In this document: piece after piece, positions 1-45,483 of the stretch
How the letters are laid out: the number at the start of each line of letters is the position of its first letter
Position numbering within the stretch: the stretch's first letter is position 1
Assembly (NCBI GenBank): GCA_024401855.1
Contig: JAKSKH010000017.1
Span: forward strand, 1-45,483
DNA: 45,483 nt
Source of the DNA: Bacteroidales bacterium
GTDB lineage: Bacteria; Bacteroidota; Bacteroidia; Bacteroidales; UBA932
Reading direction: 5' to 3'
The notes under the pieces: model-generated
Told to the model about the DNA's origin: nothing
What the model saw: the letters and a program-made list of their open reading frames with translations, nothing else
Database searches by the model: none
Program-made: the position numbers and the translations under genes

Positions 1-362
1 TCAGAGAAGCCGGTCACGAGGTTTATGACTTCCGCAACCCTCCTCAGGGAACGGGCGGATTCCATTGGTCTGACGTGGATGCCAACTATATGAACTGGAA
101 TGTCACCCAATATCGCGAAGGCTTGAAAAGCCAGAAAGCCGAGCAGCAGTTTGCCAACGATATCGAGGCATTGACCTGGGCTGACACTTGCTTGCTGGTA
201 TTGCCTTGTGGCCGTAGCGCTCACACCGAGGCTGGCTGGCTTGCAGGAAAGGGCAAGAAAACCATTGTCTATATCCCGGAAATGCAAGAGGCTGAACTGA
301 TGTATATGCTCTTCGACCTCGTCACTGACAGCCTGGACGAAGTGATTTCCTTCCTCAAATAA
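1..362 (+). CDS. Nucleoside 2-deoxyribosyltransferase-like protein, 5' end cut off
   Basis: The open frame runs in from the left edge (first whole codon at base 3), so the start is missing; the ATG at 75 lies inside the domain. The visible part carries AGHEVYDFRNP, then GFHWSDVD, and later TWADTCLLVLPCGRSAHTEA. These resemble the nucleoside 2-deoxyribosyltransferase-like / DUF4406 fold, which binds nucleotide-like ligands; the SAHTEAGW stretch holds the usual conserved Glu. True members move deoxyribose between bases, but many relatives in phage and defence regions have unknown roles. It ends 9 bp before the YdeI-like gene on the same strand, so the two may be co-transcribed. Family assignment is fairly firm, activity is not. 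Confidence 0.7.
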   Translation, partial: REAGHEVYDFRNPPQGTGGFHWSDVDANYMNWNVTQYREGLKSQKAEQQFANDIEALTWADTCLLVLPCGRSAHTEAGWLAGKGKKTIVYIPEMQEAELMYMLFDLVTDSLDEVISFLK

Positions 363-371
363 CGGCAATCA

Positions 372-953
372 ATGGAAGTCACCAATCTTCTCAACATCCA
401 CACCAGAGAGGAACTCTATGCCTGGTACCTTGAAAATCACGACAAGGTATCAGATTTCTGGCTTCGTGTCAACCGTGCAAAGGAACCATATCCCGGCGTT
501 GTCGGTTATGTGGATGCGGTGGAAGTGGCATTGTGTTTCGGATGGATTGACAGCACGCAGAAACGCATCGACGATGGAAAGCCGATTCAGCATTTCACTC
601 CCAGAAGCAAACGAAGCAGCTGGTGCTGGAACAACATCGAGCGATGCAGGCGGCTTATAGATTTGGGCGAAATGACAGCGGCAGGACTCGCCGTGCTGCC
701 TGACCATAATCCTGACAATTTCGTATTTGAGCAGTGGGTTGTCGATGCCCTGAAGGCTGACCCGATTGTTTGGGAGAACTTCAATTCATTCCCCGGCGCA
801 TACCGTCGCATCAAGGTTGACCGCATCCAGCACTACAATAACTCCAAACGTCCCGAATATGCTATGCATATGCTCCAAACTCTTATCGATGATACTCGAA
901 AAGGAAAGATGCGGCCCGGCTGGGATGATTTCGGAAGGCTGGTGGATTATTGA
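372..953 (+). CDS. YdeI/OmpD-associated family protein
   Basis: A 193-residue protein. It has the family signature FGWIDS (residues 56-61) followed by FTPRSKRSSW (75-84), then NIERCRRLIDLGEMTAAGL. In this family (YdeI, sometimes named for bacteriocin protection or OmpD association) the function is poorly defined; the proteins are small, soluble and probably cytoplasmic, and no signal peptide or membrane segment is seen here. It starts 9 bp after the preceding gene. The following gene is convergent, with its stop 1 bp away. Family is clear, role unknown. Confidence 0.82.
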   Translation: MEVTNLLNIHTREELYAWYLENHDKVSDFWLRVNRAKEPYPGVVGYVDAVEVALCFGWIDSTQKRIDDGKPIQHFTPRSKRSSWCWNNIERCRRLIDLGEMTAAGLAVLPDHNPDNFVFEQWVVDALKADPIVWENFNSFPGAYRRIKVDRIQHYNNSKRPEYAMHMLQTLIDDTRKGKMRPGWDDFGRLVDY

Positions 954-954
954 C

Positions 955-1545
955 CTATCTCGCCAAAAACTCCATAATTCCTTCCACGTGCAGCATTGTG
1001 ATTGCTTCCATTCCGCTATGACTTTGGAGGAAGGAAACGTCAGATAAGCAATCTTGGAACATATTTTCCGTCAGTACTGCCGCGCATTTCGTATGCTTCA
1101 AAATGTACAGATTGCTTTCGAAATCCGGTTCCTTTGGCCCGTTGAATAGACGAATCTTCTGCCCGACCAGATATTTCTTTGCTGCTTCGTATAGGTCGTA
1201 AGCCAGCAAATCTGCACGAGTGATTCCTGGTGTTGTGTATGCTGACCAACCTGATGCGGAATGCCATTTGCCATCTGAGCCGGATGCATTGACGTGAATT
1301 GAAACGAGAATTACATTGGACGCACCAAGTTCATCGCAAACAGCATTCACCCTGCGGCATCTTTCGGCAAGTGGCACATCTGAAATCTCCGGTACCAAAA
1401 GCGAAGCATCGTAGCCATAATCCAGCAGTTCTGCTATGACGCGGGAGGCGATGACGCGGTTGTATTGATATTCGAGAAAGAGCCCGTCCGGGCCGCGTTT
1501 GCCAGGAGTTTCGATGCCGTGGCCGTTGTCGAGAAGAATCTTCAT
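955..1545 (-). CDS. N-acetylmuramoyl-L-alanine amidase (Amidase_3 family)
   Basis: A 196-residue protein that is essentially a bare Amidase_3 domain, a zinc hydrolase that cuts the amide between MurNAc and the stem peptide. The expected residues are visible: His9 in DNGHG, Glu25 in LEYQYN and His84 in SIHVNA as zinc ligands, and Glu160 in LTENMF as catalytic base. There is no signal peptide, so it is not an ordinary secreted cell-wall amidase; short leaderless amidases like this are frequent in prophage and mobile regions as lysis enzymes. A near-consensus -7 element (TATCTTTA) lies upstream at about 1585-1592. It converges with the YdeI-like gene. Confidence 0.85.
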   Translation of the reverse strand: MKILLDNGHGIETPGKRGPDGLFLEYQYNRVIASRVIAELLDYGYDASLLVPEISDVPLAERCRRVNAVCDELGASNVILVSIHVNASGSDGKWHSASGWSAYTTPGITRADLLAYDLYEAAKKYLVGQKIRLFNGPKEPDFESNLYILKHTKCAAVLTENMFQDCLSDVSFLQSHSGMEAITMLHVEGIMEFLAR

Positions 1546-1615
1546 AGTGTTGCAAAGTCATAACTGCAGCTCTACCGATTCCGAACGTAAAGATAGTGAT
1601 TATTGGGGAGATAGC

Positions 1616-2203
1616 CTAAAGTTCAGGCTCTTCGTGCGACATCCTGATGACCTTTGAAGACAAATGAAACTGCTCCTGCAGCTCTCTCTCGACCTCTTCT
1701 CGAATCCGCCTCTTCCGTCTGGCTTCAGCTCTGGCAAATTCGCGGTCGGATTTCCTCTTTGCCTGATATGCCTCCCATTTCTCCTTGTTGGAAGCAAGTT
1801 CAGCCTCAACGCGAGCAACGGTATCGGCGAACGCCTTTGATTTCAGCTCGCATTCCCAGATGGTAACAACGCTCCAGGACAGTGATTCCAGCCTCTGATT
1901 GTTGACGGCATCCCGTTCCTTGTTGCGAGCCACCTTCTCAACCCAGAACTCGACGTTCGTTTCTGGGACAGTGTAATACTTGCAACCTGAATGACCGTGC
2001 CAGAAGCAGCCGTTCACGAATATTGCGGTACGATATTTCGGCAGAACGATGTCGGGCTTGCCCGGAAGAGTCTTGACATTCACGCGATACCGGAAACCCC
2101 TCTCAAACAAGGCTTTCCGCAACTTGATTTCGGGCTTCGTGTTTGCAGAATGTATTTGGGACATACACCTGCTCCTTTGCTCAGGTGAAAACTTGTCTGG
2201 CAT
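1616..2203 (-). CDS. vsr: Very short patch repair endonuclease (Vsr)
   Basis: Vsr nicks 5' of the T in T:G mismatches formed when 5-methylcytosine deaminates, so it normally accompanies a cytosine-5 methyltransferase. The 195-residue protein has FSPEQRSRCMSQI, Glu25 in NTKPEIKLR, Asp51 in PGKPDIVLP, and Trp68-His69 in NGCFWHGH; these positions match the catalytic and metal residues of E. coli Vsr (E25, D51, W68, H69). Thr63 and His64 of the E. coli enzyme are Val and Asn here. A charged C-terminal extension of about 55 residues, probably helical, follows the nuclease fold. It follows a 76-residue gene with a 3-bp gap, and two cytosine-5 methyltransferases lie 2.7 kb away on the other strand, its likely partners. 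Confidence 0.92.
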   Translation of the reverse strand: MPDKFSPEQRSRCMSQIHSANTKPEIKLRKALFERGFRYRVNVKTLPGKPDIVLPKYRTAIFVNGCFWHGHSGCKYYTVPETNVEFWVEKVARNKERDAVNNQRLESLSWSVVTIWECELKSKAFADTVARVEAELASNKEKWEAYQAKRKSDREFARAEARRKRRIREEVERELQEQFHLSSKVIRMSHEEPEL

Positions 2204-2206
2204 ACA

Positions 2207-2437
2207 TTACTGGTCTTCGTGGAGAATTGTATTGAGTTTGCCCTTTCGTACGATTACCAAATCATTCTCGAACGGGTTATCTTCGGACAGTTTCTTCGTT
2301 CTGAAAGTCTGATATGCAATGCCCAATAGATATTTTACTCTGGAATCCTCGTACATAGCCGCTACTGATCCAAAGTAAAAGTGGTCGTGAGTGTCTTTCA
2401 CCTCAACGTGAATAACTGTCCTGTCTTGTTTAAGCAT
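2207..2437 (-). CDS. Hypothetical 76-residue protein upstream of vsr
   Basis: I do not recognise this protein. I start it at the ATG at 2437 (MLKQDRTVIHVEV) because a promoter element TATATTTG at 2454-2461 lies inside the longer reading frame, so the longer form could not be made from it. The sequence has a VKDTHDHFYFGSVAAMYED stretch followed by an AYQTFRTKKLS segment and an ENDLVIVRKGKLN strand, suggesting a small mixed alpha/beta domain. It ends 3 bp before vsr and is probably co-transcribed with it, so a role with Vsr or as a small regulator is possible, but this is inference. Confidence 0.6.
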   Translation of the reverse strand: MLKQDRTVIHVEVKDTHDHFYFGSVAAMYEDSRVKYLLGIAYQTFRTKKLSEDNPFENDLVIVRKGKLNTILHEDQ

Positions 2438-2453
2438 TGCTTGTCTTGCGATG

Positions 2454-2461
2454 CAAATATA
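2454..2461 (-). promoter_or_regulatory. Bacteroidetes -7 promoter element for the 76-aa gene and vsr
   Basis: Reading the minus strand, TATATTTG matches the Bacteroidetes -7 consensus TAnnTTTG, 16 nt before the chosen ATG. No convincing -33 TTG at the usual spacing was seen. It is back to back with the plus-strand promoter at 2503-2531. Confidence 0.6.
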
Positions 2462-2502
2462 GCAAAATGACACAATTATTGAAAACTTGTTGATTATGTA
2501 TA

Positions 2503-2531
2503 TTGCATCATAAACAAATGTTGTATATTTG
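2503..2531 (+). promoter_or_regulatory. Bacteroidetes-type promoter for the 82-aa gene
   Basis: TTG at 2503-2505, an 18-nt spacer and TATATTTG at 2524-2531 form a good -33/-7 pair. It lies inside the longest reading frame of the next gene, which fixes the real start downstream (2551 or 2560). Confidence 0.65.
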
Positions 2532-2559
2532 TATCGTGAAACTTGATATTATGTGCGGT

Positions 2560-2808
2560 ATGAACATCTATGTGCTGACAGAAACTGAAAACACAGACAC
2601 CGAGTATGTCTATGTTGAAGCGTTCGAACATTTGTCAAAAGCCAAAGCGAGACTCAAAGCTCTTTACAATGAATTTGTTATTCAAGGCGACATCGATTCT
2701 ATCATCAAAGCATCACTGGACGTCAATTTTATGTTTGCCACTTATGAAAATGCCGAGGGAGTTATCGTCCACTGGGAAATAAAGGAAGCTCAATTGCACG
2801 TTGATTAG
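2560..2808 (+). CDS. Hypothetical 82-residue protein in the restriction island
   Basis: Not recognised. The ATG at 2560 (MNIYVLTETEN) is preferred, with 2551 (MCGMNIYV) as alternative; longer forms are excluded by the internal promoter at 2503-2531. The protein is short and acidic, with an N-terminal beta strand, a central amphipathic helix (EHLSKAKARLKALYNEFVIQ) and a final EGVIVHWEIKEA strand, so a small soluble alpha/beta protein. It stands alone under its own promoter, and the next gene also has its own promoter. Role in the defence cluster unknown. Confidence 0.55.
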   Translation: MNIYVLTETENTDTEYVYVEAFEHLSKAKARLKALYNEFVIQGDIDSIIKASLDVNFMFATYENAEGVIVHWEIKEAQLHVD

Positions 2809-2828
2809 GGATTATTGTGCTATTTTTG
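2801..2828 (+). promoter_or_regulatory. Bacteroidetes-type promoter for the 315-aa gene
   Basis: TTG at 2801-2803 and TATTTTTG at 2821-2828, spaced by 17 nt. The -33 part overlaps the end of the previous gene. It excludes the start at 2815 and supports the ATG at 2866. Confidence 0.6.
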
Positions 2829-2865
2829 CAGAAGATTCATAATCTTCCCGCAGACAATAGCTTTA

Positions 2866-3813
2866 ATGACGAAGGCCGATTTCATCAAGACAGTATCTGA
2901 CATTCAAAATAATTGTGATTTTGAACTGTCCTCTGCTTGTTTATTTTCACACGAGGAATTAGCTTCCATTTCTGACGAGCAAATAACTGATGCACTTGAT
3001 GAATTGTCAAATTATCTTTTCTCTTTCTATAATTCAAAGTGCAGACTGTTTGATGAAGCCGAGGAGATACGGAAGTTCGATCCCCAATATGCACTGCAAG
3101 AAATTCCTAATACTTCAATATTTCTCCTCTTTAGAGGATTTCTTGCAATACTAAAAGAGTTATCCCTTAGACACAATCCGGGTCGGTACCAGCGAATGCT
3201 TATAGAACTCTTTGGAAGATTCACTTTATTGTATGCAGGTAACAAGGAATTGTTTAATGAAAACAATTCTCTGATTTCAACTATTTTTAACGACATTGCC
3301 TTCAACACACTTGACTTGATTACCTCTTATACATGGGACTTCGATGAGGCAATTTATCTCCGGCTAACAGTTATGAATCTATTGTTTCTTCGGGGCTTAT
3401 CTTGCAAGAAGGAAATATCGAAGATTCTTGTGTTTAAGAATTTCGATATCGAAGATGTTCGCATTTACAATAAATCCATCATTTTGGAATGCTTGGATTT
3501 GTATCTTTCATTTGTGTCAGAGTCAGATGCCGCACAGCACACTGTTGCAGTTGATACATCTTGGTATTACTCTTATTTATTTAAGAAAAGATTTGGATTC
3601 ATTTATTGTCGTAAAGTTACTCCTGTCAACATTCCTCCCTATTCATACAAGGGGTTTGTAAAATCACCTTGTTTCAAGTCGCTGGTTTCATATGAGGTAG
3701 GTTTGGGAAAGAGAATACAGGCAGTCCATCTAGGTATAAACAGAAGGAGTAGCGAATATTTACCGTCAGAATCCCAATGCTTGTATAATTTTTCAACAAT
3801 GAAATACGAATAG
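2866..3813 (+). CDS. Hypothetical protein, 315 residues, in the restriction island
   Basis: I do not recognise a family. Starting at ATG 2866 (MTKADFIKTVSDIQ), the protein has no signal peptide, no convincing membrane segment and appears mostly helical. It contains leucine- and phenylalanine-rich helices such as TSIFLLFRGFLAILKELSL and LRLTVMNLLFLRGLSC, with a more basic, strand-like C-terminus around WYYSYLFKKRFGFIYCRK. A helical-repeat or scaffold-like protein is one reading. It is AT-rich like the neighbouring methyltransferases and lies between Vsr and the glycosylase/methyltransferase operon, so it belongs to the same acquired block. An accessory defence role is possible but unsupported by any motif. 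Confidence 0.6.
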   Translation: MTKADFIKTVSDIQNNCDFELSSACLFSHEELASISDEQITDALDELSNYLFSFYNSKCRLFDEAEEIRKFDPQYALQEIPNTSIFLLFRGFLAILKELSLRHNPGRYQRMLIELFGRFTLLYAGNKELFNENNSLISTIFNDIAFNTLDLITSYTWDFDEAIYLRLTVMNLLFLRGLSCKKEISKILVFKNFDIEDVRIYNKSIILECLDLYLSFVSESDAAQHTVAVDTSWYYSYLFKKRFGFIYCRKVTPVNIPPYSYKGFVKSPCFKSLVSYEVGLGKRIQAVHLGINRRSSEYLPSESQCLYNFSTMKYE

Positions 3814-3828
3814 GCATCCTAATAGAAC

Positions 3829-3859
3829 TTGTATTCATCAAAATTATGGAGTATATTTG
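3829..3859 (+). promoter_or_regulatory. Promoter of the glycosylase-methyltransferase operon
   Basis: TTG at 3829-3831, a 20-nt spacer and TATATTTG at 3852-3859 form a near-ideal Bacteroidetes promoter. It would transcribe the HhH glycosylase, the DUF6088-like gene and both methyltransferases as one unit. It excludes the upstream start at 3857. No copy of the C-box repeat seen upstream of the controller gene occurs here. Confidence 0.7.
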
Positions 3860-3889
3860 CCGCAAACATATAAATGCGGCCAACATTAC

Positions 3890-4555
3890 ATGACCTCAAT
3901 GCTAAATAATACAGATGTCAAAGAGCAACTAGACCATCTTAAAAAGTCAGACCACCGTTTATGTAAGCTTATCGACTCAATAGGTGATATAGACATTCAC
4001 TATTATTCCGACATTGACGGATACACATTTCTCGTCCGTGAGATTGTGGGGCAAATGATTTCCGCCCAAGTCAAAAAAATATTATATAACCGTTTTGTCA
4101 TTTTGTGTGATGGCGAAATCACTGCGCACAAAGTTGCAGCTTTCAACATCGAAAAATTGAGAGATGTCGGTTTGTCGACATCAAAAAGTAGATATATAAT
4201 TAATCTGTCAAAAGAGATATCTGAAGGTAGGCTCAATCTTGGAGAGCTTGACAATAAGAGTGACGAAGAGGTTTTCAAAACACTTCTCAAAATATGCGGA
4301 GTGGGGAAATGGACGGCAAAGATGTATTTACTATTCTACTTGAAAAGAAACGACATACTCCCTGTTGAAGATATGGCATTCATCCAGGCTTACAAGTGGT
4401 TATATGATACCGATGACATTAAACCGTCAAGCATAGAGAAACAATGCCAAAATTGGCATCCGTACGCATCTTTGGCATCAAGGTACATGTATAAAGCACT
4501 TGATTCAGGGCTAACAAAGATTCCAATAAACGAATTTTTATCAAAATCCCAATAA
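3890..4555 (+). CDS. AlkA-like HhH-GPD DNA glycosylase
   Basis: A 221-residue base-excision glycosylase of the HhH-GPD superfamily. The helix-hairpin-helix is LLKICGVGKWTAK (Gly137-Val138-Gly139, with Lys140) and is followed by ILPVEDMAF with the catalytic Asp161 at the expected distance. No C-terminal four-cysteine iron-sulphur motif is present, so it is closer to AlkA (3-methyladenine glycosylase II) than to EndoIII. The start at 3890 (or 3899) is set by the promoter at 3829-3859. It is the first gene of an operon: the next gene begins 2 bp after its stop, followed by two cytosine-5 methyltransferases. That context suggests repair of methyltransferase-linked damage (T:G mismatches or N3-methylcytosine) rather than general alkylation repair; this last point is inference. 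Confidence 0.8.
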   Translation: MTSMLNNTDVKEQLDHLKKSDHRLCKLIDSIGDIDIHYYSDIDGYTFLVREIVGQMISAQVKKILYNRFVILCDGEITAHKVAAFNIEKLRDVGLSTSKSRYIINLSKEISEGRLNLGELDNKSDEEVFKTLLKICGVGKWTAKMYLLFYLKRNDILPVEDMAFIQAYKWLYDTDDIKPSSIEKQCQNWHPYASLASRYMYKALDSGLTKIPINEFLSKSQ

Positions 4556-4557
4556 TT

Positions 4558-4941
4558 ATGCAATCCACGCTTAGTACACAGGAAAAAATCCGTGGTTTTC
4601 TTCAATCACATAAGGAGGGCGCAACGTTCATAAACGATGATTTCAAGCACCTTGGAGACTATAGTTGTATTCGCTCTGCGATTGTCAGACTATGCAAAAA
4701 AAATGAACTTGTCCGTGTATGCCAAGGGGTATACATGATTCCATACAAAGAACATTTGTTGCCTGACTGCCTAACAATTGCTGGCGAGATCGCTCGCAAG
4801 TCTGGTGGTATTGTCAAGTATAAGGACGACATAACAATAAATAATGTTCGCATTTACTCGGTGTATACAAATTCATCTACTCGTTCTTTATTTCTTGACA
4901 ATGGAACAATAATTAAGTTTATTCATTCAAATGACCTTTAA
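4558..4941 (+). CDS. Winged-helix protein, DUF6088 / AbiEi-N-like
   Basis: A 127-residue protein with the pattern typical of DUF6088 and the N-terminal domain of AbiEi-type antitoxins: an initial helix (STQEKIRGFLQSHKEG), a TFINDDFKHLGDYSCIRSAIVRLCKKNEL recognition part, then a wing-like LVRVCQGVYMIPY. Such proteins are DNA-binding regulators or fragments of toxin-antitoxin modules. No partner nucleotidyltransferase (AbiEii) is present. It starts 2 bp after the glycosylase and its last 11 bp overlap the first methyltransferase, so it is tightly coupled and could regulate the modification operon. Family assignment is by pattern and moderately sure. Confidence 0.6.
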   Translation: MQSTLSTQEKIRGFLQSHKEGATFINDDFKHLGDYSCIRSAIVRLCKKNELVRVCQGVYMIPYKEHLLPDCLTIAGEIARKSGGIVKYKDDITINNVRIYSVYTNSSTRSLFLDNGTIIKFIHSNDL

Positions 4942-6181
4942 TCTGATTTCTGATGATATGAATACTATAAAGAAGCTCACTGATTATCTTTTCAAAAAGA
5001 ATGCAAGTCTTCCGGAATTCGAAAACCTTTCTATTGAGGAACAGCTAGCTTTCGTCACTCATTACTTAGAAAATATGGGTAAACCAGAAGAGCCGTTCTA
5101 CAGTAAGGGCAAAATGATTTATAATACCATGCTTGGCAGGCCTGTTGATGCGGACGTTTCTGAGGAGGATCGTAAACAGTTTTATGATTCATTACTTTTT
5201 CATTTTACCCCGCAAAAGGAATCAAGATTTACGTTTATTGATTTGTTTGCTGGAATCGGAGGATTCAGATTGTCAATGCAAAAATATGGTGGGAGATGTG
5301 TTTTTTCATCAGAGTTTAATCCGTGCGCTCAAAAAACATATACTTTCAACTATGGCGAAGTGCCATTTGGAGACATAACAAAACCTGAGACAAAAGCATC
5401 AATACCAGAACAGTTTGACGTTTTGTGTGGAGGATTTCCGTGCCAGGCTTTTTCGATTGCAGGATATAGAAAGGGCTTTGAAGACACACGGGGCACATTA
5501 TTCTTCGACATTGCTGAAATCATCAAGAAACATCAGCCCAAGGTGGCATATTTAGAAAACGTGAAGAATCTTGAAAGTCATGATGGGGGAAAAACATTTA
5601 AGGTAATATGCGCAACTCTCGAAGAACTTGGATACGCAGTATACCATAAAGTTCTCAAAGCAAGCGAATACGGGAATATTCCTCAGTGTCGAGAAAGGAT
5701 TTTGATTGTAGCATTCAATAAATCCAAGATTAAAAATCACGATACATTTAAATTCCCAGGCCAAATTCCTCTGACCAAGACAATACATGACTGTATTGAA
5801 TCGGGCAAAATGGAAGAAAAATATTATTATCGAGATGGTCAGATATACTATCCGAAGCTAGTTGAAGGAATGACCTCATCTGATTCAATCTATCAATGGC
5901 GTCGAATTTATGTCCGAGAAAACAAGACGCATTTGTGCCCGACACTGACAGCAAATATGGGTGGCGGGGGCCACAATGTCCCTCTAATTAAGACATCGGA
6001 AGGAATAAGGAAACTCACACCAAAGGAATGTTTAAATTTTATGGGTTACCCTGAAGCATTCGCTTTTCCAAATTCCATTTCTGAGAGTGCAAAATATATG
6101 CAGGCTGGCAATTCTGTAGTTGTACCGATGATGACGCGAGTTGCTGAACAGATTGTTGAAGTTTTATCTTCTCAGAAATAA
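4931..6181 (+). CDS. DNA (cytosine-5) methyltransferase 1
   Basis: A 416-residue cytosine-5 DNA methyltransferase. The catalytic domain follows an extra N-terminal region of about 100 residues that is acidic and helical. Visible motifs: I, DLFAGIGGF (104-112); IV, GGFPCQAFS with nucleophile Cys171; VI, ENV (199-201); VIII, QCRER (242-246); X, QAGNSVVVP near 391. The target-recognition region contains YYYRDG, YQWRRIYVRENK and CPTLTANMGGGGHNVP. It overlaps the upstream gene by 11 bp; an alternative start at 4958 would remove the overlap. The second methyltransferase follows after 31 bp and has a closely related recognition region. The Bsp6I-like nuclease opposite suggests the target GCNGC, but I could not verify this. 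Confidence 0.93.
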   Translation: MTFNLISDDMNTIKKLTDYLFKKNASLPEFENLSIEEQLAFVTHYLENMGKPEEPFYSKGKMIYNTMLGRPVDADVSEEDRKQFYDSLLFHFTPQKESRFTFIDLFAGIGGFRLSMQKYGGRCVFSSEFNPCAQKTYTFNYGEVPFGDITKPETKASIPEQFDVLCGGFPCQAFSIAGYRKGFEDTRGTLFFDIAEIIKKHQPKVAYLENVKNLESHDGGKTFKVICATLEELGYAVYHKVLKASEYGNIPQCRERILIVAFNKSKIKNHDTFKFPGQIPLTKTIHDCIESGKMEEKYYYRDGQIYYPKLVEGMTSSDSIYQWRRIYVRENKTHLCPTLTANMGGGGHNVPLIKTSEGIRKLTPKECLNFMGYPEAFAFPNSISESAKYMQAGNSVVVPMMTRVAEQIVEVLSSQK

Positions 6182-6212
6182 CCATTAATTTCAGCCGAAA
6201 GACATTACGAAT

Positions 6213-7202
6213 ATGGATTACCGAGTTGGCAGTTTATACGCCGGTGTTGGAGGTATTTGTCTCGGCTTCCAGCAAGCCGGATTCACACTCGAATGGGCGA
6301 ACGAGTATGACAAATATGCCTGCATAACATATCGAACTAATTTTAAACACAAATTGATAGAAGGAGATGTTCTCAATCTGAACATTTCAGAATTAAGGGC
6401 TGTTGATGTCCTTTGTGCCGGATTTCCGTGTCAGCCGTTCTCTGTCGCCGGATATAGAAAAGGTTTTAATGATCATCGAGGCAATCATTTCTTCAAGGTC
6501 ATGGATTTTGTTGACACAATGAGGCCTAAAGTCATATTTCTTGAGAATGTCAAGAATCTGGTTGGCCATGATGGCGGTAAAACATTTCGAATTATCCGCG
6601 AATCAATTGAGGATAGAGGATATTCGTTTTCATACAAGGTTCTAAACACTAAAGATTATGGAAACATACCTCATAACAGAGAAAGAATCTTCATCGTTGC
6701 TTTTGACAAAGAATCAACGGGCGATGCTTGGCGATTATTTGACTTCCCTGAAAAGAAACCGCTGATCACCAGAATCAAAGACATAATTTCAAATGAGCAG
6801 GTCGATGAATCATATTATTACCGGGAAGATAAATGGTTTCACGAAGAATTTAAAAAATTAATTAACGACCCCAATACAGTTTATCAGTGGAGAAGAAAAT
6901 ATGTTCGTGAGAATAAGAATGAATGCTGTCCGACACTAACGGCCAACATGGGAACCGGAGGAAACAATGTCCCAATAATAACTACGCAATATGGTTTCAG
7001 GAAACTGACTCCAGATGAGTGTTTTGCATTCCAGGGTTTTCCGGTAAAGACTGGTGAATATAAACTACCAGACATTGCTAATAGTCACCTCTATAAACAA
7101 GCAGGAAACTCCGTAAGCGTTCCAGTGATTTATGCCATTGCTGACAATATCATGAAGGCGCTAAACGGAGTTCAAGTCTGCCAAGAGATGCTACTATTTT
7201 AA
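6213..7202 (+). CDS. DNA (cytosine-5) methyltransferase 2
   Basis: A 329-residue cytosine-5 methyltransferase of normal length. Motifs: I, SLYAGVGGICLGF (near the N-terminus); IV, AGFPCQPFS with nucleophile Cys73; VI, ENV (121-123); VIII, HNRER (164-168); X, QAGNSVSVP (296-304). Its recognition region (YYYRED, YQWRRKYVRENK, CPTLTANMGTGGNNVP) is strikingly like that of methyltransferase 1, while the rest has diverged. The pair may therefore share or overlap in target, or each may serve one strand or one of the two nucleases. It lacks the N-terminal extension of its neighbour. Its last 9 bp overlap tail to tail with the convergent second nuclease gene. Confidence 0.93.
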   Translation: MDYRVGSLYAGVGGICLGFQQAGFTLEWANEYDKYACITYRTNFKHKLIEGDVLNLNISELRAVDVLCAGFPCQPFSVAGYRKGFNDHRGNHFFKVMDFVDTMRPKVIFLENVKNLVGHDGGKTFRIIRESIEDRGYSFSYKVLNTKDYGNIPHNRERIFIVAFDKESTGDAWRLFDFPEKKPLITRIKDIISNEQVDESYYYREDKWFHEEFKKLINDPNTVYQWRRKYVRENKNECCPTLTANMGTGGNNVPIITTQYGFRKLTPDECFAFQGFPVKTGEYKLPDIANSHLYKQAGNSVSVPVIYAIADNIMKALNGVQVCQEMLLF

Positions 7203-7940
7203 CCGCGTAATAAGTTCTCTAGCGTTATGCATATCTCCCGATTGGATGTAAAAATTCTCGGCATCTATCGGGATTTTTCCATTGAGAAGAGCCCTTTGCG
7301 GAATAATCTGCCTCTGCCTAATAACTGAAACAAATTCCTCCTTCGTAACCCAACCGGCAATGTCGAACGACCACGTTTCTGAGGTTATGATGCGGTCAAT
7401 TGTCGATTTATCGATGTTATCTGAATACATCAACCTATTCTGTCTAAACAGGGACTTAATATCAGGTTTAATCCTTACCAGAATGTAATAATCATAGGAT
7501 GCTGTAGCTCCAATCGCAAGGTTAGGCAGATAGTTACCATCCATATCATAATCTTGACTTTCAAGAAGAAGTAGATTTGAAAAGAAGGCGGCGGATTTAA
7601 CGCTTAAAGTCTTTCCATTTACAACAAGATCGGTGTCATCCCAGACTCCAACACCATAAACATCAAAGTCAGGCTCACCACAAGCAATACCGTTATCTAA
7701 TAAAACTTGTCTAAGGCAGACTTCAGCAAGCTTTCCCTGAAATGTATTGCAGAATTTTTCTCCGGCACGTCTGTGCGTTTGACCACCTGTTCGGTGGTTA
7801 CGATGATGTCCTTCTCCAAAACACATTTCGTAAGCGAAATTTTTCACCTTCTCGAGCTGATTGCTAGGTATTGTATTTCCTACGAACGAACGTCTAGATG
7901 TATTCATGTAGACGTTGCCATTCTGCTGCATCTTACTCAT
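7194..7940 (-). CDS. Putative type II restriction endonuclease, PD-(D/E)XK-like
   Basis: A 248-residue protein I cannot assign to a named enzyme. It has the layout of a PD-(D/E)XK nuclease: Glu73 in FQGKLAEVCLRQ, then PDFDVY (90-95), Asp104 in DDTDLVV, and SVK (113-115), where the lysine would complete a D...(S)xK site. A later IAGWVTKEEF stretch is typical of the C-terminal part of several restriction enzymes. It begins 2 bp after the Bsp6I-like gene (alternative start at 7907), in one operon with the controller gene, and its end overlaps methyltransferase 2. Two nucleases and two methyltransferases in one locus suggest either two specificities or a two-subunit enzyme. Confidence 0.6.
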   Translation of the reverse strand: MSKMQQNGNVYMNTSRRSFVGNTIPSNQLEKVKNFAYEMCFGEGHHRNHRTGGQTHRRAGEKFCNTFQGKLAEVCLRQVLLDNGIACGEPDFDVYGVGVWDDTDLVVNGKTLSVKSAAFFSNLLLLESQDYDMDGNYLPNLAIGATASYDYYILVRIKPDIKSLFRQNRLMYSDNIDKSTIDRIITSETWSFDIAGWVTKEEFVSVIRQRQIIPQRALLNGKIPIDAENFYIQSGDMHNARELITRLK

Positions 7941-7942
7941 TG

Positions 7943-8527
7943 CTAGTATTTTGTTATCTTACCAGTTTCGATGTTACATGTACAATATGGCTTTATACCT
8001 TTCTTTGCGATTATATCTTTTTTGATAGAAAAACGAGGCCTGCGACCTTCAGCTTGCTGATCTTTGAAAGTCTGAGTGCCATTTACCTTCATGTTATAGA
8101 TATCATCATTTGGAATCTCGTATACATCAAAAGTATAGTCCCAATTTCCATCTTTGTAAAAATCAACAAAGTACAATACGTCCCATACTGAATTAGGACC
8201 AAATGATGTAAGATCTTGTTCTACACTTCCACCTTTAATTTGTATTCTTGCATGTGTTTTGGGGTCGTAAGCATCAAAGGATGAATGCTCCGCTCCTGGA
8301 ACTCCGTCATTGGTTCTCCAACAGTCAAAGAAATAGCAGAAACCACATTCGGATAGGCCATCAGGTAGGTTTACCTTGCGTGCTTTCAATGCGGTAAGTT
8401 GGTTACAAAGAATCCTCCAGCTAGAATATATTTGCTTGAGTGCTTCTCTGTCTTTTGGATCATAAATGTCTACATTTGCGGCGAAATCACCTTCTGGTAG
8501 GTGTAGAATTTTAAGTTCTGTTTTCAT
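7943..8527 (-). CDS. Bsp6I-like type II restriction endonuclease
   Basis: A 194-residue protein that resembles, from memory, the Bsp6I restriction enzyme family (GC^NGC). Recognisable stretches are IYSSWRILCNQLTALKARK, LPDGLSE, LTSFGPNSVWDVLYFVDF and NGTQTFKDQQAEGRRPRFSI. A plausible PD-(D/E)XK-type site is Glu60, SFDAYD (Asp85/Asp88) and QIK (96-98), with Gln in place of the usual acidic residue. It starts 15 bp after the controller gene and ends 2 bp before the second nuclease, so C, R1 and R2 form one operon, convergent with the methyltransferases. If the family match holds, at least one methyltransferase should protect GCNGC. Confidence 0.7.
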   Translation of the reverse strand: MKTELKILHLPEGDFAANVDIYDPKDREALKQIYSSWRILCNQLTALKARKVNLPDGLSECGFCYFFDCWRTNDGVPGAEHSSFDAYDPKTHARIQIKGGSVEQDLTSFGPNSVWDVLYFVDFYKDGNWDYTFDVYEIPNDDIYNMKVNGTQTFKDQQAEGRRPRFSIKKDIIAKKGIKPYCTCNIETGKITKY

Positions 8528-8542
8528 GATATTATGATACTT

Positions 8543-8758
8543 TTAGATTCCTTCTACAAGCTCTGATATCGAAACTTTCAATGCTTTAGCGATTTTTTCA
8601 ATATTCACCAATGTGATATTTTTTTCCGCTCTTTCTATCATTCCTATATATGTTCGATGTACGCCAGCCGACTCCGCCAGTTGTTCTTGAGAAAGATTTA
8701 GCGCCTTGCGCCTGCTCTGTACAGCAACACCAAATCTGAGTAAAATAGATTCTTTCAT
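8543..8758 (-). CDS. XRE-family controller (C) protein of the restriction-modification system
   Basis: A 71-residue protein consisting only of a helix-turn-helix of the XRE/Cro type: RRKALNLSQEQLAESAGVHR then TYIGMIERAEKN and NIEKIAKALKVSISELVE. Size and sequence fit C proteins, which first activate and then repress the nuclease operon so that methylation is completed before cleavage starts. The ATG at 8758 is chosen because the promoter (8792-8822) lies inside the longer frame that begins at 8866. It is the first gene of the C-R1-R2 operon. Two direct repeats in its promoter are likely its own binding sites. Confidence 0.85.
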   Translation of the reverse strand: MKESILLRFGVAVQSRRKALNLSQEQLAESAGVHRTYIGMIERAEKNITLVNIEKIAKALKVSISELVEGI

Positions 8759-8791
8759 AAAGAAAAAAATATGATTTATGCCTGTTTTTGC

Positions 8792-8822
8792 AAATTTATA
8801 GATGCCTACTAAAGTTATCAAC
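8792..8822 (-). promoter_or_regulatory. Promoter of the C-nuclease operon
   Basis: On the minus strand, TTG (8820-8822), a 20-nt spacer and TAAATTTG (8792-8799) form a good Bacteroidetes promoter 33 nt before the C start codon. One candidate operator repeat lies in the spacer and the other just upstream of the -33 box. Confidence 0.75.
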
Positions 8823-8835
8823 ATACTATAGTTAG
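8806..8835 (-). promoter_or_regulatory. Candidate C-box operators, two direct repeats
   Basis: On the minus strand TAACTATAGTATG (8835-8823) and TAACTTTAGTAGG (8818-8806) form a direct repeat with 17-bp period. Each copy holds ACTwTAGT, the same ACT..AGT dyad core as known C-boxes. The distal copy sits upstream of the -33 TTG and the proximal copy inside the -33/-7 spacer. This is the layout by which C proteins activate from the distal site and repress from the proximal one. Confidence 0.65.
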
Positions 8836-8890
8836 CATCAATATTGTATACGTGTCCACTACGCACAAAAGAATTCGTCCATTTAACAAA

Positions 8891-8919
8891 AGGGAACCAG
8901 TTATATTCACTAGTTCCCT
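8891..8919 (-). terminator. Hairpin followed by T-rich run
   Basis: AGGGAAC (8891-8897) pairs with GTTCCCT (8913-8919); on the minus strand the stem is followed by TTTTGTT. It lies just after the end of the DUF3987 fragment and would stop minus-strand transcription before the C gene promoter. Confidence 0.5.
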
Positions 8920-8945
8920 AAAGGTAATCGGTTATTTCTATTGAC

Positions 8946-9989
8946 TTATTTTGATTTCTTGCGGTATCTTCCGTGCTCAACCTTCTCCAGCGGACCGGAG
9001 TCTGAACAGAGGAAGCGCACCCACTTTTCCGCCGTACTTGGAGACGTTCCCGTCTGCTTGGCCACCTCGATGTAGTCCTGACGGTCAAACTCTGCGGGCA
9101 GCGCCTCAAGAAACTTCTGACGCTTGATGCCTTTGGAGAACACATCGGCTTTCTCGACATCGGTCTGGGACATCTCGCCGAATATCCTTGCAGTATGAAC
9201 GGACAGGACATCGATAATTGTCAGCGCCACGTCGAAATCTTCGTCAGTGTAGTAGAATGTCTGGCTCAAATCCCCGGTCTCCTTTATCCTCAACGCTGAT
9301 ATGATCATTGCGATACGGAAGCAGATGAGGCCAAGCCTGCGCACTGATGCCAGAATATCATCCTTGAAAACTGCGTACATCCGCTGCTGCATCTGTTCGA
9401 AATGGGCATTGAAACGCTTTGACTGCTCTGCGCTGAGGCGGAAACGCATCGAATTCTCTTTTAATAGACAATCGTAGAAGTCCATATATTCTCGTCCCCA
9501 TTGAGTGAATTGTTCATCCAATAGCATTCCGTCCTGAGCCGCAAAAACGTCTTTCCAGGCGAGTCTTGATTCCAGACGGTAGAACATAAAACGGGAAAAC
9601 AGTCCGTTCTCAGCATCCTTGATAAGTGCTATGACTTGACGCGGAGTACCTGTAAGAACCGTGGAGAGCCGTGGGCAATCAATATTCACGTCTTCGTCAT
9701 TCGTCCTTCTGTGATAAGTGATAGGCTCGTGATGAAAAGCCTTGCGGAATCCGTCACTGAAGTTTCCGAAATCGGTCTCAAAGGTGTTGGCAAGGGTGTC
9801 GCCCTCGGTCTCAAAGATGAGTCCCTTTTCATCGTTCTCCTTGAGGAGTTGATAAACGGCGGTTGCACTGGTGTTGGCTGGGATGATGAGCATTGACTGT
9901 GCCGGCTTCTTGGGTTTCGTGCCTCGCGTTTTTCTGTCCGCTCCTTCCCATTGCGCCACCTGCTCTTCGTAGAGTTTTTTGAACCTTCA
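8946..9989 (-). pseudogene. 3' fragment of a DUF3987 (primase/helicase-associated) gene
   Basis: About 340 residues of a DUF3987 protein, the C-terminal part of the VirE/primase-type proteins carried by Bacteroidales mobile elements; it contains PANTSATAVYQLL, ETEGDTLANTF, DCPRLSTVLTGTP and GLFSRFMFYRL. Reading can begin at a GTG at 9959, but family-like sequence (RFKKLYEEQ) continues upstream of it and then meets an in-frame TGA at 9987-9989. The N-terminal half, including the Walker A region of full-length relatives, is absent. I therefore call it a truncated remnant. Base composition is richer in GC than the adjoining restriction genes. It marks the edge of an old integrated element. Confidence 0.7.
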
Positions 9990-10156
9990 CGAAGATAAAG
10001 ACATATTTACTGTATCTCCACCATTGCTTCAATTACGATAATTATTATTTTTGTCACTGATACATTCACATATCCATGTCCGATCCACTCTCCCCTACCC
10101 AGCGCCACTCCTGCATGTCGCGCAACCGGTCTGTAAACACATAAAGATGCGGAATT

Positions 10157-10399
10157 ATGAAAACCATCCAGGTAGCAGCAGCTTTAATCATAGATAACGG
10201 CCGTATCTTCGCAACGCAGAGGGGATATGGCGAGTGGAAAGATTACTGGGAGTTTCCAGGGGGCAAGATTGAGCCGGGAGAGTCTCCGGAAGAGGCTCTT
10301 GTGCGCGAAATCCGCGAGGAACTAGCTACCGACATTTGTGTGGAGCGATATGTTACCACTGTGGAGTGGGACTACCCTGCTTTTCACCTTTCAAAGTAG
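10157..10399 (+). pseudogene. Truncated NUDIX (MutT-like) hydrolase
   Basis: Eighty codons of a (deoxy)nucleoside triphosphate pyrophosphohydrolase. The start (MKTIQVAAALIIDNG) and the whole Nudix box, GGKIEPGESPEEALVREIREEL, are intact (the key G, E, REIREE positions are all present). The protein then stops after WDYPAFHLSK, where family members continue for about 50 residues with the rest of the sheet and final helix. The stop is followed by unrelated sequence, so this is a break rather than a point mutation. It may be inactive or unstable. Confidence 0.7.
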
Positions 10400-10595
10400 T
10401 CCAGTAAGAGGGTTCCGCCAACATTTGCACCAAAAGTCAATAAGGCTTAAAAAGGCATTCTCCGCCTTCATATAGAGTTAGGGGTACTCCATCCGTCCCG
10501 TCTCGGATTAATCACACATATTTCTTGGATACATAGAGGTCGGCCTGGCAGAACGTTGGGCCGGCCTTTGTCAATGACGGGATGGCGGCAGTTTT
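10400..10595. other. Non-coding stretch between fragments, with a hairpin
   Basis: Together with the small fragment that follows, this makes a gap of over 300 bp between the broken NUDIX gene and the hexosaminidase. It holds an imperfect stem, AGGTCGGCC (10537-10545) with GGCCGGCCT (10559-10567), followed only by TTTG, and a small AAGGC/GCCTT hairpin near 10451-10467. No promoter or gene was seen. Confidence 0.4.
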
Positions 10596-10733
10596 CTATT
10601 GTTCTTGTTCATAACCGACGCCTAGTAATTCGAGATTGAAGTCATCAATCAAGGCTTCGACTTCGGAATGGTAGTCCGGTGAGATATATCGCTTGATTTG
10701 TTGGAAGGTCGGATTCCGTGATGTGTCAGGGTG
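10596..10733 (-). pseudogene. Tail fragment of an unidentified gene
   Basis: The minus strand encodes a short protein-like tail beginning near LHPDTSRNPTFQQIKRYI and continuing with SPDYHSEVEALIDDFNLELL, ending at a TAG at 10596. It reads like a genuine C-terminus of a mobile-element protein, but I do not recognise the family. The open frame runs on into the hexosaminidase gene only as an out-of-frame shadow, so the fragment is probably joined there by deletion. Confidence 0.35.
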
Positions 10734-12258
10734 CAGTCGGCTTTTTGCCGTAGACGTTGTAGCCCATTGACCGGGCAATAGAAGAAAAGGCAGAGGCCCT
10801 GCGGATAAAGTCTGAATAGTCCTTCCTGCATGCCGGGCTCCAACCGGTTTCGGCAATGGCGAAGGTGCGCGGATAGAGCATCATTTCAGCATGCCACGCC
10901 TCGCGCACGTGTTCTGTCCAGAGGCAGCCCTGAACACCCAGGACGTGGTGTGTGTCGGCTTCGGAAATCTCTTCCTCCAGAGGATCGAACGAATAGACCT
11001 TTTCCAGGGTCAGAAGCTTTCCTGCAGGCCTATACTGCTCCGGATCCTGATGATGGTCCAGATAATAAGAGTGCGTAGGGGTGAAGATGACGTCATGGCC
11101 TTCTGCAATGGCCTTCAGGCCACCCTCGGTGCCATGCCAGGACATTACGGTGGCATCCGGAGCCAGACCTCCTTGCAGGATTTCGTCCCAACCAATGATG
11201 TGCTTTCCGTGCTCGTTGGCAAAACGCTCCATCCTCCTGATCATATAGCTTTGCAGCTGTTCTGCACTTTCCAGCCCTTCGGCCTTCATCCGGGCCTGGC
11301 AGTCGGGGCAGCGTTCCCAGTTCCGCTTGCGGGCTTCGTCCCCACCGATATGGATGTACTCACTGGGGAACAGTTCAAACACTTCCCCTAGCACCGTCTC
11401 CAGAAACTCATATGTGCTTTCTTTTCCGGGACACAGTTCCCAATGGTCCGGCCGCTGGGCTTCCGGCAGGGAACAGGCCAGCTGAGGGTATGCGGCGCGT
11501 GTTTCGTAATTATGCCCGGGCATTTCAATCTCCGGAATCACGTCAATATGCCTTTTGGCTGCAAAAGCAAGAATCTCTTTGATATCCTCCTTGGTATAGT
11601 AGCCACCGTATGCACCAGGGGTCCCTTCCTCCACGAATTCTCCCCCTATCTCATCCTTTTCCCAGTCCCAGAATTCGGCCTCGGGGCGCCAGGCGGTTAA
11701 CTCAGTAAGCCGAGGATAGGCATCTATCTGCAGCCGCCAACCCGGATTATCTACCAGATGGAAGTGGAAACGGTTCATTTTCAGGAGCGCCATCATCTCC
11801 AGCTGCTTCTTCACGAAGTCCTTGCCCTGGAAATGCCGGCTCTCATCCAACAGGATACCCCGATAACGGAAACGTGGCCAGTCCAGGATGGTGCAGAAGG
11901 CAATTGTACTGTCCTGGTAAGCCAGCATCCTCAGGGTCTGGCGGGCATAAAACACGCCCTCGGAATCTGCCGCTTCGATCTTCACACCCTTCTTCCCCAC
12001 CTCCAGCCAGTAGGCCGATTTAAGCTGCCAATCGGTCAGTTCTCTATCTTTCAGGCGCCGTCGCAAGGCCTTTTCTGAAACACTGACCTTCTCTGGCAAT
12101 TTGGTCAATACCTCGGTTAGGATACTCCCGGGGTTCACAGAGAACTCCACCGGTATCGGAATGATGTCCTTCGGCTGCGTGCCGCCCGTAACCTCATTAT
12201 TCTTGGGCGCACAGCATGCAACGGCCAGCGCCAGCATTGCAATTGCAGTCTTTTTCAT
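10726..12258 (-). CDS. GH20 beta-N-acetylhexosaminidase lipoprotein
   Basis: A 510-residue exported enzyme that removes terminal GlcNAc or GalNAc from glycans. It begins with a lipoprotein signal (LALAVAC, Cys15) so it is likely anchored in the outer membrane or periplasm. The N-terminal GH20b-like domain spans roughly 30-125 (VFYARQTLRML ends it) and the barrel follows with YRGILLDESRHF, FHFHLVDNPGWR, PEIEMPGH and HIGGDEA, where Asp307-Glu308 are the catalytic pair of substrate-assisted hydrolysis. A 44-codon gene lies 53 bp upstream under one promoter. Just downstream is a fragment of another gene, but the hexosaminidase itself looks complete. With the GH92/GH99 enzyme and the fucose genes it fits host N-glycan or mucin use. 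Confidence 0.92.
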   Translation of the reverse strand: MKKTAIAMLALAVACCAPKNNEVTGGTQPKDIIPIPVEFSVNPGSILTEVLTKLPEKVSVSEKALRRRLKDRELTDWQLKSAYWLEVGKKGVKIEAADSEGVFYARQTLRMLAYQDSTIAFCTILDWPRFRYRGILLDESRHFQGKDFVKKQLEMMALLKMNRFHFHLVDNPGWRLQIDAYPRLTELTAWRPEAEFWDWEKDEIGGEFVEEGTPGAYGGYYTKEDIKEILAFAAKRHIDVIPEIEMPGHNYETRAAYPQLACSLPEAQRPDHWELCPGKESTYEFLETVLGEVFELFPSEYIHIGGDEARKRNWERCPDCQARMKAEGLESAEQLQSYMIRRMERFANEHGKHIIGWDEILQGGLAPDATVMSWHGTEGGLKAIAEGHDVIFTPTHSYYLDHHQDPEQYRPAGKLLTLEKVYSFDPLEEEISEADTHHVLGVQGCLWTEHVREAWHAEMMLYPRTFAIAETGWSPACRKDYSDFIRRASAFSSIARSMGYNVYGKKPTAP

Positions 12259-12311
12259 TTTATGCTATTTTGTTTTGTATCTGTTTGATGAATTGATCAG
12301 GCTGGTCGGGA

Positions 12312-12446
12312 TTAGCCTTCTACAAATCCTCCGTTACCATAATCGACTTCCCGCATGCTCCCGTTGCCGTCGCTCTGGCAGAGAACATTCTGCACGTTCA
12401 CCTCGATGACTTCAGCCTGATGGGCTTTGTAATCCTTAATTTCCAT
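12312..12446 (-). CDS. Small 44-residue protein upstream of the hexosaminidase
   Basis: A short frame opening with ATG at 12446 (MEIKDYKAHQAEVIEVNVQN) and ending ...VDYGNGGFVEG. Its pattern, a lysine-rich start, a short EVIEVNVQNVLC strand and a Gly/Asn-rich tail, is like many small uncharacterised Bacteroidales proteins. It lies 40 nt downstream of a consensus -7 box and 53 bp before the GH20 gene, so it is the first gene of that unit. Function unknown; no signal peptide is visible. Confidence 0.6.
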   Translation of the reverse strand: MEIKDYKAHQAEVIEVNVQNVLCQSDGNGSMREVDYGNGGFVEG

Positions 12447-12485
12447 ATTTTGAAGTATTTATAATCAGATTGAAAATTCAAGCCG

Positions 12486-12516
12486 CAAAGGTACAACTAT
12501 CCATTTGAATAGCAAA
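12486..12516 (-). promoter_or_regulatory. Promoter of the small gene and GH20 gene
   Basis: On the minus strand TTTG (12513-12516), 19 nt and TACCTTTG (12486-12493) give an ideal Bacteroidetes promoter. Confidence 0.75.
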
Positions 12517-12704
12517 CGGATTGATAGAAAAGATGTTAGAATTTGTGGAAGAAATCCCGCTACAAACTTAAAGAGTTAGGTGCTGATAGTGTGTCTACCT
12601 GCAACCACCAAACTAATAGACTTAGCAGACTGACAAAAAAGATTTGTGTTTCAATATATTGATTATTTGTGAAAAAAAATAAAGTTATAATGATTTCACG
12701 TATC
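12517..12704. other. Non-coding stretch upstream of the PI-PLC lipoprotein
   Basis: AT-rich sequence between the minus-strand promoter at 12486-12516 and the transposase fragment. No gene, exact TAnnTTTG box or strong hairpin was found. The promoter of the PI-PLC gene should lie here or within the transposase fragment. Confidence 0.4.
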
Positions 12705-12815
12705 TTACCGAGCGTTCATGGTGTCACGAAGCGAATGTTTTCTGGTTCTTTCTTGCGCATTGATGATTTTTTCGATAACTTGCCACTGATTGTCAGTGAG
12801 GTTGGTTGAATATTC
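12705..12815 (-). pseudogene. IS5-family transposase N-terminal remnant
   Basis: The minus strand reads EYSTNLTDNQWQVIEKII then NAQERTRKHSLRDTMNAR and a TAA at 12705-12707. This is the characteristic first 35 residues of IS5-type (DUF4096-containing) transposases. The start codon and everything after residue 36 are missing and no terminal inverted repeats were found. It is a small relic directly upstream of the PI-PLC lipoprotein. Confidence 0.7.
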
Positions 12816-12832
12816 GTATAAGTATGCCGAAT

Positions 12833-14662
12833 ATGCGCAAATTATTACCATTATTGATTCTGCTCACCCTTGTTGCCTGCGACAAATCGGGCACTTCATC
12901 ATATGCAAACACCTCATTGAAAGCCGATCCGGCCCTCAAGGGCATCTGGAAACTTGTCAGTGTACGTTTTGCCGGAGGTAACGTTCAGGACATGAAAACG
13001 CTGTATGCCATCGCAGACCCGGAAAACAGTAATCTGTCTCTGTTACTTGCCGTCGAGGAGGAAGCGGACAACGGGCAGGGGCCAGTCATCGATGTGCTCC
13101 GTCTGGCCGCCGACGGCGACAAACTGGCTCTGGTGAAATTGTCGGATTATGACAATTACGTCAGCAATCCAAAAGGAGAATTTGCGATTGCGAGGATACC
13201 GTACGAACTTTTCCAAGGAAATGACCTGCATCTGTTCCCGGAAGCGGCGGGACTCGTTCCGGACGAGATGATAAAGCAGGAGCCGGACATCAAGGACCTT
13301 CATATCGAATTCGTACGGGACACGGAATTGGAGGATTTGGCGCGGATAAACACAAAAGCCGATGACGATGACTGGATGCAAAGGGCCGCTCAGGTTCTTG
13401 TAGAAAAAGTCTGGACTTCTGTGGAAGAATACGGCATAGATGAAGAGTTCGATTTTGTCACCAGCGCAACATGGCCCAACAGCCAGGCTTGGCAGAGTGA
13501 GAACTGGATGAGCAAGCTGCCCGACGACATGCCCGTGGCCCACGTAAATATTCCGGGCTCCCACGATTCTTCCACCACAAAAGGCAATATGAGCACCATA
13601 GCCGACTGTACTGATGCCTGGGTGCAGACTTATTCGATTGAAGATCAGTTCAAGAAGGGAGCGAGATATTTTGATTTCCGCGTTGGAAGCAGTCTGGTGC
13701 CGTGCTGGCTCGGCTTTGCGGCAAGAACCATGACAGATGAAGAACGGGAGAACACCCCTGATCTGAAAATGTATCACGGCCCGCTCTGTACCGACACTCC
13801 TTTTATCGGGACAATGAGGAAACTTGCCGAAACCATCCTGAAGGACCGGACGGAATTCATAATCATAAATGTACAGGCCGAAAGGGAAAGTGACGGACTG
13901 TGCAATACCCTTTACTTTGAAATCAGACAGAAGATTTTCGGTGACGGATCCAAAGACGAATTCTATGCGGCCGTCAGCGAGCAGACAATGGATATCGCCA
14001 ACCGGCTTCTGAAAAAATTCAGCCGGAAATACAACGACGAGATCTTTATCCCCTATTCTATGGACCTGACCGTAGGAGAGGCTCGCGGACATATCATCAT
14101 TATGGAGTCCGACAAGTATATGCACTATCAGTGCAAGAGCTATTACACCACCACCGACGGAGTTTTTCACGACGAAGACTGGCTGAGGGCATCGTTTCTT
14201 TCCGGATGGCCCGACAACAGAACCGGCTCCGCCACGATATACACGTACACCAAGGCAGACAGCCTTGCAGGAAACATGTATGTGCAAAGCTATTATGAAA
14301 TGAAGCTCGATGACAAGGACAAAATATCCCGGAAAGAAAAGGCTATCAGTGACCTGGCCTCATCCGTCAGCAGATCAAACGCTAATCCGGGCCTCATCAA
14401 CGTCTTGGGATTCAACGCAATGAATGCAAACACAGGAAGCGTTACCGGACTGCGCACCTATGCCTTTGCGCATGAGTTCAACGGATACTGCTACGAGATG
14501 TATGTCGACAACATGAAAAATGCCGGAAGTTCCGCCATCCCCTTCCGTTGCGGTATAGTCCCCATGGACCATTACGGCGCAACATACTTCGATGGAAACA
14601 AAGACATCAAAGTGTATGGAGACAAACTGAGCTGGGCGGTGATTGAAAGCAATTTCAAGTAA
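12833..14662 (+). CDS. PI-PLC X-domain lipoprotein
   Basis: About 609 residues. ATG 12833 (MRKLLPLLILLTLVAC) gives a clean lipoprotein signal with the cysteine at position 16; ATG 12824 is the alternative. An N-terminal lipocalin-like region (LKGIWKLVSVRF) is followed by a phosphatidylinositol-specific phospholipase C X domain: NIPGSHDSST with catalytic His244, SIEDQFKKGARYFDFRVG, and MYHGPLC with His315. Such bacterial enzymes cleave phosphatidylinositol or related lipids without calcium. The protein is surface or periplasmic and could act on host lipids or GPI-type anchors; the substrate is not shown by sequence. It is followed after 53 bp by a DUF308 membrane protein. Confidence 0.8.
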   Translation: MRKLLPLLILLTLVACDKSGTSSYANTSLKADPALKGIWKLVSVRFAGGNVQDMKTLYAIADPENSNLSLLLAVEEEADNGQGPVIDVLRLAADGDKLALVKLSDYDNYVSNPKGEFAIARIPYELFQGNDLHLFPEAAGLVPDEMIKQEPDIKDLHIEFVRDTELEDLARINTKADDDDWMQRAAQVLVEKVWTSVEEYGIDEEFDFVTSATWPNSQAWQSENWMSKLPDDMPVAHVNIPGSHDSSTTKGNMSTIADCTDAWVQTYSIEDQFKKGARYFDFRVGSSLVPCWLGFAARTMTDEERENTPDLKMYHGPLCTDTPFIGTMRKLAETILKDRTEFIIINVQAERESDGLCNTLYFEIRQKIFGDGSKDEFYAAVSEQTMDIANRLLKKFSRKYNDEIFIPYSMDLTVGEARGHIIIMESDKYMHYQCKSYYTTTDGVFHDEDWLRASFLSGWPDNRTGSATIYTYTKADSLAGNMYVQSYYEMKLDDKDKISRKEKAISDLASSVSRSNANPGLINVLGFNAMNANTGSVTGLRTYAFAHEFNGYCYEMYVDNMKNAGSSAIPFRCGIVPMDHYGATYFDGNKDIKVYGDKLSWAVIESNFK

Positions 14663-14715
14663 ATCGTAATATCCCAAGTACTTACAGAAAAACACAAACA
14701 CAAATCCAAATAATT

Positions 14716-15252
14716 ATGAGTACAAGTTCCAAATTCCTCATGGCCCTCACTGGAGCCGCCTTCATCGTTCTCGGAATTCTCTGCATCTGCTACCCAGGAG
14801 CCACACTGCTGTCGGCATCCATGGCAATCGGTATCATCACGCTGGTTTCAGGCTTCTCCACCATTGCACTTTGGTTCAGGATGAAGTACATCCTTCCCAC
14901 CGGCAACCTCCTGCTCTCCGGTATCTTCCAGATTCTGATAGGTATCCTCTTCCTCAATCACAACGTGATACTGGCCGTAGCCCTGCCCATCGCATTCGCA
15001 ATGTGGATCGCCAGCGAGGGTCTGATCCTCGCCATCAGGTCATTCGATTTCAAGAAGTTCAAATTCAGCCGCTGGTGGGTCCTCCTGGTTACAGGTATCC
15101 TTCTCTTCGGCGCCGGATTCACCGCCCTGATGAACCCCATCCATGTAGCCGCCCCGGCACTCAGCTACACAATCGGAGCATGCATCGCGCTGTTCGGTAT
15201 CGTGGACATAGTCGCTCTCTTCGGTATTGCCAGGATTGAGAAGAAAATCTGA
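14716..15252 (+). CDS. HdeD/DUF308-family membrane protein
   Basis: A 178-residue integral membrane protein made of about six hydrophobic helices in a duplicated pattern, starting LMALTGAAFIVLGILCICYP and ending with GACIALFGIVDIVALFGIAR. This repeat of GxxxxxxGixxxxxP helices is the mark of the DUF308/HdeD family, linked in E. coli with acid resistance but of uncertain function elsewhere. It follows the PI-PLC gene by 53 bp on the same strand and probably shares its transcript. A 9-bp perfect hairpin follows the stop. Confidence 0.8.
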   Translation: MSTSSKFLMALTGAAFIVLGILCICYPGATLLSASMAIGIITLVSGFSTIALWFRMKYILPTGNLLLSGIFQILIGILFLNHNVILAVALPIAFAMWIASEGLILAIRSFDFKKFKFSRWWVLLVTGILLFGAGFTALMNPIHVAAPALSYTIGACIALFGIVDIVALFGIARIEKKI

Positions 15253-15255
15253 ATG

Positions 15256-15280
15256 GCTGCCGTGCATTCATCACGGCAGC
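15256..15280 (+). terminator. Hairpin after the DUF308 gene
   Basis: GCTGCCGTG (15256-15264) and CACGGCAGC (15272-15280) form a perfect 9-bp stem with a 7-nt loop, 3 bp after the stop codon. There is no T-run, so termination would be weak or the stem protects the 3' end. Confidence 0.5.
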
Positions 15281-15311
15281 ATGTAAACCCCCGGAATCCT
15301 CCATACTGCAT

Positions 15312-15342
15312 TTTGAACCCCGCCGAATAATGGGTATCTTTG
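15312..15342 (+). promoter_or_regulatory. Promoter of the GH92-GH99 gene
   Basis: TTTG (15312-15315), 19 nt and TATCTTTG (15335-15342) form an ideal promoter. Only 5 nt separate the -7 box from ATG 15348, so the mRNA should have almost no leader. Confidence 0.75.
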
Positions 15343-15347
15343 CAGAT

Positions 15348-18300
15348 ATGAAGAGTAACAGATTATCAAGATTCCTCGTCGTTGTTGTTTCTTCCTTGAT
15401 GGCAGCGGCGTGTTGTAACGGTCAGAAAGAACCGGTAGATTACGTAAATCCTTACATAGGGAACATCAGCCATTTGCTGGTCCCTGTTTATCCCACGGTA
15501 AGCCTTCCGCATTCAATGCTAAGGGTTTTCCCTATGCGCAGGCAGGTTACCGACGAATATGTAGATGGACTCCCCCTCATGGTGGTGAGCCATAGAGGCG
15601 GCGCTCCCCTTTACATAGGTTTTCCGGAAACAAAGCTCAATTATGACAACGAGCGCATAACACCATACAGTTACGAAACCGAACTTGCAGAATCCACGGT
15701 TCACTCCAAATTCGCGGCATCGTACCAGTCCGCGATATATGAACTGACTTTCCGCGACGGCAAACCTGTCAGGCTGAGCTTCAACGGCAATGGCGGGGAG
15801 ATGAAGGCCGACGGGAATTCCGTAAGCGGATGGACGTCCTGCGGCAACGGCACCAAGGCATACGTTTATGCCGAGTTCGACTCTGCCCCTGCATCTGCGG
15901 AATCCGTTTCAGCCGGGGTTGTGGAGCTTGTCTTCGATGTTCCGGCATTAAGCATACGCTACGGAGTCTCTTTCATAAGCGCCGAACAGGCCGCGAAGAA
16001 CCTCGCGCGCGAGATAGACGGCTATAACGTCGATGCCCTTATGGCACAAGGCCGCAACATCTGGAATGAGGCTCTCGGCCGCCTTGAAGTGAAGGGCGGA
16101 AGCGAAAACGACCTCACCGTGTTCTATACATCGTACTACCGCACCCTGGAACGTCCCATCTGCATGAGCGAGGACGGACGGTACTGGAGCGGAGAAGACC
16201 GTCAGGTCCACGAAGACGGAGGTACGCCGTACTACACAGATGACTGGCTGTGGGACACCTATCATTCGGCACATCCCCTGCGCACCATCGTGGATCCGTC
16301 TCTGGAAGAAGACATTCTCACCTCATACCTCAGGATGTCCGACGAGAACAGCCACGGCTGGCTCCCCTGCTTCCCCGGCGTTTCCGGTGCGGGAAGAGGA
16401 ATGAACTGCTGTCACACCATCGCAGCCCTCTCAGATGCCGTTGCCAAGGGACTTGACGTTGATGTGGAGAAGGCCGCATCAGCCGCCGCAAAGAGTCTGA
16501 AGACAAGGACTGTGGTGCCCTGGAGCAACAACGAGGCGGGCCTGCTCGATGAATTCTACTGGAAGCACGGATACCTTCCTGCCCTCAGGGATGGTGAGAA
16601 GGAGACGGACCCCAACGTGCACTGGTTCGAGAAGCGCCAGCCCATCCCGGTCACGACAGGTACATCCCTCGACTGTTGGGAGGCTTCCAGGCTCCTCAGG
16701 GCAGCGTTCGACAAGACAGGAAAGAAAGAGTACCTGGACGAATCGGAGTACTTCTTCAAGCACTCCTTCGACTACCGCAACCTCTTCAACAGGAAGACGG
16801 GATTCTTCCACCCGAAAGACAGTGACGGGAAGTTCATCGAACCCTTCGACTACAACTTCCCCGGAGGAATGGGAGCGCGTGAGTACTACGACGAGAACAA
16901 TGCGTGGGTTTATAGATGGGACGTTCAGCATAACGTTTACGACCTTGTTTCTCTGATGGGAGGCGAGCAGAAGTTCGTTGCGCAGCTGGACAGCATGTTC
17001 GCCGAGCCCCTCGGAATGGACAAATATGACTTCTATGCCAAGATGCCCGACCATACCGGAAACGTAGGCCAGTTCTCGATGGGCAACGAGCCCTCACTGC
17101 ACGTTCCGTATCTCTACAACTTCGCGGGAGCGCCCTGGAAGACGCAGAAGCGCGTGCGCCAGATGCTCGACAACTGGTTCCGCAACGACTATATGGGTAT
17201 GCCGGGTGATGAGGACGGAGGAGGGCTTACGTCGTTCGTGGTATTCTCCAGCCTGGGTTTCTTCCCGGTATGCCCCGGAAAAGCGGAATACAGCATAGGA
17301 AGCCCGCTTTTCGAGGACGCAGTCATCCATCTGCCGGGAGGAGGGAAATTCGAGGTGAAGGCCCACGGAGTCTCGAAGGAGAACAAATACATACAGTCCG
17401 CAAAGCTCAACGGAAAGCCATGGAACGAGCCCGCAATAAGTCACAGCGACATTGTTGCCGGCGGTGTTCTGGAGCTTCAGATGGGTCCCCTTCCGAACAA
17501 GGAATGGGGAGTAGGGTCAAATATCAGCTACGATTCATACACCGGACTTGTAATGGCGGGATACCAGGGCTGGTTCCCGGTTAAAGTCGAAGGATGCAAT
17601 CACGCTGTAGGCTATGCCCATCCCGATGGCACATACCAAGTCGACATGCTCCCGGACATGACAGAATACGTCGAGGCTTACACCCTTCCCGGCAAAATGC
17701 CGGACGGCTCGGAACCGAAGGGATTCTCGTCCGCCGACTACAGCACAACGGATCTGCATTTCAGATGGATGAAGGAATACGGACTTGACGGAGTCTTCAT
17801 GCAAAGGTTCATTCCCAACATAGACAATCCGCACTATCTTAAAGTTATGGACAACGCCATGTCCTGCGCCGAACGCTACGACAGGGCCATCTGCATAATG
17901 TATGACCTGACCGGAGGCAAAGAAGGAACCATGGGGGACATACTTCTAAACGACATAGATGCACTTGCCGAGAGATATAATCTGTTCGACCACAAGGCAA
18001 GGCCTTCGTACCTCTGGCACAACGGAAAGCCTCTGGTGGTGGTATGGGGCGTGGGCTTCATCGACAGGGCAGCCTACTTCATGGACGAGGCAGGAAAGAT
18101 CATAGACGGGCTGAAGGAGCGCGGATACAGCGTGATGCTCGGTGTACCCACCTACTGGCGCGAGTTGGTAAGAGATACCCGCCAGGACGAAAGACTGCAC
18201 GAGTACATCCTCAAGTCCGACATTATCATGCCATGGTATGTGGGCAGGTTCACGAACGAGGACTACGATGAGTTCAAGAAGTTGATTCCCGAGGATGTCA

Positions 18301-18644
18301 AGTGGTGCAAGGAACACGGAACAGGCTTCGCAGGAGATGTATGGCCCGGATTCAGCTGGCATAACATGGCCCCCAATGCTGACGATGCAGTCGACAGGAG
18401 GGGCGGCGAATTCTTCCGGAGGCAGATAGACGCCTGCCTGGAAGCAGGATGCGAAAGTATCTACATTTCAATGTTCGATGAGATAAACGAAGGCACAGCC
18501 ATCTTCAAGATAGCCCGTGAAGTGCCTGTTCCCAGACCGCGCGCAGTCTTCGTTCCCCAGGAAGACGGAGTTCCCAATGACATGAACCTCATTATAGCTG
18601 GAGAAACCGCCGCAAGACTGAAAGCCAAACTGATGGAAAGGTAA
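15348..18644 (+). CDS. GH92 alpha-mannosidase fused to a GH99/GH71-like domain, lipoprotein
   Basis: A 1,098-residue exported two-enzyme protein. ATG 15348 gives a lipoprotein signal (LMAAAC, Cys22); an earlier ATG at 15330 would lie within the promoter. Residues about 30-715 are GH92, a calcium-dependent exo-alpha-mannosidase family: DYVNPYIGN, GNEPSLHVPYLYN (about 578), GDEDGGGLTSFVVFSSLGFF (about 620) and IQSAKLNGKPW. From about 728 a second domain begins with AGYQGWF and continues with DMTEYV, STTDLHFRWMKEYGLDGVFM, NGKPLVVVWGVGF and MFDEINEGT (about 1041), matching GH99/GH71-like endo-acting mannosidase folds. The pairing would let one surface protein cut alpha-mannan or high-mannose N-glycans internally and from the ends. 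No SusC/SusD pair is nearby. Confidence 0.88.
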   Translation: MKSNRLSRFLVVVVSSLMAAACCNGQKEPVDYVNPYIGNISHLLVPVYPTVSLPHSMLRVFPMRRQVTDEYVDGLPLMVVSHRGGAPLYIGFPETKLNYDNERITPYSYETELAESTVHSKFAASYQSAIYELTFRDGKPVRLSFNGNGGEMKADGNSVSGWTSCGNGTKAYVYAEFDSAPASAESVSAGVVELVFDVPALSIRYGVSFISAEQAAKNLAREIDGYNVDALMAQGRNIWNEALGRLEVKGGSENDLTVFYTSYYRTLERPICMSEDGRYWSGEDRQVHEDGGTPYYTDDWLWDTYHSAHPLRTIVDPSLEEDILTSYLRMSDENSHGWLPCFPGVSGAGRGMNCCHTIAALSDAVAKGLDVDVEKAASAAAKSLKTRTVVPWSNNEAGLLDEFYWKHGYLPALRDGEKETDPNVHWFEKRQPIPVTTGTSLDCWEASRLLRAAFDKTGKKEYLDESEYFFKHSFDYRNLFNRKTGFFHPKDSDGKFIEPFDYNFPGGMGAREYYDENNAWVYRWDVQHNVYDLVSLMGGEQKFVAQLDSMFAEPLGMDKYDFYAKMPDHTGNVGQFSMGNEPSLHVPYLYNFAGAPWKTQKRVRQMLDNWFRNDYMGMPGDEDGGGLTSFVVFSSLGFFPVCPGKAEYSIGSPLFEDAVIHLPGGGKFEVKAHGVSKENKYIQSAKLNGKPWNEPAISHSDIVAGGVLELQMGPLPNKEWGVGSNISYDSYTGLVMAGYQGWFPVKVEGCNHAVGYAHPDGTYQVDMLPDMTEYVEAYTLPGKMPDGSEPKGFSSADYSTTDLHFRWMKEYGLDGVFMQRFIPNIDNPHYLKVMDNAMSCAERYDRAICIMYDLTGGKEGTMGDILLNDIDALAERYNLFDHKARPSYLWHNGKPLVVVWGVGFIDRAAYFMDEAGKIIDGLKERGYSVMLGVPTYWRELVRDTRQDERLHEYILKSDIIMPWYVGRFTNEDYDEFKKLIPEDVKWCKEHGTGFAGDVWPGFSWHNMAPNADDAVDRRGGEFFRRQIDACLEAGCESIYISMFDEINEGTAIFKIAREVPVPRPRAVFVPQEDGVPNDMNLIIAGETAARLKAKLMER

Positions 18645-18645
18645 A

Positions 18646-18757
18646 AAAGAAATGAGTTGGTACCTCACGGCAACAACTCATACTAACCACATAATTAATA
18701 ACACTAAAACTAATAACCAATAGGTTGACGGCCGAGAACCGGCGCTTACTCAACCCA
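18646..18757 (-). ncRNA. Candidate small RNA with own promoter and terminator
   Basis: On the minus strand an ideal promoter (18762-18792) is followed about 110 nt later by a classic terminator: ATGAGTTG pairs with CAACTCAT (18681-18674 and 18659-18652), followed by TTCTTTTTT. The 5' part can fold into a hairpin, GGTTGA...TCAACC with an inner GCCG/CGGC stem around GTTCT, followed by an AT-rich linker. No convincing coding frame lies inside. It is downstream of dsbD on the same strand and antisense to nothing but the extreme 3' flank of the mannosidase gene. I do not recognise an Rfam family. The 5' end is inferred from promoter spacing. Confidence 0.6.
18652..18681 (-). terminator. Rho-independent terminator of the small RNA
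   Basis: A perfect 8-bp stem (18674-18681 with 18652-18659) with a 14-nt loop, followed on the minus strand by TTCTTTTTT. Confidence 0.75.
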
Positions 18758-18761
18758 CTTG

Positions 18762-18792
18762 CAAAGGTACGAATAAAATATTAATCTGCAAA
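18762..18792 (-). promoter_or_regulatory. Promoter of the small RNA
   Basis: On the minus strand TTTG (18789-18792), 19 nt and TACCTTTG (18762-18769). The -33 box overlaps a perfect inverted repeat of A and T tracts, AAATTTTTTT and AAAAAAATTT around one G (18790-18810), which could act as an UP-like element. Confidence 0.75.
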
Positions 18793-18838
18793 TTTTTTTG
18801 AAAAAAATTTAAAAATTACCTAAGTTATTAGTTTTCAA

Positions 18839-20482
18839 TTATTTGCTATTAAGTAAAAAATTAATAAAGTCTTCAATATCAAGATTGTAGCTGTACGGTC
18901 CTCCAAGGATATTCCCGTCAGCATCCATTATAAAGTAGTTCGGCTGGGAATTGACTCCGAATTCTTTCAGGGAAATATATGAGTTGACCCGTCCGACGTC
19001 CTTTAGAATCTTGCCTGAATCTGTTGTGACCCACTCCGATTCAGGCAATTTTGTCTTGTCGTCCACATACAGTTTGACAACCACGAATTCATCTTCCATC
19101 AGTGCGGAAACTTCCGGATCGGACCATACCCTCAGTTCCATCTCCCTGCAGTTCACGCAACCGTAACCGGTAATGTCAAGAAAAACTCTCTTCCCCTGCT
19201 CCCCTGCCGCCTTGAAGCCTTCCGACAGGCTGGTATATTCCCTGGCACTCCCCTTCTCCAGGGGCATTCCGGCTTCGGTAACATATTTATTTTCCATAGG
19301 AGGAAGATAACCTGAAAGAGCCTTCAAAGGCGCCCCGAACAGCCCTGTAACCAGATAAATGGCGAAAGAGAAGGTTATTATTGCAAGGAAAAGCCTCTTG
19401 ACGCTCACGTATTTGATTTCGTCATCATATTTGAAGCGTATCACTCCAAGCAGATACATTCCCATCAGCATGAAAATCGCAATCCAGACAGAGAGGTACA
19501 CTTCCCTGCCGAGAATCCCCCAATGATAGGTCTGGTCAGCCGTACTGAGGAATTTAAGACCCAATGCCAGCTCCACAAATCCAAGAACGACCTTTACACT
19601 GTTCAGCCACCCTCCGGATTTAGGAAGACGCTTCATCAGTGAAGGGAAAAACGCCAGTATCGAGAAAGGCAGGGCGAATGCAACGCTGAAGGCGAGCATC
19701 GTTATCATAGGCGTCCAGAACTCCCCCTGCGTGCTTTTTATCAGTACAGTACCCACTATCGGTCCCGTGCAGCTGAATGACACCAGAACAAGGGTCAATG
19801 CAAGGAAGAAAATTCCACCGAGGCCCTTCCTGTCACTGTTCCTGTCTGCGCTGTTTGTCCAGCTTCCGGGAAGCGTTATCTCAAAGGCGCCGAAAAAACT
19901 CGCGGCAAACACCATGAATACGACAAAAAAGAGAATATTGGGTATCCAATGTGTCGAAAGCCAGTTGAAGATATCGGCTGTAACGCCTTCTCCCCCAACC
20001 AGCCGGGTAATGCCGATAATGAGGCATATCGGGACTGTATAGAGCAGGACTATGAACAGGCCGTACATCAAGGCCTTCAACCGCCCGCTCCGCCCCTGAT
20101 CGCCTCCTTTGAGGAAAAACGAAACGGTCATTGGAACCATTGGAAAGACACAGGGAGTCAGCAGCATTGCCAGGCCCCATAAAACCGCTTCCAGGATCAG
20201 GCCCCAGACACTGCCACCTGAGGAACTTTCGTCAGAAACAGGAACCTCCTTCTTTTCAACAACAGAGGGAAACTCCTTTTTCAATGACAGGTCAAATTCG
20301 TAATCTTCAGGGGTATGACACGCGTTTCCGGCACAGGCGACAGAAGTCACCGTGCCGGAAACATGGTCAACACCGCTTTCCGGAGTACCGGTAAGCACTA
20401 TCTTTCCATCCTGAACATCTGACTGCCAATCAACGAACGGCTGCGCCTGCAGCGCAAGAAACAACAGCAAACCGGCAATCAT
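18839..20482 (-). CDS. dsbD: DsbD-like thiol:disulfide interchange protein
   Basis: A 547-residue protein carrying electrons from the cytoplasm across the inner membrane to periplasmic thiol proteins. Order: signal-like start (MIAGLLLFLALQAQ), a short periplasmic part with Cys50 and Cys55, a transmembrane DsbD domain of about eight helices with the redox pair Cys111 (LLTPCVFPM) and Cys238 (SFSCTGP), and a thioredoxin domain with GCVNC (Cys442, Cys445). The N-terminal domain is much smaller than in E. coli DsbD, as is usual in Bacteroidetes. It starts 8 bp after rny on the same strand and is likely co-transcribed. A small RNA unit follows its stop. Confidence 0.88.
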   Translation of the reverse strand: MIAGLLLFLALQAQPFVDWQSDVQDGKIVLTGTPESGVDHVSGTVTSVACAGNACHTPEDYEFDLSLKKEFPSVVEKKEVPVSDESSSGGSVWGLILEAVLWGLAMLLTPCVFPMVPMTVSFFLKGGDQGRSGRLKALMYGLFIVLLYTVPICLIIGITRLVGGEGVTADIFNWLSTHWIPNILFFVVFMVFAASFFGAFEITLPGSWTNSADRNSDRKGLGGIFFLALTLVLVSFSCTGPIVGTVLIKSTQGEFWTPMITMLAFSVAFALPFSILAFFPSLMKRLPKSGGWLNSVKVVLGFVELALGLKFLSTADQTYHWGILGREVYLSVWIAIFMLMGMYLLGVIRFKYDDEIKYVSVKRLFLAIITFSFAIYLVTGLFGAPLKALSGYLPPMENKYVTEAGMPLEKGSAREYTSLSEGFKAAGEQGKRVFLDITGYGCVNCREMELRVWSDPEVSALMEDEFVVVKLYVDDKTKLPESEWVTTDSGKILKDVGRVNSYISLKEFGVNSQPNYFIMDADGNILGGPYSYNLDIEDFINFLLNSK

Positions 20483-20490
20483 TTCCAGAA

Positions 20491-22026
20491 TTATTTAGCG
20501 ATTGCAACAGAACGGGTCTCTCTGATGACGGTAATCTTCACCTGTCCAGGATATGTCATCTCATCCTGGATACGCTGAGCGATATCAGTGCTCAGATGAG
20601 CGGCCTGCTCGTCGCTTACCTCCTCGGCACCGACAATCACACGAAGTTCACGGCCGGCCTGGATGGCATAGGACTTTGTAACTCCGGGATAAGAAGAAGC
20701 GAGGTCCTCCATGCCCTTGAGCCTCTTGATATAGCTCTCGATAACTTCCCTGCGGGCACCGGGACGGGCTCCTGATATTGCGTCACCAACAAGAACGAGA
20801 GGTGAATAGATTGATGTCATCTCCATTTCCTCGTGGTGGGATCCTACTGCATTGCATATTTCAGGACGCTCCTTGTACTGTTCTGCAAGCTTTGCTCCAA
20901 GCAGGGCGTGAGGAAGTTCGGAATCCTCCGTGCTGACCTTTCCGATATCGTGAAGCAGACCGGCGCGCTTTGCAACCTTGGGATTCAGACCGAGTTCGGC
21001 CGCCATGATGGAACAGATGTTTGCAACTTCCCTGGAGTGCTGAAGAAGATTCTGACCGTAGGAACTCCTGTACTTCATCCTTCCTATGAGCTTTACGAGT
21101 TCCATGTTCAGTCCATGGATACCAAGATCTATGCAGGTTCTCTTTCCGGTTTCAAGTATTTCATCCTCAAGCTGTTTGCTTACCTTTGCAACAACTTCCT
21201 CAATTCTTGCGGGATGAATTCGCCCGTCAACCACGAGCTGATGGAGAGAAAGCCTTGCCACCTCCCTGCGGACAGGATCGAACGCGGAAAGAAGTATTGC
21301 GTCCGGAGTGTCGTCCACTACGATCTCAACCCCTGTTGCAGCCTCGAGAGCACGAATGTTGCGTCCTTCACGCCCGATGATGCGGCCCTTGACCTCATCG
21401 TTGTCTATCGGGAATGTAGTCACCGCATTTTCAATGGCAGTCTCTGTAGCCGTACGCTGGATAGTGTTTATGACAATGCGTTTAGCCTCCTTGGCAGCAT
21501 TCATCCTGGCTTCATCCATTGTGTCATTGATATAAGCCTGGGCCTCAGTCCTGGCCTGAGCCTTCATATTCTCGACAAGCGTGTTCTTCGCTTCCTCCGC
21601 ACTCATTCCGGCAACGGATTCAAGTTCCTTGTTGACCTGCAACGTAAGCCGTTCACATTCCTCCAACTTGTTTGTCAACTGCACTTTCTGCGCATTCAAC
21701 TGGCCTTTGAGGGAATCCAGGTCATGCTGGCGCTTCCCAAGTTCACTTGCCTGCTGATTAAGTTGCCCCTCCCTGCTGCGTATATTGTTTTCACGGTCGC
21801 GCAGTTCGTTGTTCTTTCCGTTCACATAATTCTCGTGCTCGCTTTTAAGCTGCAGGAACTTTTCCTTGGCCTGGAGAATCTTTTCCTGCTTGAGATTTTC
21901 AGCCTCAAGCTTCGCCTTCTGGATAATGGCGTCCGCATGTCCCTTGGAAGATGCCTTGGATGCCAGAATATATATCGTCAGAGCGATTGCAGCACCTCCC
22001 AATGCTGCCAACATATAAAATAACAT
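20491..22026 (-). CDS. rny: Ribonuclease Y
   Basis: A 511-residue endoribonuclease that starts decay of many mRNAs at the membrane. All parts are present: N-terminal membrane helix (residues 3-22), a long charged coiled coil (about 25-200), a KH RNA-binding domain with [15 protein letters not shown] (GREG 218-221), and an HD catalytic domain with HSREV, LLHDIGK (His359-Asp360) and GSHHEE. Length matches the family. It follows the zapB-zapA-6S unit after a terminator, so it probably has its own promoter in the AT-rich 35 bp upstream, though no clear TAnnTTTG was seen. Confidence 0.96.
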
Positions 22027-22060
22027 AACTAAAATTTAAAAATAAATAAATATAAAAATA

Positions 22061-22092
22061 AACAGTATCCACCTTCAATAGCAGATACTGTT
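22061..22092 (-). terminator. Terminator after the zapA / 6S RNA unit
   Basis: GATACTGTT (22084-22092) and AACAGTATC (22061-22069) form a perfect 9-bp stem; the minus strand continues with TATTTTTATATTTATT. It separates the zap unit from rny. Confidence 0.75.
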
Positions 22093-22103
22093 GAAATTAT
22101 TAA

Positions 22104-22254
22104 AGCCGTCAGCCGGAAATTCAGAAAAAAACTCCTGTTAAAGTTTTGGGCTCCGCCCCGTATCAGGCTTCCTGTCCGGCAGGCCTGCCTTTCTCGGTTC
22201 GAGTTGACCCGGTTCCGAAGAACTTGTTGTTTTCAGAAGATGGGCCTGACGGCT
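22104..22254 (-). ncRNA. ssrS: Probable 6S RNA
   Basis: The 200-bp space between zapA and rny can fold as one closed RNA on the minus strand: AGCCGTCAG (22254-22246) pairs perfectly with CTGACGGCT (22112-22104). Inside are GTTC-TTCG-GAAC, CTCG-AAC-CGAG and GGCAGGCCTGCC stems. The position directly after zapA is that of 6S RNA in many bacteria; 6S binds and restrains housekeeping RNA polymerase in stationary phase. The 5' stem overlaps the zapA stop codon, so the RNA would be processed from the zapA transcript. The assignment rests on synteny and the long closing stem, not on a sequence model; an inner AGTTTTTTT run is unusual. Confidence 0.55.
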
Positions 22255-22543
22255 AATTTCCAGTTTTATCCTTAAGATAATTATCTATCTCGCTCTTCAA
22301 GGACAATGCCTCTTCATGGATCGAAGAAACCTTGTCCTGATTCATAATCTTGCTGACAGTTTCATTCAAAGCTACAAATGCCATCTTGTCTTCCGTATTC
22401 CTGTCCGGGAACTTCTCGTCATACTTGGCCATCAACTTGTTAATCTCTTCGGAAGCCAGACGCATATACCTCTCCATCTCAGGTGTGGAAGCCTTGAGAG
22501 AATAGTCCTTACCGGCAATCTTCAGTGTAATGTTCTGTCCCAT
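22253..22543 (-). CDS. zapA: Cell division protein ZapA
   Basis: A 96-residue protein that crosslinks FtsZ filaments at the division site. It has the short N-terminal sheet (MGQNITLKIAGKDYSLKAS), the PEMERYMRLASEEINKLM helix and a long C-terminal coiled coil. The ATG at 22543 shares one base with the stop of the upstream zapB-like gene (TGATG); a GTG at 22567 would give a longer overlap and is less likely. A probable 6S RNA follows immediately. Confidence 0.88.
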   Translation of the reverse strand: MGQNITLKIAGKDYSLKASTPEMERYMRLASEEINKLMAKYDEKFPDRNTEDKMAFVALNETVSKIMNQDKVSSIHEEALSLKSEIDNYLKDKTGN

Positions 22544-22812
22544 CAGTTTTGAAGAAGCTTGATGCACTTGTCAATCTCTTTTATAAGTTTTTCCACACGC
22601 TCCTTTGCCTGAACGTTGTCTCCACAAGCGGTAAAAGCGTTTGAAAGAGCAAGATTGTCTATCTTAAGGTTCAATTCAGTTATCTGCTCCTTATACTGCC
22701 TGTTCTGTTCTTCGCTTTCAGAAAGTTTCAAAGACAGGGCGTCCGCCCTCTCCTTCTCCATCTCATACAAGGCTATGAGCCTGGTAACAGACGTTTTAAC
22801 TTCTTCTAGCAT
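22543..22812 (-). CDS. ZapB-like coiled-coil protein
   Basis: An 89-residue, highly charged, almost wholly coiled-coil protein starting at ATG 22812 (MLEEVKTSVTRLIALYEMEK). It carries heptad-like spacing through ADALSLKLSESEEQNRQYK and ends with a second helix, KERVEKLIKEIDKCIKLL. Size, composition and its place directly before zapA suggest a ZapB-like partner in Z-ring bundling, but such simple coiled coils cannot be assigned firmly. It is the first gene after the promoter at 22837-22867. Confidence 0.65.
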   Translation of the reverse strand: MLEEVKTSVTRLIALYEMEKERADALSLKLSESEEQNRQYKEQITELNLKIDNLALSNAFTACGDNVQAKERVEKLIKEIDKCIKLLQN

Positions 22813-22836
22813 ATAAAACAAACAATATAATCAGAG

Positions 22837-22867
22837 CAAATGTAATAAAAATATCGAAAGAATCAAA
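22837..22867 (-). promoter_or_regulatory. Promoter of the zapB-zapA-6S unit
   Basis: On the minus strand TTTG (22864-22867), 19 nt and TACATTTG (22837-22844), 24 nt before the zapB-like start. Confidence 0.75.
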
Positions 22868-22874
22868 GCGTGCC

Positions 22875-23618
22875 TCAGTCGACTTTACCGACAAAAGTCT
22901 CACAAATATGCCGGTAACTCTCAAGTGTTCCTATGTCGTATCGGCTGCCGGGCATTTCCATAGCATAAACCGGAGATACAGAGCACAGCCAGGCCACAAA
23001 ACTGCCCGGAGCATCTGTTCCGCACCCCTCTTCTATTCCTTTGGGAATCAACTCCATATCTGATTCTTTATAAAAATAGAAAGGAGGACAGCACCAATGC
23101 GATTGCGGAACGGAGGGTTTTTCCTCCATAGAGATTATCCTGTCCGAACCATCAATGGAAAGGACGCCGCATTTTTTCAGTTTTTCAATATTCTGTTCGT
23201 AATATCTCATTACACAGGATGCATTCCTTTCCTTCGCATATCTGATGAAATCACACAGACTGAAATCGAGCAGATTGTCTCCGGCAAGAATAAGGAGATC
23301 ATCTTTGATTCCAAGTGATTCCACTGCAAAATGTATGTCTTTTACAGCTCCCAGCCTTGTTTCATTAGTTGAAGTTCCGTCATCAACGACGGTTATCTTG
23401 ATTGAAGACGAAGAACTGCCGGCCCAGTTCCTGAAATGAGCCGAGAATTTATGGTTGGAGACTATTACAAACTCATCAACCTCACCGGAACGTCCGATAT
23501 CGTCAATAAGCCAGTCAACAATGGTCTTTCCACCTACCTTCAAAAGAGGTTTTGGAAAATTCTCCGTGAGAGGATACAGGCGGGTCGCATATCCGGCCGC
23601 AAGGATCAGGCATTTCAT
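22875..23618 (-). CDS. Sugar-phosphate nucleotidyltransferase
   Basis: A 247-residue NTP_transferase enzyme that joins a sugar 1-phosphate to a nucleotide. The N-terminal nucleotide-binding motif is LAAGYATRLYPLTENFPKPL, followed by DDLLILAGDNLLDF (metal-binding Asp) and ISMEEKPSVP. Its start overlaps the stop of the kinase gene by 4 bp (ATGA), so kinase and transferase are made together and probably act in sequence: sugar to sugar-1-phosphate to NDP-sugar. The sugar is uncertain; the kinase motif hints at a uronic acid. It is short compared with UTP-glucose-1-phosphate enzymes and lacks a C-terminal beta-helix. Confidence 0.82.
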   Translation of the reverse strand: MKCLILAAGYATRLYPLTENFPKPLLKVGGKTIVDWLIDDIGRSGEVDEFVIVSNHKFSAHFRNWAGSSSSSIKITVVDDGTSTNETRLGAVKDIHFAVESLGIKDDLLILAGDNLLDFSLCDFIRYAKERNASCVMRYYEQNIEKLKKCGVLSIDGSDRIISMEEKPSVPQSHWCCPPFYFYKESDMELIPKGIEEGCGTDAPGSFVAWLCSVSPVYAMEMPGSRYDIGTLESYRHICETFVGKVD

Positions 23619-24787
23619 AATTCAACTCCGTCAGAGGTTTCACAACAATAAAACTTGTATTTCCCTTTTAAAAGGGGGAATGCACTGAGATAATCACGCT
23701 CGACGGCCTCGGCGATGGAATCGGCATATGAAGGGTCTATCAAGGCCATGCAACAGCCCTTGAAGCCGGCACCGCTGAACCTGCCGCCATATACACCGTC
23801 CTGACGGATTATCGTTTCGTAGAGAGTTTTCAGTTCCGGTGATCCCGTTTCCCAGTTATTGATGCTTGACGAGCCGCTTTCCGTAATTAATTTTCCGAAT
23901 GAAACGATATCTCCCCTGCGCCATGCAACGGAGCCCCGTACAACCCTGTCCTGCTCAGAATAAAAGTGCTCGGCACGTTTTCTCCAATTGTCGGGCAGAC
24001 GGTCCTTGTATTGATCATAGACTTCTCTTGGCACATCCCTGAGGTAAGTCTGGTCAAACTTTGCATATTCCATCCCTGAGAATGCCTTCAAAGCATAGGC
24101 GGCACTCTTGACCTCATCGACCCTCATATTGAATTTACTGCCTGCAAGGGTGCGCTCAACTCCTGAAAAGAAAACCGCAACCTTCCAGGGCTTCACATCA
24201 GAAGGGACAGGAATCAGTTCATAAGAATCGTCCAGAGTGTCCAGATAAAGCAGATGTTCCTTCTTGGAATACAACTCACAGCTTTGATCGAGTTTACCTA
24301 CAGAAACTCCAACATAATTGAATTCCGCATCAAGGGCAACGTCAAGAATCTCCTTTCTGGACAGGTGAATATCATTAACGATACAAAGAGCCTTTAAAAA
24401 AGCAATTATAACAGCTGCAGAGGATGACAATCCACCAATAGGCATACTGCCCTCAATCACAGCCGACATGCCGCAAACGAGCGGGAATCTCTGCCCAAGT
24501 TTCAATGTGGCGCCCCTGAGATAATCGGCCCAGTCACCCTGTTTTGTTTCAGGGACACTCCGCACGTGCCATTGAGCTCTTTTCTCGAACTGAAGGGAAG
24601 CGAGTTCAACAACACCGTTCATTTTCCTGGAAAAAGCGATGTTAATTCCCTTGTCAAGGGCAAAACCGGTAACTTTACCATATTGGTGATCGACATGTGC
24701 GCCCAAAGGGCACACGCGATAAGGACAGAATGAGAGTCCGTCAGGAGTTCTCCTGTAAACTTCCTCGAATTTATCTATGCATCTCAT
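23615..24787 (-). CDS. GHMP sugar kinase, galactokinase/galacturonokinase-like
   Basis: A 390-residue GHMP-family kinase that phosphorylates a sugar at C1. ATG 24787 (MRCIDKFEEVYRRTPDG) is chosen over the upstream 24832, which lies in a terminator. The ATP loop is PIGGLSSSAAVIIAF and the third motif is GRFSGAGFKGCC. The galactokinase signature normally reads GRVNLIGEHTDY; here it is YRVCPLGAHVDHQYG, which resembles the plant galacturonic acid kinase form more than GalK. That suggests a C6-oxidised or otherwise altered sugar. It is translationally coupled to the nucleotidyltransferase. Confidence 0.8.
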   Translation of the reverse strand: MRCIDKFEEVYRRTPDGLSFCPYRVCPLGAHVDHQYGKVTGFALDKGINIAFSRKMNGVVELASLQFEKRAQWHVRSVPETKQGDWADYLRGATLKLGQRFPLVCGMSAVIEGSMPIGGLSSSAAVIIAFLKALCIVNDIHLSRKEILDVALDAEFNYVGVSVGKLDQSCELYSKKEHLLYLDTLDDSYELIPVPSDVKPWKVAVFFSGVERTLAGSKFNMRVDEVKSAAYALKAFSGMEYAKFDQTYLRDVPREVYDQYKDRLPDNWRKRAEHFYSEQDRVVRGSVAWRRGDIVSFGKLITESGSSSINNWETGSPELKTLYETIIRQDGVYGGRFSGAGFKGCCMALIDPSYADSIAEAVERDYLSAFPLLKGKYKFYCCETSDGVEL

Positions 24788-24792
24788 GGACA

Positions 24793-24800
24793 CAAATATA
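24793..24800 (-). promoter_or_regulatory. Possible -7 element for the GHMP kinase gene
   Basis: TATATTTG on the minus strand, 5 nt before ATG 24787, directly after a terminator. No -33 box is seen at normal spacing (the nearest TTG is 29 nt away), so it is weaker than the other promoters. Confidence 0.4.
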
Positions 24801-24830
24801 AAAAAAACTCCCGACATTACTGTCGGGAGC
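24801..24830 (-). terminator. Terminator of the lipoprotein-OmpA operon
   Basis: CTCCCGACA and TGTCGGGAG (24822-24830 with 24809-24817 on the minus strand) form a perfect 9-bp stem with a 4-nt loop, followed by eight T residues. Textbook Rho-independent terminator 22 bp after the OmpA-like stop. Confidence 0.9.
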
Positions 24831-24852
24831 AATCATATATAATCAGGTGTGA

Positions 24853-25992
24853 TTATTTAACGCGGATGATAGCGGTTCTTGAAAGTGTAGTATTGTCGAA
24901 GAACATTGAACCTACACCACCGTTGGCTGCCTTTACGAGCTGTGAAGGATTAACGCCTTCAGCAACGAGTGCATCGTAAACAACGTCAGCACGCTTCTGA
25001 GAGAGTCTCTGGTTGGTAGCTGCAGAACCTGTAGCCTTGTCTGCATAACCTGCAACCTCGTAAACTGCATCCTTAGAACCAGCCTTGATAGCATCAGCAT
25101 AGAGTTTGATGCGAGCCTTGTCCTTGAGAGTAAGGTTAGCCTTGTTGATCTCGAAGAATACAGCTGTAGCTGCGGGAGCGTAGTTGCCACCCTTCTCGAC
25201 GATCTTCTCAACGATCTTCTCAACGGGCTTCTCAACGATCTTGGGATTCTTCTCGAGAGCGTCAGCGATCAGAGCGTCAACCTCGTCCTGTGAGAAGTAA
25301 CCATACTTCTTGGCTGCCTTGTAAGCGCGGGCTGCCTTGCCGTTCTTTCCACCGATTGTCCAAACACCGGTAAGCGCGAACCTTGTGGTTCCCTCTGCCT
25401 TGCGATAGTCATCAGCATCTCCAAAGATTGAAGGAGTAACGCCATAACGACCTTCTACGCCAAGAGCGAAGCTGTTGGTGATATTGTAAGCAAGACCAAG
25501 ACCAACGGTAGCGCCAGCGCGTACCTTGAAGGTGTTATCCTCTTCAACAAGCATCTGGAAAGCATTCTGAACATCAGAAAACTTTGAACCTGCGGATGCG
25601 AAATTGAGGGTAGGTCCTACAAAAGCGTAAACATCGAATTTAGCGAGATCAATGTCACCTATATTGGAGAAATTGACGAGAACGTCTGCATTCAACTCAC
25701 CGAAAACTTTGTTCTTGCAGAAAGACTCAGGGAAATTGCTGGCAATAACTTTGCTGTCAACAGTCTGGAAAGGACCACCGATGACTGCACGTACTCCCCA
25801 TACAGGAGTGATATACTTACCAACCATAATGTTGGCATAGAATGAAGGGGTTGAGAACTCAGGAACCATCACTGAAGAGATACCTGCACCTACACCGACA
25901 AATACGTCGTTTCCACCTTTTGCTGTCTGTGCATTGGCTGCGCAAACACTTGCTACCATGGCGATAGACAATGCTAAAGCTTTGAGTTTCAT
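24853..25992 (-). CDS. OmpA-family outer-membrane protein
   Basis: A 379-residue protein. A signal peptide (MKLKALALSIAMVASVCAANA) is followed by an eight-strand-type outer-membrane barrel (residues about 28-205), a basic hinge, a repeated linker of EKPVEKIVEK units (about 255-268) and an OmpA/MotB C-terminal domain with AVFFEINKANLTLKDKARI and NQRLSQKRADVVYDAL, which binds peptidoglycan. Its gene uses a narrow set of codons, as expected for an abundant protein. It follows the DUF3869-like lipoprotein by 42 bp with no promoter between, and a strong terminator follows. Confidence 0.88.
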   Translation of the reverse strand: MKLKALALSIAMVASVCAANAQTAKGGNDVFVGVGAGISSVMVPEFSTPSFYANIMVGKYITPVWGVRAVIGGPFQTVDSKVIASNFPESFCKNKVFGELNADVLVNFSNIGDIDLAKFDVYAFVGPTLNFASAGSKFSDVQNAFQMLVEEDNTFKVRAGATVGLGLAYNITNSFALGVEGRYGVTPSIFGDADDYRKAEGTTRFALTGVWTIGGKNGKAARAYKAAKKYGYFSQDEVDALIADALEKNPKIVEKPVEKIVEKIVEKGGNYAPAATAVFFEINKANLTLKDKARIKLYADAIKAGSKDAVYEVAGYADKATGSAATNQRLSQKRADVVYDALVAEGVNPSQLVKAANGGVGSMFFDNTTLSRTAIIRVK

Positions 25993-26034
25993 ATGTATTG
26001 TAATTTTATTCGTTTAACAGTAAAGACCTTAGTA

Positions 26035-26964
26035 TTAGTCAGCTATAACAATACCACCACCTGCATTCTGGGAACCATGTCCATGGCTCTGCTCAGGATC
26101 ATCAACACCATGACCTTCTACATAGTGAGATGCATGATTGGGATGAGCTGCTTCCTCATGATTGAAAGCGGTGCCTTTGGAATCAACAAAGAACTTTGCG
26201 ATAACGGTTTTATCACCCATCTTGTTCTCGCATATTACATTGTAGGCATTATGAAGAGTAATGACATCAATGTAAGCAGTATACATAGACCATGCGGATA
26301 CCGGGAAAGTAACAGTATCATCTACAATCTCAGGCTCAATTTCATGCTTCTTTGTAAAACGATCGACAATTGACTTGTAATTAATATACTTACCTTCCAT
26401 GCTGACACCAGTTACATTCTCGGAAGAAATCACCTGATAGTTGACAATAGCATACTTGACGAACTCGGTAGCATTGTAAGCCCACTCGGCACCGTCATGT
26501 GTATGAAGAGCGGAATGATCGAAACGGGTGAAATATGTACGATCAACAGAAGATATTTCAGATGAAACGAACTCTTCATAGAAATCCATATCCTCAGGAT
26601 TGGTATAAACTCCAAGAACGAAAGTTGCTGTATAACTTGCCTTTCCTCCTGCAAGAAGAGCATTGATGGGGACAATCTGTGTTCCAGTGTAAGTCGTACC
26701 ATTGTGCTCCCAGGAAGCGTCAATCTTTACAGATGTTGCGGCAATGGAAGGATCACCGGTAAGAGTGATGACATTGTTTGCAGAATTTGCGGGGGATGCA
26801 TTGAACGTTACCTGAGCGGTGATATCCTCTCCGGTATCAATTCTTGTTGCAGAACATGTGATAGTTGCAACAGCATCCTCAGGTTCGAATGTCGTGTCAA
26901 GCTTTTCGGGCTGACAAGCGGCAATCACACCAACTAACGAAATGATTGAAAAAAGCTTTTTCAT
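26035..26964 (-). CDS. DUF3869-like lipoprotein with His/Gly-rich tail
   Basis: A 309-residue lipoprotein (MKKLFSIISLVGVIAAC, Cys17). Two Ig-like or beta-sandwich regions appear likely, the first around ATITCSATRIDTGEDITAQV. The C-terminus is rich in His and Gly (HPNHASHYVEGHG and SHGHGSQNAGGGIVIAD). This layout resembles DUF3869 lipoproteins of Bacteroides, whose function is unknown. The gene heads a two-gene unit with the OmpA-like porin, so it may be a surface partner of that protein. The histidine cluster could bind metal, which is inference. The 5' leader is about 65 nt. Confidence 0.65.
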   Translation of the reverse strand: MKKLFSIISLVGVIAACQPEKLDTTFEPEDAVATITCSATRIDTGEDITAQVTFNASPANSANNVITLTGDPSIAATSVKIDASWEHNGTTYTGTQIVPINALLAGGKASYTATFVLGVYTNPEDMDFYEEFVSSEISSVDRTYFTRFDHSALHTHDGAEWAYNATEFVKYAIVNYQVISSENVTGVSMEGKYINYKSIVDRFTKKHEIEPEIVDDTVTFPVSAWSMYTAYIDVITLHNAYNVICENKMGDKTVIAKFFVDSKGTAFNHEEAAHPNHASHYVEGHGVDDPEQSHGHGSQNAGGGIVIAD

Positions 26965-27036
26965 TTTTTTAAAATTATTAATTGATAAACAAAAACTTCA
27001 ATTACGTGGCAGGACACAATTCCTACCCAAACTTTG

Positions 27037-27067
27037 CAAATGTACGAAAAATAAACGTATCCTGCAA
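27037..27067 (-). promoter_or_regulatory. Promoter of the lipoprotein-OmpA unit
   Basis: On the minus strand TTG (27065-27067), 20 nt and TACATTTG (27037-27044). Confidence 0.7.
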
Positions 27068-27104
27068 CAGTTTCATGAAAATAATAAATAATTTTAATTA
27101 TATC

Positions 27105-29351
27105 TTACTGCCCTGCGTCAATTCTGGACTGAACATAATAGGGATTCAACGAATTATTCTCCATAATGTTGTCACTGGCCTCTGTCTTGAACTCCTTATA
27201 GTAATACCGCTCGTTGTTCGCATTGTAAATCATTCCCATCTGACCGGACGTCGTCACACGCGGACAATACTTATATCTCTTGTACCTGTATGGAGGCAAA
27301 GCAATCTGAAAACGGAATCCACCGTTCGAATGAGCTGCTTTATCAGTGGCTTTCATGGCATAAAAACCTATGGTGCAATATTTGAAATGCCTCATCACCT
27401 CGAATTTGAGGCCATAGTCGCCGACCATCCACCTCTGAGCCCGGAGAGTGAACTGCATTTTATATCTGGGCCAGTAATAGTTTCCGGCAACGTTCCATCT
27501 GAAATACATAGACGGATCATACTTGAAAACAAAGCTGTCGAAATAATAATTTCCCAACAGTCCCAGTTGGGTGTCCACGGAAAACCGCTCATTGGGAAAG
27601 TAATATTTCAGTTCCAGGGCGGCACCGTACCGGGAACCGGAAAAGGTACCAACAGTGAACTTTCCGAATATGTTAAGATTGAACGGGTCCCTGAAACGTT
27701 GTGAAAGGGTTATCATTCCCGGATGGACCTTTCCTTCGATGTCGCCGTATCCGTCGTTCCAAACAGGAATCTTGATCTGATACGAGAATTTCATTCCGGG
27801 CCACAACGACACTTCCACGGCAGGGCTCAACTGTCCGAGCGACTGATACACCTGTGTTATGATAAGATTCATCAGGGATATCTGCGGATACACTACAATA
27901 TCCACCTTGCCGAAGGAGCTGTTCCTCTTCCTGACTCCCCGGACCGCCTGCCAGCTGTCGTCCAGACGTGTCGTAGTACTCCATTTCTCCGTAGCGGGAT
28001 CGAAGGTGACAGTAAGCTTCGGCACTTCAAAATCAGTGACAATCACCTTGCATTCGAGGTTGTCGGTATCATTTTCCCTGATAATGCGCAAAGCCTCGGC
28101 AATGCCGTCCGCCTGCAATTTGTACCGGTCATTCTGGATTGTATATATTTTCCGGCCATCGGTCTGAACGCACCTGACATTCGAAAAGCCCTCTTCCACA
28201 AGCTTAAGGGCAACGCTGTCGACGCTTGAAGAACAATTCTGAGCCCTTGCCGCAGGCGGCAGGAGCAACATCAGAGCCAGCACAAGCAGGTAGAAGGATT
28301 TGTACCATTTTGCAAACCGCCTCAGGCCCTCCCTCAATGAAGTATGCGGCTTGAACCCGAAATCCCTTTCGAGAGCGCTTGTGTCAGCGAAAGTGACCGG
28401 CACGTCACCTGGCTGCATGGGAACAAGTTCCTTGTGTGATTCAAAATCGTAATCAGATGGCAGAACTCCGGCCGACACCAGTTCTTCCTGCAGAATCGAA
28501 ACGAAATCCAACAGATTCTCGGGATTGGAATTACCTATATTATATATGGCATATGGCGGTACCGGCAAGCCATCCTCCCCCACGCTTCTTGAAGGCGCCT
28601 TGTGCATTACACGCTGCACACCTTCAACAATGTCATCCACATAAGTGAAGTCACGCCTGCAGTTACCGTAATTGAAAATGCTTATTTTCTCACCTTTTAT
28701 AAGTTTGTTCGTAAAACCGAAATAAGCCATATCCGGTCTTCCGGCCGGGCCATATACGGTGAAGAACCTCAATCCGGTACAGGGAATATCGTAGAGCTTG
28801 CTGTAAGAATGGGCGAGGAGTTCATTTGATTTCTTGGTGGCGGCATAAAGGCTTACAGGATTGTCCACCTTGTCATCCGTACTGTACGGTACTTTTTTGT
28901 TTGAACCGTACACACTTGAAGAAGAGGCATAGACCAGATGCACAACACCTCCATAGACATCATCACGATAGTCGTAAGAATGGCGGCAGGCTTCAAGAAT
29001 ATTGTAAAACCCTATTATGTTGGATTGGATATACGCCCCCGGATTCGTTATACTGTATCGCACACCTGCCTGTGCCGCAAGGTTTACAACCACATCAAAC
29101 TTCTCCGATTCGAAAAGGCCGTCGATGAACTCCTTGTCCGAGATATCTCCCTTTATGAATTTCCACCGGACTTCGGGATGGGATGAAGCCGCTCCGGAAA
29201 TCTGTTTCAGACGCCATTCCTTGAGCGAAACATCATAATAGTCATTCATGTTGTCAACACCGACCACATCCGATCCGGGTTCCGTTGACAACAGCCTCAT
29301 GACAAGATTAGACCCTATGAAACCGGCAGCTCCGGTAATTAGAACTTTCAT
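27105..29351 (-). CDS. UDP-glucuronate 4-epimerase-like enzyme fused to a YjbH-like secreted domain
   Basis: A 748-residue fusion. Residues 1-350 form a complete short-chain epimerase: TGAAGFIGSN (6-15), YxxxK pair Tyr169/Lys173 in SLYAATKKS, and FFTVYGPAGRPDMAYFGFT, typical of UDP-glucuronate 4-epimerases (UDP-GlcA to UDP-GalA). The frame continues without a stop into KSFYLLVLALMLLLPPAARA (351-370), which looks like a signal peptide with cleavage before Gln371. Then follow about 375 residues rich in aromatic beta strands resembling YjbH-type outer-membrane exopolysaccharide proteins. A cytoplasmic enzyme and an exported barrel cannot easily work in one chain, so internal initiation, cleavage, or recent loss of a stop codon is likely. 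It is the last gene of the fuc operon, 6 bp after fucP. Confidence 0.72.
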   Translation of the reverse strand: MKVLITGAAGFIGSNLVMRLLSTEPGSDVVGVDNMNDYYDVSLKEWRLKQISGAASSHPEVRWKFIKGDISDKEFIDGLFESEKFDVVVNLAAQAGVRYSITNPGAYIQSNIIGFYNILEACRHSYDYRDDVYGGVVHLVYASSSSVYGSNKKVPYSTDDKVDNPVSLYAATKKSNELLAHSYSKLYDIPCTGLRFFTVYGPAGRPDMAYFGFTNKLIKGEKISIFNYGNCRRDFTYVDDIVEGVQRVMHKAPSRSVGEDGLPVPPYAIYNIGNSNPENLLDFVSILQEELVSAGVLPSDYDFESHKELVPMQPGDVPVTFADTSALERDFGFKPHTSLREGLRRFAKWYKSFYLLVLALMLLLPPAARAQNCSSSVDSVALKLVEEGFSNVRCVQTDGRKIYTIQNDRYKLQADGIAEALRIIRENDTDNLECKVIVTDFEVPKLTVTFDPATEKWSTTTRLDDSWQAVRGVRKRNSSFGKVDIVVYPQISLMNLIITQVYQSLGQLSPAVEVSLWPGMKFSYQIKIPVWNDGYGDIEGKVHPGMITLSQRFRDPFNLNIFGKFTVGTFSGSRYGAALELKYYFPNERFSVDTQLGLLGNYYFDSFVFKYDPSMYFRWNVAGNYYWPRYKMQFTLRAQRWMVGDYGLKFEVMRHFKYCTIGFYAMKATDKAAHSNGGFRFQIALPPYRYKRYKYCPRVTTSGQMGMIYNANNERYYYKEFKTEASDNIMENNSLNPYYVQSRIDAGQ

Positions 29352-29357
29352 CTGTCT

Positions 29358-30647
29358 CTATGAATATTTTCTGTTGACGAACAATGCGTAACAGAATACA
29401 ACCACAAAACAAACCAGCGGGATGACAAATGACACATTGACGCCCGGCATCCCGAAAACAGTCCCTGCATCGATAATCGCGGCCTGAAGCGGAGGAAGGA
29501 CGGATCCCCCCAGAATCGCCATGATGAGTCCGGCGGCGCCTATCTTCGCATCCTCCCCAATATTGCCGAGAGCCAGTCCGTAAATGGTGGGGAACATCAG
29601 AGACATGCAGGCCGAAACCGCCACGAGACAGTAGAGGCCGGTTCTCCCGTCAATGAAAATCACACCCAGAACAAGAACGGATGCAACAATACCCAATATC
29701 GAAAGCAGTTTGGCCGGTTTTGTAAACTTCAGAAGGAAAGTGCATATGAAGCGGCTCACGCAGAACATCGCCATGGCGATGATGTTGTACCTCTGAGACA
29801 AAACCTCGGCGGTCTGCTCCGCCATCCCCTCGTTCATCAGAACGCGGGTGCCATACTGGATTATGAAAGTCCAGCACATGATCTGCGCACCTACGTAGAA
29901 GAACTGGGCAAGCACCCCATAACGGTATTTATGATTAGCCCACAGGCGTTTAACCGTTGGAGCAAAGCGTGTGGAATCGTCATCGACAGAAGAGCCCACC
30001 GGCATTTTGGCAAGGAACATGACAACAAAAATCACAACGATCACAGCCCCTATGGCAACATACGGCCTGCTCAATACCGCAAGGTCCGCAGCCTTGACGG
30101 CATTGAAATCGGATTCACTCAGGAGGGCCCTTTCGGCTGTACTCATCGGATTCAACCTGGCCTGAATGAAATTCATGGCCACAAACATTCCGCAAAGGGA
30201 ACCTATCGGATTGAATGCCTGGGCGAGATTGAGCCGTCTGGTGGCGGTCGCCTCATCGCCCATGCTCAGGATGTACGGATTCGAACTTGTTTCGAGAAAG
30301 CTCAAGCCGCAGGTAAGAATGAAATAGGCGACAAGAAAAGGATAATACTGGCCGGAAGCAGAGGCAGGAAGGAAAAGCAACGCCCCGGTGGCATACAGAC
30401 CGAGGCCCGTAAGTATTCCAGCCTTGTATGAGAAACGTTTAATGAACAATGCGGCAGGCAATGCCATTGCAAAATAACCGCCGTAAAAGGCCACCTGTAC
30501 CAGGGCCCCGTCCGTGACGCTCATCCTGAAAATCTTCGAGAATGCCTTCACCATGGGATTGGTTATGTCGTTTGCAAAACCCCACAAGGCAAAGCAGGAG
30601 GTGACCAGAATGAACGGAATGAGATATTTCTTTTCTACCGCCTTCAT
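29358..30647 (-). CDS. fucP: L-fucose:H+ symporter
   Basis: A 429-residue major facilitator with twelve hydrophobic helices. It has the FucP-type signatures FALWGFANDITNPMV near the N-terminus, GLSFLETSSNPYI in helix 4 and RRLNLAQAFNPIGS in the following loop. It imports L-fucose with protons across the inner membrane. Its start codon shares one base with the fucI stop (TAATG), so isomerase and transporter are coupled. Confidence 0.9.
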   Translation of the reverse strand: MKAVEKKYLIPFILVTSCFALWGFANDITNPMVKAFSKIFRMSVTDGALVQVAFYGGYFAMALPAALFIKRFSYKAGILTGLGLYATGALLFLPASASGQYYPFLVAYFILTCGLSFLETSSNPYILSMGDEATATRRLNLAQAFNPIGSLCGMFVAMNFIQARLNPMSTAERALLSESDFNAVKAADLAVLSRPYVAIGAVIVVIFVVMFLAKMPVGSSVDDDSTRFAPTVKRLWANHKYRYGVLAQFFYVGAQIMCWTFIIQYGTRVLMNEGMAEQTAEVLSQRYNIIAMAMFCVSRFICTFLLKFTKPAKLLSILGIVASVLVLGVIFIDGRTGLYCLVAVSACMSLMFPTIYGLALGNIGEDAKIGAAGLIMAILGGSVLPPLQAAIIDAGTVFGMPGVNVSFVIPLVCFVVVFCYALFVNRKYS

Positions 30648-32467
30648 TACTTGTATATTGGTCCGAAGTTCTCACAGGCACGGTAATCCGCACCTTCCTT
30701 GTCCATTCCGAACGCATTCCATGCGGCGGGACGGAAAATCTTGTCATCAGGAACATTGTGCATGCAGACAGGAATGCGTAGCATTGAACACAATGTAATA
30801 AGGTCAGAACCTATGTGACCATAGGCTATGGCTCCGTGATTGGCGCCCCAGCAGTTCATCACGCTGTAGACATCCTTGAAACAATCCTTTGAAGCGTCCA
30901 GCCTTGGAACAAACCAGGTGGTGGGCCAGGTGGGATCCGTACGCCTGTCGAGAATGCCGTTGACCTCAGGATCCAGATCTACTGTCCACCCTTCCGCCAG
31001 CTGCAGGACGGGGCCGAGACCTTTCACCATATTCATGCGCATCATGGTCATGGGCATACCTCCGCGTGTAAGGAAATGTGAGGAATACCCGCCTCCACGG
31101 AAATAATCACGGTCTGCCGGCATCCAGCTGGTCTCCTTAAGGCAGGACTCGACATCTTCCGCAGTTATATCCCAAGGAGCCTTCATCACGGCTTTTCCCT
31201 CCGAGTCCTTCATTGCACCGGTGGCGTCAAGTGTGGTTGCTCCGGAATTGATAAGATGGATGAACCCTCCTGCAGCCGCTCCCTGCGGAGCCTTGCCGGT
31301 GACACGCTTGACAGCTTCCGGACTCCAGTAAGTCCTGATATCGCTGAACATCACGCCCCTGTTCGTAAGCAGATGCCCGAAGAGCATTGATATTCCGTTG
31401 AGAAAATCGTTTTCCGTTGCAAGCACCTTTGCCTCGCGTACCCCGTTCCAGTCGAAAGAAGAGCACATCAACGACTCGGGAAAATCGAAATTGGGCCTGT
31501 AGTCGGTCCATTGCCTCTGTCCCTGTACTCCGGCCGCAATCGCATTATGACCGAGAGCCTCCTCCTTGTAACCCATCTCGAGAAGTTTCGGATTGCCCTC
31601 CATGAGGTCGCGGATGATAATCATGTTCTTGACGGTGAATTCCCAGTCGCGGTCTTTCTCTTCACGGTTCTTGCCCTTGCCCTTTCCGTTGAAGGAGGTC
31701 ATGGGAGTCCCGGGGAACAGCTGACGGTCTTCATTATAGTCATGCCCCTCGTTAGGCTTGCAATATTTGTCAACCCATTCCATTGCCGCGGCGAATTCGT
31801 CGTGGTCGTATATGCCCGCATCCACACGGCGCAGAATCTCGACGAGCGACACATATTCGGTCCTCATTCCAAGATATTCCTGCAGGAAATCGGAATTGAC
31901 AATAGAGCCGGCTATGCCCATGCATGTATTGCCCAGGCTGAGATAGCTCTTACCCCTCATTGTAGCAACAGCCATGGCGGCCTTTGCCCAGCGGATAATC
32001 TTCTCCTCAACGTCGGCCGGGATTGAATTGTCCTCTATGTCCTGGACATCGTGACCGTAAATCCCGAATGCGGGAAGACCTTTCTGCGCGTGAGCGGCAA
32101 GCACTGCGGCCAGATAGACGGCACCGGGACGCTCGGTTCCGTTAAAACCCCATACAGCCTTGGGCCAGTGAGGATTCATATCCATAGTCTCGGAACCGTA
32201 GCACCAGCACGATGTAACGGTAATAGTTGCTCCCACCCCTTCCCTTTCGAATTTCTCCTGGCAGGCAGCGCTCTCCGCCACACGGCCTATAGTCCCATCC
32301 GCTATCACGCATTCAACAGGAGAGCCGTCCCCATTGCGCAAGTTCCCGCCTATGAGAGCGGCAACGGCCTTTGCAAGATTCATGGTTTTTTCTTCGAGGC
32401 ACTCACGGACACCTCCCTGACGTCCGTCAATTACCGGACGGATTCCGATTTTGGGATACTTACTCAT
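30647..32467 (-). CDS. fucI: L-fucose isomerase
   Basis: A 606-residue manganese enzyme converting L-fucose to L-fuculose, close to the usual 590 residues. Characteristic stretches are [18 protein letters not shown] at the start, [30 protein letters not shown] and a C-terminal [14 protein letters not shown]. Transport (fucP) follows; fuculokinase and aldolase genes are not in the window. The gene starts 6 bp after rmlB on the same strand, an unusual neighbour for a catabolic gene. Confidence 0.93.
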
Positions 32468-32473
32468 AATACG

Positions 32474-33610
32474 CTATCTGTTTTTGTACATTGAATCATA
32501 ATACTTCTCATATTCCCCGGATGTCACGTTGTCCATCCAGGCCTGGTTGTCAAGATACCACTTGACAGTCTTTTCTATTCCTTCCTCGAACTGAAGGGAT
32601 GGTTCCCATCCGAGTTCCTTCTGCAGCTTGCTGGAATCGATCGCATACCGGAGATCATGTCCGGCGCGGTCGGTCACATAGGTTATCAGATCCATATCGG
32701 CTCCCTCGGGCCTGCCGAGAAGACGGTCCACGGTGCTGATGAGAACCTTTATTATGTCTATGTTCTTCCATTCGTTGAATCCGCCTATGTTGTATGTCTG
32801 TGCCACCTTCCCTTCATGGAAGATGACATCTATGGCACGGGCGTGGTCCTCCACATATAACCAGTCGCGGACATTCTCACCCTTTCCGTACACAGGAAGG
32901 GGTTTTCTGTTACGGATATTGTTGATGAACAAAGGAATGAGTTTTTCAGGGAACTGGTAAGGCCCGTAATTGTTGGAACAGTTGGTGACAATCGTGGGCA
33001 GGCCGTAAGTGTCATGGAAAGCACGCACGAAATGGTCGCTCCCGGCCTTCGCCGCACTGTACGGGGAATGCGGCATGTACTTCAGATCCTCGGTGAAGAA
33101 TTTCTCGCCGTAGGCCTTGTGATGCTTCCCGGAACTTGCCTTCGTGGTGAAAGGCGGCTCTATGCCTTCAGGATGGGTCATCTGCAGGGCTCCGTAGACT
33201 TCATCAGTGGAGATGTGGTAGAAACGCTTGCCTTCGAACTTCTCGGGAAGTGTCTCCCAATACAGCTTTGCGGCCTGAAGCATGCTCAGGGTACCCATGA
33301 CGTTCGTACGCGCGAAAGTGAACGGGTCCTTTATGCTGCGGTCAACGTGACTTTCGGCGGCCAGATGTATCACGCCGTCCACATGTTCTTCACGCATCAG
33401 TTCATAAACGGCGTCAAAATCGCAGATATCCATCTTCACGAACCTGTAATTGGGTTTGTCCTCGATATCCTTGAGATTGGCAAGGTTGCCTGCATAAGTC
33501 AGTTTGTCAAGGTTGATGATCCTGTAATCCGGATACTTGTTGACAAAAAGCCTGACTACGTGGGATCCGATGAACCCTGCGCCACCGGTAATCAATATTG
33601 TCCTTTTCAT
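32474..33610 (-). CDS. rmlB: dTDP-glucose 4,6-dehydratase
   Basis: A 378-residue short-chain dehydratase making dTDP-4-keto-6-deoxyglucose, the precursor of rhamnose and other deoxysugars of surface glycans. Visible are the NAD motif TGGAGFIGSH, HLAAESHVDRSI, STDEVYG (with the catalytic Thr-Asp-Glu), and YSAAKAGSDH (Tyr-xxx-Lys). ATG 33610 (MKRTILITGG) is chosen because it overlaps the aminotransferase stop by 4 bp (ATGA); the longer frame back to 33802 reads through the aminotransferase and is not family-like. rmlA, rmlC and rmlD are not nearby. Confidence 0.92.
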   Translation of the reverse strand: MKRTILITGGAGFIGSHVVRLFVNKYPDYRIINLDKLTYAGNLANLKDIEDKPNYRFVKMDICDFDAVYELMREEHVDGVIHLAAESHVDRSIKDPFTFARTNVMGTLSMLQAAKLYWETLPEKFEGKRFYHISTDEVYGALQMTHPEGIEPPFTTKASSGKHHKAYGEKFFTEDLKYMPHSPYSAAKAGSDHFVRAFHDTYGLPTIVTNCSNNYGPYQFPEKLIPLFINNIRNRKPLPVYGKGENVRDWLYVEDHARAIDVIFHEGKVAQTYNIGGFNEWKNIDIIKVLISTVDRLLGRPEGADMDLITYVTDRAGHDLRYAIDSSKLQKELGWEPSLQFEEGIEKTVKWYLDNQAWMDNVTSGEYEKYYDSMYKNR

Positions 33611-34809
33611 ATGTTTTCCATTCTGCCCGGATATGCCTCCAAAGCCTTTGCAAGGCATTCCAGAGCTTTTTCCAAATCTTCTTTGCGCAAAACATAGGCT
33701 ATTCTCACTTCGTGCCGCCCCTCGCCCGGTTCCGTATAGAACCCGGAAGCGGGAGCCATCATGACAGTGGCGCCCTTGTACTGAAACTCGCTCAAGCACC
33801 ATATACAGAACTTCTCCGCATCGTCCACGGGAAGTTTCGCCACAGTGTAGAACGCTCCCATGGGGATGGGAGAATAAACCCCGGGAATCTTGTTGAGCCC
33901 GTCTATCAGGAAATTTCGCCTCTCGCAGTATTCCTCGTAAACGGAGGAAAGGTACGATTTCTGGACGTCAATGGATGCCTCGGCCACAATCTGTCCTATG
34001 AGCGGGGGCGAGAGCCGTGCCTGACAGAACTTCATGACAGCATCATGGACGGCCTTGTTCTTGGTACACAGGCATCCTATCCTGATTCCACACTCCGAAT
34101 AACGCTTGCTCACGGAATCGAAAAGAATCACGTTATCCTGTATTCCGTCAAGATGAAAAGCGGAGATGTAAGGCATTCCGGTATATATGAACTCCCTGTA
34201 AACTTCATCACTGAAGAGGAAAAGATTGTGCTTCCTGACAATATCCCTCAGGCGGTTCATCTCCTTCCTGGTGTAGAGATAACCGGTGGGATTGTTCGGA
34301 TTGCATATGAGAATGGCCTTTGTACGCTCGGTGATCTGCTCCTCGAAGGCCTCCACGGAAGGAAGGCGGAAGCCATCCTCTATCGATGTCTTCACGGACT
34401 TTATCACGGCACCTACAGAAATTGCAAAAGCCATATAATTGGCATAGAAAGGGTCTGTGACTATTATCTCGTCACCGGGATTCAGACATGTGAGGAAAGC
34501 GAAAAGCACGGCCTCGGACCCTCCGCTGGTTATGATGATTTCATCCGGACTCAAGAAGATGCCGTACTCGGCATAATACCTGACCATTTTGGTCCTCAGG
34601 CTGAGGTATCCGTCCGAAGGGCTGTATTCAAGGATGTCCCTGTCAACATTACGCAAGGCATCCAGAGCGCACTGCGGTGTCTTGATGTCCGGCTGACCGA
34701 TATTCAGATGATAGACGTGGACACCGTTGCGTTTTGCGGCTTCCGCGTATGGCGCGAGCTTGCGGATAGGCGAACTCGGCATATTCAATGCACGTTCAGA
34801 GATTTCCAT
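33607..34809 (-). CDS. PLP-dependent class I/II aminotransferase
   Basis: A 400-residue aminotransferase of the aspartate aminotransferase fold. Visible are HLNIGQPDI, SGGSEAVLFAF, NPNNPTGYLYTRKEM, FLFSDEVYREF and SVSKRYSECGIRIG, where the lysine binds pyridoxal phosphate. The substrate cannot be read from sequence. ATG 34809 (MEISERALNM) is chosen because a -7 box lies at 34833-34840, inside the longer frame. It is coupled to rmlB (4-bp overlap), heading the sugar operon, but it does not resemble the sugar aminotransferases of the DegT family. Confidence 0.87.
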   Translation of the reverse strand: MEISERALNMPSSPIRKLAPYAEAAKRNGVHVYHLNIGQPDIKTPQCALDALRNVDRDILEYSPSDGYLSLRTKMVRYYAEYGIFLSPDEIIITSGGSEAVLFAFLTCLNPGDEIIVTDPFYANYMAFAISVGAVIKSVKTSIEDGFRLPSVEAFEEQITERTKAILICNPNNPTGYLYTRKEMNRLRDIVRKHNLFLFSDEVYREFIYTGMPYISAFHLDGIQDNVILFDSVSKRYSECGIRIGCLCTKNKAVHDAVMKFCQARLSPPLIGQIVAEASIDVQKSYLSSVYEEYCERRNFLIDGLNKIPGVYSPIPMGAFYTVAKLPVDDAEKFCIWCLSEFQYKGATVMMAPASGFYTEPGEGRHEVRIAYVLRKEDLEKALECLAKALEAYPGRMENI

Positions 34810-34832
34810 TGCACACGTGTTGCTAAACTCTA

Positions 34833-34840
34833 CAAATATA
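34833..34840 (-). promoter_or_regulatory. -7 element for the aminotransferase-rmlB-fuc operon
   Basis: TATATTTG on the minus strand, 23 nt before ATG 34809; a TTG lies 23 nt further upstream (34864-34866). It overlaps the divergent murF promoter region. Confidence 0.55.
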
Positions 34841-34853
34841 ACAAAAAAAACAC

Positions 34854-34861
34854 TACTTTTG
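34854..34861 (+). promoter_or_regulatory. -7 element for murF
   Basis: TACTTTTG on the plus strand, 29 nt before ATG 34891. No -33 box at the normal distance. Confidence 0.5.
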
Positions 34862-34890
34862 CTCAATAAAAAAGCAAGAAAACACACCGC

Positions 34891-36195
34891 ATGAAAGAAT
34901 TATACGATAAATTCATCAACTCCGGATACAGGATCACCACCGACAGCAGAAAAGTATCTGAAGGAGATATATTCCTGGCCCTCAAGGGCGAGAATTTCGA
35001 CGGGAACGACTACGCCATGAAAGCCCTGGAAAGCGGGGCGTCCCTTGCTGTCGTCAACGATGACGCAGACCTTCCGGACAACCCCGGGCTCTACAGGGTC
35101 AAGGACACTTTCAAGACACTTCAGGAACTGGCCATCCACCACAGACAGCATGTTCTCGGGAACAGACATCTGCCCGTGATAGGGCTCACCGGAACCAACG
35201 GGAAAACGACGACCAAGGAACTGACAAGCGCAGTCCTTTCAAAGAAATACAACGTCACTGCCACGCAGGGCAATCTGAACAACGACATAGGGGTACCCTT
35301 GAGTCTGCTGCAGATACGGCCTGAAACGCAGATTGCAGTAATCGAGATGGGCGCGAGCCATCCGGACGACATTGCAAAGCTGGTTAGGGTATGCCAGCCC
35401 GATTACGGCCTTATCACAAACGTCGGGAAGGCCCACCTTCTGGGCTTCGGCTCCTTTGAGGGGGTCAAGGCGGCAAAGGGAGAACTCTACAATTGGCTGG
35501 GAACCCACGAAGGATCTGTCATTTTCCTCAACGAAGACGATGCGGAACTGACCGCAATGGCGGCGAAACAGCCCTGCCACAACTTCGGATACGGGGTCAG
35601 GTACGACAATGCGGAAATCCTGCAGGCAAGTTCCGACGAACCCTATGTAAGAATCCGGCTTGGGGACAAACTGATAAAGACACATTTCGTCGGGTCTTAC
35701 AACGCCACCAATATTCTGGCGGCGCTGGCCGTAGGCAGATACTTCGGAGTGCCTGAGGATGATGCAATAAAGGCCATAGAAGACTACATACCTTCGAACA
35801 ACAGGTCACAGATGACGAGAACCGGAAGAAACTGTCTGATAGTGGACGCCTACAACGCCAACCCCTCATCGATGGCCGCGGCGCTCGACAACTTCGCCGC
35901 CATTGCCGGGAGCAGCAAAACCGCATTTCTTGGAGACATGAGAGAACTGGGAGAAGACTCCGTCCGGGAACATGTCAGAGTCCTGTCCCTCCTGTCTCAA
36001 TACGGCCTGAAAGCCGTGCTTGTAGGCGATGAATTCAAAAAAGCGCTGGAGCAGTCCCCGTTCAAGCCGGAAGCCTGGTTCCACAGTTCCGAAGAACTGG
36101 CATCCTTCCTTGAAAGCCATCCCGTTTCAGGAAATGTGATACTGCTCAAAGGCTCACGGGGAATAATGATGGAAAAGGCTCTTCCCTTCCTCTGA
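34891..36195 (+). CDS. murF: UDP-MurNAc-tripeptide D-alanyl-D-alanine ligase
   Basis: A 434-residue Mur ligase that adds D-Ala-D-Ala to the cell-wall precursor in the cytoplasm. The N-terminal domain includes ITTDSRKVSEGDIFLALKG; the ATP loop is GLTGTNGKTTTKEL, followed by NLNNDIGVPLSLL and VIEMGASHPDDI; the C-terminal domain has VDAYNANPSSMAAAL and LGDMRELG. Length matches the family. It stands alone, away from a mur cluster, and its stop codon abuts the convergent dut stop with no gap. Confidence 0.95.
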   Translation: MKELYDKFINSGYRITTDSRKVSEGDIFLALKGENFDGNDYAMKALESGASLAVVNDDADLPDNPGLYRVKDTFKTLQELAIHHRQHVLGNRHLPVIGLTGTNGKTTTKELTSAVLSKKYNVTATQGNLNNDIGVPLSLLQIRPETQIAVIEMGASHPDDIAKLVRVCQPDYGLITNVGKAHLLGFGSFEGVKAAKGELYNWLGTHEGSVIFLNEDDAELTAMAAKQPCHNFGYGVRYDNAEILQASSDEPYVRIRLGDKLIKTHFVGSYNATNILAALAVGRYFGVPEDDAIKAIEDYIPSNNRSQMTRTGRNCLIVDAYNANPSSMAAALDNFAAIAGSSKTAFLGDMRELGEDSVREHVRVLSLLSQYGLKAVLVGDEFKKALEQSPFKPEAWFHSSEELASFLESHPVSGNVILLKGSRGIMMEKALPFL

Positions 36196-36630
36196 TCACT
36201 TCACGCCGGTGCTTCCGAAGCCGCCCTTCCCACGTCCGGACTCGGACAGGGAGTCGCTTTCCTCCCATTCAATCACTTCGTGCCGGGCCAGAACGAGCTG
36301 GGCGATTCTTTCGCCGTTCTCAACCACAAAATCTTCCGATGAAAGGTTGACAAGAATCACACACACCTCACCCCTGTAATCGGAGTCTATCGTACCGGGG
36401 GCATTGAGGACGGTTATTCCTTTCTTTGCGGCGAGGCCGCTTCTGGGACGCACCTGGACCTCGAATCCCACGGGAATCTCCAGAAAGAGCCCTGTAGGAA
36501 TCATGGCACGTCCGAGAGGTTTCAGCAGAACAGGTTCGTCCAGGCATGCGCGGACGTCCATTCCGGCAGAGAATTCCGTGGCATAGGCAGGGAGCGCGAT
36601 GCCCGATTTGTTGATGACTTTGACTTTCAT
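36196..36630 (-). CDS. dut: dUTP diphosphatase
   Basis: A 144-residue trimeric dUTPase that removes dUTP and supplies dUMP. The family motifs are present: GMDVRACLD (I), [11 protein letters not shown] (II), [13 protein letters not shown] (III), ERIAQLVL (IV) and the C-terminal [10 protein letters not shown] arm (V) that closes over the substrate. It shares one base with the stop of the LptF/G-like gene (TAATG) and is the last gene of a tgt-lptG-dut operon. Confidence 0.95.
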
Positions 36631-37721
36631 TACTTGGGAGCTATTTTATACAATGCCGCCGCAATTCCGGCGAAGATGAAGTTAGGCAGCCACAAGGCGA
36701 GCCCGGGCGGCAGCGTGTTGGTATATACGAACATCTCGCTGAACTTCAGGAACAGGATGTAGGAGAATGCCAGGGCGATGCCTATTCCTATGTTCCACCC
36801 GGTACCTCCGCGCTTCTTCCTGGAAGAAAGAGACACGCCGATGATGGTGAGGATGAAAGCGGAGAAAGGCAGCGCAAGCCTGCGGTGTTTCTCTATCTGG
36901 GCGAAAATTATGTTGGCATCACCGCGCATCTTCTGGGTTGCTATGAGTTCATTCAGTTTCCTCTGGGGCAGAGTTTCGACAGTGGTCTCATTCTGATAGA
37001 AATCCGTGACCGTAAGAGCGACGACCGTATCGAGTTTCTCACCCATCTTCACATTGTCCTTCAAGCCTTTAGTGTAATTCCTTATGAAATAATTGTTCAG
37101 GTGCCATCCGCCGAAGGTGCTGTCCCATACGGCAGTTTCTGCGGAAAGTTTGCTTACGAGCTTGTTGTCCCTGACTGTTTCAAGAGTGAACTTGTACGCG
37201 GTGTTGTTCCATGACGAGAAACTCTCGACATATACGAAATCTCCGGGAGCTATCTGATAGTGCACGTCCTGGAACTTGAACGGGTGGGCCCTGACGTATC
37301 TTTCCTCGAACGCTGTCCTGGTTTCGTTTGCGCGTGGAATCACCCACAGGCTCAAGCTCATGGAGAGCAGCGCAATCAGCGCGGCCGATATCAGATAAGG
37401 GACGAGCATGCGCTGATAACTGATTCCTCCGGACAATATGGCTATAATCTCCGAGTTCGCGGCCATCCTGGAAGTGAAGAAAATGACCGTAATGAACACG
37501 AACAGCGGAGAGAACATATTCATGAAATACGGAATGAAGTTCACGTAATAGTCGATTATTATCATCTTGAGGGGAGCCTCGTTCTTGACGAAATAATCGA
37601 TTTTCTCCGAAATGTCGAAAATTATCACGATTCCGATTATCACGAAAAGGGTTATGAAAAACCACATCATAAACCTTCCCATGATGTAACGGTCTATTAT
37701 CTTGGGTTTCCAGACTTTCAT
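36630..37721 (-). CDS. LptF/LptG family permease
   Basis: A 363-residue inner-membrane protein with six predicted helices: three near the N-terminus ([19 protein letters not shown] first) and three at the C-terminus (ending [18 protein letters not shown]), separated by a periplasmic beta-jellyroll domain. This is the YjgP/YjgQ (LptF/LptG) layout, part of the ABC transporter that pulls lipopolysaccharide out of the inner membrane. Whether it is F or G is not clear. It overlaps tgt by 4 bp and dut by 1 bp, a conserved-looking tgt-lptF/G arrangement in Bacteroidetes. Confidence 0.9.
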
Positions 37722-38848
37722 AGACGTGACGTGATTTTTTTGACGGCGGATTCCTTCCAGGAAGCGAAGTCTCCGGCCTCTATATGTTCGCGGGCCTTGC
37801 GGACAACGTCCAGGTAGAAGGCGAGGTTATGTTCTGTGGCTATCATGGCGGCGAACATCTCGCCGGCAATGAAAAGATGGTGCAGATATGCTCTGGAATA
37901 CGTTCTGTCCACAAAAGAAGCTCCGTCGGGATCTATAGGCGAGAAATCGTCGGCCCACTTTGCATTGCGCATGTTCATTATGCCGTTCCAGGTAAAGAGC
38001 ATTCCGTTCCTGCCGTTTCTTGTAGGCATGACGCAGTCGAACATGTCTATTCCCCTGGAAATGGCCTCAAGGATGTTGGCGGGTGTGCCCACGCCCATCA
38101 GGTATCTGGCCTTGTCACAGGGGATGACAGGAACCACCGTTTCAAGGACTTCGTACATCTTTTCAACGGGTTCCCCCACTGCAAGTCCGCCTACCGCTAT
38201 GCCCACATCTGAAAATTCCAGCGCATGCTCCGTCGCGGCAAGCCTGAGATCGGGGTACACACAACCCTGTATGATGGGGAAAAAGGTCTGCCCGTAGCCG
38301 TAAAGGGGTTCCGTCTCACGGAAACGCAAGGCATATCTCTCAAGCCAGTGCTGGGTGAGGGTCAACGACTTGCGGGCATATGCCCAATCAGCATCGCCCG
38401 GGCAGCACTCATCCAGAGCCATCATGATGTCCGCACCTATTATTCTCTGGGTGTCCACGTTGTTCTCAGGGGTGAACTTATGCCTGGAGCCGTCGATATG
38501 GCTCTGGAACATGCATCCCTCCTCTGTTATTTTCCTTATCTGCGTGAGTGAGAACACCTGGAATCCGCCGCTGTCCGTGAGGATGGGACGGTCCCAGTTC
38601 TCGAACTTGTGCAAGCCGCCTGCGGCTTTCAGGATATCAAGCCCCGGACGGAGGTAAAGATGGTATGTATTGCCGAGTATGATCTCCGCATTGATGTCTT
38701 CCTTCAAATCACGGTGATAAACACCCTTAACGCTCCCTACAGTGCCTACAGGCATGAATATGGGGGTGTGAACCGTCCCGTGGTCCGTCTCCAGAACTCC
38801 GGTACGTGCCGCCGAGGAGGCATCCGCCGCAATCTTTGTAAATTTCAT
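37718..38848 (-). CDS. tgt: Queuine tRNA-ribosyltransferase
   Basis: A 376-residue enzyme that swaps guanine for the queuosine precursor at the wobble position of GUN tRNAs. It has TDSGGFQVFSL with Asp92, GGLAVGEP, MGVGTPANI and FDCVMPTRNGR with nucleophile Asp271. The C-terminal zinc site of most bacterial enzymes (CxCxxC plus a distant His) is not intact: residues 305-316 read IDPDGASFVDRT with no cysteine, although His340 remains. Start at ATG 38848, with TATATTTG only 4 nt upstream. First gene of the tgt-lptF/G-dut operon. Confidence 0.94.
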   Translation of the reverse strand: MKFTKIAADASSAARTGVLETDHGTVHTPIFMPVGTVGSVKGVYHRDLKEDINAEIILGNTYHLYLRPGLDILKAAGGLHKFENWDRPILTDSGGFQVFSLTQIRKITEEGCMFQSHIDGSRHKFTPENNVDTQRIIGADIMMALDECCPGDADWAYARKSLTLTQHWLERYALRFRETEPLYGYGQTFFPIIQGCVYPDLRLAATEHALEFSDVGIAVGGLAVGEPVEKMYEVLETVVPVIPCDKARYLMGVGTPANILEAISRGIDMFDCVMPTRNGRNGMLFTWNGIMNMRNAKWADDFSPIDPDGASFVDRTYSRAYLHHLFIAGEMFAAMIATEHNLAFYLDVVRKAREHIEAGDFASWKESAVKKITSRL

Positions 38849-38852
38849 TCTT

Positions 38853-38860
38853 CAAATATA
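38853..38860 (-). promoter_or_regulatory. -7 element for the tgt operon
   Basis: TATATTTG on the minus strand, only 4 nt before ATG 38848; no -33 TTG at the usual distance. Confidence 0.45.
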
Positions 38861-38882
38861 GTGAAATCCCGTGAAAAACTTG

Positions 38883-38890
38883 TACTTTTG
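38883..38890 (+). promoter_or_regulatory. -7 element for the nucleoside transporter gene
   Basis: TACTTTTG on the plus strand, 28 nt before ATG 38919 and inside the longer open frame that begins at 38871; divergent from the tgt element. Confidence 0.45.
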
Positions 38891-38918
38891 TGAACGTGTC
38901 AATCCAAACATACTTATC

Positions 38919-40193
38919 ATGAAGAAGTCCAGCATCACTTTCAGACTGATTGTACTCAATTTTCTTGAATTCGCCGTATGGGGTGCATACCTCACCTCCC
39001 TGGGACGCTATCTGGGGAAAATAGGCATGGGGCCGCAGATAAAATGGTTCTTTGCCATGCAGGGCATAGTTTCCATATTCATGCCGGCGCTTATGGGAAT
39101 TCTGGCAGACAGGAAAATACAGGCCCAGAAAGTGTTTTCCATATGCCACGGCCTGGCCGGAATCTTCATGGTATGGGCCGGTATCTACTGCATGAACTCG
39201 GCAGACTCCGTCCAGTTCGCTCCGCTTTTCACACTGTACAGCATAAGCGTGGCATTCTTCATGCCTACAATCGCCCTTGCGAACTCTGTTGCCTACAACG
39301 CTCTTGAAAGCTGCGGGAAAGATCCGGTAAAGGAATATCCTCCCATAAGGGTGTTCGGGACGATAGGTTTCATCTGCAGCATGCTTGCCTGCAACTGGCT
39401 CAGGATCGGAGGGGAGGTTATGCAGGATTCATACACGCAACTCATTGCCTCAGGCGCGCTCAGCGTCATTCTCTGCGGATATGCGCTCACGATGCCGGAA
39501 TGCCCCGTCAGGAAGGGAGGTGACGGGCAGAGTCTGGTAGACTCGCTCGGGCTCAAGGCCTTCACCCTGTTCAAGGACAAGCAGTTTGCAATATTCTTCA
39601 TATTCTCCATGCTCCTCGGGGCATCCCTTCAGGTAACCAACGGTTACGCCAATACCTTCCTTGGATCGTTCGGAGAAATCAAGGCATACGCCGACACCTT
39701 CGCGGTGAAGAATTCAAATGCGCTCCTTGCCATTTCCCAGACTTCGGAAACGCTCTGCATTCTTCTGATTCCATTCTTCATGAAGAGATTCGGAATCAAG
39801 AAGGTGATGCTCATCGCGATGTTCGCGTGGGTGCTGCGTTTCGGGTTCTTCGGACTCGGCACTCCGGATATGCCGGGTGTGCTCCTGTTCATCCTCAGCT
39901 GCATCGTTTACGGCGTCGCTTTCGATTTCTTCAACATTTCCGGTTCGCTGTACGTGAATGAAAATACGGACAACGACATTCGGTCAAGCGCCCAGGGCCT
40001 TTTCATGCTGATGACCAACGGACTCGGCGCCACTATAGGAACACTGGCCGCCGGAGCGGTCGTTGACGCCTGCGTATATCAGACCGAATCGCCCAGCTGG
40101 TCTGAGGCGTGGTACATATTCGCCGCCTACTCGCTCGTGATAACGATTGCCTTTGCTGTCCTTTTCAAGGATCCTCAGAAAAAGGAAAGATAG
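38919..40193 (+). CDS. NupG-like nucleoside transporter (MFS)
   Basis: A 424-residue major facilitator of the NupG/XapB nucleoside:H+ symporter type, with twelve hydrophobic helices. Family-like stretches include LIVLNFLEFAVWGAYLTSLG at the start, PALMGILADRKIQAQ after helix 2, YPPIRVFGTIGFI and FFNISGSLYVNENT. It would import nucleosides across the inner membrane. ATG 38919 (MKKSSITFRL) is chosen because the promoter element lies between it and the upstream ATG at 38871. It is convergent with the lipid kinase gene (3 bp apart). Confidence 0.87.
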   Translation: MKKSSITFRLIVLNFLEFAVWGAYLTSLGRYLGKIGMGPQIKWFFAMQGIVSIFMPALMGILADRKIQAQKVFSICHGLAGIFMVWAGIYCMNSADSVQFAPLFTLYSISVAFFMPTIALANSVAYNALESCGKDPVKEYPPIRVFGTIGFICSMLACNWLRIGGEVMQDSYTQLIASGALSVILCGYALTMPECPVRKGGDGQSLVDSLGLKAFTLFKDKQFAIFFIFSMLLGASLQVTNGYANTFLGSFGEIKAYADTFAVKNSNALLAISQTSETLCILLIPFFMKRFGIKKVMLIAMFAWVLRFGFFGLGTPDMPGVLLFILSCIVYGVAFDFFNISGSLYVNENTDNDIRSSAQGLFMLMTNGLGATIGTLAAGAVVDACVYQTESPSWSEAWYIFAAYSLVITIAFAVLFKDPQKKER

Positions 40194-40196
40194 GCG

Positions 40197-41045
40197 CTAG
40201 GGTACCAGCACCTTCAATTTCTGCTGCAACACCGATATTCTGATCTCCTTACCGGCATGAAAGCAGTCCCCGTCGAAATGCGCGGGGCCTTCCGATGCGC
40301 GGATGATTTCCAGATTCTCCGCCCTCAGGCATTCCACCCTGCCGCTCCTGTTGAAGGACCCTGTCATCAGACGCCAGGCAAGAACCGGGATTTCCGCAGT
40401 GCGGAACATGCTTACAACGGTCACATCAAGCTTTCCGTCATCCGTTCTTGCAAGCGGGGTGACCCTGGCGCCGTTCCCCCACTGATTTGAATTTCCCACT
40501 GTAATCAGAACGGCTTCCCTTGAGATGCTTCTGCCGTCGAGCTTTATCCTGTATTTCCCGGGAACAAAGCCTTTCCAAGTCCTGACAGCCTCGGAAATGT
40601 ATGTGTGCAATCCCCTGCTGCCGGCCCTGGCGAAACGCTCGCTCACAATGGCGTCAAGCCCGACTCCGCATACCGAAAAGAAAGGTCTGCCGTCTATCTG
40701 CGCGCAGTCAAGCACAGCGGTTTTCCCTTTCCTGACAACGTCCAGCGCCTTCCTGACATTCCTGCTTATTCCAAGGTGCAGGGCAAGTCCGTCCCCGCTT
40801 CCGCAGGGGATGATTCCAAGAGTCTTTCCCGTGCCGACAAGCCCCCGCGCAACTTCATTGACGGTACCGTCTCCGCCAACGGCAACAACCACCCGGGCCT
40901 CCGCATGCCTGGCAAGTTCCTCCGCATGCCCGGCATAGGCGGTGAATACGACCTCGCAACCCTGACTGCGCAGAAAGGACACGATGCGCTCCTTCTTCCC
41001 CTTCCCGGAGACGGGATTTACAATGAAAACAGCAGAAGGGTCCAT
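40197..41045 (-). CDS. Diacylglycerol/lipid kinase family protein
   Basis: A 282-residue soluble kinase of the DAGK catalytic family (YegS/DgkB type). It shows FIVNPVSGKGKKERI, VVAVGGDGTVNEVARGL and LGIIPCGSGDGLALHLGI, the glycine-rich ATP-binding elements. It phosphorylates a lipid such as diacylglycerol; EptA-type transfer of phosphoethanolamine from phosphatidylethanolamine releases diacylglycerol, so recycling is a sensible role. Its ATG follows the stop of the eptA-like gene with no gap (TAGATG), and it is the last gene of the operon. Confidence 0.85.
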   Translation of the reverse strand: MDPSAVFIVNPVSGKGKKERIVSFLRSQGCEVVFTAYAGHAEELARHAEARVVVAVGGDGTVNEVARGLVGTGKTLGIIPCGSGDGLALHLGISRNVRKALDVVRKGKTAVLDCAQIDGRPFFSVCGVGLDAIVSERFARAGSRGLHTYISEAVRTWKGFVPGKYRIKLDGRSISREAVLITVGNSNQWGNGARVTPLARTDDGKLDVTVVSMFRTAEIPVLAWRLMTGSFNRSGRVECLRAENLEIIRASEGPAHFDGDCFHAGKEIRISVLQQKLKVLVP

Positions 41046-42557
41046 CTATTCGAAGACATTGAATTCTTCCTTGTATACGGGGCTTTCCACCCCAAGGAAA
41101 TGCAGCACGCTATGGAATACGTGGTGCTGGGACACCTTGTCGAAATGCTTGAGGCCCTGTTCCGCATCCGATGTCCATACTATGAACGGAATCTCAACCT
41201 GCTCGGCAGGAGCGATGGACAGAGGCACACCATGCATATAAAGATTGTTCTCACCCAGGGACTCCCCGTGATCGGACACATAGATCATGCAGCTCCTCCA
41301 ATCCTTCAGGGCGTTCAGACTCCCTGCAATCTCATTCAACAGGTAATCCGTATAGATTATGGTGTTATCGTAGGCATTGATGACTTCCTCCCGCGGGCAC
41401 TTCGACATCTCAACCGTCGTGCACACCGGAGTGAAGGTCTCGAATTCGGGAGGATATTTCTTATTGTACGAAGGTCCGTGGCTCGTGCTCGTATGCAGTA
41501 TGACCAGAACTTTGCTGGAGCCGCTTTCAGAAATGATTTCCGGAAGTCCTTCCAGCAGCAGGCCGTCATAGCCTTCGTCCGGGCATCCGTACAGATTTGA
41601 AATATCTTCCGCATTCTGATATTTTTCTATATGGAGCGGAGGCTGCCCCCAGTTGGTGGATCGCCAGCACACATCCACACCGGTCCTGTACAGGTAGTTA
41701 GGCAGTATCTCATAGAGTTTGCCCGTCGGTTCGTGTTCAAGAATGGCCTTCACGCCTCCCGTAGTATATGTGGCGCTCGCATCCGCCTTGTAGGCTATGA
41801 CATTGTCAAGAGAGGAAAGGAGAGGATTCGTATTCCTTTCATAGCCGTACAGGGAGAAGTGGTCCCGCCTTGCGGACTCCCCTATCACCAGGACGACCGC
41901 ACTTTTCTCATTGTCCATAACAGTGGCATCCGGAAGTTTTATTTCCTCCCTGTTCCTTTCGCGCTCCTCCGCGCGGAAACGGAAAGTGTTGACAATATAC
42001 GACCATGGGAGAAGCAGACTCCCTCCAACGGTGGAATTCTTGTCGACCCACATCCAATTGGACATATTGGCAAAAGCCACCACGGCAACTACAAGCAGGG
42101 AATAGCCTATATTCTTGAAAAACATTTTCCATGTACCGTACCTGAGACGGACCATCCATATCAGAATGCACGGGAGCACTCCCATCAGCAGTATGTATGC
42201 CAGAGCTGCCGGAGACCAGTAGCTTGTCGCTTCAGAGAAATTGGTGTTGAACACATTACCCATCATCGTGTCGTCTATCATCACATCATAGGTATTGATG
42301 AAATACAGACCCACCGAATTTCCTACGAAGATGAAAGACATCAGGAACTTTCCAAAGGCACGACCGAGGAAAAGTATGAGATAAAAGGCAAAGTAATTGC
42401 AGGTCAGCATGATGACCATCAGGCCGGCAATGATGAGAATCCCGTTCAAGCCTTTTTCCACGCTTCCGAAAGCATAGTTGAAAAAAGGAAAATGGAACAA
42501 CAGGGAATTCAGCACGCTCAGGATGGCGGCCATGACAGGAACGGGTATTCTCTTCAT
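41046..42557 (-). CDS. Phosphoethanolamine transferase, EptA/CptA-like
   Basis: A 503-residue inner-membrane enzyme of the sulfatase fold. Five hydrophobic helices (residues about 8-175) precede a periplasmic catalytic domain with VIGESARRDHFSLYGYERNT (metal-binding Glu), ASATYTTGGV where the nucleophilic Thr is expected, HTSTSHGPSY, YVSDHGESLGE and HGVPLSIAP. Family enzymes move phosphoethanolamine to lipid A or other surface sugars, changing charge and antimicrobial-peptide resistance. The nucleophile region departs from the usual CGTxTxxSLPCMF. It lies 1 bp after the PHP gene and abuts the lipid kinase. Confidence 0.87.
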   Translation of the reverse strand: MKRIPVPVMAAILSVLNSLLFHFPFFNYAFGSVEKGLNGILIIAGLMVIMLTCNYFAFYLILFLGRAFGKFLMSFIFVGNSVGLYFINTYDVMIDDTMMGNVFNTNFSEATSYWSPAALAYILLMGVLPCILIWMVRLRYGTWKMFFKNIGYSLLVVAVVAFANMSNWMWVDKNSTVGGSLLLPWSYIVNTFRFRAEERERNREEIKLPDATVMDNEKSAVVLVIGESARRDHFSLYGYERNTNPLLSSLDNVIAYKADASATYTTGGVKAILEHEPTGKLYEILPNYLYRTGVDVCWRSTNWGQPPLHIEKYQNAEDISNLYGCPDEGYDGLLLEGLPEIISESGSSKVLVILHTSTSHGPSYNKKYPPEFETFTPVCTTVEMSKCPREEVINAYDNTIIYTDYLLNEIAGSLNALKDWRSCMIYVSDHGESLGENNLYMHGVPLSIAPAEQVEIPFIVWTSDAEQGLKHFDKVSQHHVFHSVLHFLGVESPVYKEEFNVFE

Positions 42558-42558
42558 A

Positions 42559-43755
42559 TCAGTTCTTTTTGAAAAGTTTCATTAAAAGGAAAATGCATAC
42601 AGCCGCAAGCCCGGCCATCAGAACGTTGAACATGATGGTAAGCGGCACATTCACAAGATGCTCCGTGTCTTTATACGGGCTGTCTGAAACGGAACTGTCA
42701 TATCTCGCGAAAGGATTTGCGTAAATTACTGTCCCGTCATCGAAACAGGCCGTGAAACGCAGATATGGTTCGTCCGGGCCGAGAATGCATTCCATTCTGT
42801 CCGCACAGGAAAGCGAGTCAAGCACGGCATGGTCCTGTCCGAATGCCTTTATCTGCCGGGCCGGTCTGTCAAGAACGATGAAAACGGTATCGGACGCCAC
42901 CCCGATATTCTCAATTGCAGGAAGACACAAGTTCTTCTCACGCTTGACTTTCCAGTCTCCGTTTCCGAAATCGGGGACACGCATAGAGTAATAAGTTCCG
43001 GACATCAATGTCTTCTTTATATCCGCATAGCCTGCCGAATTGGTGTTGAGCCAGTTGCAGCGGACAGCAAACCTCTCGGAACGGTCCGGAAAATGAAGGT
43101 CGTCATTTGCCAGTCCGAAAGAATAATGGCCTGCACTCAACGCCCAGTCCCAATATTCGTTCTCCGTGGTTATGCCGGAATCCAATTCGACTATCCTGTA
43201 GCCGCTCAACCGTTCCATTATGCGTCTTGAAGTGAAGTTCGTGCGGAAAGGGTGGTTCAGCTGTATAAAATCGGCATCCTTTGCCAGAAGGTCCAGCTGG
43301 AACTGACGCTGGAATGCGAAGAAAGGCAGAAGATGGTCGAAACGCATTACGTCGGAACAACCGAAGACAAGCTTGTGGAATTTGAAGAGGTTGTATCCGT
43401 GTTCATAGACATTGACCTGCAGGGAAGCATCCGAGGGATGTTCCGTAAGCTTGTTGTGATTGGAAAAAGTGACAATGTCATAACCGAAGTCCTCATAGCG
43501 TCCCAGCACTTCATCCGGCCAGAAATCGCACTCGTTGAAAATCCCGGTCACCTTTGTATGAGTATGGAAATTAGCGCGTTTCCAACCCAAGGCCGTATCA
43601 AGCCCCGCGTAGGGATTGAATATATCGGGACCTTCAAACCCGTGAGGTTTTCCAAAACGGTAAACGGGAGACACTGAAGAAATAAAGCAAACCGCAAACA
43701 CGATGAGAACCGTGCCTGCGATCAGCTTTGCAACAATTATGAGAAACCGCCTCAT
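42559..43755 (-). CDS. Membrane-anchored PHP-domain protein
   Basis: A 398-residue protein with a hydrophobic helix at each end (residues about 5-27 and 373-393) and a PHP-type phosphoesterase domain between, probably on the periplasmic side. Metal-ligand motifs visible are ANFHTHTKV (His64, His66), IVTFSNHNKL, FIQLNHPF and GLANDDLHFPD. PHP domains hydrolyse phosphate esters with two or three metals; no known member with this topology comes to mind. Start overlaps the potD stop by 4 bp (ATGA), and eptA-like follows after 1 bp. A role in trimming or recycling a phosphorylated envelope molecule is possible. Confidence 0.72.
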   Translation of the reverse strand: MRRFLIIVAKLIAGTVLIVFAVCFISSVSPVYRFGKPHGFEGPDIFNPYAGLDTALGWKRANFHTHTKVTGIFNECDFWPDEVLGRYEDFGYDIVTFSNHNKLTEHPSDASLQVNVYEHGYNLFKFHKLVFGCSDVMRFDHLLPFFAFQRQFQLDLLAKDADFIQLNHPFRTNFTSRRIMERLSGYRIVELDSGITTENEYWDWALSAGHYSFGLANDDLHFPDRSERFAVRCNWLNTNSAGYADIKKTLMSGTYYSMRVPDFGNGDWKVKREKNLCLPAIENIGVASDTVFIVLDRPARQIKAFGQDHAVLDSLSCADRMECILGPDEPYLRFTACFDDGTVIYANPFARYDSSVSDSPYKDTEHLVNVPLTIMFNVLMAGLAAVCIFLLMKLFKKN

Positions 43756-45038
43756 CTCTTGTTCCTGCGGGTTTTCTTTCCGAAGAATCTCTTCCTGAGA
43801 GTAAAGGCCAGAACAGCCAGAATCACAACAGCTATCACTATGAATGTCATGGAGCTTGCATTCTCACCCTTTACCCTTGACCACATGGAGATAAGCTTGT
43901 CGGTATCCTGTCCCCAGTCGTGCATGAGAACACAATGCCTGATTGTGCTGATATCAGGATACAGGGCGGGGTTGATGCGTACGCTGTCCGCTCCGGGGAA
44001 GAAATATGAAATGTCTATCGGATCGAAAGAATCGTCCAGTTCAGACTCGAGGACTTCAGGACTACCGTTGGCGGAAACGTATCCGGTAACATCCATGTTA
44101 CGGATGGCAATGTCCGGACGGCACATGAAGTCAATGAAATATGTGGCGGCTTTTACATTTTTTGCATACTTGGGGATCACCCATCCGTCAAACCATACGT
44201 TGCTTCCCTCGTCGGGAACGACATATCTCAGGTCCACGTTTACATCGGCGGCTTCTTCAATGGCCCAGACGGCGTCACCGCTCCAGTTGAAACTTACATA
44301 GCCGCGCTCCTGGGTCATCTGCTCCTTGCCGAAATCGGCCTCCCAGCCGGCAACGAGAGGACTTACCTGATTCATGAAAGCCTCGACGGAAGCCACCGCC
44401 TCATCAGAAGAATCGATTGTCAGGTCATCCAGAGTGACTTCCCCGCTCTTCAGCCTGTCCTGATTTAGATACATGAGAATTGGAGTGAACACATCCCTGG
44501 GAGCATCCTTGATGAAAATCCTGCCTGCAAACTTGGGATTGCGGAGAATCTCCCAGCTTGACGCCTCCTCATCGGTGACGTACGCGGAATTGTAAAGAAT
44601 TCCGCAGGTTCCCCACATGAAGGCTACAGAATAGTCATTGGCGTCGATTTCAGGATTGATTTTCCGGAAAACCTCCTGGACGTAAGGGGACCTGTTGTTC
44701 TTTATATAGTTGATGCTGTCCGGAAGTGACTTGAAATCAAGAGGAAGGAGCAGGCCGTTGTTGAGCATGCGCTCGATGATATAATCGGACGGACAGACCA
44801 CATCATAGTCCTCCTTTCCCTTCTCTATCTTGGAAAGCATCGTCTCATTGATGTCGAAGGTCTGATATATGACTTTGATGGGTTCGCCTGTCTGCTCCTC
44901 ATACCACTCTTCGAACATGGGAATCACATCCTCGTCGATGTAATTGGACCAGTTGTAAACTTTGATTGTGTGTTCACGGTCCTGGGAACAGCCTGCCAGA
45001 GCGGCGATGGCCAGAAGGACACATACTAACTTTTTCAT
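43752..45038 (-). CDS. potD: Spermidine/putrescine-binding protein with C-terminal membrane anchor
   Basis: A 428-residue periplasmic binding protein of the PotD/PotF family, delivering polyamines to the PotBC transporter. The lipoprotein signal ends in LAGC (Cys17), then IKVYNWSNYIDEDVIPMFEE, EDYDVVCPSDYIIERML, YVSFNWSGDAVWAI and DGWVIPKYAKN follow. After the binding domain a helix, MTFIVIAVVILAVLAF, and a very basic tail (RKRFFGKKTRRNKR) form an extra membrane anchor, not usual in PotD. The start overlaps the potC stop by 4 bp. Confidence 0.87.
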   Translation of the reverse strand: MKKLVCVLLAIAALAGCSQDREHTIKVYNWSNYIDEDVIPMFEEWYEEQTGEPIKVIYQTFDINETMLSKIEKGKEDYDVVCPSDYIIERMLNNGLLLPLDFKSLPDSINYIKNNRSPYVQEVFRKINPEIDANDYSVAFMWGTCGILYNSAYVTDEEASSWEILRNPKFAGRIFIKDAPRDVFTPILMYLNQDRLKSGEVTLDDLTIDSSDEAVASVEAFMNQVSPLVAGWEADFGKEQMTQERGYVSFNWSGDAVWAIEEAADVNVDLRYVVPDEGSNVWFDGWVIPKYAKNVKAATYFIDFMCRPDIAIRNMDVTGYVSANGSPEVLESELDDSFDPIDISYFFPGADSVRINPALYPDISTIRHCVLMHDWGQDTDKLISMWSRVKGENASSMTFIVIAVVILAVLAFTLRKRFFGKKTRRNKR

Positions 45039-45483
45039 TTTTTATCCAAGGAGTTGTTAAGCTTTGCCTGACGGATGTTGATCACGACAAGCAGAATGAG
45101 AATAATAAAGAATATCAAGGTTATCAGCGGACGCAGCTCGGGAGTGAGACCTCCCTTTCTGGCATCCGTGTAAATGTAAGTGGAGAGGGTGTCGAGCCCG
45201 ATTGTACCCCTTGTGAAGAAGGTCACTGCAAAATCGTCCAGGGACATTGTGAATGCGAGGAAGAAACCGCTCACCATACCGGAACGCAGTTGCGGGACAA
45301 TGACTTTCCAAAGGGCCTGGAAAGGCGTGGCACCCAGATCGAGAGCCGCTTCGTAAGTGTTGGGCCTGAGTTGTGTAAGACGCGGGAGCACGCTGAGCAC
45401 CACATAAGGGGTGCAGAATGTCACATGGGCCAGAATTACAGTGGCATATCCCTGGGATATCCTCAGGAACACGAACAGCAGGA
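45035..45483 (-). CDS. potC: Spermidine/putrescine ABC transporter permease, 5' end cut off
   Basis: The C-terminal part of a PotC-type permease; the frame is open to the right edge, and the ATG at 45472 is internal. It contains the cytoplasmic EAA loop that contacts the ATPase (EAALDLGATPFQALWKVIVP) and SGFFLAFTMSLDDFAVTFF, which is characteristic of PotC. The last helix (LITLIFFIILILLVVINI) ends the protein. It overlaps potD by 4 bp. potA and potB should lie beyond the window. Confidence 0.88.
   Translation of the reverse strand, partial: LLFVFLRISQGYATVILAHVTFCTPYVVLSVLPRLTQLRPNTYEAALDLGATPFQALWKVIVPQLRSGMVSGFFLAFTMSLDDFAVTFFTRGTIGLDTLSTYIYTDARKGGLTPELRPLITLIFFIILILLVVINIRQAKLNNSLDKK

Follow-up and report, generated by a model that had tools for sequence, protein, structure and literature searches.

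The 45,483-nucleotide stretch of Bacteroidales DNA analysed here (the window; contig JAKSKH010000017.1) carries an acquired DNA-defence island that is probably a composite type II restriction-modification (R-M) system, in which one GCNGC-class methyl mark guards two unrelated endonucleases. One of them belongs to the Bsp6I family; the other, R248, would, as part of the same probable reading, found a type II endonuclease family absent from the libraries searched. R248 is, most likely, a type II endonuclease that needs no partner and is kept in check by GCNGC-class methylation; the island joins two such systems. This reading is based on gene content, the model fold and conserved putative catalytic residues of R248, the recognition block shared by the methyltransferases M1 and M2, co-occurrence across genomes, and the mixed lineage of M1 and M2.

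Organization of the island

A sequence-only reading had described the locus as an R-M island carrying one controller and a pair each of nucleases and C5 methyltransferases, and this description is borne out: all the genes it named are open frames close to where it had placed them, and their families were assigned by Pfam, NCBIfam and PADLOC searches (Table 1). The AT-richness it had noticed was also found, with a G+C content of 36-41% in segments spanning ~2.0-9.0 kb versus ~50% outside and an intermediate value at the Vsr end (0.47 in 1501-2500). A plus-strand cluster (orf101, orf332, HhH, wH, M1, M2) converges with a minus-strand cluster (C, Bsp6I-type gene, R248). The winged-helix (wH) gene end overlaps the M1 start, the two nuclease genes are separated by 2 bp, and M2 and R248 share 9 bp at their stop ends.

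Table 1. Features of the island, with positions in the window
Feature	Positions	Strand	Matches and remarks
Vsr-type T:G mismatch nickase, 195 aa, C-terminal extension	1616..2203	-	PF03852 4.5e-34; TIGR00632 3.7e-43
orf88, small, no assigned function	2207..2473	-	PHROG 10608 (unknown function) 5.5e-9 only; no Pfam match
orf101, no assigned function, first of plus-strand cluster	2503..2808	+	open frame; weak matches only
orf332, no assigned function, 315 aa from ATG	2866..3813	+	332 aa if TTG at 2815
HhH, AlkA-type HhH-GPD DNA glycosylase	3857..4555	+	PF00730 1.3e-12; PDB 2h56 2.2e-22
wH, winged-helix protein, DUF6088 / AbiEi-like	4558..4941	+	PF19570 1.7e-9; PADLOC AbiEi 1.3e-15
M1, C5 methyltransferase, ~95-aa N-terminal extension, GCNGC-class block	4931..6181	+	PF00145 1.7e-90
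M2, C5 methyltransferase, GCNGC-class recognition block	6213..7202	+	PF00145 1.5e-84
R248, 248 aa, predicted PD-(D/E)XK restriction endonuclease	7194..7940	-	confident model; no library family
Bsp6I-family type II restriction endonuclease	7943..8527	-	PF09504 1.1e-19, 71.2 bits vs cut-off 25; PADLOC REase_II 2.2e-37
C protein (controller), 71 aa	8543..8758	-	PADLOC Control_protein 8.2e-22 (longer frame 8543-8866)
C-box-like operator, upstream of C	8808..8832	-	ACTATAGT + ACTTTAGT, spaced 9 bases, around GTTG

The Bsp6I-family enzyme is identified by its PF09504 match above the cut-off and by the nearby C5 methyltransferases, which carry the Bsp6I-linked block. It matches nine Firmicutes plasmid records, eight of them annotated as Bsp6I family, and nothing in a scan of viral contigs. 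Because PF09504 is confined to the island's own genome among the phylum genomes (1/395), Bsp6I gene order is not comparable within the phylum. The Bsp6I R-M system (PF09504 plus a C5 methyltransferase, GCNGC) has the same endonuclease family and methyltransferase recognition block as the island; the three Bsp6I loci that were opened contain one R and one M gene each, whereas the island also has a second methyltransferase along with R248, C and Vsr.

M1 and M2 match the recognition-block pattern of Bsp6I-linked methyltransferases with zero mismatches. The block is common to M1, M2, three Bsp6I-plasmid methyltransferases and the R248-linked ones, and is absent from the HpaII-linked enzyme of locus L004. 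M1 groups with M1-type enzymes (support 100/100) and M2 with R248-linked flavobacterial methyltransferases (100/99). M1 and M2 are two lineages with one target-recognition block, and their target site is presumably GCNGC, judging from the block. In a site-avoidance check, GCNGC was not depleted across the window.

Vsr clears the TIGR00632 cut-off (146.6 bits vs 97.85) and aligns to E. coli Vsr (1cw0, 4e-29). As the earlier reading noted for some type II systems, Vsr accompanies such methyltransferases elsewhere, e.g. in L003, L006, L014, L019, L099-L101, L139-L142 and L145-L151. The nearest PDB chains of the C protein are C.BclI (1.3e-12) and C.AhdI (2.3e-11), it is 59% identical to the C protein of L006 over 68 residues, and its translation most likely begins with the ATG at 8758, not at 8866. 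The arrangement appears to be that of a C-protein-controlled R-M system, with C upstream of and co-oriented with R behind a putative tandem operator. This operator was judged by eye against the C-box consensus and one homologous locus, L006, in which a similar block lies ahead of C. Cleavage and its timing, as first proposed for the locus, remain its best reading.

R248 and its probable dependence on the methyl mark

R248 has no match at E <= 0.1 in Pfam, NCBIfam, PADLOC 2.0.0 or PHROGs, and its PDB sequence matches are no better than E 0.25. A confident model predicts a PD-(D/E)XK-like fold, and the chains closest to this model in structure are those of PD-(D/E)XK nucleases. The putative catalytic residues E73, D/E104, K115 and D/E127 are kept among relatives; position 113, set against the canonical D...(D/E)xK, is not acidic. 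BisI structures are not among the matches listed for R248 (best 50 of 177 compared chains), which excludes nothing; the coexistence of R248 with a methyltransferase argues against the BisI family (5mC-dependent, GCNGC). The literature search turned up no description of an R248-like enzyme, and no name for R248 has been published; REBASE may still list it. The 16 relatives on genome contigs come from one scan that required short exact peptide matches and so missed more distant ones. Phage records gave zero R248 matches and viral-contig scans a single contig (L002/L065); a plasmid search with a distant R248 clade returned only one Priestia record, and one with the PDDEXK_5-like protein returned none.

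In 12 of 18 relatives (L002, L006-L013, L015-L017), R248 is convergent with a GCNGC-class methyltransferase, the stops lying between 42 bp apart and 29 bp overlapped. No other nuclease was recognised near R248 in six of the 18 loci (L010, L011, L012, L015, L016, L017) when neighbours were checked by eye and 20 proteins were searched with Pfam (0 nucleases, 6 matchless). Where a second nuclease stands beside R248, it is Bsp6I-type in the window, PDDEXK_5-like in L002, L006-L009 and L013, and NgoFVII-type in L003, L014 and L139-L142. NgoFVII-type matches occur without R248 in seven of nine genomes tested (one of these matches is partial and on another contig).

A GCNGC-class methyltransferase accompanies R248, in the same record or genome, in all 19 close relatives (two being broken copies): in the same stretch in 15 and elsewhere in the genome in four (L004, L005, L018, L025). 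The background frequency is 5 in 293 other genomes of the order, and the chance for unlinked R248, counting three independent cases, is (5/293)^3 = 5e-6. Within genus g10 (n=169 genomes), R248 occurs in nine and the methyltransferase in 21; all nine fall within the 21 (hypergeometric 1.2e-9), and 12 of the 21 lack R248. The dependence is one-way, of R248 on the methyltransferase, as expected for an endonuclease.

Alternative readings and known systems

The layout of LlaJI and Bpu10I first suggested a hetero-oligomeric endonuclease built from R248 and the Bsp6I-like protein and accompanied by strand-specific methyltransferases (M1 and M2), as in LlaJI, Bpu10I and BbvCI; this reading now seems unlikely. 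R genes 2 bp apart together with two C5 methyltransferases reproduce the layout of LlaJI from Lactococcus, which pairs two R genes with two 5mC methyltransferases (PMC1459862, in excerpt); a locus of C. cellulovorans has a matching layout (PMC11779793, in excerpt), and in L002 and L006 the PDDEXK_5-like gene and R248 abut with overlapping start and stop codons. However, restriction by LlaJI rests on two subunits at an asymmetric site, whereas the island's nuclease types each occur without the other: R248 stands with a methyltransferase and no recognised second nuclease in the six loci above, and the nine Bsp6I-type plasmid records are not among the R248 records, the three opened having one methyltransferase each. 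The LlaJI R proteins belong to other families. Moreover, the neighbour nucleases of R248 fall into three families mutually without significant similarity, and M1 and M2 have an identical recognition block and separate relatives. The type IIT systems Bpu10I and BbvCI resemble the island in having two nuclease genes and two methyltransferases. Their subunits heterodimerise on an asymmetric site (PMC4081073, in excerpt), whereas R248 and the Bsp6I-like protein have no significant similarity and separate distributions, which, together with the NgoFVII distribution, weakens the heterodimer reading.

It is quite improbable that the island is a chance pairing, under one controller, of two independent R-M systems, each with its own sub-site (e.g. 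GCSGC and GCWGC) and its own enzyme pair. The different lineages of M1 and M2 would fit such a pairing, and sub-specificity exists: M.BatI has GCDGC (PMC8936443, in excerpt), and BbvI combines a GCAGC endonuclease with a GCWGC methyltransferase (PMC4081073, in excerpt). Yet one such methyltransferase stands beside two nuclease genes in L002, L003, L006-L009, L013, L014 and L139-L142. Because there is one methyltransferase per two nucleases in these loci, and it is the only C5 match genome-wide in the L006 and L014 genomes (which carry R248 and another nuclease), the simpler assumption, at least for these loci, is that both nucleases share one protected site. A role of R248 as a repair or recombination nuclease (Hjc-like), acting at methylated or hemimethylated sites or aiding VSP repair, is very improbable. 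Holliday junction resolvases are among its best structural neighbours (best 50 of 177 chains), its distant clade lies next to genes for an AAA ATPase and a DUF3226 protein, with no GCNGC-class methyltransferase, and R248 and the NgoFVII-type gene are both missing from seven loci that keep M2 and Vsr (L145-L151). However, R248 is often the sole recognised nuclease beside M2, convergent with it like classical R-M pairs, and it is dispensable for Vsr and M2, since both persist without it at L145-L151.

Relatives with an NgoFVII-type R-M system also have Vsr, R248 and a methyltransferase of M1 or M2 type. The window's island has a Bsp6I-type enzyme in the position of the NgoFVII-type one, which was not recognised there. 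Ershova et al. 2012 treat solitary and separated type II candidates as sequence predictions awaiting proof (PMC3488263, in excerpt). As in their separated systems, R248 lies apart from the methyltransferase in L004, L005, L018 (a broken copy) and L025; unlike those cases, the R248 family seems to have linked and unlinked forms side by side.

Proposed mechanism and accessory genes

In the composite system that we infer, M1 and M2 would put 5mC in GCNGC-type sites. The C protein, acting via its upstream operator, would delay and then drive the operon of C, the Bsp6I-type gene and R248, giving methylation a head start. The Bsp6I-family enzyme and R248 would then cut unmethylated sites independently, both blocked by methylation, and Vsr would mend T:G mismatches arising at the site from deaminated 5mC. 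R248 would work alone with an M2-type methyltransferase and could join Bsp6I-, NgoFVII- or PDDEXK_5-type enzymes; where its gene is unlinked, it would, in the cases seen, persist only in the presence of the mark.

More tentatively, R248 may be a mobile 'shared-password' endonuclease that spreads without its own methyltransferase, settles only in GCNGC-marked cells and doubles the resident endonuclease. A single epigenetic mark would then admit several unrelated nucleases, and two nucleases with two methyltransferases, as in the window, would be the stacked form. If the composite reading is right, a shared methyl mark brings restriction enzymes and methyltransferases together as modules that can be separated, and the unlinked cases would offer candidates from nature for type II systems that function with unlinked genes, for which, according to the 2012 survey, proof is still needed (PMC3488263, in excerpt). 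Two nucleases under one mark may also provide simple resistance to phage anti-restriction aimed at one enzyme. R248 represents a predicted restriction endonuclease family that has no model in the four libraries searched and whose site and guard are testable.

On the earlier reading's question of whether homologous loci keep these genes together, the result is mixed: R248 stays with the methyltransferase (plus Vsr, and plus C in L006 and L111), while HhH, wH, orf88, orf101 and orf332 gave no tblastn match in the loci compared. Because the glycosylase, the winged-helix protein and the unknown genes are absent from these related R-M loci, the suggestion of two lines of repair for methylation damage is unsupported. 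All five are treated as passengers or accessory genes. HhH was considered as a conserved repair partner and rejected: an M1/M2-like methyltransferase lies near none of 35 relatives (29 genome loci with flanks of at most ~1.5 kb per side and six plasmid loci with at most ~5-6 kb), flanks of mostly ~1.5 kb that would miss distant linkage. The enzyme itself is of the ordinary AlkA type, and 84 of 296 phylum genomes sampled (its own included) have relatives; a viral-contig scan with it found nothing. Its GxGxWTA motif and the following Asp align with 2h56, and one of the six plasmid relatives lies within a SacI R-M operon.

The three genes that the sequence-only reading had left without a function found no confident family in Pfam, NCBIfam or PHROGs. 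For orf332 there is no Pfam or plasmid match, weak matches only (5 of 246 other genomes of the order), a best PHROG of 31889 (unknown function, 3.6e-4) and a single-sequence model too poor to use (pLDDT 40.6). In orf101, an ATG start lies at ~2560, and near the start there is a TAnnTTTG-like box, a candidate Bacteroidota promoter motif.

Content and borders of the island

Every gene named in the sequence-only reading was found, with its family as proposed (Vsr, an HhH-GPD glycosylase, a DUF6088/AbiEi-like winged-helix protein and two C5 methyltransferases, M1 and M2), and a family search assigned an island endonuclease to the Bsp6I family. The host assembly is 2.03 Mb in 67 contigs and 85% complete; windows covering approx. 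2.0 to 9.0 kb have a G+C content of 36-41%, compared with approx. 50% outside. The controller (C) protein is nearest to C.BclI and C.AhdI. A pair of sequence elements lies upstream of its gene (see table), and a similar block precedes the C gene of a related locus, L006, whose product is 59% identical to the island protein. The DUF3987 gene at the right border matches family positions 115-363 of 364 only and is probably truncated, the N-terminal part of the family profile being absent; it may be a mobile-element remnant.

Positions of features in the window and in two related loci
Feature	Located in	Position	Description
C-upstream element pair	window	8832-8808	ACTATAGT and ACTTTAGT, nine bases between, around GTTG (from sequence)
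DUF3987 gene	window	8946-9959	right border of island
426-aa protein	L010	3737-5017	no Pfam match; approx. 3 kb from R248
DACNH/DAC (diadenylate cyclase-like) protein	L003 (Priestia plasmid NZ_CP065336.1)	6177-7691	between methyltransferase and R248

R248 and a predicted GCNGC-class methyl mark

Relatives of R248, the 248-aa predicted restriction endonuclease, were drawn from one viral contig, one plasmid, 16 genome contigs and a sample of the order, in which 5 of 393 genomes gave a match, two of them close (the island's own genome and G409). Those relatives that are named indicate that the island's host is probably a member of the Bacteroidota. For 12 of the first 18 relatives, the genes for R248 and for an M2-type methyltransferase converge. 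M1, M2 and the R248-linked enzymes share their recognition block with methyltransferases that adjoin Bsp6I-family enzymes on three Firmicutes plasmids, and the pattern of this block matches 15 of the 18 R248 loci. In the other three (L004, L005 and L018), and also in G409 (locus L025), R248 lies apart from a block-bearing methyltransferase; all four genomes encode one elsewhere, three with one mismatch to the pattern. Such methyltransferases occur in 7 of 295 genomes of the order, and as the island's own genome and G409 are among the seven, both were removed to give a background of 5/293. With L005 and L018 counted as one event because of their common chromosomal setting, the chance that three independent unlinked cases would all have the methyltransferase is 5e-6. 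An HpaII restriction-modification (R-M) system adjoining R248 in L004 was treated as coincidence because the HpaII-linked methyltransferase lacks the block. R248 copies are broken in L018 and L019.

In g10, a second genus sampled, R248 occurs in 9 of 169 genomes and the methyltransferase in 21, with all nine R248 genomes within the 21 (p = 1.2e-9, a figure that ignores relatedness; some of these genomes, such as G868 with L017, are seemingly the same as earlier loci). The converse fails, as 12 of the 21 carry no R248. This asymmetry is the pattern expected of an endonuclease and its guard. On these distributions, the presence of R248 would follow a GCNGC-class methyl mark. Unlinked R248 genes are candidate parts of separated type II systems, whose existence Ershova et al. 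predicted and regarded as unproven (PMC3488263).

By analogy, GCNGC may be the target site of the island. PMC9799307 gives the site of Bsp6I as 5'-GCNGC-3' and classes the enzyme under the AlwI family. In Mycoplasma agalactiae, a methyltransferase of the Bsp6IM type is assigned GCNGC, with the modification listed as m5C in one of the tables and as m4C in a second (PMC9465063). Narrower targets in this site class are GCDGC for M.BatI (PMC8936443) and GCAGC/GCWGC, listed with BbvI (PMC4081073). The window shows no depletion of GCNGC, a result compatible with an acquired island whether it is active or not.

A distant, 28%-identical R248 clade (L026-L028, in G486, G671 and G586) adjoins an AAA_15/AAA_21 (OLD/AbiEii-like) ATPase and a DUF3226-type protein, as seen in a Pfam scan of the L026 pair. 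No GCNGC-class methyltransferase was found in these three genomes, and the three genes are possibly a separate defence module.

Nuclease partners of R248

By neighbourhood, R248 is freely combined with differing nuclease types or with none recognised. It is accompanied in the window by the Bsp6I-type enzyme; in L002, L006-L009 and L013 by a PDDEXK_5-like protein of approx. 305 aa directly upstream, forming one aligned family (PF11645 matches of 3.4e-5 and 5.6e-5 in the two scanned, both under the curated cut-off); and in L003, L014 and, by blastp, L139-L142 by an NgoFVII-type enzyme. The NgoFVII site is GCSGC. At L100 and L101, loci of methyltransferases separated from R248, an NgoFVII-type enzyme again adjoins the methyltransferase (called in L100 because it resembles its counterparts in L003 and L014, and in L101 by eye). 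The type was also matched in seven of nine genomes that have an M1-type methyltransferase and no R248 (only partially in G565; three of the nine genomes are <75% complete). In six of the 18 loci (L010, L011, L012, L015, L016 and L017), no second nuclease was recognised in the vicinity of R248 and M2; a Pfam scan of 20 neighbouring proteins there gave no nuclease family, and six had no match. The 426-aa protein of L010 has a start that is nuclease-like by eye and is a possible second nuclease. The DACNH/DAC protein of L003 is possibly a signalling defence gene of the same island.

No significant similarity was detected among the Bsp6I-, NgoFVII- and PDDEXK_5-like nucleases or between any of them and R248. 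The genomes of L006 and L014 have a single C5 methyltransferase match each; if both nucleases are active there, protection against the pair must come from that one enzyme. A C-protein match shares the locus with R248 in L006 and L111. The layout of the island resembles those of LlaJI (PMC1459862) and a four-gene locus of C. cellulovorans (PMC11779793), but the separate distributions of R248 and the other nucleases argue against an obligate heteromer. The most economical account would have the two endonucleases act independently, with a shared mark and a single controller. A tree built from 25 methyltransferases puts M2 among the flavobacterial enzymes linked to R248 (100/99) and M1 among the M1-type enzymes (100/100), although exact placement within the groups is unsure because both are long branches. 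These separate lineages suggest that an R248-M2 unit and an M1-type methyltransferase are stacked in the window together with a unit of C and Bsp6I.

At one chromosomal site in g10, four genomes (L139-L142) carry M2, the NgoFVII-type enzyme, Vsr and R248, and seven (L145-L151, sharing at least one flank) carry M2 and Vsr, while blastp recognised neither of the two nucleases in them. The comparison suggests that both nucleases were lost and the mark retained, or else that they were gained later.

Repair and accessory genes

The proposal that the island holds two lines of repair for methylation damage is not supported: Vsr recurs beside methyltransferases of this class (it is also present at L130 in G222, a short match locus), whereas no such recurrence was found for the AlkA-type glycosylase. 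Relatives of the latter occur in 84 of 296 phylum genomes, its own included (E <= 1e-10), with a best identity of 35% outside its own genome, and an M1/M2-like methyltransferase was near none of the relatives at the 29 genome loci and six plasmid loci examined. In tblastn with the accessory proteins against 159 loci, minus six that are the window's own stretch (E <= 1e-4), the glycosylase matched solely the 35 loci collected for this purpose, and there was no match to orf88, orf101, orf332 or the winged-helix protein. One plasmid relative does lie in a SacI R-M operon. On plasmid NZ_AP024943.1 (L029), this AlkA-type glycosylase is the next gene downstream of a SacI-family endonuclease and a methyltransferase, which shows that R-M operons do on occasion include a glycosylase.
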